A stretch of 64,000 nucleotides of DNA, taken from Luteibacter jiangsuensis. Lineage in GTDB: Bacteria; Pseudomonadota; Gammaproteobacteria; Xanthomonadales; Rhodanobacteraceae. The notes beneath the pieces are model-generated. The model ran no database searches and was not told the origin of the DNA. It saw only the letters and a program-made list of their open reading frames with translations. The DNA lies in NCBI RefSeq assembly GCF_011742555.1, contig NZ_JAAQQR010000002.1:372001-436000 (forward strand), given 5' to 3'. Both the position numbers and the translations under genes were made by a program. Shown here piece after piece: positions 1 to 64,000 of this stretch. Within the stretch, counting starts at the first letter, position 1. The number at the start of each line of letters is the position of its first letter.

Positions 1-1976
1 TCAATTCGATTCCGATCGCCGCGATCGATCACATCGAGGTGCTGCGCGACGGTGCCGCGGCACAGTACGGCTCCGACGCCATCGCCGGCGTGATCAACGT
101 GGTGCTCAAGCGGGGCGGCGCCGCGGGCGGCAACGACATCACCGCCAGCGGCGGCATCATGGACAAGGGTGACGGCGCGCAGAACGGCGTGCAGGGCAGC
201 CTGGGCGTGCCGCTCGGCGGTCCGGAAGGCAACGCGCCCGGCTGGATGCGCGTGGCGTGGAACTACCAGAACACCATGAACACCAACCGCGCGGAGAACC
301 GCGACCGGTCGACCACGCTCGCCGGCGCCCCGAACCCCTCCGGCATACCGTACGAGCGTTACGGCGACCCGGCCGTGAAGACATACCAGCTGCTGCTCAA
401 CTTCGGCTACGACATCGCGCACGGCGTCGAGCTGTATGGCTACCTCAACGGCAGCAGGCGCGACGTCACCTCCAACGGCTATTACCGCGCCTACGATTCG
501 GCGCGCAATGTCCCTGAGATCTACCCGAACGGCTTTCTTCCGCAGATCGTCAATCACAGCAACGACATCGCGGCGGTGCTGGGCGTGCGTGGCACGACGG
601 ACGGCGGCTGGCACTGGGATTTCTCGGCGGATCACGGCGAGAACAACCTGGCATTCGACATCGCCAACAGCGTCAATACCAACCTCTACTACACGCAAGG
701 CTATTCGCCGACGTATTTCAATGCCGGCACGTTCCGCAACAAGCAAAGTGTGGCCAACCTGGACCTGAGCAAGGACGTGCACGTCGGCTTCCTGCCCAAT
801 CCCGTGACCGTGGCGTTCGGCGCCGAATACCGCAAGGAGACCTATGACATCGAGTCCGGCGACCCGGACTCCTACTTCTTCGATCCCAACACACTGATTC
901 CCGGCACCGACACGCCTTACGCTGGCGGCTCGCAGGTGTTTCCAGGCCTGACACCCGAGGTGGCCGGCAGCTTCGGACGGCATAGCCAGGCGGCGTACGT
1001 CGATCTGGAAACCGACGTGACGTCCAAGCTTTCCGCGGGCCTGGCCGGCCGCTACGAGCACTACAGCGACGCCGGCTCCACGCGCTCGGGCAAGTTGTCG
1101 GCACGCTATCAGTTCACCGATACGTTCGCCCTGCGCGCCACGGCTTCCAACGGCTTTCGCGCCCCGTCGCTGGCACAGCAGAACTATGAGTCGGTCGTGA
1201 CGCTGATCCAGAACGGCACGCTCGCGCAGATCGGCACGTATCGCACGTCGGACCCGGTGGCGATCGAGCTCGGCGCCAAGCCCTTGAAGCCGGAGAAATC
1301 GACCAATTATGGTCTGGGCGCGGTGTGGCAGCCATGGAGCAATTTCAGCGCGACGCTCGACCTGTATCAGATCCGTGTCGCCCACGCGATCCTGTATTCG
1401 GATCAGATCGCGGTGGACATCCCGAACAGCCAGGTCACCGGCGCGCAGTTCTTCGTCAACGGCGCCACCACGCGCACCCGCGGTGCCGACCTGATCGCCG
1501 CCTACCGGATGGATCTGGCCGACTGGGGAAGGCTCAACTTCACGGCCAGCGGCAACTACAACAAGACCAAGGTGCTCGAAGTCTCCACGCCGGCGTTCGG
1601 CCGCGCCAGCGAAGGGCTGCTCACTTCGTCCACGCCACGAACCAAGTATGTGTTCGGCGGCGATTGGGAACTGAAGGGATTCGGTCTGCATGCGAACCTC
1701 ACACGGTACGGCTCGGTGATCCGGCGCGGCGACGCCGACGACGGCAGCCAGGACCAGAAGTTCGCCGCACGCTGGCTGCTCGACCTTTCCGGCCGGTACG
1801 CCTGGGACGCGTGGACCTTCACCCTGGGCGTGGACAACGTGACCAATCAGTATCCGACCAAGGCCTCGCTGGCGAACGTGTACGAGGACCGCGCGGATGG
1901 CCTGCAGTACTCCGCGCTGTCGCCCTTCGGCTTCAACGGCCGCTACTGGTACGGCAAGGTCGCCTACCGCTTCTGA
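1..1976 (+). CDS. TonB-dependent outer-membrane receptor (5' end outside window)
   Basis: This is the carboxy-terminal part of a TonB-dependent receptor, an outer-membrane beta-barrel that imports a ligand using TonB energy. The reading frame is open from base 3, so the true start lies upstream. The first visible residues are end-of-plug sequence (IDHIEVLRDGAAAQYGSDAI, followed by an AGVINVVLKR-like stretch). About 600 residues rich in alternating aromatic strands follow, ending in the typical outer-membrane C-terminus (...WYGKVAYRF, last residue Phe). The ligand cannot be told from sequence. It lies 82 bp upstream of the amine-oxidase operon on the same strand, so a shared substrate is possible but unproven. 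Confidence 0.93.
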   Translation, partial: NSIPIAAIDHIEVLRDGAAAQYGSDAIAGVINVVLKRGGAAGGNDITASGGIMDKGDGAQNGVQGSLGVPLGGPEGNAPGWMRVAWNYQNTMNTNRAENRDRSTTLAGAPNPSGIPYERYGDPAVKTYQLLLNFGYDIAHGVELYGYLNGSRRDVTSNGYYRAYDSARNVPEIYPNGFLPQIVNHSNDIAAVLGVRGTTDGGWHWDFSADHGENNLAFDIANSVNTNLYYTQGYSPTYFNAGTFRNKQSVANLDLSKDVHVGFLPNPVTVAFGAEYRKETYDIESGDPDSYFFDPNTLIPGTDTPYAGGSQVFPGLTPEVAGSFGRHSQAAYVDLETDVTSKLSAGLAGRYEHYSDAGSTRSGKLSARYQFTDTFALRATASNGFRAPSLAQQNYESVVTLIQNGTLAQIGTYRTSDPVAIELGAKPLKPEKSTNYGLGAVWQPWSNFSATLDLYQIRVAHAILYSDQIAVDIPNSQVTGAQFFVNGATTRTRGADLIAAYRMDLADWGRLNFTASGNYNKTKVLEVSTPAFGRASEGLLTSSTPRTKYVFGGDWELKGFGLHANLTRYGSVIRRGDADDGSQDQKFAARWLLDLSGRYAWDAWTFTLGVDNVTNQYPTKASLANVYEDRADGLQYSALSPFGFNGRYWYGKVAYRF

Positions 1977-1982
1977 CGACGC

Positions 1983-2010
1983 CCCCTCCGCGCTTGCGCG
2001 CGCGGAGGGG
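1983..2010 (+). terminator. GC-rich hairpin after the TonB receptor gene
   Basis: An 11-bp perfect stem (arms 1983-1993 and 2000-2010) starts 7 bases after the receptor stop codon. No T-run follows, so it could be a weak terminator, an mRNA-stabilising hairpin, or an attenuator before the oxidase operon. Confidence 0.45.
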
Positions 2011-2058
2011 CGATGAGCTGCCTTCGCGGCATTCCGTAATCAAGGTCAGAGGTAAGCG

Positions 2059-3678
2059 ATGCACGACGAGGTTTCTTCGCGCGCGGCCGATGTCCCGCGC
2101 AGCATGAGGCGGCGCGACCTGCTGCGCATGATTGGCGCCACTGCCGGCGGCGCAGCGATGTACCAGGCCATGAGCAGCCTGGGTCTCGCGACCGAGTCGC
2201 CGTTTCGCGGCACGCCGACGTTGCACGGTGCACCGCGTGGCGCGTCGGTCCTCGTGCTCGGAGCCGGCATCGCGGGCATGGTGGCCGCCTACGAACTGCG
2301 CCAGGCCGGATACCAGGTGCAGGTGCTCGAGTACAACCGCCGCCCCGGTGGTCGCAACTGGTCATTGCGCGGCGGCGACAGCTTTACCGAACTCGGCGGA
2401 TTCACCCAGCACTGCCGGTTCGACGACGGGCTGTATCTCAATCCCGGCCCGTGGCGCCTGCCCTATCACCATCGCGGCATCCTGTCGTATTGCAAGAAGC
2501 TCGGCGTGGCGCTGGAGCCCTTCGTGCAGGTGAACTACAACGCCTACCTGCACAGCGCGGATGCGTTCGGCGGCAAGCCGCAGCGCTACCGCGAGATCCA
2601 TGCCGACTACCGCGGCCACGTCGCTGAACTGCTGGCCAAGAGCACACAGCAGGGACAGCTGGACCAGAGCGTGAGCAAGGAGGACCAGGAACGCTTGCTG
2701 GAATCGCTGCGGCAATGGGGCGCACTGGACAAGCGCTTCGTCTACACACGCGGCGAGGCCAGCAGCAACCGTCGCGGCTACGATCGCGATGCGGGTGGCG
2801 GCCTGACCGCCAAACCGTTACCTTCCACACCGCTGCAACTGAAGGACGTGCTCGGGTCGCGCCTGTGGCAACACCTTGTGGACAGCGAGATCTACGAGTT
2901 CCAGACCACGCTGTTCCAGCCGGTCGGCGGGATGGGCCGGATCGGCGAAGCGTTTGGCCGCGAGCTGAAAGGCGTGATCCGCTACGGTGCCAAGGTCACT
3001 GCCATCCTTCAGGACGAACGTGGCGTAAGCGTGACCTACGAAGACGCCGACATCCCAGGCGCCACGCAGACGGCCAGCGCACAGTGGTGCGTATGCACCA
3101 TCCCGCTGTCGATCCTCGGTCAGCTGCCGCTCAACGTGTCGCCCGCGATGGCCGACGCCATCGCCGCGGTACCGTATGCCGCTTCGGTCAAAGTGGGCCT
3201 GCAGTTCAAGCGTCGCTTCTGGGAAGAAGACGAGCAGATCTACGGAGGCATGACCTATACCGATCTGCCGATCGCCAACATCAGCTATCCCAGCACGGGT
3301 TTCCATGGCGGTAAGGGTGTGCTGCTGGGCGCTTATATGTGGGGCAAGGACGCCTATGAGTTCACGGCGATGGCGCCGGAGGAACGTGTGCGCAAGGCCG
3401 TCGAGTACGGCAGCCGCATCCATCCGCAGTACCGCGAGGAGTTCGAGAACGGGATTGCCGTGGGGTGGCATCGCTCCCCGTTCACCCTGGGTTGCTTCGC
3501 TGCGTGGTCCGACGACATGCGCGAGCGTCATTACGACAACCTCTGCCGTCTGGACGGCCGTATCGTGCTAGCGGGCGAGCACGCATCCTATCTGCCGGCC
3601 TGGCAGGAAGGTGCAGTGACGTCGGCGCTCGACGCGATCGAACGTCTCCATCGGCGCGCAACAGGAGGCATCGTATGA
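2059..3678 (+). CDS. Tat-exported FAD-dependent amine / L-amino-acid oxidase family protein
   Basis: A 539-residue flavoprotein of the amine-oxidase superfamily. A twin-arginine signal (RRRDLLRMIG, residues 17-26) is followed by a hydrophobic Ala/Gly stretch, predicting export of the folded FAD enzyme. The FAD-binding GAGIAGMVAAYE motif lies near residue 75 with PGGRNW after it, and the C-terminal FAD motif reads GEHASYLPAWQEGA, as in L-amino-acid and flavin monoamine oxidases. Such enzymes oxidise an amine to an imine. The ATG at 2059 has GAGGT upstream. It overlaps the next gene, a c-type cytochrome, by 4 bp (ATGA), and an exported RidA follows. Inference: it may act as a periplasmic dehydrogenase that passes electrons to the cytochrome rather than to oxygen. 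The substrate is unknown. Confidence 0.88.
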   Translation: MHDEVSSRAADVPRSMRRRDLLRMIGATAGGAAMYQAMSSLGLATESPFRGTPTLHGAPRGASVLVLGAGIAGMVAAYELRQAGYQVQVLEYNRRPGGRNWSLRGGDSFTELGGFTQHCRFDDGLYLNPGPWRLPYHHRGILSYCKKLGVALEPFVQVNYNAYLHSADAFGGKPQRYREIHADYRGHVAELLAKSTQQGQLDQSVSKEDQERLLESLRQWGALDKRFVYTRGEASSNRRGYDRDAGGGLTAKPLPSTPLQLKDVLGSRLWQHLVDSEIYEFQTTLFQPVGGMGRIGEAFGRELKGVIRYGAKVTAILQDERGVSVTYEDADIPGATQTASAQWCVCTIPLSILGQLPLNVSPAMADAIAAVPYAASVKVGLQFKRRFWEEDEQIYGGMTYTDLPIANISYPSTGFHGGKGVLLGAYMWGKDAYEFTAMAPEERVRKAVEYGSRIHPQYREEFENGIAVGWHRSPFTLGCFAAWSDDMRERHYDNLCRLDGRIVLAGEHASYLPAWQEGAVTSALDAIERLHRRATGGIV

Positions 3679-4121
3679 ACCGATACGCAAGACGCATCGC
3701 ACTCGCGCCGACCTGTGTCTTCCTTCTGCTCGTCGCAAGCGTTGCAGGTGCGCAGTCCTCCGACAATGCCGGCCATGCCGGTGGACGCTTCGCCGCTGTC
3801 GATGGCGAGGCGGTCTATCGCGGCATCTGCCAGGGCTGCCATATGCCCGATGCCAGGGGCGCACAAGGCGCGGGCACCTACCCGGCGCTGGCCGGCAATC
3901 CCCGGCTGGTGTCGCCGCAGTACATGGCGGCCGTGATCCTCCACGGTCGGCGCGACATGCCTTCGTTCAAGCCCGCTGCGGAAGACGAAGATCGCTTCGT
4001 ACTCGGTGTCGGCCTCAGCGACGCGCAGATTGCCGACGTGATCAATTACATCCGCACGCACTTCGGCAACCACTACACCGACCGCATCAGCGCCGACGAC
4101 GTCGCCGCGATGCATCGGTGA
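3675..4121 (+). CDS. Secreted small c-type cytochrome
   Basis: A 148-residue protein with a Sec signal peptide (MNRYARRIALAPTCVFLLLV...GAQ) and one haem-binding CQGCH motif near residue 56. A Met in DMPSF is a plausible sixth ligand. The C-terminal helix (ADVINYIRTHFGNHY) is typical of class I monohaem cytochromes. The start ATG overlaps the oxidase stop by 4 bp and has AGGAGG at about 3663-3668 inside the oxidase gene, so the two are translationally coupled. Its position directly after a Tat-exported flavoenzyme suggests it accepts electrons from that enzyme; this is inference from context. Confidence 0.9.
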   Translation: MNRYARRIALAPTCVFLLLVASVAGAQSSDNAGHAGGRFAAVDGEAVYRGICQGCHMPDARGAQGAGTYPALAGNPRLVSPQYMAAVILHGRRDMPSFKPAAEDEDRFVLGVGLSDAQIADVINYIRTHFGNHYTDRISADDVAAMHR

Positions 4122-4145
4122 CAACGTTTCGTCACAGGAGGCCCT

Positions 4146-4643
4146 ATGCACAAGCGATTCCGCCACGCCTTATTGCTCGCCCTGCTGACTGCCACCGCGA
4201 CGGCGCAGGGCCAGGAAGTAAAGCGCTACAAGATTCCGGACAGCGATTTCCCCATTTCCGCCGCGGTCGAAATACCGGCCGGCAAGGCGACCGTCTACGT
4301 CAGCGGCAATGTGCCGCCCGTGGTCGATGCAAAGGCAGCGAAGGATTCCGTAGCCGCCTACGGCGACACCAGAACGCAGACCGTGGGCGTGCTCACCGCC
4401 ATCGACAAACAGCTGAAAGGCATGGGCCTGGGGCTCGGCGACGTCGTGAAGATGCAAGTCTTCCTGGTCGGCGACGAAGCCCACGGCGGGCGAATGGATT
4501 TCGCCGGCTTCATGGCGGGCTATCGCCAGTTCTTCGGGACGAAGGAGCAGCCGAAGCTGCCTGCGCGCTCGGCGTTTCAGGTTGCGGCGCTGGGCAACCC
4601 GGGGTATCGGGTGGAGATCGAGGTGATTGCGGTACGGCCTTGA
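4146..4643 (+). CDS. RidA/YjgF family protein with signal peptide
   Basis: A 165-residue RidA (YjgF/YER057c/UK114) family protein. Family members hydrolyse reactive enamine/imine intermediates released by amine-transforming enzymes. Most are cytosolic and near 130 residues. This one has an N-terminal Sec signal (MHKRFRHALLLALLTATATAQG), predicting a periplasmic form. The C-terminal region (KLPARSAFQVAALGNPGYRVEIEVIAV) contains the conserved Arg and the end-strand motif. AGGAGG lies 5-10 bases before the ATG. It follows the cytochrome by 24 bp. An exported RidA beside an exported imine-forming oxidase fits the imine-clearing role well. Confidence 0.88.
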   Translation: MHKRFRHALLLALLTATATAQGQEVKRYKIPDSDFPISAAVEIPAGKATVYVSGNVPPVVDAKAAKDSVAAYGDTRTQTVGVLTAIDKQLKGMGLGLGDVVKMQVFLVGDEAHGGRMDFAGFMAGYRQFFGTKEQPKLPARSAFQVAALGNPGYRVEIEVIAVRP

Positions 4644-4743
4644 GTTGAGTTCCGGCTGCGCGATCGCCCAGAAGGAGATGTCCTCTTCGACCAGGCGTCT
4701 CGGAACGCCGGCGCGGGGCGCCATCGTCCCTTCTGCCAAAGAA

Positions 4744-4767
4744 AAACCCCCGACGCATCGGGGGTTT
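4744..4767 (-). terminator. Intrinsic terminator of ssb (probably bidirectional)
   Basis: A 10-bp perfect stem (4744-4753 and 4758-4767, loop CGCA). Read on the minus strand it ends in a run of T. It lies 38 bp beyond the ssb stop and about 100 bp past the ridA-like stop, so it could also stop plus-strand transcription. Confidence 0.8.
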
Positions 4768-4805
4768 CTGGATCGAAGCCGGAGAGGGACGCTCCAAGGT
4801 CCGAC

Positions 4806-5405
4806 TTAGAACGGAATATCGTCGTCGTCGAAACCTTCATTGACGGGCGGGGCCGAGCGCTGCGGTGCATTGCCGCCGCGCGACTGGCCGTAGTCGTCGC
4901 CGCCGCGCGAGCCGCCGGCGTAGCCGCTGCGCTGCTGGCCGCCACCGCTGTTCCAGTTGCCGCCACCACCGCCGCCCTGGCCACCCTGGCCGCCGGAGAA
5001 ATTGCCGCGCGACTGCTGCGGACGGCCGCCACCCTGGCCGCCGGCGAAGCCGCCGCCTTCACCGCCGCCCTGTCCGCCGAGCATCTGCATCTCGTTGGCG
5101 ATGATGTCGGTGGAGTAGCGCTCGATGCCGTCCTTGTCGGTGTACTTGTCGGTGCGCAACGAGCCTTCGATGTAGACCTGGCGGCCCTTTTTCAGGTATT
5201 CGCCGGCGATTTCCGCGAGCTTGCCGAACAGCTTCACGCGATGCCACTCGGTGCGTTCCTGCTTTTCGCCGCTCTGCTTGTCGGTCCAGGCTTCGGACGT
5301 GGCGATGCGCAAGGACGTGATCGCCGTGCCGCTGCCGGTGTAGCGGGTTTCCGGATCCGCGCCGAGGTTCCCGACGATGATGACCTTGTTGATGCCGCGT
5401 GCCAT
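4806..5405 (-). CDS. ssb: Single-stranded DNA-binding protein
   Basis: A 199-residue SSB. The N-terminal OB fold ([22 protein letters not shown]...) covers about residues 1-110 and binds ssDNA as a homotetramer. A long Gly/Gln/Arg-rich disordered linker follows. The acidic tip DDDDIPF is the docking site for replication and repair partners. The start ATG has GAGGT upstream. The gene stands alone with its own terminator. The repetitive Gly-rich linker explains the long spurious ORFs on the other strand. Confidence 0.97.
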
Positions 5406-5553
5406 GGATTTACCTCGTATGCGTATGCTCGCCCATGATACCGGTGCGCAGGGGGCGCCGGCGGGCGGGACCGGCTAGTTTCGTCGATTGGTCACGCGGC
5501 TTGCAAACCGCGCCTGCGAAGCCCGCCCAACGCGGCGCGTGGGCGCGAAACGC

Positions 5554-6057
5554 TCATTCCCAGCGGATCTGGACCTGGGCCGTGGCGCCCGCGGTCCCTG
5601 GCTGCAATGGGCCTACCCTGACATAGCGCGCCTGGAAGCCCAATTCGGGCGGCCCGCCGGTCCAGGAGAATTCCACCGCCGTGCTGCCGTCCGGCGGCAA
5701 GGGCTGGCCGCTGGCGGAGCGCATCTCGATGGCCACGCCCGTGGCCTCGCCCACAGGGGCGATGAGGCCCGGATGTCCCGGATAAGGCGTGGCGCGCATC
5801 GTGACGACGGCACGCGTCGCGCCGATGCAGTCCCGGCCGCTGAAAGCCGCCCCGCGCCACGGACTGATAGCGCCCGCCCCGGCCAGTTCGCCGGCCGCCA
5901 CGGCGCCAAGGTCGATCCGGATGCGGTCGGCCACCAGGTCGCAGGACGGGGCGATGGAGCCGAGCACATGGAAGTCCAGGCGGTCGTCGGCCCTCACGGC
6001 CAACGCCCCCAGGCAAAGCAGACCGCCGGCCAGACGGCCGGCGACGATCCTATTCAT
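5554..6057 (-). CDS. Minor / tip fimbrial subunit of the chaperone-usher pilus
   Basis: A 167-residue exported protein with signal peptide (MNRIVAGRLAGGLLCLGALAVRA). Two Cys in the mature part could form the disulphide usual in pilins. The C-terminal strand ATAQVQIRWE resembles the donor/acceptor strand of pilus subunits, so I call it a pilus component rather than an unrelated secreted protein. It is the last gene of the operon and overlaps the usher stop region by 4 bp. Sequence is divergent and Ala/Gly/Pro-rich. Tip adhesin versus minor structural subunit cannot be decided. Confidence 0.72.
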   Translation of the reverse strand: MNRIVAGRLAGGLLCLGALAVRADDRLDFHVLGSIAPSCDLVADRIRIDLGAVAAGELAGAGAISPWRGAAFSGRDCIGATRAVVTMRATPYPGHPGLIAPVGEATGVAIEMRSASGQPLPPDGSTAVEFSWTGGPPELGFQARYVRVGPLQPGTAGATAQVQIRWE

Positions 6058-8519
6058 TCACACACTCCTGTGTAGCGGGGACGTGCCGTGGTCGGCGCCG
6101 GTGGATGCAGCCGTAGCGTGCACTGGCCAGCCGCGTCGCCCGCCCAGCGCAGCGTCCATCGGCCGGCGATGTCGTCGGTGCGCAGGAAGATCCTGCCGCC
6201 CTGACCCACCAACCCGACGGAACGTGACGCCGAATCCAGCACCTCGGCCCCGAACGGCACCGGCCGCCCGTCGGCGAAGCGTGCGGTGACGAGCCAGGTC
6301 GTGGCCACGTCGGTCTCGAAAGGCACGCGCACCACAGCGCCCGCCGTGGGCGCGATGCGGCGATGCGTGGACGCGAAGGCGATGTCGAGGGACGTGCCGC
6401 CAGGATCGAGGTCGATGGGGTTCCACCGGTAGGGCATGAGATGCGGCACCACGGCATAGCCGCGCCCGCCGATTCGTGTGCCCGCGCCTGTCGCGACACC
6501 CGCACCCGTCGCGCCCCGTGCATGGACGAGTGCCACCGCGTCGCCGAGACGCTGCGCCGGGGTGACGCCGCCCGCATGGACCACCAGGCCGCCAGATGCG
6601 GAGATCGACGCCGCCCGCACCGCGACCGAGCGGGCGACCGCACCGGTCAGCTCCCCCCACGGCAGGCGCCGCGAGAGCGATGCGTCGACGCCATGGCGTC
6701 CACTCCGATGCCGGGCGAACGCCAGTCCATACTGGGTCGTTCCTTCCGCGCCGGCGATGCCGTGCAGACCGATCCGTGGCGCTCCGGCCCGTGCGCCGGC
6801 GGGCACGGTGGCATACACGGTGGCGCCCGAAGGCGAAAGGCCGAGCGGCATGGACACGCTCAGCTGACCGGTCGCTTCCGACGACCTTCCCGAAGCGTCG
6901 TTGCGCCGCGACCGGCGGAGCGTGAGGTCAACGCTGAGCTGCCTCCAGTGGCGCGCCCAGGAGATCGCTTCGTCGTGCCTGCTGCCAAGGTTTCCGTCAC
7001 TGGCGTGGGACACGCTCACGCCGAGTACACCGCGCCCGGCAAGCTCGCGCTGCATCAGCACGTCGAAGCGCCGGATGGCGTGCCGCCGCGATGCGAACGC
7101 GCTTCGGGATCGCGGTTGGCTTTCATACCCACGCGCAACGCCCACGGATACCAGGGTACTCGTGCCCCAGAGGCGGCCGTGCCGCACACGCCACAGCATG
7201 CCTTGGCCACCCGATGACCATCGCGTGTGCGTGACCTCGGCCGAGACGGTGCCCGCGCGCGTGGGGAGTGCGCTACCCAGCAACAGAGACGCGTTGTCGC
7301 TGGACGCGCGACCACCTGCAAAGGTGGTGACGCCGCGTGCGAACCCACGCCGCCAGCTGCCTTGCACGATGGCCGGGGCCACCCCGCGCGCCACCACCGT
7401 GCGACCGGCACTGAACGCATAGGAGGTGTGGCCTTCGCGCAGGAGTTCGGGCGCCGGGAAATACGGCACGCGAAAGGTGCGAAGCCGCCCTTGCTCCTCG
7501 ATCTCGACCTCGATGTCGCCGCCGCGAGTGGCAGCGTACAGGTCGTCGATATCGAACGGCCCCGGCGGGACGAGAACTTCGCGCAAGACGACGCCGGCCT
7601 GCATCACCCTGACCCTCGCATGGGCAAGGGCGACGCCCTTCACCCGCGGCGCATAGCCGTCGGTGCCGTCGGTAGCCATGCGCATGTCGCTTGCCACGGA
7701 GATGCCGCGCAACCTGACGGGCGAAATCAACTCGCCCGTCAGGGGCAGGTCGCCGACGCGCACGCGCGCCCGCCACACCGCGAGCGAGCGCTCCACGTAC
7801 GTATGGCGATAGCCGTATCGTCCACCGGTCCAGGAACCGGCATGGCGAAGGCGCCACGCCCCGACATTGATGCCTGCATCGCCGGCGGCCAGGAGCGCAG
7901 TGGCGTTCCCGCGCGAGGCCGACGTGTGGCGGGCATTCACCCGCCACGACAGGAGACCGGCAGCGATACCGTCATCCCACTGTTCCGGGGGCACCACGCC
8001 GTCACGACGCCGTGCCATGGCCGCCTGAGGTACCTCGATATCGAGGCGTTGCTCGCCCACGTCGAACCGGGCCGTTGCCGAATCGAGGCGGCGTTCGATC
8101 GGAAGACAGGACGCATCGCCCTCCCGCGGCGTAAGCACCGCCGGATCGACGCCGAAGGCAATCAATTCGTCCCTGGCGATGCATGCGTGTGCGTCCGCAC
8201 GATCGCCCACGGATTCGAATCGAACCGGCCGTCGTGCCTGCCATTCGCCGTTCATTCGGATGTCCACGTGGTAGTTGCCGGGCAGGACAGGATTGCCGCG
8301 AGAAAAACGCGATACGTCGAGCGCAGCCCCGCCGCTCGTCGTGAGGAACGCGCCCTCGAACTCGACCTCGCCGGCATCCTGCGCACGCGCGATGCGAGCC
8401 ACCGTGATGCAGGCACCGAAAAGCTGGCTCGCGAACGTGCGCAAGCCGCGCCCCCGCCGGTAAACGGGTGATGCATCCGTGCGCCACGCCATACGTGCGT
8501 CGCCCGCGTCATCGTTCAA
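6054..8519 (-). CDS. Outer-membrane fimbrial usher (PapC/FimD family)
   Basis: An 821-residue usher, the outer-membrane channel that receives chaperone-subunit complexes and assembles the pilus. The N-terminal domain begins VEFEGAFLTTSGGAALDVSRFSRGN, followed by PGNYHVDIRMNG, a usual usher signature. The middle is a long beta-strand-rich barrel region and the end resembles the PapC C-terminal domain. The ATG at 8519 overlaps the chaperone end by 11 bp; an alternative ATG nine codons later (8492) would give a shorter signal region. Both leaders are only weakly hydrophobic. At 821 residues it is at the short end of the family. Confidence 0.88.
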   Translation of the reverse strand: MNDDAGDARMAWRTDASPVYRRGRGLRTFASQLFGACITVARIARAQDAGEVEFEGAFLTTSGGAALDVSRFSRGNPVLPGNYHVDIRMNGEWQARRPVRFESVGDRADAHACIARDELIAFGVDPAVLTPREGDASCLPIERRLDSATARFDVGEQRLDIEVPQAAMARRRDGVVPPEQWDDGIAAGLLSWRVNARHTSASRGNATALLAAGDAGINVGAWRLRHAGSWTGGRYGYRHTYVERSLAVWRARVRVGDLPLTGELISPVRLRGISVASDMRMATDGTDGYAPRVKGVALAHARVRVMQAGVVLREVLVPPGPFDIDDLYAATRGGDIEVEIEEQGRLRTFRVPYFPAPELLREGHTSYAFSAGRTVVARGVAPAIVQGSWRRGFARGVTTFAGGRASSDNASLLLGSALPTRAGTVSAEVTHTRWSSGGQGMLWRVRHGRLWGTSTLVSVGVARGYESQPRSRSAFASRRHAIRRFDVLMQRELAGRGVLGVSVSHASDGNLGSRHDEAISWARHWRQLSVDLTLRRSRRNDASGRSSEATGQLSVSMPLGLSPSGATVYATVPAGARAGAPRIGLHGIAGAEGTTQYGLAFARHRSGRHGVDASLSRRLPWGELTGAVARSVAVRAASISASGGLVVHAGGVTPAQRLGDAVALVHARGATGAGVATGAGTRIGGRGYAVVPHLMPYRWNPIDLDPGGTSLDIAFASTHRRIAPTAGAVVRVPFETDVATTWLVTARFADGRPVPFGAEVLDSASRSVGLVGQGGRIFLRTDDIAGRWTLRWAGDAAGQCTLRLHPPAPTTARPRYTGVCE

Positions 8520-9240
8520 GTGCCGTCGAACCGGGAATGGGCGCGCCGAAGTCGTTGATGGTCACGAAGTCGACCTTGCCGCCCTGGGCGCCACGCGCGG
8601 TGGCAGGGAGCGGGAAACGCATGGTCGCGCCGGGCGCCACCATGCCACCACGGAGCGTTGCCGTCGCGGAGGCGCCCTTGTCAGGCACCAGTGCCACGGA
8701 ATTGAACGACACGTGGTAAGGCGATGGGTTCTCGACCTTGAGCACCTCGGTGTCGCCATCGCGCTCCAGCTTCCAGCGGAGGGCCGCCGTCGTTCGCACC
8801 GTTGGCGGGGGCATGGCCTCAGGCCGATGAAAGAGCTTGAGGCGATGACGGAACGCGAACTGGAGGACGTTCGCGCCCTGGGTCGTGGTGGGCTTGGGCG
8901 GGATCTCCAGGACATTCAACCAGTAAAGTGCTTCCTTTTCCTTCGGAGCCGCCTCGCCGACATGCACGATCCGCAGGGTATGTGCCTGCCCTGGATCGAT
9001 CCGGAAAGCGGGTGGCGTGATGGCGAACGGCGCGTGCGCCGTGGCCGGCGAGGAGGTCTCGTCGCCGTCGTCGATCCATACCTGCACCAAAGCGGGCTCG
9101 GCGCCCTTGTTCTCCACTTTCAATGAAACGTCGCGCGCCTGCCCTGGAAAGACGACGCGCGTGCCGCCGATGACCACGGCGCCGCGCACCGCTTCGGCGA
9201 GCAGGAGACAGGCCAGGATGGCCAGGACGAGTCGTAGCAT
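8509..9240 (-). CDS. Periplasmic pilus chaperone (PapD/FimC family)
   Basis: A 243-residue PapD-like chaperone. It has a signal peptide (MLRLVLAILACLLLAEAVRG), an N-terminal immunoglobulin-like domain (VVIGGTRVVFPGQARDVSLKVEN), the conserved ALYWLNVLEIPPK segment and a C-terminal domain with KLFHRPEAM. It caps pilus subunits in the periplasm and hands them to the usher. I chose ATG 9240 over the upstream in-frame GTG at 9258 because an AAGGA ribosome site sits at the right distance and the signal peptide then starts cleanly. It overlaps the usher start by 11 bp. Confidence 0.9.
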   Translation of the reverse strand: MLRLVLAILACLLLAEAVRGAVVIGGTRVVFPGQARDVSLKVENKGAEPALVQVWIDDGDETSSPATAHAPFAITPPAFRIDPGQAHTLRIVHVGEAAPKEKEALYWLNVLEIPPKPTTTQGANVLQFAFRHRLKLFHRPEAMPPPTVRTTAALRWKLERDGDTEVLKVENPSPYHVSFNSVALVPDKGASATATLRGGMVAPGATMRFPLPATARGAQGGKVDFVTINDFGAPIPGSTALER

Positions 9241-9311
9241 GACGGTTCCTTTTGTCACGATGACGATGGCCGGACGACGATGCAGCCCGGCCGTTATGCG
9301 TTATCCCCGGC

Positions 9312-9857
9312 CTATTCGTAGGCGATCTGGAAGCCGACGCGGGAGTTCGCCGCTCCGGGCGTGATGTCGCCCGACCGGTAGTACCGTGCGATCAGATCGA
9401 TCTGAGCCCTGTTGTCAGCCACGATCACGCTCTTGGAGTCCTCGGTGAACACGTTGATGGGCGTGCCGTCGCCGTTGGCGATCTGGATCTGGACGCCGGC
9501 CGCCGCCGCGCTGCCGGCATCGACGTTGAGCCGCCCGCTGAGGCGGTCGATGGCGGGACTGGCCGGATCGAAGCGCACCTTGACCTTTGTGTCGTTGGCG
9601 CATTCCGCGTTGCCGCCGACCTGGATGCTGAACCCCCTGTCGCCGTACGTCTGGCCAACCTGGGCGAGAGCGCCTGCGCTGACGGTGTCCAGAGGGACAC
9701 TTTTCTTGGCGCCCCCTGTGCCCGGCTGCTGACCCTCGACCTGGCATGTCGCCGACGTGATCGTGCCCGTGATGTCGATGGTGCCGTCGTTCGCGGCCAG
9801 CGCGGCCGTGGCCAGGGTGGAAGCGAGCAGGGCCACCGCGATGGAAGATTTGTGCAT
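9312..9857 (-). CDS. Major fimbrial subunit (type 1-like pilin)
   Basis: A 181-residue pilin and first gene of the four-gene pilus operon. It has a signal peptide (MHKSSIAVALLASTLATAALA), then NDGTIDITGTITSATCQVEG, the typical mature pilin start with the first Cys. A second Cys (NAECAND) would close the disulphide, and the C-terminal strand is SRVGFQIAYE. An AGAGGAAAA ribosome site precedes ATG 9857; the frame is open further upstream but without signal logic. The 71-bp gap to the chaperone is the largest in the operon, as is common where pilin is made in excess. Confidence 0.9.
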   Translation of the reverse strand: MHKSSIAVALLASTLATAALAANDGTIDITGTITSATCQVEGQQPGTGGAKKSVPLDTVSAGALAQVGQTYGDRGFSIQVGGNAECANDTKVKVRFDPASPAIDRLSGRLNVDAGSAAAAGVQIQIANGDGTPINVFTEDSKSVIVADNRAQIDLIARYYRSGDITPGAANSRVGFQIAYE

Positions 9858-10091
9858 GGCGTTTTCCTCTAAGGCTGGAACACGCCTCGGATGGGCGTGC
9901 GCGGCCAATCTGCCCACGGACGCCGCTACCGTCGATACGCAAATTCTGAAAAATTCAACGAGTACAGGCACTTTCGTGGACGGCGCCGCGAACACGGGTC
10001 GGCGGTCGCCCCTTGGCCGCGTGAGTGAAGTGTCGCGGCCATGTCTCGGCCCCAAGGAGACCATGCACACCGATAACGACGGCTCCGCCCC

Positions 10092-10097
10092 TATAAT
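10092..10097 (+). promoter_or_regulatory. Perfect TATAAT -10 element upstream of ispB
   Basis: A consensus -10 hexamer lies 32 bp before the chosen ispB start, in the intergenic space divergent from the pilin gene. No good -35 is visible 17 bp upstream, so it may rely on another factor. The in-frame ATG at 10096 overlaps this element, which argues against that codon as the start. Confidence 0.6.
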
Positions 10098-10128
10098 GCC
10101 GGCTGCCATGTCGCTTACGATCGGATCC

Positions 10129-11127
10129 ATGTCCTCCATCGCCGCACGTTCCTCCTCCCTCGATTTCGCCGGTGTTCGCGCCATGGCGGCAGACGACATG
10201 ACGGAGGTCGACACTCTTATCCGCCACCGTCTGTCGTCGGATGTGGTGCTCATCAACCGTATCGCCGACCACATCATTGCCGGCGGCGGCAAGCGCCTGC
10301 GGCCGATGCTGCACGTGCTCGCCGCACGGGCCGCCGGCTACGACGGGAAGGAGCACGCGAAGCTCGCGGCCATCATCGAATTCATCCATACGTCGACATT
10401 GCTGCACGACGACGTGGTTGACGATTCGGACATGCGTCGCGGCCGGAAGACGGCGAACGCACTGTGGGGTAACGCGGCCAGCGTACTGGTCGGCGATTTC
10501 CTCTATTCGCGCTCGTTCCAGCTGATGGTGGAACTCGACGACATGCGCATCATGCGCATCCTTGCCGATACCACGAACACCATCGCCGAAGGCGAGGTGT
10601 TGCAGCTCCTGAACATCGGCAACGCCGATGTCGACGAGAACGCCTACCTGGCGGTGATCGAACGCAAGACGGCCGTGCTGTTCGCCGCGGCGACCGAACT
10701 GGGCGGCGTGCTTGGCGGCTTGCCCGACGCGCAGATCGCCGCGTTGCGCCGGTACGGCATGGAACTGGGTTACGCCTTCCAGATCGCCGACGACCTGCTC
10801 GATTATGTTTCCGATTCGGAAACCCTCGGCAAGAACATCGGCGACGATCTTGCCGAAGGCAAGCCGACCCTGCCGCTCATCTATGCCATGCAGGCTGCCG
10901 ACGAGGAGCAGCTGAAATCGCTCCGCCATGCCATCGAACATGGCGGACTGGATTCGCTGGATCGCATCGTTGCCGCCATCCGCGATTCGGGCGCCCTGGA
11001 GCGTACGCACGAAAAGGCCGTGGCGCATGCGGCGGCCGCACGCGACGCCCTGGCGGATCTGGCGCCCTCGCCGTTCCGCGACGCGCTGGCGGCGCTCGCC
11101 GACTACTCGGTCGAACGCCGCTTCTGA
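10129..11127 (+). CDS. ispB: Polyprenyl (octaprenyl-type) diphosphate synthase
   Basis: A long-chain trans-prenyl diphosphate synthase that makes the ubiquinone side chain from farnesyl-PP and isopentenyl-PP. Visible motifs are GGGKRLRPML, the first Asp-rich motif DDVVDDSDMRRGR (LHDDVVDDSD) and the second QIADDLLDYVSD. About 332 residues from ATG 10129. In-frame ATGs at 10108 and 10096 lie closer to or inside the -10 element, and one at 10183 (MAADDMTEV) is also possible. The product feeds the same pathway as the ubiH/ubiI genes 1-3 kb downstream. Confidence 0.93.
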   Translation: MSSIAARSSSLDFAGVRAMAADDMTEVDTLIRHRLSSDVVLINRIADHIIAGGGKRLRPMLHVLAARAAGYDGKEHAKLAAIIEFIHTSTLLHDDVVDDSDMRRGRKTANALWGNAASVLVGDFLYSRSFQLMVELDDMRIMRILADTTNTIAEGEVLQLLNIGNADVDENAYLAVIERKTAVLFAAATELGGVLGGLPDAQIAALRRYGMELGYAFQIADDLLDYVSDSETLGKNIGDDLAEGKPTLPLIYAMQAADEEQLKSLRHAIEHGGLDSLDRIVAAIRDSGALERTHEKAVAHAAAARDALADLAPSPFRDALAALADYSVERRF

Positions 11128-11134
11128 GGGAAGT

Positions 11135-11929
11135 TCACTTCGCCGCGGCGAAGGCCTCCTTCAACCAGGCGTGCATCGCGGCATAGGCGCGACGCGCCAC
11201 CTTCGCGTCGTAGCGGCAATTGCCCGTCGCGGTGGTCGCTTCCTTCTCGGTGAAGCAATGCACCGCTCCGCCGAAGTCTTCCATGGCCCAGTCCACCTTC
11301 GCGCGACGCATCTCGTCCTCGAAGGCGGCGCGCTGCTCCATCGGCACGTTTTCGTCATCCGCGCCGTTCAAGGCGAGCACGCTGGCGTGGATGTTCGACG
11401 GCAGCTTGTCGTCCGTGGCCAGAAGGCCATGGAACGTCACCACCGCGGCGAGGTTCGCCCCCGCGCGGGCAAGGTCGAGCACAGCGGAGCCGCCAAAGCA
11501 GAAGCCGATGGCACCGAGCTTTGACGTATCGATGGGCGCCTGCCGCGCTTGCGCCTTCAGCTCGTCGAACGCCCGCGACACGCGCTGGCGCATGATCTTG
11601 CGGTCGGCATACAGCGGCTTCACGGCCGCGCCGGCCTCGTCTGTATTGCGCGGCCTGATGTCGCCGCCATACATGTCGGTGAGGAGGATCACGTAATCCT
11701 TGCCGGCGATTTCCTTGGCCTTGGCCACCGCCATATCGTTCACACCGAACCAGTTCGGCACCATCACGAGCCCCGGGCGCTTCGCGGCCACGGCGTCGTC
11801 ATAGACGAGGAAGCTCTTGTAGGTCACGCCGTGGTCGGTCCATTGCACCGGCTTGGCGACCATGGCCGCTGCGGCCGCCCCGATGTGACCGAAAGCGACT
11901 AAGGAAAGGACGAGCAATGAACGGCGCAT
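11135..11929 (-). CDS. Exported dienelactone-hydrolase family protein
   Basis: A 264-residue alpha/beta hydrolase. Catalytic residues of dienelactone hydrolases are visible: nucleophile Cys in GFCFGG, Asp in NGADDENVP and His in GAVHCFT. A signal peptide (MRRSLLVLSLVAFGHIGAAAAA) predicts periplasmic location, unlike the cytosolic ring-cleavage enzymes, so the substrate is open. I start at ATG 11929, which puts the signal peptide first and has AGGGAG upstream, rather than at the longer in-frame start at 11959. The stop faces the ispB stop 7 bp away (convergent). Confidence 0.88.
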   Translation of the reverse strand: MRRSLLVLSLVAFGHIGAAAAAMVAKPVQWTDHGVTYKSFLVYDDAVAAKRPGLVMVPNWFGVNDMAVAKAKEIAGKDYVILLTDMYGGDIRPRNTDEAGAAVKPLYADRKIMRQRVSRAFDELKAQARQAPIDTSKLGAIGFCFGGSAVLDLARAGANLAAVVTFHGLLATDDKLPSNIHASVLALNGADDENVPMEQRAAFEDEMRRAKVDWAMEDFGGAVHCFTEKEATTATGNCRYDAKVARRAYAAMHAWLKEAFAAAK

Positions 11930-11986
11930 GGCGAGACTCCCTGGAGGAAAGTGCGCCAAGCATAGGTCGACGGAGCGTCTGTCGCG

Positions 11987-12006
11987 ATGCCCCTCGCCCG
12001 GGGCAT
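11987..12006 (-). terminator. Hairpin downstream of ubiI
   Basis: A 7-bp perfect stem (11987-11993 with 12000-12006) lies in the 118-bp gap between the ubiI stop and the hydrolase start. It has no U-run; a weak terminator at best. Confidence 0.3.
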
Positions 12007-12047
12007 GCCGATGCAGGCCGGCCGATGGGCACGACCGGAACCGCGGC

Positions 12048-13259
12048 TCACAGCCCCGCGGCGTGCCTTGCCAGCTTCCGCTTCAAGGGGCCGAACATGT
12101 CGACGGCCCTGACCCCAAAGCCGCGTGCCGCCACCAGGGGCGGCGCCTGCCACGCATAAACGCGGGCGAGCGCGTCAAACGACCACGCATCCAGGCCGTC
12201 CGCGCTGCGGCGGCGACGAGCGTAACGGCGCAGCACGTGCGCGGCGGCGATGTCGCGACCCAGGTCCCGGGCATGCACCAGGGTGTCGCGCAGTTCCACC
12301 ACGTCGCGCAGGCCCAGGTTCACCCCCTGCCCGGCCAGCGGATGCACCGCGTGCGCCGCGTCGCCCAGAAGCACGAGACGATCGGCGTCGTACCGGTCGG
12401 CGAGCCGGAGACGCAACGGGAACGCGGCTCGCTCCGTCGTTCCCGTAATGGGACCGAGGCGGAAATCGCTTGCCACCCCCAAGGCGTCGCGAAATCCCTC
12501 GTCGTCCAGGGCCAGCACGCGCGACGCCTCGGCGTCGGGCAGCGACCAGACGATGGAACTGCGACCATCGGCCAGGGGAAGCAGGGCCAGCGGCCCCGTC
12601 GGAAGAAAACGCTGCCAGGCGGTACGTTCGTGCGGCCGGGCCGTTTCCACATGCCCGACGATGGCCCGCTGCGCGTAGTCGCGCCCATGGGTGCCGATGC
12701 CAGCCATCGCTCGCAGGGGCGACGCCGCGCCGTCGGCCGCGACCACGAGGCGCGCCGACACTCCCTGGCCGTCGGCCAGTTCGAGTTGTGCGCGATCTTC
12801 CCGCTGCGTCAGGCCCACCACTTCGGCGGGAACGATCCGGCGCACGCCTGCCTCGTCGAGCGCATGCCACAGGCAGGCCTGCACCAGTGAGTTCTCGACG
12901 ATGTAACCCAATACGTCGCGACCGTCGTCGGCGGCGTCGAAACGAATCGTGGCGCCGCTTTCCGCGTCCCAGACCTCCATTCGTTCGTAGCCGGACGCAC
13001 GCGCGGAAGCAACGGCATGCCAGACGCCCAGATCGTGCAGCAGGCTGACGGACGATGCCGCAAGGCCGACCACGCGCAGGTCCACCTCGTTTGCCACAGC
13101 CCAGGGCGCGGGTTCGCGCGCGTCGACGAGGGCGGTGGAAAATCCGGCGCGGGCAAGCGCCAGCGCGGCCGCCGCGCCCACCATGCCACCGCCGACCACC
13201 GCCACGTCGAGCACATGGCCGCGCCGGCGCGGTGCCGGATCGTTCCAGGCGTCGCTCAT
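12048..13259 (-). CDS. ubiI: UbiH/UbiI-family FAD-dependent monooxygenase
   Basis: A 403-residue flavin hydroxylase of the UbiH/UbiI/Coq6 family. It has the FAD GxGxxG motif (VAVVGGGMVGAAAALALARAG), the middle ADGAASPLR motif and the family end motif LVLLGDAAHAVHPLAGQGVNLGL. Members hydroxylate the ubiquinone ring. It overlaps the stop of the upstream paralogue by 4 bp. That ubiH-ubiI order is the basis for the symbol; the exact ring position is inferred from synteny. The frame is open upstream of 13259, but the overlap and MSDAW start are convincing. Confidence 0.85.
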   Translation of the reverse strand: MSDAWNDPAPRRRGHVLDVAVVGGGMVGAAAALALARAGFSTALVDAREPAPWAVANEVDLRVVGLAASSVSLLHDLGVWHAVASARASGYERMEVWDAESGATIRFDAADDGRDVLGYIVENSLVQACLWHALDEAGVRRIVPAEVVGLTQREDRAQLELADGQGVSARLVVAADGAASPLRAMAGIGTHGRDYAQRAIVGHVETARPHERTAWQRFLPTGPLALLPLADGRSSIVWSLPDAEASRVLALDDEGFRDALGVASDFRLGPITGTTERAAFPLRLRLADRYDADRLVLLGDAAHAVHPLAGQGVNLGLRDVVELRDTLVHARDLGRDIAAAHVLRRYARRRRSADGLDAWSFDALARVYAWQAPPLVAARGFGVRAVDMFGPLKRKLARHAAGL

Positions 13260-14464
13260 GGTGTCTTCTCCAGTACGGCCAGCGGCGCATTCGGACGGAA
13301 TCCCATGCCACGCCGGGCCAGGGCGTGCCGCAATGGCGGAAGCCGGTCGAGGGCCAGCATCGCCACCGACCGCAATGGCCCCAGTAGCGGCTGGTCCATG
13401 CAAGCGAGGCGCACGAGGCCATGGCTCATTGCCATGGTGCCTTCGCGGTCGGGCGTGCGGCGACGGACATATTCCGCCAGCACGGCCGCATCGCCGGGAT
13501 CGTGTGCCGACACCGCCAGCTCGGCGAGGGTGAGGGCGTCGCGCAGCCCGAGGTTGAAACCTTGCGCACCGATCGGATGAATGGTCTGTGCCGCATTGCC
13601 CACGAGCACGGCGCGGGTCGACGTCAACGATGTCGCCGCCACCCGGCGAATGGGATAAGGCACACGCTTGCCCGGCCGGCTCAGTCGGCCCAGGCGCCAG
13701 CCGAAACGTTCCTGCACCAGCGCCGCGTACGCGGCGTCGTCGAGCACGGCGACCGCGTCCGCCCGACCGGCATCGACGGTGAGCACCACACCGACCCGTC
13801 GGTCAGTAAGCGGCAGGACCGCGACGGGCCCGTGGTTGGTGAAGCGTTCGAACGCCCTGCCCTGGGGATCGCGCTCCGGGGTCATCGTGGTGACGAAGAG
13901 GGCCTGTTCGTAATCGTGTTCGTGGACGCCGATGCCAAGCTGCGCGCGAACGACGGAACCCGTTCCGTCCGCGCCGACCAGTAGAGGCGTCGTCATGTCC
14001 CGCCTGTCGCTTCCGCTGGATACGCTTACCGCCCAGCCGTCCGCCGTGGGTGCTATGGACTCCACGCGCGCAGGCGCCATGCGAACGAGATGCCGGCAGC
14101 TGTCGAGGCGCCGCAGGAGACCAGCGCCCAGTTCGCGCGCCGGCAAGGTCCAGCCAAGCGCATCCACGCCCTCGGTGGCGGCGTCCATGCGCACGCTGCC
14201 GAAGTCGCCGGCGCGACTCGTATGGATGTGACGGATGGGCGTGGCGCGCTGCCTGACGTGATCCCATACGCCAATGGCGTCCAGGCCGTTCACGGTGGCC
14301 CGGGAAAGCGCGAGGTTGCGCTCGTCGTAGCTGGGCTGCTCACCGATACGGGGCGCCGACGCCTCGACAAGTACTGCCGGCAGGCCCGCCGTATCGAGCG
14401 CGATGGCGAGGCTGGCGCCGACCAGGCCCCCGCCGACGATAAGGATGGGTTCGGACTGGCTCAT
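13256..14464 (-). CDS. ubiH: 2-octaprenyl-6-methoxyphenyl hydroxylase
   Basis: A 402-residue FAD hydroxylase paralogous to the next gene. Motifs are ILIVGGGLVGASLAIALDTAGL, GADGTGSVVRAQLG and the end motif AVLVGNAAQTIHPIGAQGFNLGLRD. The family's usual Asp in GDAAH is Asn here (GNAAQ), as in many UbiH proteins. It hydroxylates a ubiquinone precursor at the membrane. First gene of a ubiH-ubiI pair, divergent from the cobalamin adenosyltransferase with about 100 bp between. In-frame sequence upstream of ATG 14464 lacks coding character. Confidence 0.9.
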   Translation of the reverse strand: MSQSEPILIVGGGLVGASLAIALDTAGLPAVLVEASAPRIGEQPSYDERNLALSRATVNGLDAIGVWDHVRQRATPIRHIHTSRAGDFGSVRMDAATEGVDALGWTLPARELGAGLLRRLDSCRHLVRMAPARVESIAPTADGWAVSVSSGSDRRDMTTPLLVGADGTGSVVRAQLGIGVHEHDYEQALFVTTMTPERDPQGRAFERFTNHGPVAVLPLTDRRVGVVLTVDAGRADAVAVLDDAAYAALVQERFGWRLGRLSRPGKRVPYPIRRVAATSLTSTRAVLVGNAAQTIHPIGAQGFNLGLRDALTLAELAVSAHDPGDAAVLAEYVRRRTPDREGTMAMSHGLVRLACMDQPLLGPLRSVAMLALDRLPPLRHALARRGMGFRPNAPLAVLEKTP

Positions 14465-14566
14465 GCGCGAATCATACGCCCGTGCCGTCGGGCACAACCG
14501 GACTCGACCGCCGCGGCACCGGCGGCAATTGGTCACAGTGCGCTGGCGACCGTCTAGAATCCGCGG

Positions 14567-15127
14567 ATGGGTAACCGACTTTCGAAGATCTATACACGCA
14601 CCGGCGACGATGGCAGCACGGGCCTGGGCGATGGCAGCCGCACCGGCAAGGACTCCCTCCGCGTCGCGGCCTACGGCACGGTGGACGAACTGAACAGCGC
14701 CATCGGCATGGTGGTCGCGGCGGATGGCCTGGGCGACGACATTCGCGAGGCGCTTCTCCAGATTCAGCACGAACTGTTCGACCTTGGCGGGGAGCTTTGC
14801 ATCCCCGGCATGGCGATGATCCAGGCGAAGGACATCGATCGCCTCGAAGCCGTATTGGACGGCTTCAACGCCGACCTTCCGGCATTGAAAGACTTCATCC
14901 TCCCCGGCGGCGGCATCGCTGCCGCCACCTGTCACCTCGCCCGCACGATCTGCCGCCGCGCCGAGCGCGAGGTGGTTGCGCTGGGCAGGGTAGAGGACAT
15001 CCGCCCCGAGGCCCGGCGTTACCTGAACCGCCTTTCAGACTTGCTCTTCGTCATCGCCCGGGTGATCGCACGTCGTAGCGGCCACGGCGAGGTGCTTTGG
15101 GAGCACGAACGCCGCCCGCGCGGGTAA
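14567..15127 (+). CDS. Cob(I)yrinic acid a,c-diamide adenosyltransferase, PduO type
   Basis: A 186-residue ATP:cob(I)alamin adenosyltransferase of the PduO/MMAB family, which makes adenosylcobalamin. The N-terminal ATP-binding sequence KIYTRTGDDGSTGLGDG is diagnostic. A helical core (VDELNSAIG, then RRAEREVVAL and YLNRLSDLLFVIAR) matches the five-helix fold. The length is normal. No B12 riboswitch is visible in the roughly 100 bp upstream. Confidence 0.94.
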   Translation: MGNRLSKIYTRTGDDGSTGLGDGSRTGKDSLRVAAYGTVDELNSAIGMVVAADGLGDDIREALLQIQHELFDLGGELCIPGMAMIQAKDIDRLEAVLDGFNADLPALKDFILPGGGIAAATCHLARTICRRAEREVVALGRVEDIRPEARRYLNRLSDLLFVIARVIARRSGHGEVLWEHERRPRG

Positions 15128-15292
15128 GGCGGGAACACTGCCGGGCGCCCCGCCGGTGTAAGCTCGCCAGGCCGGTGCGGCCATGCGGACCGCGCCTTTC
15201 AGGGAATCATGCTCATGGGCGACGTGCCATCGTGCGGTGGGGCTGGCGATTCTGCTAAGTTGGCGGCCTTTCGACCGGATAAGACATCGCCC

Positions 15293-17818
15293 GTGACGTC
15301 ACGCATCAGCATCCTGCCTAAACGCCGCCTGCTGGCGACCGCCGTCGCCTTCATCGTTTCCGGCTACGCCTTCGAGGCGCCCGCCCAGAGTGCGCCGACG
15401 CAGGGGGAAACACGCGCCGTGGCTCCCGCCGCCCCGGTGGCCGCGGAGACCTGCCCGCTGGGCTCGTTCATCTGCCCGCCCCGCCCGGTCAGCTATGCGC
15501 TGTGCCGGCCGAACGCGATGCTCGATTTCTACGAGCCGTCGATCACCAAGGACAGCTCTCTGCGCGAGACCGCGGTGACGGACATCCATTCGGGTATCGA
15601 CGACGGCAATCAGGCGGGCGTGAAGGTCGAAAGCCCGGAGCCGAACGTCTACCACATGACCGGTGGCGTTCGCCTGGAGCGCGCCGACCAGGTGCTGCGC
15701 GCGCAGGACGTCACCTATAACTCCGACTCCACCGCGTACGACGCGCGCGGCGACGTGAAGTATCAAGAAGCCGGCATGCTCGTGTCGGCCGACCGCATGA
15801 CCGGCACCACTACGCCCAATCAGGGCGATGCCTATAACGTCCGTTACCAGCTGCTGCAATCGCGCGGCAACGGCGTGGCCGACCATGCGAAAGTGATGGA
15901 CCCGCAACATGGCAGGTTCACCCTCGCCAGCTATTCCACGTGCGACGTCGGCAGCCGCATGTGGGAGTTCCGCGCGAAAACGATGAACCTCAACAAGGAA
16001 ACGGGTGTCGGCGAGGCGCGCAGTGCCACCATGCGCTTCAAGGGCGTGCCGTTCATGTACCTGCCCTACTTCACGTTCCCGCTGGACGACCGGCGCAAGA
16101 GCGGCTTCCTGTATCCGACGTTCGGTTCGAGCAGCCGTTCCGGCCTGTTCCTCAACCTGCCGTATTACTTCAACCTGGCGCCGAACTACGACGCCACGAT
16201 CACGCCGGGCTACTACAGCGATCGCGGTTTCATGCTGGGCGCCGAGTTCCGTTACCTGCTGCCGCGCTCGAACGGTACGTTCGACGTGAGCTATATGGCT
16301 CGCGACAGAGGCCCCGACGATGACGAGAGCGGCACCAGCGACCGCGACGGTTCCAAGCAGCGCTACTTCGTCCACATCACCAACTCGACCAACCTCGGCA
16401 ACGGCTTCAATTTCGGTGCGAACATCAACCGCGCATCGGATAACCAGTACTTCCGCGACTTCAGCAACGACCTCTACCAATCGGCGATCGGCATCCTTTC
16501 GTCCAGCGCTTATGTCACGAAGGGGGGCAAGTACTGGAGTGCCGCCCTCGGCGCCGACGACTACCAGAACGTCGACGCCGGGTTGCCCAACTACGTCGTA
16601 CCGTATCGCCGCTGGCCACGCGCCACGTTCAATCTGGATGCGCCGGTGAACGACTGGCTCGACGTCGGTGTCGACAGCGAGGCCGTCGCGTTCCGCAAGG
16701 TCGACCGCGCGCCAGTATCCGGAACCTTCCCAGGCCAGGTCGACGGCAACCGCCTGGACCTCGCCCCCTATCTTGCTGCGGATTTCTCCGGTGCGTCCTG
16801 GTTCGTCCGCCCGCGCGTCGAATATCGCTACACCGATTACCGCCTGGATTCGGATTTCCGCAGCTTCAACTACACGAAGCAGAGCCCGTCGCGTTCGGTG
16901 CCCATCGGCAGCCTCGATGCCGGGCTGATCTTCGACAAGCACGTCAATCTGTTCGGTAGCGACTACACCCAGACGCTCGAGCCGCGCATCTATTACCTCT
17001 ACGTGCCGTACCGGAATCAGAACGATCTTCCGACCTTCGACACCAACGTGATGTCGTTCGACTTCTGGCAGCTGTTCACCACGAACCGCTTCTCCGGCGC
17101 CGACCGGCAGATGGACGCGAACAACCTCACAGCGGCGCTGACCACCCGCCTTCTTGACGACAGCGGCGTGGAGCGGCTTTCCGCCAGCGTCGGCCAAATC
17201 AAGTATTTCAGCGACCAGAAGGTGCAGATGCCGGGCGTGGCGCCCACCGACTTCTCCAGGTCGGACTACGTGGCCCAGCTCGCTATCCAGCTCAACGACA
17301 AGTGGCGCTTCAACAGTTCGTATCAGTGGAATCCGAACAAGCAGCAGAGCCCATACCTGAACGACCAGGGCCAGTTGTTCCAGCAGGGCCGCGATACGGA
17401 TCTGGCCACCGTCCAGTTGCAAAGGCGCATCAAGGGCGACGGCATCGTCAACTTCTCGTACCGGTACCGCCGGAATGTCATGGAACAATTCGACACGTCC
17501 GTGGTCTTTCCTGTCTCGGAAAGGTGGCGCGCGCTGGCTCGCTGGGTCTTCGCCCGCCGCGACGTCCTACCCGTGACCCTGGACAATGGAGCCACCTTCA
17601 GCGCCTTCACCTTCTCCCATCGCACGCTGGAGGCCGCGGCGGGCGTGGAATACGACAGCTGCTGCGTGGCCTTCCGCGTGCTCGGCCGGCACTACGTGCA
17701 CGACTACCTGCGGAAGACCGACAACGCGATCATGTTCGAGGTTGAATTCAAGGGCTTGGGCTCGCTCAACCCGCAATCGGGCGCCTACCTGCGCCGTGCT
17801 ATCCTTGGCTATCAATAA
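15293..17818 (+). CDS. lptD: LPS-assembly protein LptD
   Basis: Outer-membrane beta-barrel that, with LptE, inserts lipopolysaccharide into the outer leaflet. An N-terminal signal (SRISILPKRRLLATAVAFI) is followed by the OstA-like domain (YHMTGGVRLERADQVLRAQD) and the barrel. The Cys pattern fits LptD: Cys near the mature N-terminus and an adjacent CC pair (YDSCCVAFRV) near the C-terminus for the inter-domain disulphides. I prefer GTG 15293, which places the signal peptide at the start; an in-frame ATG at 15209 would add 28 residues of poor leader. A TGCTAAGTT sequence at 15253-15261 could be an extended -10. First gene of the lptD-surA-pdxA-rsmA-apaG-apaH run. Confidence 0.93.
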   Translation: MTSRISILPKRRLLATAVAFIVSGYAFEAPAQSAPTQGETRAVAPAAPVAAETCPLGSFICPPRPVSYALCRPNAMLDFYEPSITKDSSLRETAVTDIHSGIDDGNQAGVKVESPEPNVYHMTGGVRLERADQVLRAQDVTYNSDSTAYDARGDVKYQEAGMLVSADRMTGTTTPNQGDAYNVRYQLLQSRGNGVADHAKVMDPQHGRFTLASYSTCDVGSRMWEFRAKTMNLNKETGVGEARSATMRFKGVPFMYLPYFTFPLDDRRKSGFLYPTFGSSSRSGLFLNLPYYFNLAPNYDATITPGYYSDRGFMLGAEFRYLLPRSNGTFDVSYMARDRGPDDDESGTSDRDGSKQRYFVHITNSTNLGNGFNFGANINRASDNQYFRDFSNDLYQSAIGILSSSAYVTKGGKYWSAALGADDYQNVDAGLPNYVVPYRRWPRATFNLDAPVNDWLDVGVDSEAVAFRKVDRAPVSGTFPGQVDGNRLDLAPYLAADFSGASWFVRPRVEYRYTDYRLDSDFRSFNYTKQSPSRSVPIGSLDAGLIFDKHVNLFGSDYTQTLEPRIYYLYVPYRNQNDLPTFDTNVMSFDFWQLFTTNRFSGADRQMDANNLTAALTTRLLDDSGVERLSASVGQIKYFSDQKVQMPGVAPTDFSRSDYVAQLAIQLNDKWRFNSSYQWNPNKQQSPYLNDQGQLFQQGRDTDLATVQLQRRIKGDGIVNFSYRYRRNVMEQFDTSVVFPVSERWRALARWVFARRDVLPVTLDNGATFSAFTFSHRTLEAAAGVEYDSCCVAFRVLGRHYVHDYLRKTDNAIMFEVEFKGLGSLNPQSGAYLRRAILGYQ

Positions 17819-17848
17819 ATGGGGCAGGTGCCCCGGGCTCCCTATTCG

Positions 17849-19219
17849 ATGAAGCAGATCCTCGCGTATTCCCTGCTCGCCGCCTCCTTCCTGGCGGCCG
17901 TGCCTCCCGCCCACGCCCAGCTGATGCCTTCGGCCCAGCCCACCCCGGGCAACATGAGCGTCGGCAACGGCTCGCTCGACCGCATCGTGGCGGTCGTGGA
18001 GGAAGACGTCATCCTGCAGAGCGAGCTCGACGAGGCCATCAACGCCATCGTGCGCCAGTACGCCTCCAACCCCGGCCAGTTGCCGCCGAAGGACGTCCTG
18101 GCCCGCCAGGTGCTCGACCGCCTGATCCTCATGCGCCTGCAGGTCCAGCGCGCCAACGACCAGGGTATCCGCGTGTCCGACCAGGACATCGACCAGGCCG
18201 CCGGCAACGTGGCCCAGCAGAACAAGATGAGCCTCGACCAGCTGCGCGCCGCGGTGGAACAGGACGGCTTCAGCTACGCGGCGTTCCGCCAGCAGCTGTC
18301 CGACCAGCTCATCGCCCAGAAGCTGCACGAGAGCGTGGTCCGCGACCAGGTCACCGTCACCGACGCCGAAGTGAACAACCTGCTCGCCAGCCCCACCTAC
18401 AAGGCCGGCGAAGTCCACCTGGCGCACATCCAGATCAGCACCCCGGCAGGCGGCGGCGCCAACGACATCGCGCAGGCCCAGGCCAAGGCGGAGGAGGCGA
18501 TCAAGGCCATCAAGGGCGGCATGGATTTCAATGCCGCGGCCATTCGCTTCTCCGACGCGCCCGACGCGCTCGACGGCGGCGACCTCGGCTGGCGCCGCCT
18601 CGACGAAGTGCCGCCCGCCTTCGCCGACGCCGTTGCCACCCTCAAGCCCGGCGAGACCACCGCCGCCCTGCGCGGCCCCACCGGGTTCCACATTCTCAAG
18701 CTGGTGGACACGCGCCAGCCGGGCCGGCAGATCGTCACCGAGTACCACGCCCGCCAGATCCTCATCAAACCCTCGGAAATCGTCACGCCCGAGCAGGCCG
18801 AGAAGAAGGCTCAGGATCTCTACACCCGAATCGTCGACAAGAAGGAAGACTTCGCGAAGCTGGCCAAGGACGAGTCCAAGGACACGACCACGGCCAACAA
18901 CGGCGGCGACATGGGCTGGTTCGCGAAGGACGCCTGGGGCCAGGCCATCGGCGCGCAGATCGACCAGTTGAAGGACAACGAGGTGTCGCACCCCATCCAG
19001 ACCGACGCCGGCTGGATCGTGCTGCAGCGCCTCGGCTCGCGCCAGAGCGACCTCACCGATCAGCTCCAGCGCGACCAGGCCCGTCAGGCCATCGGCAACC
19101 GCAAGGCCGACGAAGCCTACGAGAACTACCTCCGCGAACTGCGTTCGACCTCGTTCGTCGATATCCGCGTGCCGGAATTGAAGGACCCGGACGACAAGCA
19201 GGCTTCGGCCACGCCGTAA
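17849..19219 (+). CDS. surA: Periplasmic chaperone / peptidyl-prolyl isomerase SurA
   Basis: A 456-residue SurA, which escorts outer-membrane proteins such as LptD through the periplasm. It has a signal peptide (MKQILAYSLLAASFLAAVPPAHA), a SurA N-terminal helical domain (LDRIVAVVEEDVILQSELDEAI) and two parvulin domains (HIQISTPAGGG...GDLGWRR and RQILIKPSEIV...GGDMGWF). I chose ATG 17849 because it starts the signal peptide; the ATG at 17819, directly after the lptD stop, would add ten poorly fitting residues. Four bases separate it from pdxA. Confidence 0.95.
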   Translation: MKQILAYSLLAASFLAAVPPAHAQLMPSAQPTPGNMSVGNGSLDRIVAVVEEDVILQSELDEAINAIVRQYASNPGQLPPKDVLARQVLDRLILMRLQVQRANDQGIRVSDQDIDQAAGNVAQQNKMSLDQLRAAVEQDGFSYAAFRQQLSDQLIAQKLHESVVRDQVTVTDAEVNNLLASPTYKAGEVHLAHIQISTPAGGGANDIAQAQAKAEEAIKAIKGGMDFNAAAIRFSDAPDALDGGDLGWRRLDEVPPAFADAVATLKPGETTAALRGPTGFHILKLVDTRQPGRQIVTEYHARQILIKPSEIVTPEQAEKKAQDLYTRIVDKKEDFAKLAKDESKDTTTANNGGDMGWFAKDAWGQAIGAQIDQLKDNEVSHPIQTDAGWIVLQRLGSRQSDLTDQLQRDQARQAIGNRKADEAYENYLRELRSTSFVDIRVPELKDPDDKQASATP

Positions 19220-19223
19220 GCCC

Positions 19224-20219
19224 ATGGACGCGACCACCCTGCCAAGGCTCGCCGTCACCGCCGGTGAGCCTGCCGGGGTGGGGCCCGAACTGGTCGCCCG
19301 CCTCGCCGCAAGCGATTGCGCCGCCGACCTCGTCGCCATTACCGACAAGGCACTCCTGCGGCGCGCCGCGTCCGCGTCCGGGGTCGTGCTCGACATCGTC
19401 GACGACGACGGCAAGCGCATCGCCTCGCGACCACCGGGTCGGATCAGGGTCCGCCACGTACCGCTCGCCGTTGCGGAATCCCCGGGCCATCCCGATCCCC
19501 GCAACGCGAGGCACGTCCTGGACATGCTTGCCCTGGCCGCCGACGGCTGTCTGGCCGGCGAGTTCGACGGTGTGGTCACCGGCCCCGTGCAGAAATCCAG
19601 CATCAACGACGCCGGCATCCCGTTCAGCGGCCACACCGAGTTCTTCGCGGAACGCGCTTCGGCCGAGGTCGTGATGATGCTTGCCGGGCCTCGCCTTCGC
19701 GTTACCCTGGCCACCACGCACCTTCCGCTGTCCGCCGTACCTTCGGCCGTGACGCCTGCCCTGCTCGAACGCACGCTTCGCATCGTCCGCACGGCGCTGG
19801 CGTCGCTGTTCGGCATTCCGCAGCCGCGCATCGCGGTGCTGGGGCTCAATCCGCACGCCGGCGAGGGCGGGCATATGGGGCACGAAGAGATCGACACCAT
19901 CGTGCCCGTGCTCGAGCGCCTGCGTGCGGAGGGCATGGAACTGCTGGGCCCCCTGCCCGCGGATACCGCCTTCGTTCCCGCCATGCGCGATCGCTACGAC
20001 GCCGTACTGGCCATGTATCACGACCAGGCCCTGCCGGTACTGAAGAGCGAAGCGTTCGACAGCACGGTGAACGTGACCCTCGGCCTCCCCTTCATCCGTA
20101 CGTCGGTGGACCATGGCACCGCGCTGGACCGTGCCGGCACCGGCACGGCGAACCCGGCCAGCCTGTTCTCGGCCACCCATCTGGCCATGGATCTCGCCCG
20201 GCAGCGCAGGCAGTCATGA
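19224..20219 (+). CDS. pdxA: 4-hydroxythreonine-4-phosphate dehydrogenase
   Basis: A 331-residue PdxA, which oxidises 4-phosphohydroxy-L-threonine in pyridoxal phosphate synthesis. Recognised by the start VTAGEPAGVGPEL, the substrate-binding FSGHTEFFAE, metal-site His residues in LNPHAGEGGHMG, and the end motif MYHDQALPVLK...NVTLGLPFIRTSVDHGTA. Length is normal. It sits in the conserved surA-pdxA-rsmA order and overlaps rsmA by 4 bp. Confidence 0.96.
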   Translation: MDATTLPRLAVTAGEPAGVGPELVARLAASDCAADLVAITDKALLRRAASASGVVLDIVDDDGKRIASRPPGRIRVRHVPLAVAESPGHPDPRNARHVLDMLALAADGCLAGEFDGVVTGPVQKSSINDAGIPFSGHTEFFAERASAEVVMMLAGPRLRVTLATTHLPLSAVPSAVTPALLERTLRIVRTALASLFGIPQPRIAVLGLNPHAGEGGHMGHEEIDTIVPVLERLRAEGMELLGPLPADTAFVPAMRDRYDAVLAMYHDQALPVLKSEAFDSTVNVTLGLPFIRTSVDHGTALDRAGTGTANPASLFSATHLAMDLARQRRQS

Positions 20220-20995
20220 ACGCACGTCCCAAGAAAAGCTTTGGTCAGCACTTCCTCCATGAGAAGCGCTACATCGACCGCATCGTCTCGTCCATCTCGC
20301 CGAAGGACGGCGACACGCTCGTCGAAATCGGTCCCGGCGAGGGAGCGATGACCCTGCCGCTCCTGGCCGTGGCCAAACGCATGACGGCCATCGAACTCGA
20401 CACCGACCTCATTCCCGGCCTTCAGCAGCGCGCGGCGGCGATCGGCGACCTGCGGATCGTCCACTCCGATGTCCTGAAGGTCGACTTCGGCGCACTTGCG
20501 GCCGAACTGGGTGCCGAGCGCCTGCGCATTGCCGGCAATCTGCCCTACTACATTTCGAGTCCCATCCTGTTCCATTGCGTGGAGCACGCGGCCGCCATCC
20601 AGGACATGCACTTCATGCTCCAGAAGGAAGTGGTGGACCGCATGGCGGCCGAGCCCGGCAGCAAGGTGTACGGCCGGCTCAGCGTGATGCTCCAGCTGGC
20701 CTGCCGGGTAACCCCGCTGTTCACGGTTCCGCCGGGGGCGTTCCGGCCGCCGCCGAAGGTCGACTCCGCCGTGGTGCGGCTGGTGCCTCTGCCGGTGGAC
20801 CAGCGTCCCGCGGGCGATCCGGCGAAAATTCACGCCGTCGTGAAGGCGGCGTTCGCGATGCGCCGCAAGACGCTCGCGAACACCCTGAAGGGAATGATCG
20901 ACGAAGCTACCATCCGCGCTGTCGGTATCGACCCGAGGGCGCGGGCCGAAACGCTGGCGCCCACGGACTTCGTGAAGCTTGCGAACGTGATGTAA
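20216..20995 (+). CDS. rsmA: 16S rRNA dimethyladenosine transferase
   Basis: A 259-residue KsgA/RsmA, which dimethylates two adjacent adenines near the 3' end of 16S rRNA. Motifs are KKSFGQHFL at the N-terminus, the SAM site EIGPGEGAMT, and the catalytic NLPYYISSP. The start ATG overlaps the pdxA stop by 4 bp, so translation is coupled. Confidence 0.97.
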   Translation: MNARPKKSFGQHFLHEKRYIDRIVSSISPKDGDTLVEIGPGEGAMTLPLLAVAKRMTAIELDTDLIPGLQQRAAAIGDLRIVHSDVLKVDFGALAAELGAERLRIAGNLPYYISSPILFHCVEHAAAIQDMHFMLQKEVVDRMAAEPGSKVYGRLSVMLQLACRVTPLFTVPPGAFRPPPKVDSAVVRLVPLPVDQRPAGDPAKIHAVVKAAFAMRRKTLANTLKGMIDEATIRAVGIDPRARAETLAPTDFVKLANVM

Positions 20996-21049
20996 GCGCG
21001 GTTTCGGGGCACACTTGCCCACCCCCTCCCCGTCCCCGACAATCCCTAC

Positions 21050-21433
21050 ATGAATTCCAAAACCCCCTACACGATCGACGTGGAGGTCGAAACCCGCTTC
21101 GTTCCCGACCAATCGCAACCGACGGATAACCGTTACGTGTTCGCCTACACGATCACGCTACGCAACGTCGGCCAGACCGGCGCCCAGTTGCTGACCCGGC
21201 ACTGGGTCATCACCGATGCGAACGGCAAGGTCGAGGAAGTTCGCGGCGACGGCGTCGTCGGCGAGCAGCCGTGGATGCGTCCGGGCGATTCGTTCGAATA
21301 CACCTCCGGTGCCGTGCTGGAAACGGCAGTGGGCACCATGGAAGGCAGCTATCGCATGGTCGCGGACGACGGCACGCACTTCGATGCGCCGATTCCCACA
21401 TTCGTGCTTTCGATACCGCGCACGCTCCACTAG
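21050..21433 (+). CDS. apaG: ApaG/CorD domain protein
   Basis: A 127-residue ApaG protein with a fibronectin-III-like fold. Conserved segments are YVFAYTITLRNVG, the W-I-T motif in LLTRHWVITDANGKVEEVRGDGVVGEQP, and PGDSFEYTSGA. Biochemical function in bacteria is not settled. Length is typical. Lies between rsmA and apaH as in E. coli. Confidence 0.95.
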   Translation: MNSKTPYTIDVEVETRFVPDQSQPTDNRYVFAYTITLRNVGQTGAQLLTRHWVITDANGKVEEVRGDGVVGEQPWMRPGDSFEYTSGAVLETAVGTMEGSYRMVADDGTHFDAPIPTFVLSIPRTLH

Positions 21434-21501
21434 GATCGGAACATGGACTGCGCGCATGCCGGGAACGGCCACAAGAGCACACCTCTGGAGCACACGGGCT
21501 G

Positions 21502-22353
21502 ATGGCCGTCTATGCGATCGGCGACGTCCAGGGCTGCTATCCGGAACTCCAGCGCCTGCTGGAAAAGCTCCGCTTCGATCCCTCCGCGGACAGGCTCTGG
21601 TTCTGCGGCGACCTGGTGAATCGCGGCGGCGAATCCCTCGCCACGCTGCGGCTCATCCATTCGCTGCGCGATCAGACTGTCATCACGCTCGGTAATCACG
21701 ACCTGTCGCTCCTCGCGATCGGCCAACGCCGTGAGGATGCACAGGCGAGGGTGAATGCCGAACTCCGCGAAGTGCTCTTCGCCGACGACGCACCCGTGCT
21801 GCTCGAGTGGCTGCGCATGCAGAAGCTGCTGCATCACGACGAGGAACTTGGCTGGACCATGATCCATGCCGGGCTCGCACCGATGTGGACGCTACGCCAG
21901 GCCCAGCGCGCCGCCCTCGAGGTCGAACGCGAACTCGGCGGCCCTCGCCACCAGCGTCTGCTCAAGAACCTGTTCGGCAACCGTCCGCCGGGCTGGAACA
22001 ATCGTCTGCAAGGCGTGGAGCGCCATCGCGCCACGATCAACACGCTCACGCGTATGCGCTACTGCGACGTGAACGGACGCATCGACTTCGAGGGCAAGGG
22101 CGTGCCCGGCACGCAAAAGCCTGGCCTCTACCCCTGGTTCGAGGTACCTGGCGTGCGCCGCCGCGAAACGAAGATCGTCTGCGGCCACTGGTCCGCACTG
22201 GGCCGCTTCGCGGGCCTCGGCGTCTACGCCATCGATACGGGATGCGTGTGGGGCGGCCAGCTTACCGCCATGCGTCTCGACTCGCCCGAGCCGGCCTACA
22301 TCACGGTGGACGCCGAGCCCTACCGGCAGAAGCCCAAGGGCGGCGGCGATTGA
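21502..22353 (+). CDS. apaH: Symmetrical bis(5'-nucleosyl)-tetraphosphatase
   Basis: A 283-residue ApaH, which splits Ap4A into two ADP and also acts on NpnN-type RNA caps. Metallophosphatase motifs are visible: GDVQGCY, GDLVNRGGES and LGNHD near the N-terminus and GHWSALGRF towards the end. I start at ATG 21502; the frame runs upstream through non-coding sequence. It converges on secA with a shared terminator. Confidence 0.96.
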   Translation: MAVYAIGDVQGCYPELQRLLEKLRFDPSADRLWFCGDLVNRGGESLATLRLIHSLRDQTVITLGNHDLSLLAIGQRREDAQARVNAELREVLFADDAPVLLEWLRMQKLLHHDEELGWTMIHAGLAPMWTLRQAQRAALEVERELGGPRHQRLLKNLFGNRPPGWNNRLQGVERHRATINTLTRMRYCDVNGRIDFEGKGVPGTQKPGLYPWFEVPGVRRRETKIVCGHWSALGRFAGLGVYAIDTGCVWGGQLTAMRLDSPEPAYITVDAEPYRQKPKGGGD

Positions 22354-22360
22354 TACCCAT

Positions 22361-22388
22361 GAAAAACCCGCCTTTCGGCGGGTTTTTC
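22361..22388. terminator. Bidirectional intrinsic terminator between apaH and secA
   Basis: A 12-bp perfect stem (22361-22372 and 22377-22388, loop TTTC), with a T-run on the plus strand and the matching A-run giving U on the minus strand. It lies in the 38-bp gap between two converging genes and can end both transcripts. Confidence 0.92.
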
Positions 22389-22391
22389 ATA

Positions 22392-25106
22392 TCAGCTGAG
22401 CTGTCCGTGGCAGTGCTTGTATTTCTTGCCCGAACCGCAGGGGCACGGGTCGTTGCGACCGACCTTCGGTCCGTCGCTGAGCACCGGCGCCACGGCGGGC
22501 GCCGCAGTGGCGTTGCCGTCACCCTGCCCCATGGCTTGCGCGTCGGCGTGCTGGAACTGCAGCCGCTGCGCCTCCGCCATGCGCTGCTGCTCCGCTTCCA
22601 TCGCGAGCACTTCCTCCTCGCTGCGGATGCGGATGCGGGCCAGCATCTGAACCACTTCGCCCTTGATGCGGTCGAGCATCTCGGCGAACAGTTCGAACGA
22701 CTCGCGCTTGAACTCCTGCTTCGGCTGCTTCTGCGCGTAACCGCGCAGATAGATGCCCTGGCGCAGGTAATCCATGCTGGCCAGGTGTTCCTTCCAGGCG
22801 TTGTCGACGACCGACAGCATCACGTGCTTTTCGAGCGAACGCATCGTCTCGGCACCGACCTGGGCTTCCTTCTCGGCAAACATGGCGTCGACACCCTCGC
22901 GCACGTGCTCGAGGATCGCATCGGCGTCGGCGTCCTGGCGGCCTTCCAGCCAGTGGGCCACGTCCAGGCGCAGGTTCAGTTCGCTCGCCAGCTCGCGGTC
23001 GAGACCGGGGATGTCCCACTGGTCGTCGATGCTGTCGGCGGGCACGTACTTGCGCACCAGCGCGGTCACCACGTCCTGGCGGATGTCGACGATCATGTCG
23101 GAGATGTCGTCGGTTTCCAGCAGTTCGTCGCGCTGCGCGTAGATCACCTTGCGCTGGTCGTTGGCGACGTCGTCGAATTCCAGGAGGTTCTTGCGAATGT
23201 CGAAGTTGTGCTGCTCGACCTTGCGCTGCACCTTCTCGATCTGGCGCGTGATGAGGCGGTCTTCCAGTGCCTCGTCTTCTTTCATGCCGAACATCTGCAT
23301 CCAGCGGCCGATGCGCTCGCCGCCGAAGATGCGCATGAGGTTGTCCTGCAGCGACAGGTAGAAACGGGACGAACCCGGATCGCCCTGACGCCCGGAACGG
23401 CCGCGCAGCTGGTTGTCGATACGGCGGGATTCGTGTCGCTCGGTACCGATGATATGCAGGCCACCGGCGGCCAGCACCTGCTCGTGGCGCTTCTTCCAGT
23501 CGTCGCGCACCTTCTGGCGTTCCGCGTCGGACGCACCTTCCGGAAGAGCGGCCAGGGCCGCTTCGAGGCTGCCGCCCAGCACGATGTCGGTGCCGCGGCC
23601 GGCCATGTTCGTCGCGATGGTGACGGCGCCCGGCGCACCGGCCTGGGCGACGATGTGCGCTTCGCGCTCATGCTGCTTCGCGTTCAGCACCTCGTGCGGG
23701 ATGCCTTCCTTGCGAAGCAGGCCCGACACCAGTTCGGACACGTCGATCGACGCCGTGCCCACCAGCACGGGCTGGCCGCGCTCGTGGCATGCCTTGATGT
23801 CGGCGATCACCGCCTTGTACTTGGCCTCCGGGCCAAGGAAGACCGAGTCCGGGTTGTCCACGCGGATCATCGGCTTGTGGGTCGGGATGACGACCACTTC
23901 CAGGCCGTAGACCGTCTGGAACTCGTAGGCTTCCGTGTCGGCCGTACCGGTCATACCGGCCAGCTTCTTGTACATGCGGAACAGGTTCTGGAAGGTCACC
24001 GTGGCGAGTGTCTGGTTCTCGCGCTGGATGGGCACGCCTTCCTTCGCTTCCACGGCCTGGTGCAGGCCGTCGGACCAGCGGCGGCCGGCCAGGGTGCGGC
24101 CGGTGAACTCGTCGACGATGATGACTTCGCCGTCGCGCACGATGTAGTCGACGTCGCGCTGGTAGATGGCGTTCGCACGCAGGGCCGCGTTCATGTGATG
24201 CACGACGGCCAGGTTCTTGGAATCGTACAGGCCGCTGTCGGGGTCGATGACGCCCGCGTCGCGCAGCAGTTGCTCGGCGTGCTCCATGCCCTCTTCGGAC
24301 ATGTGTACCTGCTTCTGCTTCTCGTCGACGAAGTAGTCGCCGGGGCCGTCTTCCTTTTCCTGCCGGGTGAGATGCGGCACGACCTTGTTCACCGCGATGT
24401 AGAGCTGCGGGGAATCTTCGGCCGGGCCGGAAATGATGAGCGGCGTGCGCGCCTCGTCGATCAGGATGGAGTCGACCTCGTCGACGATGGCATAGTGCAG
24501 GCCGCGCTGGTTGCGCTGCTCCTTGCTGAGCGCCATGTTGTCGCGCAGGTAGTCGAAGCCGAATTCGTTGTTCGTGCCGTAGGTGATGTCGGCCTGATAG
24601 GCGCTGCGCTTGTCGGCGTGGTCCATGCCGGGGTACACGACACCGACGGTGAGGCCGAGGAAGTTGTACAGCTTGCCCATCTGCGCCGAGTCGCGCCGTG
24701 CCAGGTAGTCGTTCACCGTGACCACGTGCACGCCCTTGCCTTCCAGCGCATTCAGGTACACCGGCAGGGTACCCACGAGGGTCTTGCCCTCGCCCGTGCG
24801 CATTTCCGCGATGCGGCCGGAATGCAGCACCATGCCGCCGATCAGCTGCACGTCGTAGTGACGCATGCCGAGCACGCGCTTGGCGGCTTCGCGGGTGACC
24901 GCGAAAGCCTCCGGCAGCAGCTTGTCGAGCGTCTCGCCGGCGGCGAGGCGCTGGCGGAATTCTTCGGTCTTGCCGCGCAGGGCGTCGTCGGAAAGTTTCT
25001 CGAACTCCGGCTCGAGGGCGTTGATGCGCTTGACCGTCTTGGACAGGTCGCGCAGTACACGCTCGTTACGGCTGCCGAAAATACTCGTCAGGGCACGATT
25101 GAACAT
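22392..25106 (-). CDS. secA: Preprotein translocase ATPase SecA
   Basis: A 904-residue SecA, the motor that drives proteins through SecYEG. Motifs are Walker A in [14 protein letters not shown], the DEVDSILID helicase motif, [10 protein letters not shown] and [11 protein letters not shown]. It ends with a zinc-binding tail ([19 protein letters not shown]) that contacts SecB and phospholipid. Length is normal. A long open frame on the opposite strand here is a shadow. Confidence 0.98.
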
Positions 25107-25246
25107 CGATCATCCGGATCTGAAACGAAAAGGTTGCCGGACAGCCGATGGCCGGCCGGCACGAAGGGACGATCATACTACGTGCGTCCCGGGCTTTCCT
25201 CGGGGTGGCGGCTTCGGGGCCCGGATTCAAGCCCGGTTCCAGCCCG

Positions 25247-26179
25247 TCAGCGGTGGCTGCGCACGTATGCCAGGGGGTTCACCACCCGGTCGTGGTACCA
25301 GACCTCGAAATGGACATGGGAGCCGGTGGAACGGCCGGTGGAGCCCGCCTTGGCGATGGCGTCGCCTACCCTGACCCGTTGCCCCGGATGCGCGAGAATG
25401 GCGCTGTTGTGGGCGTAACGGGTCATGTAGCCGTTGCCGTGGTCGATTTCGACGACATTGCCATAGCCGCTTCGCTGACCCGCGAAGGTGACCATGCCTT
25501 CGGCGACGGCCGTCACCGGCGTGCCTTTCGGCGCGGCGATGTCGATGCCGGTGTGCCGGGCCGCGTGGCCGCTGAACGGGTCGGGGCGGCCACCGAAATA
25601 GGACGAGATATAGCCGTTCACCGGCATGCCGGTGGGGCGCAGGCTCGACTCGATGCTGCGATCCATCAGCATGTCGCTCAGGGCCTCGAGCTGGGCCTGT
25701 TGGGAATCGAACTGGCCGGCAAGGCGGTCGATGCTTTCGCCCAGCGAGGCCGGCAGCGTGTAGGCGGAGGAGTCCGTGGTCAGCTCGGGGCCGCCCTGGG
25801 GGGGCTCCTCGTCGAAGTCGAACTCGCCGTCGTCGAGCTTGCCGACCTGGGTCAGTCTCTCTCCCAGCGCGTTGAGACGAATGGACTGCGCCTGCAACTG
25901 GCCCAGCTTCACGGCGAGTGCGTCGAGATCGCGCTGGGCGTCGCGCTTGATTTCCGCCACACGCGCGTCCTGGTCACCGACCTGCTGCTTCAGATGACCG
26001 ATATCGCCAAGCGCTGCCGCCTTCGGGCCGGCTACGGTCAGGGCAAGCCCCGCGCCGACACCGGCGATGCCGAGGAAACCCGCCAGGGCGACCGCCACGA
26101 CCTTGCAGCGCAGGCGCCGGCAGGTCAGGTCGATCGTTTTCGGCCCTTTCTGGCCGCGAGACACGAGTATGATCTGCAT
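25247..26179 (-). CDS. Membrane-anchored M23 family metallopeptidase
   Basis: A 310-residue envelope peptidase/LytM-domain protein. It has a short cytosolic start, one transmembrane helix (VVAVALAGFLGIAGVGAGLALTV), a coiled-coil-prone stretch, then a C-terminal M23 domain. The zinc-site residues HTGID and HVHFEVW are intact, so it may be an active endopeptidase on peptidoglycan crosslinks. ATG 26179 (MQIILVSRG) is preferred over the upstream GTG 26188. Only 31 bp separate it from the divergent dciA. Which wall process it serves is not known. Confidence 0.88.
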   Translation of the reverse strand: MQIILVSRGQKGPKTIDLTCRRLRCKVVAVALAGFLGIAGVGAGLALTVAGPKAAALGDIGHLKQQVGDQDARVAEIKRDAQRDLDALAVKLGQLQAQSIRLNALGERLTQVGKLDDGEFDFDEEPPQGGPELTTDSSAYTLPASLGESIDRLAGQFDSQQAQLEALSDMLMDRSIESSLRPTGMPVNGYISSYFGGRPDPFSGHAARHTGIDIAAPKGTPVTAVAEGMVTFAGQRSGYGNVVEIDHGNGYMTRYAHNSAILAHPGQRVRVGDAIAKAGSTGRSTGSHVHFEVWYHDRVVNPLAYVRSHR

Positions 26180-26210
26180 ACGTTCCACATCGAATAGTCA
26201 AAGCCGGCCC

Positions 26211-26669
26211 ATGCCACCGCCGCCCAGTCCGTCCCGCCGCTCCACCCACGGATTGAAGTCCGTCGCGGAGGTCGGGCCCGTCGCATCGCTGGCCCAACGG
26301 GCCCGCGAACTCGACCGCCTGGACCGCCAGCTGCGCGCGACGCTGCCATCGCCGTTATGCGATCAGGTCCGCTTCGCGGACCTGCGCGACGGCAGGCTCG
26401 TCTTCCTTGCGCCCTCGTCGGCCTGGGCCTCGCGGGTGCGCCTTTACCAGGCGCAGATCCTCAAGGCCGCCCGCGCCATTGGCGCGAAGGCCCACTCGGT
26501 TGCCGTGAAAGTGGCCCCCCTGCCGCCTGTGGAAGTCATCCCCGACCGGCACAAACCGCTTTCCGCTTCGGCGGCCCGCCACCTGCGGGGCGCCGCTGCG
26601 TCACTCTCCGACCCCACATTGCGGGATCTGTTCCTGTACCTGGCCTCCCAGGCCGAAAATTCAGAATAA
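26211..26669 (+). CDS. dciA: DciA-family (DUF721) replicative helicase loader
   Basis: A 152-residue DUF721/DciA protein. In bacteria without DnaC, DciA loads the replicative helicase DnaB. A basic Pro-rich leader is followed by the KH-like core with the typical LVFLAPSSAWASRVRLYQ segment, and a helical C-terminal part. ATG 26211 is the first Met after an in-frame stretch with no coding look. A secA / M23 peptidase / dciA / lpxC neighbourhood seems usual for this order (from memory). Confidence 0.82.
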   Translation: MPPPPSPSRRSTHGLKSVAEVGPVASLAQRARELDRLDRQLRATLPSPLCDQVRFADLRDGRLVFLAPSSAWASRVRLYQAQILKAARAIGAKAHSVAVKVAPLPPVEVIPDRHKPLSASAARHLRGAAASLSDPTLRDLFLYLASQAENSE

Positions 26670-26831
26670 TCCTATACTTGGAGCCGCCTCCGAAGTCCGT
26701 AAGCACATACGGACCGGCGAAGGTGGCGGACTTTATAGCACGCATCAAGCGCGTGAACACCGAAAATGTACATAAAGTTCACGGGGCGTGATTCGGTTCA
26801 CATGCGTTGTGGAAGCACCGGCGACAAACGC

Positions 26832-26855
26832 AAAAAAGCCGCGACAAGTCGCGGC
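26832..26855 (-). terminator. Intrinsic terminator of lpxC
   Basis: A 7-bp stem (26838-26844 and 26849-26855, loop CAAG) followed on the minus strand by six U. It lies 30 bp past the lpxC stop. Confidence 0.85.
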
Positions 26856-26884
26856 CTTTCGGTTTTCACGGAGTGCCGGGAGGC

Positions 26885-27796
26885 TTAGACAGCCTGGGCC
26901 GGATGGGCGTAGGAGATCGGGGCCTTCGCCGGATCCTTGAAGCTGACCTCTTCCCAAGCCGTGGCGTCGGCCATCAGGCTACGGAGCAGCTTGTTGTTGA
27001 GTTCGTGACCCGACTTGTGCGCGGAGTAAGCGCCGATCAGGCTGTGGCCCAGCATGTAGATGTCGCCGATGGCGTCGAGGATCTTGTGCTTGACGAACTC
27101 GTTGTCGTAACGGAGGCCGTCTTCGTTCAGCACGCGGTAGTCGTCCAGCACCACGGCGTTGTCCATCGACCCGCCGAGGGTGAGGTTACGCTCGCGGAGC
27201 ATCTCGATGTCGCGCATGAAACCGAAGGTGCGCGCACGGCTGACTTCCTTGACGAACGACGTGGTCGAGAAGTCCATCTCGGCCTGCGAATTGCGCTTGT
27301 TGAACAGCGGGTGGTCGAACTCGACCGAGAAGCCCACCTTGAAGCCGTCGAACGGCTCGAGCTTCGCCCACTTGTCGCCGTCCTGGACGATGACGGGCTT
27401 CTTGATGCGGATGAAACGCTTCGCGGCATCCTGTTCCTCGATGCCAGCGGACTGGATGAGGAAGACGAAAGGACCGGCACTGCCGTCCATGATCGGCACT
27501 TCCGGCGCCGACAGATCCACGTAGGCGTTGTCGATACCCAGACCGGCCATGGCCGAGAGCAGATGCTCGACGGTAGAGACGCGAACGTCGCCGTTGATCA
27601 GCGTGGTGGAGAGACGCGTGTCGCCGACGTTCTCCGGACGCGAATGAAGTTCGACGGGCGGATTGAGGTCGGTACGGCGGAATACGATGCCCGTATTCGG
27701 CGCCGCGGGACGAAGCGTCATGTACACCTTGTCGCCGGTGTGGAGACCGACGCCCGTGGCGCGAATGATGTTCTTGAGCGTGCGCTGCTTGATCAT
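26885..27796 (-). CDS. lpxC: UDP-3-O-acyl-N-acetylglucosamine deacetylase
   Basis: A 303-residue LpxC, the zinc enzyme for the committed step of lipid A synthesis. Motifs: MIKQRTLKN start, [10 protein letters not shown], the zinc His in [23 protein letters not shown], and [15 protein letters not shown] with His and Asp. Length is normal. It stands after ftsZ at the end of the dcw region but is separated from it by 323 bp with its own promoter space and terminator. Confidence 0.98.
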
Positions 27797-27961
27797 GTTG
27801 GGCAGAACCTTGTGGCAGCAGCCTTAAGTGGCGCACATGCTAACACAGTCTTAACCTCGGAATAAACAAACCGGACGGTACAGTCTACCATTGGCTTCAC
27901 TGTTCCTTCAGCAACTTTCGAGAGCCATTCTCATTTAGCCTGCGACTGATCTTCCGTCCTT

Positions 27962-27983
27962 TCAATCACTTGCAAGTGATTGA
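27962..27983. promoter_or_regulatory. Perfect 22-bp palindrome upstream of lpxC (candidate operator)
   Basis: Each half reads TCAATCACTTG; the two halves are exact reverse complements with no spacer. It lies 166 bp upstream of the lpxC start. Perfect symmetry and low GC in a high-GC genome suggest a site for a dimeric DNA-binding protein. No U-run follows, so it is not a normal terminator. Confidence 0.5.
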
Positions 27984-28016
27984 TATCACGAGCGGGTTTT
28001 CCGAGGGACAGTAAAG

Positions 28017-28048
28017 CACCCACCGCCCGGACGGGTGGGCGGCGGGTG
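28017..28048 (-). terminator. Probable terminator of the dcw operon after ftsZ
   Basis: A 12-bp GC-rich stem with one mismatch (28017-28028 and 28037-28048). On the minus strand it is followed by GCTTTACTG, a poor U-run. It lies about 70 bp past the ftsZ stop. Confidence 0.55.
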
Positions 28049-28119
28049 GCTCCGGGCGGCTCCAGCGTCATGCCGGATCGCCCTCACGTTTTCCTTAACG
28101 TGTCTTGCGTGAGTGCCGG

Positions 28120-29301
28120 TCAGTCGGCCTGGCGGCGCAGGAACGCGGGAATGTCGAGGTAGTCGATGGCCGGCTCGGCATTCTTCTGCGGCTGTGCCGG
28201 TTCCGAACGGACCGTCGGTGCCACGTCGGCGGCGTAATCCACCACCTCGTTGCCGGTACCCGTGCGCAGCACGACCGGACGCGGGCGCTGACGCATTTCC
28301 ACCTGCTGCTGCACCGGCTGACGTACGGGCTGCTTGGCGGCCACGCCGCGGTTGAGGCCCGTGGCCACCACGGTGACGCGAACGTCGTCCTGCATTTCCG
28401 GGTCGAGCGAAGTGCCGATCACCACCGTCGCGTCTTCCGATGCGAAGTCGTGGATGACCCGGCCGATTTCGTCGAACTCGCGCATGGTGAGGTTCGGTCC
28501 GGCGGTGACGTTCACCAGGATGCCGCAGGCACCGGACAGGTTCACGTCCTCGAGCAGCGGGTTGTTGATCGCCGCTTCGGCCGCCGCCTGAGCGCGGTCG
28601 TCGCCGCGGGCGGTGCCCGAACCCATCATCGCCATGCCCATTTCGCTCATGACGGTGCGGACGTCGGCGAAGTCGACGTTGATGAGGCCCGGCGCCGTGA
28701 TCAGGTCGGCGATGCCCTGCACCGCGCCCTGGAGGACGTCGTTGGCAGCCTTGAACGCGTTCAGGAGGGTGACTTCGCGGCCGAGCACCGAGAGCAGCTT
28801 CTCGTTAGGCACGGTGATCAGGGAGTCCACGTGCTGGGACAGATCCTCGATGCCCTTGAGTGCCACCTGCATGCGACGGCGACCCTCGAACGGGAACGGC
28901 TTGGTCACGACCGCCACGGTGAGGATGCCCTTCTCCTTGGCGAGCTGCGCCACCACCGGTGCGGCGCCCGTGCCGGTGCCACCGCCCATGCCGGCGGTAA
29001 TGAAGACCATGTCGGCGCCTTCGAGCATTTCCTCGATGCGCTCGCGGTCTTCCAGCGCGGCCTGGCGGCCGACTTCCGGATTCGCACCGGCGCCCAGGCC
29101 CTTGGTGACGTTGCCACCGAGCTGAAGGTGCGTGCGCGAGGCGCAGCTCTTCATGGCCTGCGCGTCGGTGTTGGCGACGACGAACTCGACGCCCTCGATG
29201 TTGGAATTCACCATGTGAGCCACGGCGTTACCGCCGCCGCCGCCCACGCCGATGACCTTGATGACCGCATTCGGTGCCAGTTTTTCGATCAGTTCGAACA
29301 T
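28120..29301 (-). CDS. ftsZ: Cell division GTPase FtsZ
   Basis: A 393-residue FtsZ, which polymerises into the division ring. It has the tubulin signature GGGTGTG at residues 106-112, the N-terminal FELIEKLAPNAVIKVIGVGGGG, a Gln/Pro-rich variable linker, and the conserved C-terminal peptide DYLDIPAFLRRQAD that binds FtsA/ZipA. I start at ATG 29301: GGAGG sits at the right distance and the GTP motif then falls where expected. The frame is open for 38 more codons upstream, without homology. Last gene of the dcw run. Confidence 0.98.
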   Translation of the reverse strand: MFELIEKLAPNAVIKVIGVGGGGGNAVAHMVNSNIEGVEFVVANTDAQAMKSCASRTHLQLGGNVTKGLGAGANPEVGRQAALEDRERIEEMLEGADMVFITAGMGGGTGTGAAPVVAQLAKEKGILTVAVVTKPFPFEGRRRMQVALKGIEDLSQHVDSLITVPNEKLLSVLGREVTLLNAFKAANDVLQGAVQGIADLITAPGLINVDFADVRTVMSEMGMAMMGSGTARGDDRAQAAAEAAINNPLLEDVNLSGACGILVNVTAGPNLTMREFDEIGRVIHDFASEDATVVIGTSLDPEMQDDVRVTVVATGLNRGVAAKQPVRQPVQQQVEMRQRPRPVVLRTGTGNEVVDYAADVAPTVRSEPAQPQKNAEPAIDYLDIPAFLRRQAD

Positions 29302-29430
29302 TTCCCGTCCTCCGCAGAACTTTTGTTTTATTGGTTTATGTCCCATGGTCGACTCCTTGTCGGCCGTGGGTTGCGGGCCTTCCTCTTGCCCCGGCACCCC
29401 CATTCCATCGGGCACCGGCTATCCGGTAAA

Positions 29431-30666
29431 TCAGAAATTCTTGGTGAACCAGCTTCGGAACTTCTCGACGACGCTGCCGACCTGGCCGACGGCGGAGCCG
29501 GTATGACGCGCGGCACCGGTCGACCGGGATCCGTGCAGCAGCAGGCCGACGCCGGTCGAATGCAATTCGCTCGAAACGACGTCGCCCAGCCCGGACACGT
29601 GCTGCGGCACGCCGATGCGAACCATCTTGTGGAAGATCTCCTCGGCCAGCTCCAGCGCGCCTTCCATGCGCGACGCACCGCCGGTGAGCACGATGCCGGC
29701 GGCGACGAGGCTTTCGTACCCCGAGCGGCGCAGTTCGTCCTGCACCATCTCGAAGATTTCCTCGTAGCGCGCCTGCACCGACTGGGCCAGCGCCTGACGG
29801 GCGAGCCGACGCGGCGGCCGATCGCCGACGCTCGGCACCTGGATGGTCTCTTCCGCGTGCGCAAGCTGCGCCAGCGCACACGCGTATTTGATTTTGATCT
29901 CCTCCGCGTGAGCGGTAGGTGTGTGCACGCCATACGCGATGTCGTTCGTCACCTGATCGCCGCCGACGGGAAGCGACTTCGTGTAGCGGATGGCGCCCTG
30001 TGTGTAGATGGCGATGTCCGTGGTGCCGGCGCCGATGTCGACGAGGCACACACCGAGTTCGAGTTCATCTTCGGTCAGCACGGCCTTCGCACTCGCGACG
30101 GCAGCCGGCACCAGTTCATCCACCGACAACCCGCAGCGCTGGATGCACTTCGAGATGTTCTGCACGGCACTGGCGGCGCCCGTCACGAGATGCACGCTGG
30201 CCTCGAGGCGCACGCCGCTCATGCCGACCGGATGGCGAATGCCGTCCTGGCCGTCGATACGGTATTCCTGCGACTCCTTGTAAAGCACCTTGCGGTCGGC
30301 CGGAATGGCAACGGCGCTGGCGGCTTCGAGCACCTGCTCCAGGTCGGCGGCCATCACCTCGCGGTCGCGAATCGCCGCGGTGCCGTGCGAGTTGCGCGTT
30401 TCGAGATGGCTCCCGGAGATCGAGGCGTACACCGAGCGGATGTCGCAGCCCGCCATCAGTTCGGCTTCCTCCACGGCGCGCTGGATGGAGTGCACGGTGG
30501 ATTCGATGTCGACCACCGAGCCGCGCTTCATGCCGCGCGACACGTGGGTGCCGATGCCGATGACTTCGATCGGTTCGCCGGGCTCGTACTCGCCGACGAT
30601 CGCGACCACCTTCGAGGTGCCGATATCGAGGCCGACGACGAGCTGTTTGTCGTTCTTGTTTCTCAT
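29431..30666 (-). CDS. ftsA: Cell division protein FtsA
   Basis: A 411-residue actin-like protein that tethers FtsZ to the membrane. It has the ATPase phosphate-1 motif VVGLDIGTSKVVAIVGE, the phosphate-2 region LVDIGAGTTDIAIY, IVLTGGASRMEG, and a C-terminal amphipathic helix (VVEKFRSWFTKNF). Six bases separate it from ftsQ; a 129-bp gap follows before ftsZ and may hold an extra ftsZ promoter. Confidence 0.97.
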   Translation of the reverse strand: MRNKNDKQLVVGLDIGTSKVVAIVGEYEPGEPIEVIGIGTHVSRGMKRGSVVDIESTVHSIQRAVEEAELMAGCDIRSVYASISGSHLETRNSHGTAAIRDREVMAADLEQVLEAASAVAIPADRKVLYKESQEYRIDGQDGIRHPVGMSGVRLEASVHLVTGAASAVQNISKCIQRCGLSVDELVPAAVASAKAVLTEDELELGVCLVDIGAGTTDIAIYTQGAIRYTKSLPVGGDQVTNDIAYGVHTPTAHAEEIKIKYACALAQLAHAEETIQVPSVGDRPPRRLARQALAQSVQARYEEIFEMVQDELRRSGYESLVAAGIVLTGGASRMEGALELAEEIFHKMVRIGVPQHVSGLGDVVSSELHSTGVGLLLHGSRSTGAARHTGSAVGQVGSVVEKFRSWFTKNF

Positions 30667-30672
30667 GTGGGC

Positions 30673-31413
30673 TCAGCTTCCGACCTTGGGTGTGGCCGTG
30701 GTTTCCGGTTCCGGCCACCGGATGGCGAATCCGTTGGTGTAACGAAGGTCGGCATAGGCGAAACCGCCATGCCGACCGGCGACGAGTTGCGGGTAGACAT
30801 CAAGGAAGCGCGCGAGACGACGGTCGGCCTGGTCGCGGTCGCCGATCACGATCTCCGCACCGCTGTCGGTGGTGACACTCCAGCTGCCGCGCTCGCTGAG
30901 CGACACGCCCACGATGGAGAGCTGCGCCCTGCCCTCGAACGCCTTGCGGGCCTGCGCATAGAAGCTCACCACCTCGGCAAGGCGCGAGTCCGGACCGTTC
31001 AATCGCGGCAGGTCGCCCATCTGGTCCGCGCCCGGCGCGTCGAAGACGAGGCCCTGCCGGCTGATCAGGCGGTTCTCGTTCCAGCGCGCGAAAGGCTGCC
31101 GCTCGTAGATGCGCAGGAGCAGCGTGTCGGGCCAGCGCTTGCGCACTTCCACCGACTCCACCCAGGGCAGCGCGCCGATCGCACGGCGCACGTCTTCGAG
31201 GTCGGTAGCGAAGAAGCCCTTGCCGAGATGCGGCATGACGGCGCTGCGGATCTGCTCGGCACTCACGTGCGCGAACTCCGCCTCGACCTTCAGCTGCGTC
31301 ACGGGCCAGCGGCCCGCGGCGAACCATCCCTGCATCACGCCGACGACGGGCAGCACCACCAGCGTGATGGCGATACCCCAGGCGACGATCCGCGTGGCGG
31401 CGGCTCCCTTCAT
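30673..31413 (-). CDS. ftsQ: Cell division protein FtsQ
   Basis: A 246-residue bitopic divisome protein. It has a short cytosolic tail, one transmembrane helix ([19 protein letters not shown]), the POTRA domain ([33 protein letters not shown]...[26 protein letters not shown]) and the FtsQ C-terminal domain. It overlaps ddl by 4 bp. The frame is open far upstream inside ddl, but the TM start and overlap fix ATG 31413. Confidence 0.95.
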
Positions 31414-32387
31414 GCCTTCGCAACCTCCCGCTGCATCGAGGTTTCGAGGATGCGCCAGCACAGGGCCTGGTAATCCAGGCCCGCTGCGGCGGCGGCTTTC
31501 GGCACCAGCGAATGCGAGGTCATGCCCGGTGCCGTGTTCACTTCCAGGAGCCAGTTCCTGCCGTGCCGGTCGCGCATCACGTCGACGCGCCCCCAGCCGA
31601 AGCAGTCCAGCGCGTCGAATGCCTGCAGCGCCAGCGCGCGCATCTCGTCCTCGGCGTTCGACGTAAGGCCGGGAACGAGGTACTGCGTGTCCTCGGCGAT
31701 GTATTTCGCGTTGTAGTCGTAATAGGCGCCGGCGGGCACGATCTTGATCGTCGGCAGCACTTCGCGCCCGAGGATGCCCACCGTGAATTCGCCGCCCTCC
31801 TGCGCATCGCCTTCGATCAGCGTTTCCATCAGCAGGTCGCCGGGGTAGCGGCGGGCCAGCTCCACGGCGGCGTCGAGGTCGGCTTCGTCGAAGACGCGCG
31901 TGATGCCCACGCTGGAACCTTCCCAGGCCGGTTTCACGATGAGAGGGAAGCCGATCTCCCGCGCCGCCGCATGCACGTCCGCGCCGCGCGGCAGGGCCTT
32001 GAACCTCGGCGTCGGCAAGCCGAGCGCGATCCACACCAGCTTGGCGCGCACCTTGTCCAGCGACAGCGCGGAGCCGAGCACGCCCGAGCCGGTGTAGGGA
32101 ATACCGAGCGATTGCAGGGCACCTTGCAGCTCGCCGTTCTCGCCACCCGCACCGTGCAGGATGTTGAACACGCGCGCGAAGTGGCCCGCGCGAACGGCGT
32201 CGAGCAGCGCCGGGATGCCGTCGATCGGGTGCGCGTCCACGCCGCCGGCGCGCAGCGCTTCGAGCACGCCGCGGCCAGAGTTCAGGGAAACCTCGCGTTC
32301 GGCCGACTGGCCGCCCATGACGACGGCCACGCGGCCGAAATCGGCGGGGTCGGTCACGGTGCGGGGGAAGCGCGTACTGCTCATCAC
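31410..32387 (-). CDS. ddl: D-alanine--D-alanine ligase
   Basis: A 325-residue ATP-grasp ligase that makes D-Ala-D-Ala for peptidoglycan. Motifs: [47 protein letters not shown], and the end segment [28 protein letters not shown]. It overlaps murC and ftsQ by 4 bp each. Corresponds to ddlB in the E. coli cluster. Confidence 0.96.
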
Positions 32388-33823
32388 TTATGGGTCCTCA
32401 GGTGGCCGGCGCCCGCCAGCTCGATCGCCGCCGCGCCGATGTCGCCGGCGCCGAGCAGCAGGATCAGGTCGCCGTCGCGCGCCAGCGCGGGCAGCGTGTC
32501 GCGCAGGTCGCGCGGGTGGTCGACGAGTACCGGGTCGGTCTTGCCGCGCGCGCGAATGGCGCGCGCAAGCGCCTTGCCGTCGGCACCCGGAATGGGCGCT
32601 TCGCCGGCGGGATAGACCTCGGTGAGCACGAGCACGTCCACCTCGGCGAGCACGTTCGCGAAGTCGTCCAGGAGGTCGCGCGTGCGGCTGTAGCGATGCG
32701 GCTGAAAAGCGACCACGAGGCGGCGGTCGGGCCAGCCGCCGCGCGCGGCGGCGAACACGGCAGCCAGTTCGCGCGGATGATGGCCGTAGTCGTCCACGAG
32801 CAGCGCGCTGCCCTGGTCGAGCGCGATCTCTCCGCGACGATGGAAGCGCCGGCCCACGCCTTCGAAACGGGCGAGCGCGCGGGCGATGGCTTCGGCATCG
32901 ACACCGAGCTGCCAGCCCACGGCGGCGGCGGCGAGCGCGTTCTGCACGTTGTGACGGCCGGGCAGGTTCAGGGTGACCGGCAGCAGGTCGGGCCGTCCCG
33001 GGAGGCGGAGGTCGAAGTGCATCTCGAAACCCACCTGACGCACGTTCGTCGCGGTGACGTCGGCGCCGGGCTGATCGATGCCGTAGGTGAGCATGCGGCG
33101 CGAGGTGTCCTGCGCCAGCTTCGCGGTTTCCTCGTCGTCGATGCACAGCACGGCCATGCCGTAGAACGGCAGGCGGTGCAGGAAATCGCCGAACGCCTTC
33201 TTCACCAGGGCGAAGTCGCCGTGGTAGTTCTCCAGGTGGTCGGCGTCGATGTTCGTCACCACCGCGATCACGGGCGAGAGCATCAGGAACGAGCCGTCGG
33301 ATTCGTCGGCTTCCGCCACCAGATACTGGCCGGTGCCGAGACGCGCGTTCGCGCCCGCGGCGTTCAGCTGTCCGCCGATCACGAACGTGGGATCGTAATC
33401 GGCCTCCGCCAGCACGCTGGCGACGAGGCTCGTGGTGGTCGTCTTGCCGTGCGTGCCGGCAATGGCGATGCCGCGGCGGAAGCGCATCAGCTCGCCAAGC
33501 ATCTCGGCGCGCGGCACCACCGGGATGCGCGAGGCGCGCGCAGCGACCAGCTCGGGATTGTCGGCGCGGATGGCGCTCGACGTCACGATGACGTCGGCGC
33601 CGTCGATGTTCGCGGCTTCGTGACCGATGTGCACATCCACACCGAGCGCGGCGAGGCGCTCGGTGGTCGGCGACGGCGCGCGATCGGAACCCGACACGTC
33701 GTAACCGAGGTTGCAGAGCACCTCGGCGATGCCGCTCATGCCGACGCCGCCCACGCCGATGAAATGGACACGGCGGAACGAGGTCATGAAATCTTCGTGG
33801 GCACGCAAACGACCGGGCGTCAT
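32384..33823 (-). CDS. murC: UDP-N-acetylmuramate--L-alanine ligase
   Basis: A 479-residue MurC. It has the Rossmann-type start [20 protein letters not shown], the ATP site [22 protein letters not shown], and [13 protein letters not shown] of Mur ligases. I start at ATG 33823 ([15 protein letters not shown]), with GGAGG upstream and a 4-bp overlap with murG; an internal ATG at 33787 is the other option. The frame continues far upstream inside murG but is not coding there. Confidence 0.96.
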
Positions 33824-34905
33824 GCGGAAACCTCCATGCAATGACGGGCAATCGTTGCTGCGGCGTCGGGCTTGGCCAGCGTGCGGGACGCATTGGCGGC
33901 GGAAAGGATCCGCGCGCGGTCGCCCAACATGTCGTCGAGCATCTTCGCGAGCAGATCCGCGGAATCGTTCTTGGCCAGCAAGGCGTCGGCGACGATGCGC
34001 GCGCCACCGGCATCCACCATGGCGCGCGCATTGGCCGTCTGGTGATCGTCCACCGCATGCGGGAACGGCACCAGCAGCGCCTCGAGGCCGGCAGCGCAAA
34101 GTTCGGCCACCGTCAGCGCACCTGCACGGCACACGACCACATCGGCCCACTCGTAAGCGCCGGCCATGTCCTCGATGAACGGCACGACGCTGACGGCCAC
34201 GCCGGCTTCGGTATACGCGTCGAGGGCCTCCTGCAGGCCACGCTCGCCCGTCTGGTGCACCACCTCGGGCATCGTCGTGCCGGCGACGGCCATGCGCGAC
34301 AAGGCGCGGGGCACCGCGAGGTTGAGCGTGCGGGCGCCGAGGCTCCCGCCGAGCACGAGGAGGCGCGGCCGGCCGTCGCGCGCAGCGAAGCGCTCCGCCG
34401 GCGGGGGCAAGGCGGCGATGCGCGCGCGCACCGGATTGCCGACCCACTCCGCATTAGGCAGCACGTTCGGGAAACCGGTGAGCACCTTCTTCGCGAACGA
34501 GGCGAGCTTGCGATTGGTGAAACCCGCCACCGCGTTCTGCTCGTGCACCACGAGCGGGATGCCGGCCATGCGCGCCGCGACACCCGCCGGCCCGGCCACA
34601 TAACCGCCCATCGAAAGGACGCAGCGCGGACGCAGGCTGCGCAGCAGCTTGAGCGAGGCGAACAGCGCACGGGCGAGCATCACGGGCGCGAGCAGGCGCG
34701 TCTTCATGCCCTTGCCGCGCAGGCCACCCACGGCCACGGTGTGCAGGTCAAGGCCATGCGCGGGGACCACGCGGGTTTCCATGCCGCCTTCGGCGCCGAG
34801 CCAGGCGACGGGCACGCCGCGCGAGCGCAGTTCGTCGGCCACGGCCAGGCCCGGGAAAATGTGGCCGCCGGTGCCGCCGGCCATGATCAGCACGGGGGCG
34901 CTCAT
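33820..34905 (-). CDS. murG: Lipid II synthase (GlcNAc transferase MurG)
   Basis: A 361-residue glycosyltransferase that turns lipid I into lipid II at the inner membrane. Motifs: [22 protein letters not shown] near the N-terminus, [19 protein letters not shown], and [37 protein letters not shown], the UDP-GlcNAc site. 4-bp overlaps with ftsW and murC. Confidence 0.96.
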
Positions 34906-36125
34906 GCCATGCCTCCCGCGTGGGCGGCCGAGTCGGGCACGGCGTTCGCCGGCAGACGCACGGCCGTCTGGCGCGCATCTTCGGCGCGGTTGATCTCGAA
35001 CGTGGCGCGCAAAAGCACACCCACCATCGCGCAGGTCATCAGGACCGACGAGCCGCCCGAGCTGATCAGCGGAAGAGTGAGTCCCTTCGTCGGCAGCACG
35101 CCGAGGTTCACGCCGATCGACACCATCGCCTGGAAGCCGATCATCAAGGAGATGCCGTAGGCCACGTAGCCGGAGAACCGGTGCCCGAGTTCCACGCCCT
35201 TGAGACCGAGATACAGGCCGCGGCCCACGAGTACGACGTAAAGGAAGATCACCAGTACGATGCCTGCCAGTCCAAGTTCCTCGGCCAGCACTGCCAGGAT
35301 GAAGTCGGTATGCGCTTCCGGCAGGTAGAACAGTTTCTGCACGCTCGATCCGAGACCCACGCCGGTCCATTCGCCACGGCCCACGGCGATCAGCGCCTGG
35401 GTGAGCTGGAAGCCGTCGTTGAACGGGTCCTTCCATGGGTCGAGGAAGGAGGTGAGGCGCTTGATGCGGTAATCCTCCGCGGTGGCCGCGTAGATCAGCG
35501 CGGGCACGAGCGGCGTGCCGAGCAGCAGGAGGTTGCGCATGCGGGCGCCGGCCAGCCAGACCATGCCCACCGTGGTGGCAACCACCAGGGCGGCCGAACC
35601 GAAATCGGGCTGCGCGAGAAGCAGCAGCACGATGAAGCCGGCGACGCCCACGGGTTTCACGACGCCGAACAACTCGTATTCCACGCCCTCGCGATGGCGA
35701 ACGAGATAGCTCGCGAGATAGGCCACGAGGATCAGCTTCACCGCCTCCACCGGCTGGAAGCTGGTCACGAGCAGGTTCACCCAGCGCCGTGCGCCGTTGA
35801 TGCGCATGCCGAACACCGGCAGGAACACCATCAGCAGCATGATGATGCCGATCAGCAGAAGCAGGAAGCTGTGTTTTTCCAGCGTCTTCAATTCCGTGCG
35901 CATCGCGGCGCCAGCAAGGCACGCGCCCAGCACGAGAAAGACGAGGTGGCGTTTCAGATAGTAAAAAGCGCCCTGGTGCGACCCGTCGGCCACGGCGATC
36001 GAGCTGGAGGTGACCATCACCACCCCCAGCGCGGCGAGCGCGATCGCGGCCACGAGCAGCGGGAGATCGAAGCTTCCCCGCGGGCCCTGGCGGCGTTTCG
36101 CCTGCTTGTTGCCGATGCCGAACAT
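34902..36125 (-). CDS. ftsW: Septal peptidoglycan polymerase FtsW
   Basis: A 407-residue SEDS-family polytopic membrane protein, which polymerises septal glycan with its partner FtsI. About ten hydrophobic helices are visible. Conserved segments: RRWVNLLVTSFQPVEAVKL, AQPDFGSAALVVATTVGMVWLAGA, and GLTLPLISSGGSSVLMTCAMVGVLL at the end. The gene starts 6 bp after the mraY stop; in most dcw clusters murD lies at this junction. Confidence 0.96.
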   Translation of the reverse strand: MFGIGNKQAKRRQGPRGSFDLPLLVAAIALAALGVVMVTSSSIAVADGSHQGAFYYLKRHLVFLVLGACLAGAAMRTELKTLEKHSFLLLLIGIIMLLMVFLPVFGMRINGARRWVNLLVTSFQPVEAVKLILVAYLASYLVRHREGVEYELFGVVKPVGVAGFIVLLLLAQPDFGSAALVVATTVGMVWLAGARMRNLLLLGTPLVPALIYAATAEDYRIKRLTSFLDPWKDPFNDGFQLTQALIAVGRGEWTGVGLGSSVQKLFYLPEAHTDFILAVLAEELGLAGIVLVIFLYVVLVGRGLYLGLKGVELGHRFSGYVAYGISLMIGFQAMVSIGVNLGVLPTKGLTLPLISSGGSSVLMTCAMVGVLLRATFEINRAEDARQTAVRLPANAVPDSAAHAGGMA

Positions 36126-36131
36126 GCTTTC

Positions 36132-37214
36132 TCAACGCACCTTCAAGGTTGCCAGACCGATGAGCACCAGCACGACGCTGATGATCCAGAAACGAACGAT
36201 GACCCGTGGCTCGGGCCAGCCTTTCAGTTCGAAGTGGTGGTGTATGGGCGCCATGCGGAAAATGCGTTTGCCGCGCAGCTTGAAGCTACCGACCTGGAGC
36301 ATCACCGAGGCGGTCTCCATCACGAATACGCCGCCCATGACCAGAAGCACGATTTCCTGGCGCACGATCAGCGCCACGCAACCGAGCGCGGCACCGATGG
36401 CGAGCGCGCCCACGTCGCCCATGAACACCTGGGCCGGATACGTGTTGAACCAGAGGAAGCCGAGTCCGGCGCCCGCCAGGGCGCTGCAGAAGATCGCCAG
36501 TTCACCGGCGCCGGGAATGGACGGGATGCCCAGATACTCGGAGAACACCTTGTTGCCCGCGAGGTAAGCGAAGATGCCCAGGGCACCGGACACCAGCACG
36601 CTCGGCATGATGGCCAGCCCGTCCAGACCGTCGGTGAGGTTCACCGCGTTGGAGAACCCGACGATGATGAAGTAGCCGACGACCACGAAAAGCACGCCGA
36701 GCGGAATCGCCACCTGTTTGAACAACGGCACGTAAAGGGCGATCTCGGCGGGGAGCTGATGGGTCTTGTAGAGGAACACCGCCGCCCCGAGGCCGAACAC
36801 CGACTGCCAGAAGTACTTCCAGCGGCTGGCGAGCCCGCGGCTGTCCTTCAGCACCAGCTTGCGGTAGTCGTCATAGAAGCCGATGACGCCGAAGAGCATG
36901 GTGACCAGCAGCACCACCCATACGTAGCGGCTGCCGAGATCAGCCCACAGCAGCGTGGCGATGGCCACGGCGAAGAGGATCAACAGCCCGCCCATGGTCG
37001 GCGTGCCTGCCTTCGACAGGTGCGTTTGCGGGCCGTCGCTGCGCACCACCTGCCCCGCCTTCAGCGCGGCCAGCTTGCGGATCAGCACGGGACCCAGCAA
37101 GAGCGACACGGCCAGCGCGGTGAGCGCGGCCATGATCGCGCGGAAGGTGATGTACTGGAACAGATGCAGCGACGCGAAGTGCCGGGCCATCCATTCCGCC
37201 AGTTCAAGCAGCAT
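36132..37214 (-). CDS. mraY: Phospho-N-acetylmuramoyl-pentapeptide-transferase
   Basis: A 360-residue polytopic enzyme that makes lipid I by moving phospho-MurNAc-pentapeptide to undecaprenyl phosphate. Motifs: [13 protein letters not shown], the Asp-rich [25 protein letters not shown], and the His-rich [24 protein letters not shown] start at MLLELAEWM (37214), giving the usual 360 residues and an 11-bp overlap with murF; an ATG six codons earlier is also possible. Confidence 0.97.
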
Positions 37215-38568
37215 CGGAGGCTCCTTCGGCATACTTCTTCATCGCCGCGACGACCCGGTCCATGCCGGACGAGCGCGACCCCTTCACAAGGCAGGTCACG
37301 CCTTCGTGGATCTGTGCGCAGGCCGCCTCGATAAGGGCTTCCTGCGTGTCGAAATGCTGGGCGCCCGGACCGAAGGCCTCCACCGCTGCGGCGCTTTTCA
37401 CGCCAGTGGCAAGAAGGCGTTCGATGCCGCGCTCGTGCGCGTAGCGGCCGATGCCGGCGTGCAGCTTCAGCGCGTCAGGGCCCAGTTCGGCCATGTCGCC
37501 GAGCACGAGCCAGCGTTCGCCACGAGCCAGCGCGAGGGTATCGATCGCCGCGGCGGCGGAACCGGGGTTGGCGTTGTAGCTGTCGTCGACGAGCGTCCAG
37601 CCGCCCGGCATCGGTTCGAGGTCGAGCCGTCCGGCCACATGAGGCACCTGCTCCAGCCCTTCGACGATGACGTCGACTGGTACGTCCAGCGCGGTGGCGA
37701 TCGCCGCGGCGGCAAGCGCGTTCGCCACGTTGTGGCGGCCCGGCAGCGGAAGATGCACGTCGCCGTCGCCGTGCGGCGTGGACAACACGAAGTGGGTGCC
37801 GTCGATGCGCTCCTCGACAATGTCGGCGCCGATATCCGCGCGATGGCTGAGCGCGTAGCGCAGGATGCGGCGCGACCCGGCGAGGTTGGCGAAAAAGCCC
37901 GCGAAGCGTTCGTCGTCGGCGTTCACGATGGCCACGCCGTCCGGGGGAAGCGACCGGTACAGCGCGCCCTTGGTTTCGGCGACGCCTTCGATCGTGCCCA
38001 TGCGCTCAAGATGCGCCGGCGCGATGGAATTGACGAGGCCGATATCGGGCCGTGCGATGGCGGCCAGGTAGTCGATGTCGCCCGGTTTGCCCGCGCCCAT
38101 CTCGAGAACGGCGTAGCGCGTATCCTTCGGCATGGCCAGCAAGGTCAGCGGCATGCCGATCTCGTTGTTGAAGTTGCCGGCATTGACGTGGGTGCGGCCG
38201 TGACGCGACAGGATCGACGCGGTGAGCGTCTTCACTGTGGTCTTGCCGTTCGAGCCCGTGATGCCGATGACCCGCACGTCGCTTTGGGCGCGCACCGCAC
38301 TCGCGAGATCGCCAAGGGCAAGCTGGGTGTCGTCGACGATCACCTGCGGAATGGCCACATCCACGGGATGGGTCACCAGCGCGCCGGCAGCGCCCCGTTC
38401 GCGCGCCACGGCGACGAAATCGTGCGCGTCGACGCGTTCGCCCGGCAGGGCCACGAAGAGGTCGCCGGGCTTCAGCGTGCGGGTATCGATGGAAAAGCCG
38501 GTGACCTCGCCGTCGGCGCCCTGAAGGCGGCCTCGGGTCCAGAGGGCGACGGCGGACAGGCGCATCAT
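37204..38568 (-). CDS. murF: UDP-N-acetylmuramoyl-tripeptide--D-alanyl-D-alanine ligase
   Basis: A 454-residue Mur ligase that adds D-Ala-D-Ala to the UDP-tripeptide. It has an N-terminal domain ([28 protein letters not shown]), the ATP site [26 protein letters not shown], and [16 protein letters not shown], which is specific to MurF. 4-bp overlap with murE. A second Met follows at once (MMRLS); which one initiates is undecided. Confidence 0.96.
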
Positions 38569-40058
38569 GCGCGCGCTCCTTTCTTGCTCGATGCCATCGC
38601 CTCGGCGGCGACGGCGAGATCGTCGAAGGGACGCTTGCCCTCCGGACCTTCCTGATAGGTTTCGTGGCCCTTGCCGGCGATCAGCACGACGTCGTCGGCC
38701 TTCGCATCGGCGATGGCCAGCGCGATGGCCTGGGCCCGGTCGCGTTCGATCGTCACGACGTCGGGATGGCTGAAGCCCGCGGCGATCTGCGCGACGATCG
38801 CGTCGCCGTCTTCGGTGCGCGGATTGTCGTCGGTCACGATGACCACATCGGCCAGACGCTCGGCGATGGCGGCCATCAACGGACGCTTGCCCTGGTCGCG
38901 GTCGCCACCGGCGCCGAACACGCAGATCAGGCGACCTTTCGTGTGCGAACGCAGCGCCAGCAGCGCCTGCTTCAGCGAATCCGGCGTGTGCGAGTAATCG
39001 ACCACCACGAGCGGCTTGCGGCCATCGCCACCGAGACGGCTCATGCGGCCGTTCACCGGTTCCAGCGATTCGAGCGCAGCATGGATGCGGTCGAACGGCT
39101 CGCCCAGCGCGCCGAGGACAGCAGCCACGGCAAGCAGGTTGTGCACGTTGAACCGGCCGAGCAGCGCGCTGCGAACGGTACGCATCCCCCACGGCGTGAC
39201 GAGGTTGAACGAGAGGCCTTTCGCCGACGTCACAATGATATCGGCGCGGATCTCCGCGTCCTTCTCCGTACTGTCGGTCGCCATGGACGTGCGCAGCTTC
39301 GCCACGTGCTCCGAAAGGCCCTTGGCCAGCTTTGCGCCGAACGGATCGTCGACGTTCACGACGGCGGCGCGCAGGCCCTCGAACGCGAAAAGCTTCGCCT
39401 TGGCCGCACCGTACGCTTCCATCGTGCCGTGATAGTCGAGGTGGTCGCGCGTGAGGTTGGTGAACACCGCCACGTCGAACGCGACGCCGTTCACGCGTCC
39501 CTGCTCCAGCGCGTGCGAGGAGACTTCCATCGCCACGTGCGTGGCACCGGCGTCGCGAAACTCGCCGAGCAGCGCCTGCATGCTGATGGCGTCCGGCGTG
39601 GTGCGCTCGCCTTCGGCGATCGCGCCATGCATGCCCGCGCCGAGCGTGCCGATCGTGGCCGGCTTGCGGCCGAGGAACGCCAGCGCCTGCGCGACGAGCT
39701 GCACGGTGGAGGTCTTGCCGTTGGTGCCGGTGACGCCGACGATCTCGAGCGCCGCGGACGGATCGCCGAAAAAGCGCGCCGCCATCGGGCCTGCCTTCTC
39801 GCGCAACCCTTCCACCGTGATGACGGGCACGCCGGCGTCGCCCTCGGCGAACGGCGGCTCGGCCAGAATCACAGTGGCACCCTGGGCAACGGCCTTGGCG
39901 GCGAAATCGATGCCATGGCCTTTCATGCCGCGCAGCGCGACGAACGCATTGCCGGAAGCAATTTCGCGCGAGTCGAGGCTGAGGCCCGAAACGACGATAT
40001 CGCCGGCGCTGGAAGCATCGGCGAATCCGTCGAGCAGGTCGGCGAGGCGCATGGTCAT
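38565..40058 (-). CDS. murE: UDP-MurNAc-tripeptide synthetase (meso-DAP adding)
   Basis: A 497-residue MurE. Motifs: VSGLSLDSREIASGNAFVALRG, the ATP site VGVTGTNGKTSTVQLVA, and DDNPRTEDGD, whose DNPR is the meso-diaminopimelate specificity motif, so the wall should contain mDAP. 4-bp overlaps with ftsI and murF. Its substrate, UDP-MurNAc-L-Ala-D-Glu, has to come from a MurD-type activity that this cluster does not encode. Confidence 0.96.
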   Translation of the reverse strand: MTMRLADLLDGFADASSAGDIVVSGLSLDSREIASGNAFVALRGMKGHGIDFAAKAVAQGATVILAEPPFAEGDAGVPVITVEGLREKAGPMAARFFGDPSAALEIVGVTGTNGKTSTVQLVAQALAFLGRKPATIGTLGAGMHGAIAEGERTTPDAISMQALLGEFRDAGATHVAMEVSSHALEQGRVNGVAFDVAVFTNLTRDHLDYHGTMEAYGAAKAKLFAFEGLRAAVVNVDDPFGAKLAKGLSEHVAKLRTSMATDSTEKDAEIRADIIVTSAKGLSFNLVTPWGMRTVRSALLGRFNVHNLLAVAAVLGALGEPFDRIHAALESLEPVNGRMSRLGGDGRKPLVVVDYSHTPDSLKQALLALRSHTKGRLICVFGAGGDRDQGKRPLMAAIAERLADVVIVTDDNPRTEDGDAIVAQIAAGFSHPDVVTIERDRAQAIALAIADAKADDVVLIAGKGHETYQEGPEGKRPFDDLAVAAEAMASSKKGARA

Positions 40059-41863
40059 GGGACCACCTCTTCCGCCGCGCTTTCGTCTGCCTGTGGCGGC
40101 TGCGCGTTACCCGAGCCGATCAAACCGCCCTGACTGGGGCCGCCGGCGTACCAGCGGCCCACGTTGTCGGGCGGAATGTCGAGCAGGCGCACCGCGCCTT
40201 CCATCACTTGGGCGAATGCCGGACCGGCAACCGAACCACCGTAGTAATGGCCGCCCTGCGGGTCGTTGATGACCACGACGGTGACGAGGCGCGGCGCACT
40301 GGCGGGGATCATGCCCACGAACAGGGAAATGTAATTGCGGGCGGTGTAACCGCCGACGGAGTTCTTCTTCGAGGTACCCGTCTTTCCCGCGACACTGTAG
40401 TTGGCGACGGACGCGAATCCGTAGCCCGTACCACCCGGGGCCAGCACGGTTTCCAGCATGGCAATGAGACTGTGCGCCACGCCCGGCGTGATGATCTGGT
40501 TAGGCGGATTGTCCGCACCCTTGATGAAGCTGGGTGCACGCAGGGCGCCGCCGTTGGCGATGGCCGAATAGGCCGTGGCCAGCTGCAATGGCGTGAGATT
40601 GAGGTTGTAACCGTAGGCGAGGCGGGACTTCTCGATCGGCTTCCAGGTACGGCCCACGGGCAGATAGCCGGCGGCTTCACCGGGAAAGCCGCTTCCGGTG
40701 CTGTTCCCGAGGCCGAACGACTTGTACATCCCGTAGAGGAAGTCGGTGTCCAGGCTCATTGCGATCTTGGCCGCACCGACGTTGGACGACTTCGTGATCA
40801 CGCCTGTGGGGGTGAGCGTGCCCCAGTTGTGCGTGTCGTGCACCGGGTGCCCGCCCACGACCCAGGTGCCCGGCGCGGTATCGATGAGCGGCGCGGTGGG
40901 CGTGTATTTGCCGCTCGTGAGCGCCGCGGCCATGGTGAAGGCCTTCATGGTCGAGCCTGGCTCGACCACGTCGGTCACCGCGCGATTGCGCCGCTCCGAG
41001 GGCGTGCTGCCGCGCACTGCGTTGGGGTTGAACGACGGCAGATTGGCCATGGCCAGCACTTCGCCGCTATGGACGTCCATCACGACGATGGAGCCCGAGT
41101 CGGCCTTGTTCTTCTCCAGCGATTCCTTCAGCGCGCTGTAAGCGAGGTACTGGATGCGGCGATCGATCGACAGGGTGATGTCGCGGCCCGGCTGCGGCTC
41201 GCGCACCAGTTCCACGTCTTCGACCACATGGCCCATGCGATCGCGGATCACGCGCTTCGCGCCGGGTTTGCCGGCCAGCCACTCGTCGAACGCCAGTTCC
41301 AGGCCTTCCTGGCCGTGGTCGTCGATGTTGGTGAAGCCGAGGATATGGCTGTTCACGGCGCCCGACGGGTAGTAACGGCGATATTCGCGCTGCGCCGCGA
41401 TGCCCGGAATCTTCAGATCGACGATGGCCTGCGCGTCTTCCGGCCGCATCTGGCGCGCGATGTACATGAACTCCTTGTCGGCGCGCTGCGCGATCTTCTG
41501 CTTCAGGTCGTCGGCGTCGACATGCAGGGCCTTCGCGAGTTCGGGGATGCGATCCTCGTTCTCGAGCACTTCCGGCGGATTCGCCCAGATGGATGCCACC
41601 GGCGTGGATACCGCCAGTGGCTCGCCGTTGCGGTCGAAGATGGTGCCACGCGATACCGCGATGGGCATCTCGCGCAGGAAGCGCGCGTCGCCCTGGTCCT
41701 GGTAGAACTGCTTGCGCACCACCTGGAGGTCGAACGCGCGCACGACCAGACCGGACGCCGCCACACAGAGGAGCGCGACCACCACCGTCATGCGCTTGCG
41801 CGGGCTGGGACCCTGGCCGCGACGGCGGCTGGGCACCACGGGTTTACCGTAGCGCGCCTTCAT
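40055..41863 (-). CDS. ftsI: Septal transpeptidase FtsI (PBP3)
   Basis: A 602-residue class B penicillin-binding protein. It has a basic cytosolic start, one transmembrane helix at about residues 25-43, a dimerisation/pedestal domain, then the transpeptidase domain. Catalytic motifs are complete: Ser304-T-M-Lys307, S359-S360-N361 and K494-T495-G496. It crosslinks septal peptidoglycan with FtsW. ATG 41863 overlaps ftsL by 4 bp; the frame is open far upstream without homology. Confidence 0.97.
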   Translation of the reverse strand: MKARYGKPVVPSRRRGQGPSPRKRMTVVVALLCVAASGLVVRAFDLQVVRKQFYQDQGDARFLREMPIAVSRGTIFDRNGEPLAVSTPVASIWANPPEVLENEDRIPELAKALHVDADDLKQKIAQRADKEFMYIARQMRPEDAQAIVDLKIPGIAAQREYRRYYPSGAVNSHILGFTNIDDHGQEGLELAFDEWLAGKPGAKRVIRDRMGHVVEDVELVREPQPGRDITLSIDRRIQYLAYSALKESLEKNKADSGSIVVMDVHSGEVLAMANLPSFNPNAVRGSTPSERRNRAVTDVVEPGSTMKAFTMAAALTSGKYTPTAPLIDTAPGTWVVGGHPVHDTHNWGTLTPTGVITKSSNVGAAKIAMSLDTDFLYGMYKSFGLGNSTGSGFPGEAAGYLPVGRTWKPIEKSRLAYGYNLNLTPLQLATAYSAIANGGALRAPSFIKGADNPPNQIITPGVAHSLIAMLETVLAPGGTGYGFASVANYSVAGKTGTSKKNSVGGYTARNYISLFVGMIPASAPRLVTVVVINDPQGGHYYGGSVAGPAFAQVMEGAVRLLDIPPDNVGRWYAGGPSQGGLIGSGNAQPPQADESAAEEVVP

Positions 41864-42132
41864 CGACGCACCAACTGGATGTCCTGCGGCTTCGGCGTAA
41901 ACATGCCGAGCTTGCCGCGGGCTTCGGCGTCGATGCGCGCGGGCTCGGCGTAGGTCGCCTGTTCCAGTTCGAGCCGGCCGTATTCCACGCCCAGATCGTC
42001 CTTCTGTGTCTGCAGACGCGAGAGTTCGACGAACAGCACGCGGCTTTCGTGGCGCGTCCACACCACGCCGATCGCGCTGGCGATGACCGCCAGCAGCAGG
42101 ATCGAGAGGCAGATGGCGCCGAAGACTTTCAT
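41860..42132 (-). CDS. ftsL: Cell division protein FtsL
   Basis: A 90-residue bitopic protein. One transmembrane helix (VFGAICLSILLLAVIASAIGVVW) is followed by a periplasmic heptad-like segment (SRVLFVELSRLQTQKDDLGVEYGRLELEQ). FtsL pairs with FtsB and activates FtsWI. Recognised by size, topology and position between rsmH and ftsI, since FtsL sequence is poorly conserved. 4-bp overlaps on both sides. Confidence 0.92.
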   Translation of the reverse strand: MKVFGAICLSILLLAVIASAIGVVWTRHESRVLFVELSRLQTQKDDLGVEYGRLELEQATYAEPARIDAEARGKLGMFTPKPQDIQLVRR

Positions 42133-43076
42133 GCGACCTTTTCCGCGATGCGCAGCACGGCCGAGCGCGCGCGGGGATTCCGCGCCACTTCCGCATCGGA
42201 AGGAAAGATCGCCTTGCCGATCGGCTTGAGACGGGCAGCCGCGGCTTCCACCGGCGGGGCGCGCCGGCTGCCTTGTACACGGCCTTCGTGACCGCGGATG
42301 AACTGCTTGACGGTGCGGTCTTCCAGGGAGTGGAAACTGATCACGGCGAGGCGGCCGCCCACCTTCAGCAATTCCAGGGCGGCGGCAAGGCCGTGCTCGA
42401 CCGATTCCAGTTCGGCATTCACGCGGATGCGCAGGGCCTGGAAGGTGCGGGTGGCGGGATTCTTGCCCGGTTCGCGGCGCCCCACGCAACGGGCGACCAG
42501 CTCGGCGAGTTCGCCGGTACGCAGGATGGGCGCGGTGGCGCGGCGCTCCACGATGGCCTTGGCGATGCGACGGCTGAAGCGCTCTTCACCGAAGGTCCAG
42601 AGCACGTCGGCGATCTCTGCTTCGTCGGCCTCGGCGAGAAAATCGGCGGCACTGATACCGCGCGTGGTATCCATGCGCATGTCGAGCGGCGCGTCGGCCA
42701 TGAAGCTGAAACCGCGGCTGGCGTCGTCCAACTGGGGCGAGGACACGCCCAGATCGAGCAGGATGCCGTCGAGGCCGCCTTCGAGGGCGGCCCATTCGCC
42801 CATGGTGGCGAAGTTGTCGTGGCGCAGCGACACGCGCGGATCGGTGGCGAGGCCCGCTTCGGCGACAGCGATGGCCGTGGGGTCGCGGTCCATAAGGAAC
42901 AGGCGACCTTCGGCTGAAAGGCGGGCAAGGATCGCCCGCGCATGCCCGCCGCGGCCGAAAGTCCCATCGAGGTAGCGCCCGTTCTCGCGCAAGGCGAGGC
43001 CCTCCAACACTTCATCGAGCATCACAGGGATGTGCGCATCGCGCCCCGCCATCGCCACATCCCGCTCCCGTTCCAC
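42129..43076 (-). CDS. rsmH: 16S rRNA (cytosine(1402)-N(4))-methyltransferase
   Basis: A 315-residue MraW/RsmH that methylates C1402 of 16S rRNA; rsmI, for the 2'-O-methyl on the same base, lies 1.3 kb away. Motifs: HIPVMLDEVLEGL, the SAM site DGTFGRGGHARAIL, ILLDLGVSSPQLD, and VISFHSLEDRTVKQFIR. I start at GTG 43076, which has AGAGG at good spacing; ATG 43052 (MAGRDAHIPVML) is nearly as likely. Confidence 0.95.
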   Translation of the reverse strand: MERERDVAMAGRDAHIPVMLDEVLEGLALRENGRYLDGTFGRGGHARAILARLSAEGRLFLMDRDPTAIAVAEAGLATDPRVSLRHDNFATMGEWAALEGGLDGILLDLGVSSPQLDDASRGFSFMADAPLDMRMDTTRGISAADFLAEADEAEIADVLWTFGEERFSRRIAKAIVERRATAPILRTGELAELVARCVGRREPGKNPATRTFQALRIRVNAELESVEHGLAAALELLKVGGRLAVISFHSLEDRTVKQFIRGHEGRVQGSRRAPPVEAAAARLKPIGKAIFPSDAEVARNPRARSAVLRIAEKVA

Positions 43077-43101
43077 CGAAAACCTCTGAATTAGTTCGTC
43101 G

Positions 43102-43548
43102 TCACAACCGCAGTTCCGCCATGTCGTCGCTGATCTCGTCCTCGCCGATCGTCTGGCGGATCTTCGCGAGATGGGCCTGTTCGCTCCAAAGCTCGAACTT
43201 GTTGCCCATGCCCAGGAGGACGGCCTTTTTTTCTATCCCGGCGGCCGCGCGCTGACTCGACGGCAGGAGGATGCGCGCAGCCCCGTCGGGTTCGACGATG
43301 GCCGCCGCGCCCACCAGCTTCATCTGCAGGGCGCGGTGGACGGCCTTGACGCTCGGAAGCGCGTTGACCTGGTCGCGAACCTGCTCCCATTCCGCATACG
43401 GAAAGATCCACAGGCACCCGGTTTCGAAGGGGTTGTAGGTGACCACCAGACGGTTCTTGCAGGCGTCAGCCACGGCGTCCCGATACGAAGTCGGGATCGT
43501 CAGACGACCCTTGTCGTCGACCGTGATGGCTGTCTCGCCCTGGAACAT
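43102..43548 (-). CDS. mraZ: Transcriptional regulator MraZ
   Basis: A 148-residue MraZ of two AbrB-like (SpoVT) halves, starting [24 protein letters not shown] and with a second copy near [16 protein letters not shown]. In E. coli it binds repeated sites upstream of itself and represses the dcw promoter. First gene of the dcw operon here, and an exact 10-bp-period repeat array lies in front of it. I start at ATG 43548; the open frame upstream covers the promoter and is not coding. Confidence 0.95.
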
Positions 43549-43556
43549 GTCTGCTG

Positions 43557-43596
43557 GTTGCCCCACCAAATCCCACGATTTCTCACTGGGGCCCAC
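43557..43596 (-). promoter_or_regulatory. MraZ operator: four 10-bp repeats
   Basis: Read on the minus strand, four head-to-tail 10-mers (43596-43587, 43586-43577, 43576-43567, 43566-43557) start GTGGG, GTGAG, GTGGG and GTGGG, each followed by five variable bases. This matches the TGGGN-with-10-bp-period sites known for MraZ. The array starts at the -10 element and covers the expected transcription start and leader, so binding should block the promoter. Confidence 0.85.
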
Positions 43597-43623
43597 GATA
43601 GTCTCGCGTCGTGAGACTGTCAA
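43595..43623 (-). promoter_or_regulatory. Main dcw (mraZ) sigma-70 promoter
   Basis: On the minus strand, a perfect -35 TTGACA (43623-43618) is followed by a 17-bp spacer and -10 TATCGT (43600-43595). The spacer is itself a near-perfect inverted repeat (GTCTC...GAGAC at the ends). The promoter abuts the MraZ repeats. Confidence 0.88.
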
Positions 43624-43783
43624 GGAAATTTTTCTTGTGAATCAAAGAGAAAGGACAGCTTGGCCACCATTTCCAGCCATTTCTGAGGAACTGGTGGAAG
43701 GTGATTGAATCGCGGGGAGTTTTTGCGACAGGCTTCGTGTTTTCAGCGGTACGAAAACGCCTGGGACTGAACCGGCGTTCACC

Positions 43784-43910
43784 GTAGGAGCGCGCCACGC
43801 GCGCGACATATTTTGAGGCCATGCCTGGGAGCTGGCGCGCCAACCCGTGAACTGGCTCGAAAACATTTCGTACCCGACGCGGGCATAAACGCGCAAGGCG
43901 CGCTCCTACA
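43784..43910. repeat. GTAGGAGC-type intergenic inverted repeat, copy 1
   Basis: A perfect 13-bp inverted pair (arms 43784-43796 and 43898-43910, GTAGGAGCGCGCC) encloses about 100 bp. Its interior (CATATTTTGAGGCCATGCC...GAGCTGGC) is closely matched by the copy at 63265-63371. Such repeats resemble REP/BIME elements mobilised by RAYT transposases; no RAYT gene is in this window. Confidence 0.8.
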
Positions 43911-43913
43911 TGA

Positions 43914-43950
43914 AAAAAACCGCGGCGCCCCGGGAGCGGGACGCCGCGGT
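43914..43950 (-). terminator. Intrinsic terminator of rnpB
   Basis: A 9-bp GC-rich stem (43919-43927 with 43942-43950) followed on the minus strand by six U. It lies 17 bp past the RNA 3' end. Confidence 0.88.
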
Positions 43951-43966
43951 GCTTTGCAGAAGAAAA

Positions 43967-44328
<362 letters not shown>

Positions 44329-44335
44329 ATGGGGA

Positions 44336-44341
44336 AGTATA
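44336..44341 (-). promoter_or_regulatory. -10 element of rnpB
   Basis: TATACT on the minus strand, 7 bp before the RNA start given by helix P1. The -35 is not clear. Confidence 0.6.
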
Positions 44342-44352
44342 GCCGCATCCCA

Positions 44353-44358
44353 TACAAT
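44353..44358 (+). promoter_or_regulatory. Candidate -10 element of rsmI
   Basis: TACAAT on the plus strand, 31 bp before the rsmI ATG and only about 12 bp from the opposing rnpB -10, so the two promoters share their upstream DNA. Confidence 0.5.
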
Positions 44359-44389
44359 CCCCATCCCCGCCCCGAATATCCCCGACCCC

Positions 44390-45217
44390 ATGCCCAACAC
44401 TCGTCCCGGCATCCTCCATGTCGTCGCCACGCCCATCGGGCATCGCGACGACATCGGTGCGCGCGCCATCGAGACCTTGCGGCGGGTGAAAGTGATCGCC
44501 GCGGAAGACACCCGGCATACGCGTCCCCTCCTCCAGCACCTCGGCATCGACACGCCCCTGGTGGCGCTGCACGACCACAACGAGCGCACCGCGGTCGATG
44601 GGCTCGTGGAGCGTCTGCGCGGCGGCGACGACGTCGCGCTCGTATCCGACGCAGGTACTCCGCTGATCAGCGACCCCGGCTTCCGGCTCGTCCGGGCGGC
44701 GCGGGCCGCCGGCCTCCGGGTGAGCCCCGTCCCCGGTGCCAGCGCCGTGATCGCCGCACTCTCCGTCGCCGGCCTGCCCAGCGACCGGTTCGTCTTCGAA
44801 GGCTTCCTCCCTGCGAAACCCGGCGCGCGCCGCGCGCGGCTGGGCGAACTCGCTGGCGAAGCACGCACCCTCATCTTCTACGAGTCGTCGCATCGCATCC
44901 TGGAATCGCTCCAGGACATGCGCGACACCTTCGGCGCCGATCGCGAGGCCGTGGTCGCACGGGAGCTCACCAAGATGTTCGAGACCGTGCTCGACGGCAC
45001 CCTCGAAAGCCTGGTTCGTCAGGTCGGCACCGACCCCAACCAGCAGAAGGGGGAATTCGTGGTGATGGTCGCCGGGCGGGAAGCCGGAGAGGACAAGCGC
45101 CTCGCCGAAGGGCTGCGCGTCTTTGCCATCCTCAAGGACGAACTGCCGCCCGCCAAGGCGGCAAAGCTCGCGGCGGCGATCACCGGGGCGCCGCGCAAGG
45201 CGCTTTATGGCGCCTGA
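44390..45217 (+). CDS. rsmI: 16S rRNA (cytidine(1402)-2'-O)-methyltransferase
   Basis: A 275-residue tetrapyrrole-methylase-fold enzyme. Motifs: LHVVATPIGHRDDIGARAIETL, the SAM-binding VALVSDAGTPLISDPGFRLV, PVPGASAVIAALSVAGLP and FYESSHRILESL. It 2'-O-methylates C1402, the same base that RsmH methylates. Start ATG 44390; the frame is open upstream through the rnpB gene. Followed by lpoA and yraN as in E. coli. Confidence 0.96.
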   Translation: MPNTRPGILHVVATPIGHRDDIGARAIETLRRVKVIAAEDTRHTRPLLQHLGIDTPLVALHDHNERTAVDGLVERLRGGDDVALVSDAGTPLISDPGFRLVRAARAAGLRVSPVPGASAVIAALSVAGLPSDRFVFEGFLPAKPGARRARLGELAGEARTLIFYESSHRILESLQDMRDTFGADREAVVARELTKMFETVLDGTLESLVRQVGTDPNQQKGEFVVMVAGREAGEDKRLAEGLRVFAILKDELPPAKAAKLAAAITGAPRKALYGA

Positions 45218-45232
45218 GGCGAGCCAACTACT

Positions 45233-45312
45233 GTGGGAGCCGCTTCAGCGGCGATCCCGCAGCAGCGGGCAAGCCTGAGGCGAGCACCCATCGCCGCTGA
45301 AGCGGCTCCCAC
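45233..45312. repeat. GTGGGAGC-type intergenic inverted repeat, copy 1
   Basis: A perfect 23-bp inverted pair (45233-45255 and 45290-45312) with a 34-bp centre, between rsmI and lpoA. The left arm begins GTGGGAGCCGCTTCAGCGGC. The same arm begins the element at 56371. Confidence 0.88.
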
Positions 45313-45411
45313 GCAAAGCGGCCCACCTCACGCCGGCCTCGCGAATCGATGGGCTATGATCCGGACGTTTCGGTGCCGGAAGGCGCCCGTGCAGCCAAGG
45401 AACATCACCCG

Positions 45412-47211
45412 ATGCGATCGATCCGTGCAGCCACCCTCGGTCTCCTGCTTTCCGCCGGCCTTGCCGGCTGCGTCACCCAGGGCGGCGTGCAACATGGCGC
45501 TCCGCCGTCCGGCGCCGCCACGCAGGCGGCCCAGGCCCTCTACACGAAGGGCCAGTTCGACCAGGCTGCCCAGGCCTACCTCGCCCTGGCGGATCAGGAT
45601 GGCGACCATCGCGACTACTACAAGCTGCTGGCCGCCGAGGCATACCGCCAGGAAGGCGCCCTCGATCGCGCCGCGCCGGTCGTGGCCGGCATTCGCCGGT
45701 CGCGCCTGGAGGGCGAGGACGCCCTGCGCTTCGATGCGCTGCGCGCCGAGATCGCCCTGAAGAACAACGACGCGAAAACGGCGCTGTCGCTCACCGGCAA
45801 GCCTGCGGCGCGCGTGTCGCCGCAGATCGACCAGCGGCTTGCCGAACTCAGGGCACGTGCGCAGGCGGCAGCAGGCGATTCCTGGAGCGCCGCCCAGACC
45901 CGCATCGAACTCGACCGCCAGTTGCGCGGTGTCGACCGCGAGGAGAATCGCAAGGAAATCCTCGCCCTGCTCACCGGCCTCGGTGCGCAGCCCCTTGCCG
46001 AACGGGGCGGCTCCCTGCCGGCGAACGATCCCATGAAGCCCTGGGTCGTCGAGGCACAGGCCCAGCTCGGCAACGTGAACCGCTTACCCGCCGTGCTCGA
46101 CCAGGCCGTGGGTACGGTCACCGGAGACAAGGGCGTTCGCGAGGGTTACAAGGTGCCCGGGAAGGTCGCCCTGCTTCTCCCGTTGTCCGGACCGCTCGCC
46201 GGTGCGGGTGCCGCGATCCGCGACGGGTTCTTCGCCAACTACCTCGAAGCGGCGCACACGGGTGCGCCTCGACCGGACATCGCCGTGTACGACTCCGGCA
46301 ACGATGCGCAGCACGCCGTCGCCGCCTACGACAAGGCCGTGGCCGAGGGTGCCCGCTTCGTCGTCGGCCCGCTCAACCGCGACGGCGTTTCGGCCATCTT
46401 CGCGAAGGGCGCGCTTCCCGCGCCGATGCTCACGCTGAACTATCCAAACGACAACCGGAACCTGCCGCCGGCGGGTGCCAACGAGTTCGGCCTGCTTCCC
46501 GAAACCGAGGGCGCGCAGGTCGCCGACCACATGGCGGACCGCGGCCTGCGGACCGCCACGCTGATCGTCTCCACCGACGATTTCGCGCGCCGGGCGGGCA
46601 ACGCGTTCAAGGCCGAGTGGCAGGCGCGCGGCGGCACCCTGGCAAGCCAGGTCACGCTCGACGCGAACAGCATCGATTTCGCTTCGCAGCTGTCCGAGCC
46701 CGTGGGGCAGGATCCGGCCACCAGCGGTGTCTTCATCAGCATGAAGCCGCAGCAGGCCCGCCTGCTCCTTCCGCAGCTACGGCTCGCGAAGAACACCCTT
46801 CCGGTGTTCGCCACTTCGCACGTGTATGCGGGGGGCGACGACCCGACGGCCGACCGCGACCTGGAAGGCGTGGAATTCTGCGACGCACCGTGGCTCTTCG
46901 ACGCGCAGTCGGGCCTGCCCCGCCGTGCCTCGCTGACCGACGCGCTGCCGGCGACGAAGGGCGTGAGCGGGCGCCTGTTCGCCTTCGGCATGGACGCATG
47001 GGGCCTGGTGCCGTACATCGACTGGATGCGCGGCCATCCGGGCAGCTACCTGCCCGGCGCCACGGGCCAGCTGGTCGCGGACGAATTCGGCCGCGTGCGT
47101 CGCGTACTCATCTGGGCGCGTTTCGCCGACGGCGTGGCCCGTCCGGTCGCGGGTAGCCTCGAACTCGAAGCGCCCGCCACGGCCCCGAACGTCGAGAGCG
47201 GCGGCGGCTGA
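45412..47211 (+). CDS. lpoA: LpoA-like lipoprotein (penicillin-binding protein activator, LppC family)
   Basis: A 599-residue lipoprotein. The lipobox LAGC (residues 17-20) follows a short signal. A helical TPR-like N-terminal half (ALYTKGQFDQAAQAYLALADQ) leads to a periplasmic-binding-protein-like C-terminal half (KVALLLPLSGPLAGAGAAIRDGFFANYLEA...FVVGPLNRDGV...). In E. coli LpoA reaches from the outer membrane through peptidoglycan to activate PBP1A. The rsmI-lpoA-yraN order supports the call. ATG 45412 begins the signal peptide; a candidate TATGAT -10 lies at about 45355-45360. Confidence 0.9.
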   Translation: MRSIRAATLGLLLSAGLAGCVTQGGVQHGAPPSGAATQAAQALYTKGQFDQAAQAYLALADQDGDHRDYYKLLAAEAYRQEGALDRAAPVVAGIRRSRLEGEDALRFDALRAEIALKNNDAKTALSLTGKPAARVSPQIDQRLAELRARAQAAAGDSWSAAQTRIELDRQLRGVDREENRKEILALLTGLGAQPLAERGGSLPANDPMKPWVVEAQAQLGNVNRLPAVLDQAVGTVTGDKGVREGYKVPGKVALLLPLSGPLAGAGAAIRDGFFANYLEAAHTGAPRPDIAVYDSGNDAQHAVAAYDKAVAEGARFVVGPLNRDGVSAIFAKGALPAPMLTLNYPNDNRNLPPAGANEFGLLPETEGAQVADHMADRGLRTATLIVSTDDFARRAGNAFKAEWQARGGTLASQVTLDANSIDFASQLSEPVGQDPATSGVFISMKPQQARLLLPQLRLAKNTLPVFATSHVYAGGDDPTADRDLEGVEFCDAPWLFDAQSGLPRRASLTDALPATKGVSGRLFAFGMDAWGLVPYIDWMRGHPGSYLPGATGQLVADEFGRVRRVLIWARFADGVARPVAGSLELEAPATAPNVESGGG

Positions 47212-47240
47212 ACCAGGGGGCGCGAACAGGGAGTGTTCGC

Positions 47241-47612
47241 ATGGCCCCACCCACGAAGAAGACCACACCGCGCCGCGCCACAGGTAACCGATTCGAGGCG
47301 CAGGCGCGGGAGTTCCTCGAATCGCGCGGGCTATGGCTCGTGCGAGCCAATTTCCTCTGCCGCCACGGTGAGATCGACCTGGTGATGCGCGACGGGGAAA
47401 CCGTCGTCTTCGTCGAGGTCCGCTATCGCCGCGACGGAGCCTTCGGCGGACCGCTGGCCTCGGTGACCATGGCCAAGCGGCGCAAGCTGATCAGCGCGGC
47501 GCACCTGTGGATGGCGTGGCATCCGCACGACGCGCGGCGACCCAGCCGCTTCGACGTGCTGGCCTTCGAGGGCGACGACATGGAGTGGGTCCGCGGCGCC
47601 TTCGAGGCGTGA
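47241..47612 (+). CDS. yraN: YraN/UPF0102 nuclease-fold protein
   Basis: A 123-residue UPF0102 protein with a predicted PD-(D/E)xK-type fold. It has a basic leader, then GNRFEAQAREFLESRGLWLVRANFLCRHGEIDLVMRDGETVVFVEVRYR, with the family's Glu/Asp and E-V-R residues. Its cellular role is not established. Follows lpoA by 29 bp and converges on the HAD gene with 20 bp between the stops. Confidence 0.93.
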   Translation: MAPPTKKTTPRRATGNRFEAQAREFLESRGLWLVRANFLCRHGEIDLVMRDGETVVFVEVRYRRDGAFGGPLASVTMAKRRKLISAAHLWMAWHPHDARRPSRFDVLAFEGDDMEWVRGAFEA

Positions 47613-47632
47613 GGGAGTGACACTCCCCCGCT

Positions 47633-48337
47633 TTACCGCTCCGTTGGCTTTTCGCCGCTATGGCGGCTCCCGCAGAGGAAATCCTCGCGGCGCATCCTCG
47701 CCAGTTCCGCCACGGCGCCCACGGTGATGTCCGGCGGCGTTTCTTCCAGTTCCTTGCCCGCGGCGGCGGCATAGTGGCCCTGGCGGACGAACACCGTGGT
47801 CACCTTGTCGCCCAGCAGCTTCTTCATCGCGACGAGGATGCGTGGCTTGTCGTCCACCATCACGTAGTGGTCCGCCGGGTAACGCGCACGGACGTCGTCG
47901 AGCATGTCTTCCTTGTGCACGTAGATCAGCACGTCCTCTTCGAACACGTCCCACAATCCCGCACGGCGGATCTTCCGCGGCTGGAACACGGTATCGCCAT
48001 CGGACAGGATGACCGGGCGCCCCATGCTGCGCAGGTGCGCGATCGTCTCGGGCACGCCCGGGAACCGGCGCTCGTCGAAGGGGTAGTCGAGCAGGAAGAA
48101 CGACAGACGCAGGTAGGCCGGATCGCCGCCCTTGCCGCGCAAACGCTGCAGGGCGCCGAGGTAGTCAGCGTAGCCCACGTCGGCGCGGATCTGCGTGTCG
48201 ATCGCCGCGTACCGGGCCGGGCCCTCCGGGCCCAACTCTGCCTCGAGCCGTGCGGCGAGGTCGGTGCTGAATCGATCGTTGTCGATCAGGGTGTTGTCGA
48301 CGTCGAAGAGAAAGACGACAGGGTCCTTGGCCGGCAC
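47633..48337 (-). CDS. HAD-superfamily hydrolase
   Basis: A 234-residue HAD hydrolase. Motif I is FLFDVDNTLID (nucleophile Asp), motif II lies in PVILSDGD, a Lys region follows (RKIRRAG), and motif IV is YVMVDDKPRI. An all-helical cap lies between motifs I and II. Substrate unknown. Three bases separate it from the upstream aminotransferase, so they form one transcription unit. Confidence 0.88.
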   Translation of the reverse strand: MPAKDPVVFLFDVDNTLIDNDRFSTDLAARLEAELGPEGPARYAAIDTQIRADVGYADYLGALQRLRGKGGDPAYLRLSFFLLDYPFDERRFPGVPETIAHLRSMGRPVILSDGDTVFQPRKIRRAGLWDVFEEDVLIYVHKEDMLDDVRARYPADHYVMVDDKPRILVAMKKLLGDKVTTVFVRQGHYAAAAGKELEETPPDITVGAVAELARMRREDFLCGSRHSGEKPTER

Positions 48338-48340
48338 GGA

Positions 48341-49591
48341 TCAGGCCACCTTCGCTTCGCTGGCGAATACCGCCAGGGCCGCCGCCAGCCGTGCGAGGCC
48401 CTCCGCGGTCTCCTCGTCGGAGATGGTCAGGGGCGGCACGATGCGCAGCACGTCGGGGCCCGCCTGCAGGATCAGCAAGCCGTGCGCTGCAGCGAGGTCG
48501 AGGATCTCTCCGGCACGCCCCTTGTACGGCGTGTCCAGCACCGCACCGATCATGAGGCCGCGGCCACGTACCTCGGAAAACAGGTGCAGTTCGTGGTTGA
48601 TCTTCGCGAGGCCCGCGCGAATGTCGTTGCCCTGCCGCTCCACGTTGAGCAGCACGGCCGGCGATGCGATCTTCTCCAGCGCCACGCGCGCCACGGCGGC
48701 GGCCATCGGATTGCCGCCGAAGGTCGTTCCGTGCGCGCCGAACTGCATCACGTCGGCCACTTTCGGTCCGACCAGCATGGCGCCGATCGGGAAACCGGCG
48801 CCCAGCGCCTTGGCGAGGGTGACGATGTCCGGCGTGACGTGGTCGTGCGTATGCGCGAACAGCGTCCCGGTGCGGCCCATGCCGCACTGGATCTCATCGA
48901 GCACCATCAGCGCGCCATGCGCGTCGCACAGTTCCCGCACCGTCTTGAGGAACCCCGGCTCGGCCGGCATCACGCCGCCCTCGCCCTGCACGGGCTCCAG
49001 CATGACGGCCGCCACGCCGCCCTGCCCGAATGCCTCTTCCAGCGCCGCGGGATCGTTGAAAGGCACGTAGCGGAAGCCACCGGGCAACGGTTCGTAGCCC
49101 TCCTGGTACTTCGGCTGCGCCGTGGCGGTGACAGCGGCCAGCGTGCGACCGTGGAAGGACCCGGTGAAGGTGACGATCACGCGCTGCTCGGGCGGCCTGC
49201 CTTGCGAGGCGGCCCACTTGCGCACGAGCTTGATGGCGGCCTCGTTGGCCTCCGTACCCGAATTGCACAGGAAAACGCGTTCCGCGAACGGCGCATGGCC
49301 CACGAGTTCGGCGGCAAGCCGCAACGGCGGCTCGGAGTAGAACACGTTGCTGGCGTGCCAGAGCTTGTGCGCCTGGGCTACCAGGGCATCGACCAGGTCC
49401 GGATCCTGGTGGCCCAGCGCGTTCACGGCGATGCCCGCGCCGAAGTCGAGGTAATCGCGGCCTTCCGTATCCCACACCCGGGCGCCCTTGCCGTGGTCGA
49501 GCACGACGTCGCGTGGCCGGTAGACGGAAAGCCAGTAACGCTTGCCCAGGGCGATGAGATCGGACGGTTCGGCAGGGTGCGACGACGACAT
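48341..49591 (-). CDS. argD: Class III aminotransferase, acetylornithine/succinylornithine type
   Basis: A 416-residue PLP enzyme. Features: VWDTEGRDYLDFGAGIAVNALGH, FLCNSGTEANEAAIKL, TFTGSFHGRTLAAV, LEPVQGEGGV, DEIQCGMGRTG, and the PLP Lys in VTLAKALGAGFPIGAM. This pattern fits ArgD/AstC (acetylornithine aminotransferase) of arginine synthesis; other omega-aminotransferases share it, so the symbol is tentative. GGAG precedes the ATG. It is transcribed away from the candidate small RNA. Confidence 0.82.
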   Translation of the reverse strand: MSSSHPAEPSDLIALGKRYWLSVYRPRDVVLDHGKGARVWDTEGRDYLDFGAGIAVNALGHQDPDLVDALVAQAHKLWHASNVFYSEPPLRLAAELVGHAPFAERVFLCNSGTEANEAAIKLVRKWAASQGRPPEQRVIVTFTGSFHGRTLAAVTATAQPKYQEGYEPLPGGFRYVPFNDPAALEEAFGQGGVAAVMLEPVQGEGGVMPAEPGFLKTVRELCDAHGALMVLDEIQCGMGRTGTLFAHTHDHVTPDIVTLAKALGAGFPIGAMLVGPKVADVMQFGAHGTTFGGNPMAAAVARVALEKIASPAVLLNVERQGNDIRAGLAKINHELHLFSEVRGRGLMIGAVLDTPYKGRAGEILDLAAAHGLLILQAGPDVLRIVPPLTISDEETAEGLARLAAALAVFASEAKVA

Positions 49592-49674
49592 GACTTGCGA
49601 CTCCGGTTAGGAGGAGCATCGTACTAAGGCGTGGGACATGCCGACAACGCTGCGATGTACCGCACTTGCAACGT

Positions 49675-49685
49675 TCTGTTACAGA
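49675..49685. promoter_or_regulatory. Candidate enhancer-binding-protein site
   Basis: TCTGT-T-ACAGA, a perfect inverted repeat around a central T, about 73 bp upstream of the -24 element. A looser inverted pair (TGTACC at about 49656 with GTTACA in this site) extends it. The distance is normal for sigma-54 activators. Which protein binds is unknown; the neighbouring EBP is the obvious candidate. Confidence 0.4.
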
Positions 49686-49757
49686 TCGCTACACGGGCTG
49701 AACGGCCCCGCCGGCGGTGGCACTCGGAAAATCCTTGCGAATCAAAGAAGCGGCCCG

Positions 49758-49773
49758 TGGCACGGCGCTTGCT
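49758..49773 (+). promoter_or_regulatory. Consensus sigma-54 (-24/-12) promoter
   Basis: TGGCACG-N4-TTGCT, with GG at 49759-49760 and GC at 49771-49772 separated by exactly 10 bp. This matches the sigma-54 consensus at every invariant base. Start of transcription is expected about 12 bp further, near 49784. Confidence 0.8.
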
Positions 49774-49783
49774 CCCCAAGGGA

Positions 49784-49887
49784 ACAAGGCCCTGTGAAGC
49801 CGCGTGGTTCGTTCGCCCGACGACCCTGCCAAGCCGGACGACGAATGGGAACTCCCGGTCCTCCCAGAGGACCGGGAGTTTTCTTTT
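49784..49887 (+). ncRNA. Candidate sigma-54-dependent small RNA, about 104 nt
   Basis: Defined by the sigma-54 promoter at 49758-49773 and the terminator at 49850-49887, with no plausible gene between. It is convergent with the sigma-54 activator gene that begins 26 bp further on. The next plus-strand gene is over 5 kb away, so the promoter has no other evident target. Five GGA triplets occur, some next to the hairpin, which could hint at CsrA/RsmA binding, but they are not in the classic AnGGA context. The layout recalls Qrr and CrcZ RNAs, which are also sigma-54-driven and adjacent to their activator genes; no sequence similarity to them is claimed. Confidence 0.65.
49850..49887 (+). terminator. 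Strong intrinsic terminator of the candidate small RNA
   Basis: A 13-bp perfect stem (49850-49862 and 49868-49880, loop CCCAG) followed on the plus strand by TTTTCTTTT. On the minus strand the hairpin lacks a U-run, so it serves plus-strand transcription first, even though the nearest annotated gene (the EBP) is on the other strand. Confidence 0.88.
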
Positions 49888-49912
49888 CCGCGCATGCGTG
49901 GGAGGCGGGGCC

Positions 49913-51250
49913 TTATCGAAGCTGATCGAGGGCCAGTTGATGCTTCTTGCAGAGACGGTAGACCGTGACGCGGGACACACGCAGGCGGCGGGCGCATTCG
50001 CTGATATTGAACGCGCTCGCGCGAAGGCAGTCCACGATGGCCTCGCGTTCCGCGGATGTGCGCGCGCTTCCCAGGCTGTCCCGGTCGCCGCTGGGGCTGT
50101 CCACGCAGAGTTCGAGGTCGTCGGGCGTGATGAGCGCATCGTCCGCGATCACTGCGGCGCGCTGCACCCGGTTCATCAGTTCGCGCACGTTGCCCGGCCA
50201 GGAAAAGGCATTGAGTGCCTTGCGCGCACTGGTACTGAAGGCGCGGGCCCGGGTGCCGTAGCTTTCACGGAATGCGTCGAGGAAATGCTGCGCCAGCAGT
50301 TCGATATCGCCCTTGCGCTCGCGCAAGGGCGGCATGCGCAGCCGCAACACGTTCAGGCGATAGAACAGATCTTCGCGGAAACGGCCCTGCGCCACGGCCT
50401 TTTCCAGGTCGACGTGGGTCGCGGCGAGCACGCGCACGTCCACCTTGATCGACTGGCAGCTCCCGATCCGTTCGATCGTTCCCTCCTGCAGCACACGCAG
50501 GAGATTCGTCTGCGCGTCCAACGGCAGGTCGCCGATCTCGTCGAGGAAGACGGTGCCGCCATCCGCCGATTCGAAATGGCCGATACGCCGTGCCGTCGCA
50601 CCGGTGAACGCACCGCGCTCGTGCCCGAAGAGTTCGGATTGCACGAGGTTCGCGGGCAACGCGCCGCAATTGATCGCCGCGAATGGCTTTCCATGTCTGG
50701 GCGACAGCTGGTGCAGCGCGCGCGCCGCCATCTCCTTCCCCGTGCCGGTTTCGCCGGTGATCAGAAGCGGCAGTTCCACAGGCGCGAACTTGCGGATGTT
50801 CTGCGACAGCGCGCGTATGGCAGGACTGTTCCCCGTCAGCAGGCTCGGCGCGTCGTCGTCATGGACCACGGGGGCATCGCCGGGCACGCGGGAGAGCGCC
50901 TGGCGCAGCGCGCCGAGCGACGACGGGCCTTCGATGATTTCGAATGCGTGGGGAAGAACGTTGCGTATGGACGGATCGGTCGCCTTCGTCTGCGCGCCGG
51001 TAAGACCGATCCAGGCCATGCCGGGGTGACTCTGCCGAAGATCGTCGAGGATGCGCACCGCAGCCTGCGGCTTCGTGCGCAGGTCCACCACCGCGATGGC
51101 GCCATCGCCACACTCGGGAAGCTCGGCACCGTTTCTCGCGGGATCGGCCACGAGCGTGCGCCATCCCGCACGGATCAGTCCGAAGTGTTCTTCAACGCTC
51201 GGTCTTCCAATCCAAACGACGCAACGACCCGTCGATTCCCCGCGCAACAT
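49913..51250 (-). CDS. Sigma-54-dependent enhancer-binding protein (VpsR/NtrC-like)
   Basis: A 445-residue activator. N-terminal receiver-like domain at about 1-120, with Asp56 in VVDLR but no acidic-pocket pair near the start, so it may not be phosphorylated in the usual way; this recalls VpsR. AAA+ domain: Walker A GETGTGKE (166-173), the sigma-54-contacting GAFTGA (213-218), and Walker B GGTVFLDEIGD (231-241). A C-terminal Fis-type helix-turn-helix lies at about 405-440 (FNISECARRLRVSRVTVYRLC). ATG 51250 has AGGAG at 5-bp spacing. With intact GAFTGA it should activate sigma-54 promoters, the nearest being that at 49758. Confidence 0.93.
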   Translation of the reverse strand: MLRGESTGRCVVWIGRPSVEEHFGLIRAGWRTLVADPARNGAELPECGDGAIAVVDLRTKPQAAVRILDDLRQSHPGMAWIGLTGAQTKATDPSIRNVLPHAFEIIEGPSSLGALRQALSRVPGDAPVVHDDDAPSLLTGNSPAIRALSQNIRKFAPVELPLLITGETGTGKEMAARALHQLSPRHGKPFAAINCGALPANLVQSELFGHERGAFTGATARRIGHFESADGGTVFLDEIGDLPLDAQTNLLRVLQEGTIERIGSCQSIKVDVRVLAATHVDLEKAVAQGRFREDLFYRLNVLRLRMPPLRERKGDIELLAQHFLDAFRESYGTRARAFSTSARKALNAFSWPGNVRELMNRVQRAAVIADDALITPDDLELCVDSPSGDRDSLGSARTSAEREAIVDCLRASAFNISECARRLRVSRVTVYRLCKKHQLALDQLR

Positions 51251-51458
51251 GCCCACTCCTCACCCAGTCTCGTGGCCTGCTGTCAGCTTCGCGGGTTCGA
51301 CTCCGGACCCGCCGCCGGCACCCCTGCAGGCCGGCAAGCCCCACTCGTCATTCCTGGCCAGCAGGAACGACGGCGCCGACGTTATACCCCGGCACAGCAC
51401 GCGGCCATACACCAAACGGGCTAGCCCCCTTCACGCCGTTCATTACTTGTCGCGGTAG

Positions 51459-52277
51459 CTATAAAAACAGGTCGGGAAGCAGCGGGTTGCCGGGAATGAC
51501 GGCATAACGGTCGAAATTGTGTATTCCGCCTTCGCGCAGCACGTCTTCGTCGATGAAGAAACGGCCCGTCGCTTCACGTGAGGGCTTCGTGAGGATGGCA
51601 TGGGCCGCATCGGCAACGATCTCCGGCTTGCGGCAGTTTTCGGCTTTCACCGTGTCGCCCAGCATGGCGATGGCGGCCGTGGCGATGACGGTTCTCGGCC
51701 AGAGCGCATTGACCGCGATACCCAACGGCGCGAACTCGGGCGCCATGCCCAGCACGCAGTGGCTCATGCCGAATTTGGCGATGGTGTACGCCACGTGCGG
51801 CGCGAACCAGTGCGGATCGATGCTCGGCGGCGGCGAGAGCATGAGCACGTGTGGATTCGCCGCCTGTTTCAGGAACGGCAGGCAAGCCTGGGTGGTGAGG
51901 AACGTGCCGCGCGTGTTCACCTCGTGCATGAGGTCGAATCGCTTCATCGGGGTGCCCTCGACGCCGGCGAGCCAGATCGCGCTGGCGTTGTTCACGACGA
52001 TGTCGATGCCGCCGAAGCGCTCCGCCGCGGTGGCCGCCGCCATGCGTACTTCGGATTCCTCGCGTATGTCGACCTTGAGCGGCAACGCGGTACCGCCCGC
52101 GGCTTCGATGTCGGCCGCTGCGCTGTGGATCGTGCCCGGGAGACGCGGGTTGGGCACGTTGCTCTTGGCGGCGATGACGATGTTCGCCCCGTCGCGTGCG
52201 GCGCGCAGCGCGATAGCGAGGCCGATGCCGCGCGACGCGCCGGTGATGAAGAGGGTCTTGCCGGCGAGCGTGCTCAT
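51459..52277 (-). CDS. Short-chain dehydrogenase/reductase (HSDL2-like)
   Basis: A 272-residue SDR. It has the NAD(P) motif TGASRGIGLAIAL, NNAS, a catalytic Ser region (LMLSPPPS) and the active-site YTIAK. The sequence after TGASRGIG (VIAAKSNVPNPRLPGTIHSAAADIEAAGG) and GRFFIDEDVLREGGI near the end match the HSDL2-type SDR subgroup, whose substrates are poorly known. Last gene of an mpl / LON-domain / SDR run with 10-12 bp gaps. Confidence 0.88.
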   Translation of the reverse strand: MSTLAGKTLFITGASRGIGLAIALRAARDGANIVIAAKSNVPNPRLPGTIHSAAADIEAAGGTALPLKVDIREESEVRMAAATAAERFGGIDIVVNNASAIWLAGVEGTPMKRFDLMHEVNTRGTFLTTQACLPFLKQAANPHVLMLSPPPSIDPHWFAPHVAYTIAKFGMSHCVLGMAPEFAPLGIAVNALWPRTVIATAAIAMLGDTVKAENCRKPEIVADAAHAILTKPSREATGRFFIDEDVLREGGIHNFDRYAVIPGNPLLPDLFL

Positions 52278-52289
52278 GGGTGGCCTGCC

Positions 52290-52892
52290 TCAGGCGCGCT
52301 GGAAGCGCGGAAGGATGTCGCGCAGCTCGGCGAGGCGCTGCAGCGGATCGTCGAGTTCGAGCATGTGCTGGCACTCGTTGGCGTCGAGCGGCAGCAGTTC
52401 CGACAAGCGGAAGCCGACCCAGCTGGCGTCGTCGGACCGCACCGCGACCTCGTGCCGCCACGGCGGCATCATCTGCTCGGCGAGGCGTTCGAGGATCGTC
52501 GCCAGCAAGCCGAACTCGGCCGGTAGCGGCAGGGTGCCCTCATCCGGCCAGGTAGCGATGTCGCCGCGCACCTGGCCATCGGAACGCACACGCGTGCGTG
52601 TCACACGAAAGCGCAGGCCGCCTTCGGCGACGATGCCGAGCAGGCCGTCCTCGCGCGTGTGGAAATCGGTAATGGTGGCCAGCGTGCCCACGGCGGCGGG
52701 GACGGCAGGCTGCCCGGCCTCGCGGCCTTCGAGGATCATGCACACGCCGAAGGCCCGACCGGTGCGCGCGCATTCGCGCACGAGGTCGATGTAGCGGGGC
52801 TCGAAGATGCGCAGTTGCAGGTGACCGCCCGGAAAGAGGACGTTCGACAATGGGAACAGCGGAAGGTCGAGGGCGGGCGTCGTCGCGGCCAT
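52290..52892 (-). CDS. LON N-terminal substrate-binding domain protein
   Basis: A 200-residue protein made only of the Lon N-terminal (PUA-like) domain: LPLFPLSNVLFPGGHLQLRIFEPRYIDLVREC, GVCMILEGREAG, VGTLATITDFHTREDGLLGIVAEGGLRFRV. No ATPase or protease part is present. Stand-alone LON-domain proteins are common; their role is unclear. I start at ATG 52892, 10 bp after the mpl stop; the frame is open upstream inside mpl. Confidence 0.88.
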   Translation of the reverse strand: MAATTPALDLPLFPLSNVLFPGGHLQLRIFEPRYIDLVRECARTGRAFGVCMILEGREAGQPAVPAAVGTLATITDFHTREDGLLGIVAEGGLRFRVTRTRVRSDGQVRGDIATWPDEGTLPLPAEFGLLATILERLAEQMMPPWRHEVAVRSDDASWVGFRLSELLPLDANECQHMLELDDPLQRLAELRDILPRFQRA

Positions 52893-52902
52893 GCCCGTCA
52901 GT

Positions 52903-54261
52903 CTAACCCGCGCCCAGCGCCGCGAAGAAGCTGCGGGGCGCGCCTTCGAATCCGCCGTTGGACATGAAGACCACGTGGTCGCCTTCCCGGGCTTCCGCCA
53001 CGAGGGCGTCCACCAGCGCATCGACGCTGCCGGCGGTGATGCCGCGGCCTCGCAGGGCCGCCGTGACCTTGCCCGCATCCCAGGCCAGTTCGGGGCGATG
53101 CAGGAACACCGTGACGTCGGCATCGGCCAGCGAGGGTGCCAGGGCGTCGGCGTGCGCGCCGAGCCGCATCGAATTGGAACGCGGTTCGAGGGCCACGAGG
53201 ATCCGCGCGTCGCCCACCTTCGCGCGCAACCCGGCCAGGGTGGTGGCGATGGCCGTCGGATGGTGGGCGAAGTCGTCGTACACGGTCACGCCGCGCGCGG
53301 TGCCGAGGACTTCCATGCGCCGCTTCACGCTGGCGAAGCCGGCGAACGCCGGCAGCAGGGCCACCGGATCGGCACCCGCTGCCGCTGCCGCGGCCAGGGC
53401 CGCCAGCGCGTTCATCACATTGTGCCGGCCGAGCGAACTCCAGTGGATGTCGCCCAGGATCGCTCCGTTATGGCGCACCCGGAAATGGGAACCGTCCGCG
53501 GCGAGGAGTTCGGCGCGCCAGTCGCCGGCGTCGATGCCGAAGGTTTCCACCGGCGTCCACGCCCCCATCGCGAGCACCTCCGCAAGGCGTGCGTCTTCCG
53601 CATTCACGATCAGCCGGCCGTTGCCCGGCACGGTGCGCACGAGGTGGTGGAACTGCCGCTGGATCGCGGCGATATCCGGGAAGATGTCGGCGTGGTCGTA
53701 TTCGAGGTTATTGAGGATCGCGATGCGCGGCCGGTAGTGCACGAACTTCGAGCGCTTGTCGAAGAACGCCGAGTCGTACTCGTCGGCCTCGATGACGAAA
53801 GGCTTGCCCTCGCCCCGCCGCGCGGATACGTCGAAGTTGCCGGGCACGCCACCGATGAGGAACCCAGGCGCCTGCCCCGCCGATTCGAGGAGGTAGGCAA
53901 GCAGGCTGGTGGTGGTGGTCTTGCCGTGCGTGCCGGCCACGGCCAGCACCTCGCGGCCGCCAAGCAGCGTCTCGCCCAGCCATTGCGGCCCGGAAATGTA
54001 GCGCATGCCCTCGTTGAGCATGTATTCCACGGCGGGGTTGCCGCGGACCATGGCGTTGCCCACCACGACCAGGTCGGGCGCGGGTGTCAGGTGGGCGGCC
54101 GTGTAACCCTGCATCAGGCCGATGCCTAGCGCCTCGAGCTGCGTGCTCATGGGGGGATACACGTTGGCATCGGAGCCTTCGACCTGCAGGCCAAGCTCCT
54201 GCGCAAGGGCGGCGACGCCACCCATGAAGGTGCCGCTGATACCGAGGATATGGACGCGCAT
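52903..54261 (-). CDS. mpl: UDP-MurNAc:L-Ala-gamma-D-Glu-meso-DAP ligase
   Basis: A 452-residue murein-recycling ligase that joins the salvaged tripeptide to UDP-MurNAc. Start MRVHILGISGTFMGGVAALAQELG is typical of Mpl. ATP site [37 protein letters not shown], and VYDDFAHHPTAI complete the call. It agrees with an mDAP-type wall, as MurE also indicates. First gene of a three-gene run. Confidence 0.96.
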   Translation of the reverse strand: MRVHILGISGTFMGGVAALAQELGLQVEGSDANVYPPMSTQLEALGIGLMQGYTAAHLTPAPDLVVVGNAMVRGNPAVEYMLNEGMRYISGPQWLGETLLGGREVLAVAGTHGKTTTTSLLAYLLESAGQAPGFLIGGVPGNFDVSARRGEGKPFVIEADEYDSAFFDKRSKFVHYRPRIAILNNLEYDHADIFPDIAAIQRQFHHLVRTVPGNGRLIVNAEDARLAEVLAMGAWTPVETFGIDAGDWRAELLAADGSHFRVRHNGAILGDIHWSSLGRHNVMNALAALAAAAAAGADPVALLPAFAGFASVKRRMEVLGTARGVTVYDDFAHHPTAIATTLAGLRAKVGDARILVALEPRSNSMRLGAHADALAPSLADADVTVFLHRPELAWDAGKVTAALRGRGITAGSVDALVDALVAEAREGDHVVFMSNGGFEGAPRSFFAALGAG

Positions 54262-54318
54262 GGCTGGGCTCGTGGGTCGTGGCGTCGAAAGGCCCGCCGC
54301 AGCCGGCGGGCCCGGAGA

Positions 54319-54900
54319 TCAGGCGCTGGCGGCGGACGTGCTGTCGAGCGCGGCCTTGATACGGGCGGTGACCTCGTCGAGCTCGCCCACGCCGTCCACG
54401 ACCTTCAGCTTGCCGCGTTTCGCATAGAACTCCGCGACCGGGGCCGTCTGGTCGGCATAGATGGCCAGGCGCTTTTTGACGGTTTCCGGGTTGTCGTCCG
54501 GGCGGCCTTCCTTGTTGAAGCGCACCACGCAGCGATCGACGATCGCTTCGTTGGGCACTTCGAGCTTGATCACCACGTCGAGCGGCTGACCGATACGGGC
54601 AAGCACGCCGTCGAGCGCTTCAGCCTGGGCCAGGTTGCGCGGGTAGCCGTCGAGGATGAAGCCGGGCTTGGCATCCGGCTGGCCGAGGCGCTCTTCGATG
54701 ATGCCGAGCATGATGTCGTCGGACAGCAGCTGGCCGGCGTCCATGATGCTCTTGGCTTTCTTGCCCAACTCGCTCTCGGCCTTGATCTCCGCGCGCAGGA
54801 GATCGCCGGTGGAGATGTGCGGAATGCCCAGGTCCTGCTTCAGGCGGGTGGCCTGGGTGCCCTTGCCGGAACCGGGGGCGCCGAATAGCACGAGTCGCAT
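54319..54900 (-). CDS. adk: Adenylate kinase (short-lid type)
   Basis: A 193-residue kinase converting AMP + ATP to 2 ADP. P-loop GAPGSGKGTQ, HISTGDLLRAEI, GFILDGYPRNLAQAEAL. The lid is short (VVRFNKEGRPDDNPETVKKRL), without the zinc/long-lid insert of E. coli Adk, in line with relatives in this order. GGAG precedes ATG 54900; the frame is open upstream. Divergent from the PPi-phosphofructokinase gene, 202 bp away. Confidence 0.96.
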   Translation of the reverse strand: MRLVLFGAPGSGKGTQATRLKQDLGIPHISTGDLLRAEIKAESELGKKAKSIMDAGQLLSDDIMLGIIEERLGQPDAKPGFILDGYPRNLAQAEALDGVLARIGQPLDVVIKLEVPNEAIVDRCVVRFNKEGRPDDNPETVKKRLAIYADQTAPVAEFYAKRGKLKVVDGVGELDEVTARIKAALDSTSAASA

Positions 54901-55102
54901 TGATGCTCCATTTCGCCGGAGAAGCGGGAAAATCCGCCACCGGACACGAGAAAAATGGGTCCCAAGGTAACGGCAGGGGCGCCGCCACGTCAAACTCCCG
55001 ACACCCTGGCGCTGTACCGCCCCCGTCCCGCAGGCGCCTTCAAGGCGCGGCGACGCGCGGCGCGCTACGCTGGGGCTTTCGACCACCAGAAGGACCCGAA
55101 GC

Positions 55103-56359
55103 ATGGCCGCCGGAAAAATTCTCTACGCCCAGTCGGGTGGCGTTTCCGCCGTGATCAACGCGACCGCCGCGGGCGTGATCGAGACCGCCCGCGACAAGGG
55201 CATCCCGGTCTATGCCGCCCGCAACGGCATCCTCGGCGCGCTGCGCGAGGAGCTGATCGACACGACCAAGGAGGCGAAGGCCAACATCGCCGCGCTGAAG
55301 CACACGCCCGGCGGGGCGTTTGGCTCCTGCCGCTACAAGCTGAAGTCCCTGGAAGAGAACCGTGCGGAGTACGAGCGGCTGATCGAGGTGTTCAAGGCCC
55401 ACGACATCCGCACCTTCCTCTACAACGGTGGGAACGACTCGGCCGACACGGCCAACAAGGTTTCCAAGATCGGCCAGGCCCTGGGTTACGAGGTGAACTG
55501 CATCGGCGTGCCCAAGACCATCGACAACGACCTCGTGGTCACGGACACCTGCCCAGGCTTCGGCTCGGTGGCGAAATACACCGCCATTGCCGTGCGCGAG
55601 GCCAGCCTCGACGTGGCGTCCATGATGGACACCTCAACCAAGGTCTTCATCATCGAGGTGATGGGCCGCCATGCCGGCTGGATTGCCGCGGCGGCGGGAC
55701 TGGCGGGTGCCGGCGCGGGCGATCCCCCTCACGTGATCCTGTTCCCCGAAAACGTGTTCGATCCCGAGGCGTTCCTCGCCAAGGTCAAGGCCACCGTGGA
55801 GAAGGTCGGTTACTGCACGGTCGTCGTGTCGGAAGGCGTGAAGGACAGCGAAGGCAGGTTCCTCGCCGAATCCGGTGCGCGCGACGCCTTCGGCCATGCG
55901 CAACTCGGCGGCGCCGCGCCGGTGCTTGCCGCGCTGGTGCGCGAGAAGCTCGGGTACAAGTATCACTGGGCGCTGCCCGACTACCTGCAGCGCTCGGCGC
56001 GCCACGTCGCCTCCAAGACCGACCTCGACCAGGCCTACGCGGTAGGCAAGAAGGCGGTCGAATACGCGGCCGAGGGTTTGAACGCGGTGATGCCGGTGAT
56101 CGTTCGCACCTCCGACGAACCGTACAAGTGGAAGATCGAGGCCGCCCCGCTCGACAAGATCGCCAACCACGAAAAGAAGATGCCAAAGAACTTCATCTCG
56201 AAGGACGGCTTCGGCATCACGGCGGCGGCACGCCGTTACCTCGCGCCGCTGATACAGGGCGAAGCCCCGCCGCCCTATGGCCCTGACGGCCTGCCGGTGT
56301 ACGTCTCGTTGAAAAACGCACCGGTGCCGAGGAAGTTGAAGAAGTTTGCGGTGGGGTGA
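55103..56359 (+). CDS. pfp: Pyrophosphate-dependent 6-phosphofructokinase
   Basis: A 418-residue phosphofructokinase. Motifs: ILYAQSGGVSAVINATAAGVI, FLYNGGNDSADTANKVSK (where ATP enzymes have GGDGS), and VPKTIDNDL, whose Lys is a mark of PPi use. MGRHAGWIAAAAGLA binds the sugar phosphate. So the donor is inferred to be PPi, making the step reversible. A membrane pyrophosphatase gene 5 kb downstream suggests a shared PPi economy. Confidence 0.92.
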   Translation: MAAGKILYAQSGGVSAVINATAAGVIETARDKGIPVYAARNGILGALREELIDTTKEAKANIAALKHTPGGAFGSCRYKLKSLEENRAEYERLIEVFKAHDIRTFLYNGGNDSADTANKVSKIGQALGYEVNCIGVPKTIDNDLVVTDTCPGFGSVAKYTAIAVREASLDVASMMDTSTKVFIIEVMGRHAGWIAAAAGLAGAGAGDPPHVILFPENVFDPEAFLAKVKATVEKVGYCTVVVSEGVKDSEGRFLAESGARDAFGHAQLGGAAPVLAALVREKLGYKYHWALPDYLQRSARHVASKTDLDQAYAVGKKAVEYAAEGLNAVMPVIVRTSDEPYKWKIEAAPLDKIANHEKKMPKNFISKDGFGITAAARRYLAPLIQGEAPPPYGPDGLPVYVSLKNAPVPRKLKKFAVG

Positions 56360-56370
56360 TACGGCTTTGT

Positions 56371-56451
56371 GTGGGAGCCGCTTCAGCGGCGATGGATGCT
56401 CGCGGCAAGCTTGCCCGCTGCCGCGGGATCGCCGGCAGAGCCGGCTCCCAC
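56371..56451. repeat. GTGGGAGC-type intergenic inverted repeat, copy 2
   Basis: Begins with the same 23 bases as the element at 45233 and ends with GGCTCCCAC (outer 10 bp pair perfectly). The interior carries further inverted segments around GCGGCAAGCTTGC. It fills the space between the converging pfp and UdgX-like genes and may help end transcription. Confidence 0.82.
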
Positions 56452-56455
56452 AGGT

Positions 56456-57874
56456 TCACCCCAACACTTCGCGCATCAGCTTCAGATCGCGCACGAAGTC
56501 GGCGAAGCCGGCTTCGCGCGCGTCGTGGTCGGGAAGGCGCAACAGGTACGAGGGATGCACCGTCGCCATCGCCTTCCGGCCATCCGGCAGGTCGAGCCAC
56601 TGCCCACGCTGGGCCATGAGGCGGAACGACGAACCGAACACGCCCTGTGCGGCCATGGCCCCCATGCACACGATGCCGTGGGGGCGAATTCGTTCGATCT
56701 CGGCGGCGAGCCAGGGCCGGCATGCGGCCTGCTCCTCGGCGTTTGCGCGCTTGTGCAGGCGCACCTTCCCGCGCGGCTCGAACTTGAAGTGCTTCACTGC
56801 GTTGGTGACGTAAAGCGCCGACCGATCGATGCCCGCCTCGTCCAGCGCCCGGTCGAACAACTTGCCCGCCGGGCCAACGAACGGCTTGCCGGCGAGGTCT
56901 TCCTGGTCGCCCGGCTGCTCGCCGATCACCACGATGCGCGCATCGGACGGTCCGGCCCCGAACACGGTCTGCGTCGCGGGCTTCCACAGGTCGCACGCGC
57001 GGCAATCGCGAGCCTGCCTGCGCAACGCGGCGATGCTGCCTTCGGGCGCGTCCACCGCCGCCTTCTGCAGGGGCGTTACCTTCTTCCTCGGCACCGTCGG
57101 TTGTCTCTCGACCATCGCCTGCATCCTCGGCAGCGCATCGCGAACCAGTTCGGGGATGAGCCGCGCCTCCGGCAGGTTCTTCCAGTACTTCACCGGCATC
57201 TCGCGACGCATCGCGTCCACTTTCAGGCGGGCCGGATTGAAGATGCTGGCGTAATAGGTACGCCACAGATCCTCGAGCGCATCTTCCGTCGGCGCATCCG
57301 CGCGGTCGGCGCCCGGCCCGATCGCGAGCGTGGCGCCATCCCAGTGCGCGCTGCGTGATGGCGTCAGCAACGACCAGTGCATGCCGGTGAACCGGCGCAC
57401 GAAGAACGGCGCCACGGCGGGCACGATGTCGTGCTCGGGTTCGAACCACGCGACATACACTGTGTCCTCGCCAAGCCGCACTTCGCGAAAGCGCACGAAG
57501 GCCTTCATCTTGTGCATGTCGCGGCTCACCTGGCGTGCGCAGGCGTGTGCCCATGCCACGTCCTCGTCGGTGGCGATGCGCAGCAATTCCCTTTCGCCGT
57601 GCGCAATGCGCCACAGCATCCGGTAAAGCGTGGCATGGCGACGCGGATCGCGATGCGCGAGCACCGTGCCGGCCAGCCCGAGAAACGCGCGCGGCACGGC
57701 AGGGACGGTCGTCCGGCGCGCAGGCGGTATGACATCGTCGCTGCCGAAGAGCCCGCCGCCGGCACCGGTTCGCCATTCGACGTCGGCCGGATCGACCCCC
57801 GCCAGCAGCAGGGACCGGGCTTTCGCCCGCCATGCGTCGAGGTCCGACGGGTCGTCCAACGTCACCGCCAGCAT
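56456..57874 (-). CDS. DUF4130 domain fused to UdgX-like uracil-DNA glycosylase
   Basis: A 472-residue two-domain protein. N-terminal half (about 1-260) matches the DUF4130 'SAM-associated putative DNA metabolism protein' type (RMLWRIAHGE, FVRFREV, WFEPEHDIVPAVAPFFVRRF, DLWRTYYASIFNPARL). C-terminal half is a family-4/UdgX-like glycosylase: Cys291-x-x-Cys294 for the Fe-S cluster, GEQPGDQED (318-326), GPAGKLFD, VTNAVKHFKFE and the special loop RGKVRLHK (368-375). His374 matches the residue that in UdgX traps uracil-DNA covalently. It starts 2 bp after the radical-SAM gene stop, so they form one operon. Confidence 0.88.
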   Translation of the reverse strand: MLAVTLDDPSDLDAWRAKARSLLLAGVDPADVEWRTGAGGGLFGSDDVIPPARRTTVPAVPRAFLGLAGTVLAHRDPRRHATLYRMLWRIAHGERELLRIATDEDVAWAHACARQVSRDMHKMKAFVRFREVRLGEDTVYVAWFEPEHDIVPAVAPFFVRRFTGMHWSLLTPSRSAHWDGATLAIGPGADRADAPTEDALEDLWRTYYASIFNPARLKVDAMRREMPVKYWKNLPEARLIPELVRDALPRMQAMVERQPTVPRKKVTPLQKAAVDAPEGSIAALRRQARDCRACDLWKPATQTVFGAGPSDARIVVIGEQPGDQEDLAGKPFVGPAGKLFDRALDEAGIDRSALYVTNAVKHFKFEPRGKVRLHKRANAEEQAACRPWLAAEIERIRPHGIVCMGAMAAQGVFGSSFRLMAQRGQWLDLPDGRKAMATVHPSYLLRLPDHDAREAGFADFVRDLKLMREVLG

Positions 57875-57876
57875 TG

Positions 57877-59103
57877 TCAGCCGAAGAGATCGGGCTGCGC
57901 GGGCTCGCGCAGGTCGCCACGCAGCAGCGGCGTGTCGCGGTCGCCGCGAGGACGGTGATCCACCGTCTCCACGAACGGCGCCACTTTCTTCACCGGCACC
58001 CTCAGACGTACCAGATCGTCGTAACGGACGCGCCGATGCGCCCGCATCGCGATCAGCTTGTCCACTGTCTTCACGCCGAGGCCCGGCACGCGCAGGAGCA
58101 TCTCGCGCGAGGCGCGGTTCACGTCCACGGGAAACCGTTCGCGATGGCGCAGCGCCCAGGCCAGTTTCGGGTCCATGTCCAGCGAGAGCATGCCGTCGTC
58201 GCCCGGCGGCGCGATCTCGTCGGCGGCGAAGCCGTAGAAACGCATGAGCCAGTCAGCCTGATAAAGGCGATGTTCGCGCACCAGCGGCGGCGGCTTGAGC
58301 GGCAGTATCTTCGAGGCGTCCGGAATCGGACTGAAGGCCGAGTAATAGACACGGCGAAGGTGATAGTTGGTGTAGAGGTTGGTGCTGGCGGTCAGCACGT
58401 CGCGATCGCTGGCGGCATCGGCGCCCACGATCATCTGCGTACTCTGGCCGGCCGGCGCAAATCGGGGTGCCTTCTTCTCCGCCTTCGCCTCGTCGATGGA
58501 CAGGCGCAGCCGGCCCATCGCGCTGCGGATGTCGCCCAGGTCCTTTTCGGGCGCCAGCGACTTGAGGCCGCCTTCCGTGGGCATCTCCACATTGATGCTG
58601 AGGCGGTCGGCCCACCTGCCCGCGGCGTCGATCAGTTCCGGTGCCGCATCGGGAATGGTCTTCAGGTGGATGTAGCCCGCGAACCTGTGCTCGGTACGGA
58701 GCGTGCGCGCGACACGCACCAGCTGCTCCATCGTGTAATCGGGCGACTGGATGATGCCGGAGGAGAGGAACAGTCCTTCGATGTAATTGCGGCGGTAGAA
58801 CGCCAGCGTGAGCTCCACCACCTCCTCGACCGTGAAGCGCGCCCGCGGCACGTTACTGCTGCGCCGGTTCACGCAGTACACGCAGTCGTATACGCAGAAG
58901 TTCGTCAACAGGATCTTCAGGAGCGAGATGCAGCGTCCATCGGGTGCATAGGCGTGACAGATGCCCATGCCTTCCGTCGAGCCGATGCCGCCGCTCTTCA
59001 GCGAGTTCCGGCCCTTTCCGCCGCTCGACGAGCACGATGCGTCGTACTTCGCGGCGTCGGCGAGGATGGCGAGTTTCTCTGTCACGTTCATGGGGACGGC
59101 CAT
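57877..59103 (-). CDS. Putative DNA modification/repair radical-SAM protein
   Basis: A 408-residue radical SAM enzyme. Cys70-x3-Cys74-x2-Cys77 (CVYDCVYC) holds the 4Fe-4S cluster. A C-terminal helix-hairpin-helix (VDVNRASREMLLRVPGLGVKTVDKLI) suggests DNA binding. This matches a family long annotated as a putative DNA modification/repair radical-SAM protein that travels with DUF4130/UdgX genes; I know of no proven reaction. ATG 59103 and ATG 59091 (MNVTEKLAIL) are both possible; neither has a strong ribosome site. Confidence 0.88.
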   Translation of the reverse strand: MAVPMNVTEKLAILADAAKYDASCSSSGGKGRNSLKSGGIGSTEGMGICHAYAPDGRCISLLKILLTNFCVYDCVYCVNRRSSNVPRARFTVEEVVELTLAFYRRNYIEGLFLSSGIIQSPDYTMEQLVRVARTLRTEHRFAGYIHLKTIPDAAPELIDAAGRWADRLSINVEMPTEGGLKSLAPEKDLGDIRSAMGRLRLSIDEAKAEKKAPRFAPAGQSTQMIVGADAASDRDVLTASTNLYTNYHLRRVYYSAFSPIPDASKILPLKPPPLVREHRLYQADWLMRFYGFAADEIAPPGDDGMLSLDMDPKLAWALRHRERFPVDVNRASREMLLRVPGLGVKTVDKLIAMRAHRRVRYDDLVRLRVPVKKVAPFVETVDHRPRGDRDTPLLRGDLREPAQPDLFG

Positions 59104-59202
59104 GGTGCCAAAAGAGGCCTCGTGGCGCGTGAAGACTCCTCCCGGGGGTCTGCGCCTGCGGCGTCCCCGGTATCATGAGGACCTTGCCCCTGGAACCGCC
59201 TC

Positions 59203-60489
59203 ATGGACCTCGTCATTCGTCACGCCACGCTTCCCGATGGCCGTTCCGACGTGGATATCGGCATCGACGGCGGGAAGTTCGCCGCGATCCAGCCCGCGCT
59301 TCCGGCGAAGGGCGTGGAAGAGATCGACGCGGCGGGCCGTCTCGTCAGCCCGCCGTTCGTCGACGCGCACTTCCACATGGACGCCACCTTGTCGCTCGGC
59401 CTGCCTCGGCTGAACGCGTCCGGCACGCTGCTGGAAGGCATCGCGCTATGGGGCGAACTGAAACCCCACCTCACCCAGCAGGCGCTGGTTGACCGCGCCA
59501 TGGCGTACTGCGACATGGCCGTGGCGCAGGGACTGCTCGCGATCCGCAGCCATGTGGACGTATGCGACGACCGCCTGCTCGCCACGGAGGCACTGCTCGA
59601 AGTGAAGCGCCGCGTGGCGCCCTACCTCCACCTGGAACTGGTGGCGTTCCCCCAGGATGGCCTGCTTCGCTCGGCCCGCGCACGCGAAAACCTCGTACGC
59701 GCCCTGGACATGGGCGTCGACGTGGTCGGCGGCATTCCGCACTTCGAACGCAGCATGGCCGACGGCGCGTCGTCGATCCGCTGGCTCTGCGAACTGGCTG
59801 CCGAACGCGGACTGCGCGTGGACATGCATTGCGACGAGTCCGACGATCCGCTGTCGCGGCACATCGAGACCCTGGCCGCCGAAACGGTGCGCACGGGACT
59901 GCAGGACCGCGTAGCCGGCTCGCATCTCACCTCGATGCACTCGATGGACAATTACTACGTGTCCAAGCTGCTCCCCCTCATCGCGGAAGCCGGGGTACAC
60001 GCCATCGCCAATCCGCTCATCAACATCACCTTGCAGGGGCGGCACGACACGTACCCGAAGCGACGGGGCATGACCCGCGTACCGGAACTCATGGACGCCG
60101 GCGTGAACGTGGCCTTCGGGCACGATTGCGTCATGGACCCGTGGTACGGCATGGGCAGCGGCGACATGCTCGATGTCGCGCACATGGGTTTGCACGTGGC
60201 CCAGATGACCTCCACTAGCGGCGTCGCCCGTTGCTTCGAAGCCGTCACGACCCACGCCGCACGCGTCCTCGGGTTGGAGGGCTACGGCATCGCGCCGGGG
60301 CATCGCGCGGACTTCGTGCTGTTGCAGGCGGGCGACGTGCACGAGGCGATCCGGCTGCGGGCGGCCCGCCTGCTGGTGGTGCGCGAAGGGCGCATCCTGG
60401 CTCGCTCGCCGGAGCGGCAGACACGCCTGAGCCTGCCGGAACGCCCTTCCGAACTGACCCTGGAGTTCCGGCCGGGCTCGATTTCCTGA
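59203..60489 (+). CDS. codA: Cytosine-deaminase-like amidohydrolase
   Basis: A 428-residue amidohydrolase of the cytosine deaminase family (cytosine to uracil, or a related ring amine). Metal-site motifs: DAHFHMDATLS, IRSHVDVCD, VDMHCDESDD, AGSHLTSMHSM and FGHDCVMDPWYGMGSGDML, in the CodA order. A TATCAT at 59171-59176 may be its -10. Divergent from the radical-SAM gene. Uracil from free cytosine and uracil-DNA repair side by side is suggestive but may be chance. The symbol is tentative because substrates vary in this family. Confidence 0.85.
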   Translation: MDLVIRHATLPDGRSDVDIGIDGGKFAAIQPALPAKGVEEIDAAGRLVSPPFVDAHFHMDATLSLGLPRLNASGTLLEGIALWGELKPHLTQQALVDRAMAYCDMAVAQGLLAIRSHVDVCDDRLLATEALLEVKRRVAPYLHLELVAFPQDGLLRSARARENLVRALDMGVDVVGGIPHFERSMADGASSIRWLCELAAERGLRVDMHCDESDDPLSRHIETLAAETVRTGLQDRVAGSHLTSMHSMDNYYVSKLLPLIAEAGVHAIANPLINITLQGRHDTYPKRRGMTRVPELMDAGVNVAFGHDCVMDPWYGMGSGDMLDVAHMGLHVAQMTSTSGVARCFEAVTTHAARVLGLEGYGIAPGHRADFVLLQAGDVHEAIRLRAARLLVVREGRILARSPERQTRLSLPERPSELTLEFRPGSIS

Positions 60490-60503
60490 ACCGCTCGGTT
60501 CAG
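60486..60503 (+). terminator. Small hairpin at the end of codA
   Basis: A 7-bp perfect stem (60486-60492 and 60497-60503, loop GCTC) overlaps the codA stop. No U-run follows, so it is a weak candidate. Confidence 0.3.
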
Positions 60504-60638
60504 TAGCTGTCGCGACAATGAACGCTTTCGTGGAGCTTTCGTTTCGTAGGACTTCACGTTCAGCCTTGCCTTCCTAGCATCCGAACTGCCGATCGGCCGC
60601 ACGAGCTGCGGCACTGCGATCGCATTGGGAGACTGGAC

Positions 60639-61061
60639 ATGAAAACGATGCTGCGTACCGCGTTTGCCGCCATCGCGCTGGCTGCCACCACGGCAGCTTT
60701 CGCGGACGACCACCACGGTCACGACCGCGGCCGGTACGATCACGACTACCGCCACGACAATGGCCGCTGGCGCCACGACAACGGCTGGCATGGGCATCGC
60801 CCGCCTCCCCCGCCGCCTCATTACGGGCACGGCTACTACCATCGGCCGCCGCCCCACTACGGCCCGCCGCCGCGTTACTACCAGCGTTGGGGCCGTTGGG
60901 AACGCGGTCACCGTTATTACGGCCGCCCGGTGGTCGTCTACGACTACGGCAGCTACCGCCTGCGCCCGCCGCCGCGCGGCTACCACTGGGTCCGTGACAA
61001 CAGCGACTTCCTCCTTGTCGCCATCGCCACCGGCGTGATCCTCGATATCGCCACTCGCTGA
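60639..61061 (+). CDS. His-rich exported RcnB-like protein
   Basis: A 140-residue exported protein. Signal peptide MKTMLRTAFAAIALAATTAAFA, then a His/Asp/Tyr/Pro-rich segment (DDHHGHDRGRYDHDYRHDNG, PPPPPPHYGHGYYHRPPP), then the RcnB C-terminal pattern (YYGRPVVVYDYGSYRLRPPPRGYHWVRDNSDFLLVAIATGVILDIA). E. coli RcnB is a periplasmic protein affecting Ni/Co efflux; metal binding by the His-rich part is likely, the metal unknown. GGGAG precedes the ATG. Confidence 0.85.
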   Translation: MKTMLRTAFAAIALAATTAAFADDHHGHDRGRYDHDYRHDNGRWRHDNGWHGHRPPPPPPHYGHGYYHRPPPHYGPPPRYYQRWGRWERGHRYYGRPVVVYDYGSYRLRPPPRGYHWVRDNSDFLLVAIATGVILDIATR

Positions 61062-61073
61062 AGACACGTGCCA

Positions 61074-61105
61074 CGGTAGTCGGTAGCGAAATCTACCGAC
61101 TACCG
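61074..61105 (+). terminator. 13-bp perfect hairpin after the RcnB-like gene
   Basis: Arms 61074-61086 and 61093-61105, loop CGAAAT, 12 bp past the stop codon. Only AATTCG follows, so termination without a U-run or RNA protection are both possible. Confidence 0.5.
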
Positions 61106-61158
61106 AATTCGCGCAAGGACTTGCGCAGCGCACAACGCCAATCCGCGCCTCCCCTGCC

Positions 61159-61164
61159 TATACT
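61159..61164 (+). promoter_or_regulatory. Candidate -10 element of hppA
   Basis: TATACT, 45 bp before the hppA ATG. No clear -35 at the usual distance. Confidence 0.45.
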
Positions 61165-61209
61165 CGGACCGGGCCCCATGTTGGGCTCCCACAATCCGGG
61201 GAGGCTTCG

Positions 61210-63258
<2,049 letters not shown>

Positions 63259-63264
63259 CCCACT

Positions 63265-63371
63265 GTAGGAGCGCGCCCTGCGCGCGACATGTTTTGAGGC
63301 CGTGCCGGAGAGCTGGCACGCCAGCTTCCAGACTGAAGCAAAAAACTGTCGCGCGCAGGGCGCGCTCCTAC
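63265..63371. repeat. GTAGGAGC-type intergenic inverted repeat, copy 2
   Basis: A perfect 25-bp inverted pair (63265-63289 and 63347-63371) around a 57-bp centre, 6 bp after the hppA stop. Outer arms begin GTAGGAGCGCGCC as in the copy at 43784, and the inner CATGTTTTGAGGCCGTGCC...GAGCTGGC segment is shared. It can fold into a very stable hairpin between hppA and the next gene. Confidence 0.88.
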
Positions 63372-63426
63372 GCCGACCCGGCGGCCTCTCACCGTGACAC
63401 CTCATCCCCACAGGAACCAAAACCCG

Positions 63427-64000
63427 ATGCATCGACGCTGGATTGCGCTGGCCTTCGCCCTTACCTTCTCTGGCATGACCCAGGCATACGACACCCCGAA
63501 GACCCCGCCCGCCGCTCCGGCGAATACGAACGACGAAAACCTCTGGCTCGAGGACATCGACGGGGCCAAGCCCCTCGACTGGGTGAAAAAGGAAAACGCC
63601 CAGACGGTATCCAGGTACGCCGAAAGCCAGGACTTCAAGACGCTGGACGCGCGCATCCTCGAGGTGCTCGATTCCGACGCGAAGATTCCCGTGGTCAGCA
63701 AGATCGGCGACCACTTCTACAATTTCTGGCGCGACAAGGAGCACCCCAAGGGCCTCTGGCGGCGTACGACGCTGGCCGAGTACCGCAAGGACAAGCCCGC
63801 CTGGGAAACGGTGATCGACCTCGACGCCCTCGCCGCGTCCGAAAAGGAAAACTGGGTGTGGCACGGCGCGCAATGTCTCAAGCCCGACTATCGCCGCTGC
63901 CTCGTCTCGCTGTCGCGCGGCGGTGCCGACGCCGACGTGGTGCGTGAATTCGACCTGTCGAACAAGACCTTCGTCAAAGACGGCTTCACCCTGCCCGAGG
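63427..64000 (+). CDS. S9A prolyl oligopeptidase family protein (3' end outside window)
   Basis: The first 191 codons of an exported serine peptidase. Signal peptide MHRRWIALAFALTFSGMTQA is followed by the S9A start: NLWLEDIDGAKPLDWVKKENAQTVSRYAESQDFKTLDARILEVLDSDAKIPVVSKIGDHFYNFWRDKEHPKGLWRRTTLAEYRK. This is the N-terminal cap and first blades of the beta-propeller; the catalytic Ser-Asp-His domain lies beyond the window. Confidence 0.9.
   Translation, partial: MHRRWIALAFALTFSGMTQAYDTPKTPPAAPANTNDENLWLEDIDGAKPLDWVKKENAQTVSRYAESQDFKTLDARILEVLDSDAKIPVVSKIGDHFYNFWRDKEHPKGLWRRTTLAEYRKDKPAWETVIDLDALAASEKENWVWHGAQCLKPDYRRCLVSLSRGGADADVVREFDLSNKTFVKDGFTLPE

Follow-up and report, generated by a model that had tools for sequence, protein, structure and literature searches.

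A predicted sigma-54-driven small RNA of Luteibacter that looks like a surviving part of a Fap amyloid operon

The Qrr and CrcZ/CrcY small RNAs are transcribed from sigma-54 promoters, have an activator gene nearby and do not give a protein product. In these respects they resemble the small RNA predicted here in Luteibacter jiangsuensis, while their activators and their origin are different. The initial annotation of the locus had pointed out this resemblance, which holds for the layout and for nothing beyond it; neither Qrr nor CrcZ appeared among the Rfam matches, whether at gathering thresholds or when the region was scanned by E-value. According to the accessible part of its description, GlnZ is an sRNA released from the glnA 3'UTR, and the term RpoN-dependent sRNA occurs in that paper (PMC9731577). 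It is similar to the fap-junction RNA described below in being derived from an mRNA 3' end. However, GlnZ accompanies a living gene, whereas in Luteibacter the genes of the mRNA appear to be gone and the RNA directly follows the promoter.

The fap amyloid genes of Pseudomonas fluorescens PF07 offer a likeness of another kind. As far as the available text of these papers goes, an RpoN-type -24/-12 promoter precedes fapA, and both this promoter and BrfA have been established experimentally (PMC9207406); BrfA senses c-di-GMP (PMC13101488), and a positive effect of RpoN on fap expression in this species is documented (PMC8202526). In the same portions of the two PF07 papers (PMC9207406, PMC13101488) an RNA product is not mentioned. 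The PF07 brfA gene (1,326 bp) and the Luteibacter activator (447 aa) are of similar size and occupy corresponding positions; the two are likened by layout. Unlike in PF07, fapA-F are missing at the Luteibacter site, and the promoter, the RNA element of the fapC-fapD junction and the activator remain. Among relatives in the Xanthomonadales, fap genes are known in Rhodanobacter and Stenotrophomonas, according to the part of the source available (PMC3792158). A hairpin or an RNA product between fapC and fapD was not mentioned in the accessible text of the literature searched, which covered few subscription papers.

The stretch analysed (the window) comprises 64,000 nucleotides of contig NZ_JAAQQR010000002.1. 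Its argD gene (acetylornithine transaminase, 48341..49591, minus strand), a conserved flank, is separated by 321 nt from the gene of a BrfA-like sigma-54 activator (49913..51256, minus strand; AAA+ and Fis-type HTH, PF00158, PF25601, PF02954), which lies downstream of the promoter and is convergent with the RNA. The -24/-12 promoter of the form TGGCACG-N4-TTGCT is complete at 49758..49773 on the plus strand (TGGCACGGCGCTTGCT; GG at 49759-60, GC at 49771-72), as had been proposed, and the GAFTGA loop that the initial annotation ascribed to the convergent neighbour was confirmed in the window protein. The claim that the plus strand is free of genes for more than 5 kb stood downstream, where the next credible gene begins at 55103, and failed upstream, where a plus-strand ORF ends at 47612. 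The pattern TGGCAYN5TTGCW occurred once in the window against 0.09 expected from shuffling. Since it occurred at 13 sites genome-wide and the reversed control pattern at 6, the motif alone is weak evidence and conservation has to decide.

The predicted small RNA of about 104 nt (49784..49887, plus strand) is suggested by conservation, by its fold and by a similar RNA at the fapC-fapD junction of relatives; its start was placed 12 nt past the -12 C. This segment has a folding energy of -46.4 kcal/mol (z -3.1; 1 of 200 shuffles was equally good) and forms three elements: a weak hairpin at the 5' side, a central hairpin (49807..49846, plus strand), in which some stem changes preserve pairing, and an intrinsic terminator with its U-tract (49847..49887, plus strand), the counterpart of the hairpin after fapC in relatives. 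The apical loop of the central hairpin is formed by 49822-49832 (GACCCUGCCAA), with a candidate seed at 49823-49831 (ACCCUGCCA). The terminator hairpin that had been reported earlier was found at 49851-49879, beginning about 79 nt past the -12 C; it has 13 bp and a CCA loop, and directly 3' of it stands TTTCTTTT, reaching 49887. A simple terminator scan of the region was uninformative, with 2 sites against 2.0 expected.

By BLAST, the RNA element could be detected in 18 of 19 Luteibacter genomes, and all 18 have it between argD and the gene of the activator. The alignment of these loci showed an invariant promoter core (TGGCAY-N5-TTGCT in 18/18), an invariant loop core (CCCTGCC, 18/18) and a conserved terminator hairpin, always beside the activator; the U-tract was weak in two of them (L019 and L020). 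Mean pairwise identity was 0.88 in the promoter, 0.87 in the central hairpin and 0.90 in the terminator, compared with 0.46 in the upstream flank, 0.50 in the 5' portion of the RNA, 0.27 past the terminator and 0.53 at the fourfold sites of the activator gene, the median dN/dS of which was 0.10. Substitutions in both partners were found for three base pairs, where column shuffles gave 0.3; a structure shifted by one column also yields 3 pairs, thus covariation gives slight support only. In G123, the single genome without a BLAST match to the RNA, the activator orthologue was not found either: its best match (1.2e-79) was at paralogue level, while the other 18 gave 6e-178 or better. On these comparisons the sigma-54-driven RNA is very probably real and under selection.

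The RNA lies outside the known Rfam families, in line with what had been supposed: in a covariance search no Rfam family reached its threshold. The leads obtained (miRNA, sX11, ErsA, ar14, anti-hemB, tfoR) were all far under their gathering scores and were rejected, and the alignments of mir-5429, sX11, ErsA and mir-3431 covered mostly the terminator hairpin. sX11 (RF02230) scored 25.6 bits against a gathering score of 70, in an alignment that deletes most of the model, and ErsA/Pseudomon-1 (RF01719) scored 18.3 against 50; what these two share with the window RNA is the likeness of a terminator hairpin. In the 197 genomes of the family RF02230 gave 14 weak matches, none above the cut-off; 11 of the 14 genomes carry an activator orthologue, and in all 11 the match is on another contig or at least 0.7 Mb away. 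Elsewhere in the window, the bacterial RNase P class A RNA was recognised at 43963-44328 (minus strand, 316 bits).

Orthologues of the activator (E <= 2.4e-120; next match 8e-84) were present in 106 of the 197 Rhodanobacteraceae genomes, 18 of them Luteibacter, and the downstream side was inspected at 89 non-Luteibacter loci. At 47 of these argD was found within 1.14 kb of the activator, and at 26 others a Fap operon, which serves to make functional amyloid fibres of biofilms, fills the gap between the two genes. The order there is sigma-54 promoter, fapA-fapB-fapC, an RNA element of about 105 nt, fapD-fapE-fapF and, after fapF, the convergent activator. FapB, FapC, FapD, FapE and FapF were recognised by NCBIfam models (FapF 365 bits, FapD 256) with scores nearly all under the curated equivalog cut-offs, yet far over chance; the match for FapA was weak (41 bits). 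The promoter TGGCAY-N5-TTGC was seen 563-708 nt upstream of the fapB match at all 18 loci with a long enough stretch. These 26 genomes were taken from 39 FapD-bearing genomes of the family, the other 13 belonging to two distant genera (g24, g25), and L219, a second record of the L324 locus, was excluded from the count. At the window site the fap structural genes are absent, and FapD was found at E <= 1e-40 in 0 of 19 Luteibacter genomes. A 12-kb stretch of another genome (G107:C28:7594-19835; L157, L164) holds two FapD genes and two activator orthologues, which suggests that the fap cluster was duplicated in tandem.

A covariance model, R1, was built from the RNA of fap-less relatives; its 36 distinct rows contain no Luteibacter sequence, and none of the 26 fap-bearing genomes was used in its training. 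R1 detected the RNA between fapC and fapD at 70 bits or more in 24 of these 26, and at the noise level of 20-22 bits at this position in G012 and G048. The window RNA was matched over its full length with 30 bits (E 1.6e-5 in 111 kb), whereas the reverse strand of the window gave 17 bits and the next best place 19. Among the 15 other Luteibacter loci searched, 13 reached at least 22 bits, and L020 and L018 gave 19.3 and 13.7. The reciprocal Luteibacter model, R2, scored 29-35 bits in 6 of 20 distinct relatives, the remainder being under the reverse-strand score, and gave 26.8 bits on the window's own reverse strand. The match between the two RNA groups thus rests partly on the GC-rich terminator, and the probable homology is carried by position, promoter, upstream motif and the shared ACCCUG loop as much as by the score. 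A variant of the RNA with CAACCCTGCCAG was found at one Pinirhizobacter locus (L141/L218).

Outside the family, R1 matches were observed immediately 3' of fapC in L196 (38.5 bits) and L197 (29.0 bits); in Xanthomonas chitinilytica (L220) a match of 28.5 bits has fapC on one side and fapD on the other. At L220 a strict sigma-54 promoter was not found in the stretch examined. An order-wide search with R1 under stricter filters gave matches in 47 of 348 genomes, 44 within the family; since G152 was the only Luteibacter among them, that search was blind to the window's version of the RNA. The matches in G397 and G279 lie just past fapC; the one in G282 was treated as chance, its ORFs being unrelated-looking (one catalase-peroxidase-like by eye). 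Class-wide, R1 matched in 3 of 369 genomes (G599, G615, G681), the FapD of G599 being on another contig, and FapD was found at E <= 1e-50 in 15 of the 369. At 12 of 14 measurable class-wide loci the fapC-fapD gap folds better than mononucleotide shuffles (z <= -2); the stretch folded takes in a bit of fapD, and asparagine content served to identify fapC. Inspection by eye showed a strong hairpin in 13 of the 14 and a clear U-tract in few. These hairpins (L368-L382) suggest that transcription partly stops after fapC.

A candidate activator-binding site, TGTTACA, is located at 49677..49683 (plus strand), about 81-82 bp upstream of the promoter. Of the 18 Luteibacter loci, 14 have the motif TGTWACA at -81 to -84 (0.15 sites expected) and 4 lack it; at this distance it was also found at 10 of 16 fap-operon promoters (0.28 expected) and in 7 of 39 fap-less loci of other genera (0.62 expected), where the expectations refer to whole 250-bp stretches per set and the motif was picked after viewing these sequences. 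Anywhere in the 250 bp it occurs in 20 of the 39 and is missing in 19. Among 12 of the 13 sigma-54 sites of the window's own genome, it stands at -81 only before the small RNA promoter; the site L040 has it at -23. Since it is common to the Luteibacter promoter and the fap promoters of the relatives, the motif links the neighbouring activator to the promoter.

The fap-less loci outside Luteibacter were counted as 48, namely the 47 adjoining argD and L098; L144 and L148, which lack FapD and show no argD in the sequence retrieved, belong neither to these nor to the fap-bearing set. Promoter and RNA were both present in 39 of the 48, both missing in 9, and one alone in none. In the 39 the RNA was found by sequence motif in 38 and as a weak variant in one (L141, 29.4 bits by R2); 36 of the 38 were training rows of R1, so their R1 scores are no independent support. 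All 39 have TGGCAY-N5-TTGC upstream. In L126, L132, L136, L139, L140, L145, L146, L147 and L152 neither promoter nor RNA was found; the persistence of the activator there indicates that it has other uses or is decaying, and in 3 of these 9 loci (L302-L304) its GAFTGA is changed to GAFTDA. Several of the 39 have a leader of 100-480 nt between promoter and RNA, some with fapA-like remains, so that there a longer transcript would carry the RNA at its 3' end; the shortest form is that of Luteibacter. In one genus (for example L078-L080) the sigma-54 promoter and the RNA are more than 200 nt apart, and a long inverted repeat (GCCAGCTGCGA ... TCGCAGCTGGC) occupies part of this interval.

In a tree of 84 activator proteins, fap presence needs at least 9 changes on well-supported branches and the fap-less, RNA-bearing state at least 10, this being a gene tree that cannot separate gain from loss. 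The locus L127/L214, where RNA and promoter are intact amid pieces that match fapC, fapD and fapF, represents a decaying fap operon. If the operon was lost around a retained RNA, deletions on both sides of it were needed each time. The origin of the RNA in a fap operon is well supported by these comparisons; RNA, promoter and activator have the appearance of what such an amyloid operon has left behind, an origin that the initial annotation had missed.

The search for a target turned to a distant FapF-like gene, found elsewhere in 22 of 23 Luteibacter genomes with 127-153 bits (cut-off 700). The exception is G123, which also has no RNA match; this joint absence counts as one event at most, and the RNA search covered 19 of the 23 genomes. 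The choice of target is post hoc, the operon having been examined because G123 lacks it. In the window's genome the gene belongs to a second Fap/Fil-like locus (G000:C15:160361-162999; L207, L385) with small exported proteins and an adjoining C39 peptidase that resembles both FapD and FilB; its start is near 161740 on the minus strand of G000:C15. In 7 of 8 Luteibacter genomes examined it starts with ATG TAT CGC AAT GGC AGG GTG or a close variant, and the RNA loop is complementary to codons 4-7 (UGGCAGGGU) over 9 nt (8 in one) with a pairing energy of -17.8 to -19.1 kcal/mol. The pairing is weaker in G062 (L387, L. rhizovicinus), at -12.6 kcal/mol, where no more than GGCAGG is left. The AGG codon is kept in 8/8; it makes up 7 of the 234 arginine codons in six window genes.

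Outside the site, two seed-complement 8-mers occurred 27 times in 369 kb of single strands (0.07 per kb), and in the up to four 90-nt start windows tested per genome 0.03 would be expected by chance; over an estimated 4000 genes, one to three dozen starts would match the seed by chance. A genome-wide search with the loop complement TTGGCAGGGTCG, allowing one mismatch, gave 38 sites including its own against 23 for the reversed control, and no convincing gene start was seen at the 29 other loci inspected; this search missed the FapF-like site, which differs at the ends. At 16 fap-bearing loci no pairing of the RNA loops with the starts of fapB to fapF (fapF in 2) was detected (mean z -0.5 to +0.6). 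That the activator might control the FapF-like operon directly was considered and rejected: TGTWACA is missing upstream in 8 genomes, and one poor sigma-54 match was seen in 2. The FapF-like gene is taken as a lead.

The reading we favour, and hold to be probable, is that the small RNA originated at the fapC-fapD junction, is driven by BrfA and sigma-54 and has been retained for a regulatory role since the amyloid was lost. Sigma-54 polymerase and the adjacent BrfA-like activator would transcribe it, presumably at high c-di-GMP. Its ancestor would be the RNA element, with its terminator, of the fapC-fapD junction. The fap operon would formerly have stood between the promoter and the activator gene, and deletions to the left and right of the RNA would have removed it before the radiation of Luteibacter. 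The promoter, its upstream site, the RNA and the activator gene would be kept together because the RNA regulates other genes, with which it base-pairs through its exposed loop GACCCUGCCAA, and the function of a trans-acting RNA is likely. The best candidate target would be the start of the FapF-like gene, where pairing with UGGCAGGGU would block translation. The narrower proposal, in which a c-di-GMP-sensing activator and the RNA stayed behind as a one-RNA regulon when the amyloid was lost and the RNA silences this distant Fap-like secretion pore by perfect pairing of ACCCUGCCA with UGGCAGGGU at codons 4-7, is speculative and has the chances against it.

The same origin could also have left an inert relic, in which the promoter and the terminator of fapC merely persist from the lost operon and, even if still transcribed, have no function of their own. 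The well supported operon origin and the 9 related loci which retain the activator without promoter and RNA agree with this. However, in Luteibacter silent sites stand at 53% identity and the promoter and RNA core at 87-90%, each loss would need two-sided deletions which repeatedly spare the same ~105 nt, and promoter and RNA are retained or missing together (39 and 9 loci, none discordant); we regard a relic as improbable. A strong hairpin between genes would also be expected if the element served as a terminator or insulator only, halting convergent transcription between argD and the activator gene. Such a role has no need for an invariant sigma-54 core, an upstream motif at fixed distance or an invariant loop core, and the U-tract is solely on the plus strand, where no protein gene ends, thus this explanation is very unlikely.

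A small peptide gene under the sigma-54 promoter is the least credible alternative and can hardly be maintained. It finds some support in the fapA-like frame, or its remains, just past the promoter in some relatives, and in one plus-strand frame of the RNA core which, read by eye, translates to PDDPAKPDDEWELPV. This frame is disrupted by indels of 1-2 nt in several Luteibacter, and no start codon with a ribosome site was seen before it in the window. The region 49784-49887 is for this reason most likely non-coding, which agrees with the initial view that it holds no credible ORF.

If the favoured reading, a regulator kept from the fapC-fapD junction, is true, the RNA has outlived its parent operon, and the many separate losses are natural replicates. 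The loss of protein genes on both sides with the RNA kept would be comparative evidence that an RNA in the middle of an operon can carry its own function. The fapC-fapD hairpin seen in most of the few fap operons sampled class-wide may help to explain the unequal expression of the fibre and export genes.
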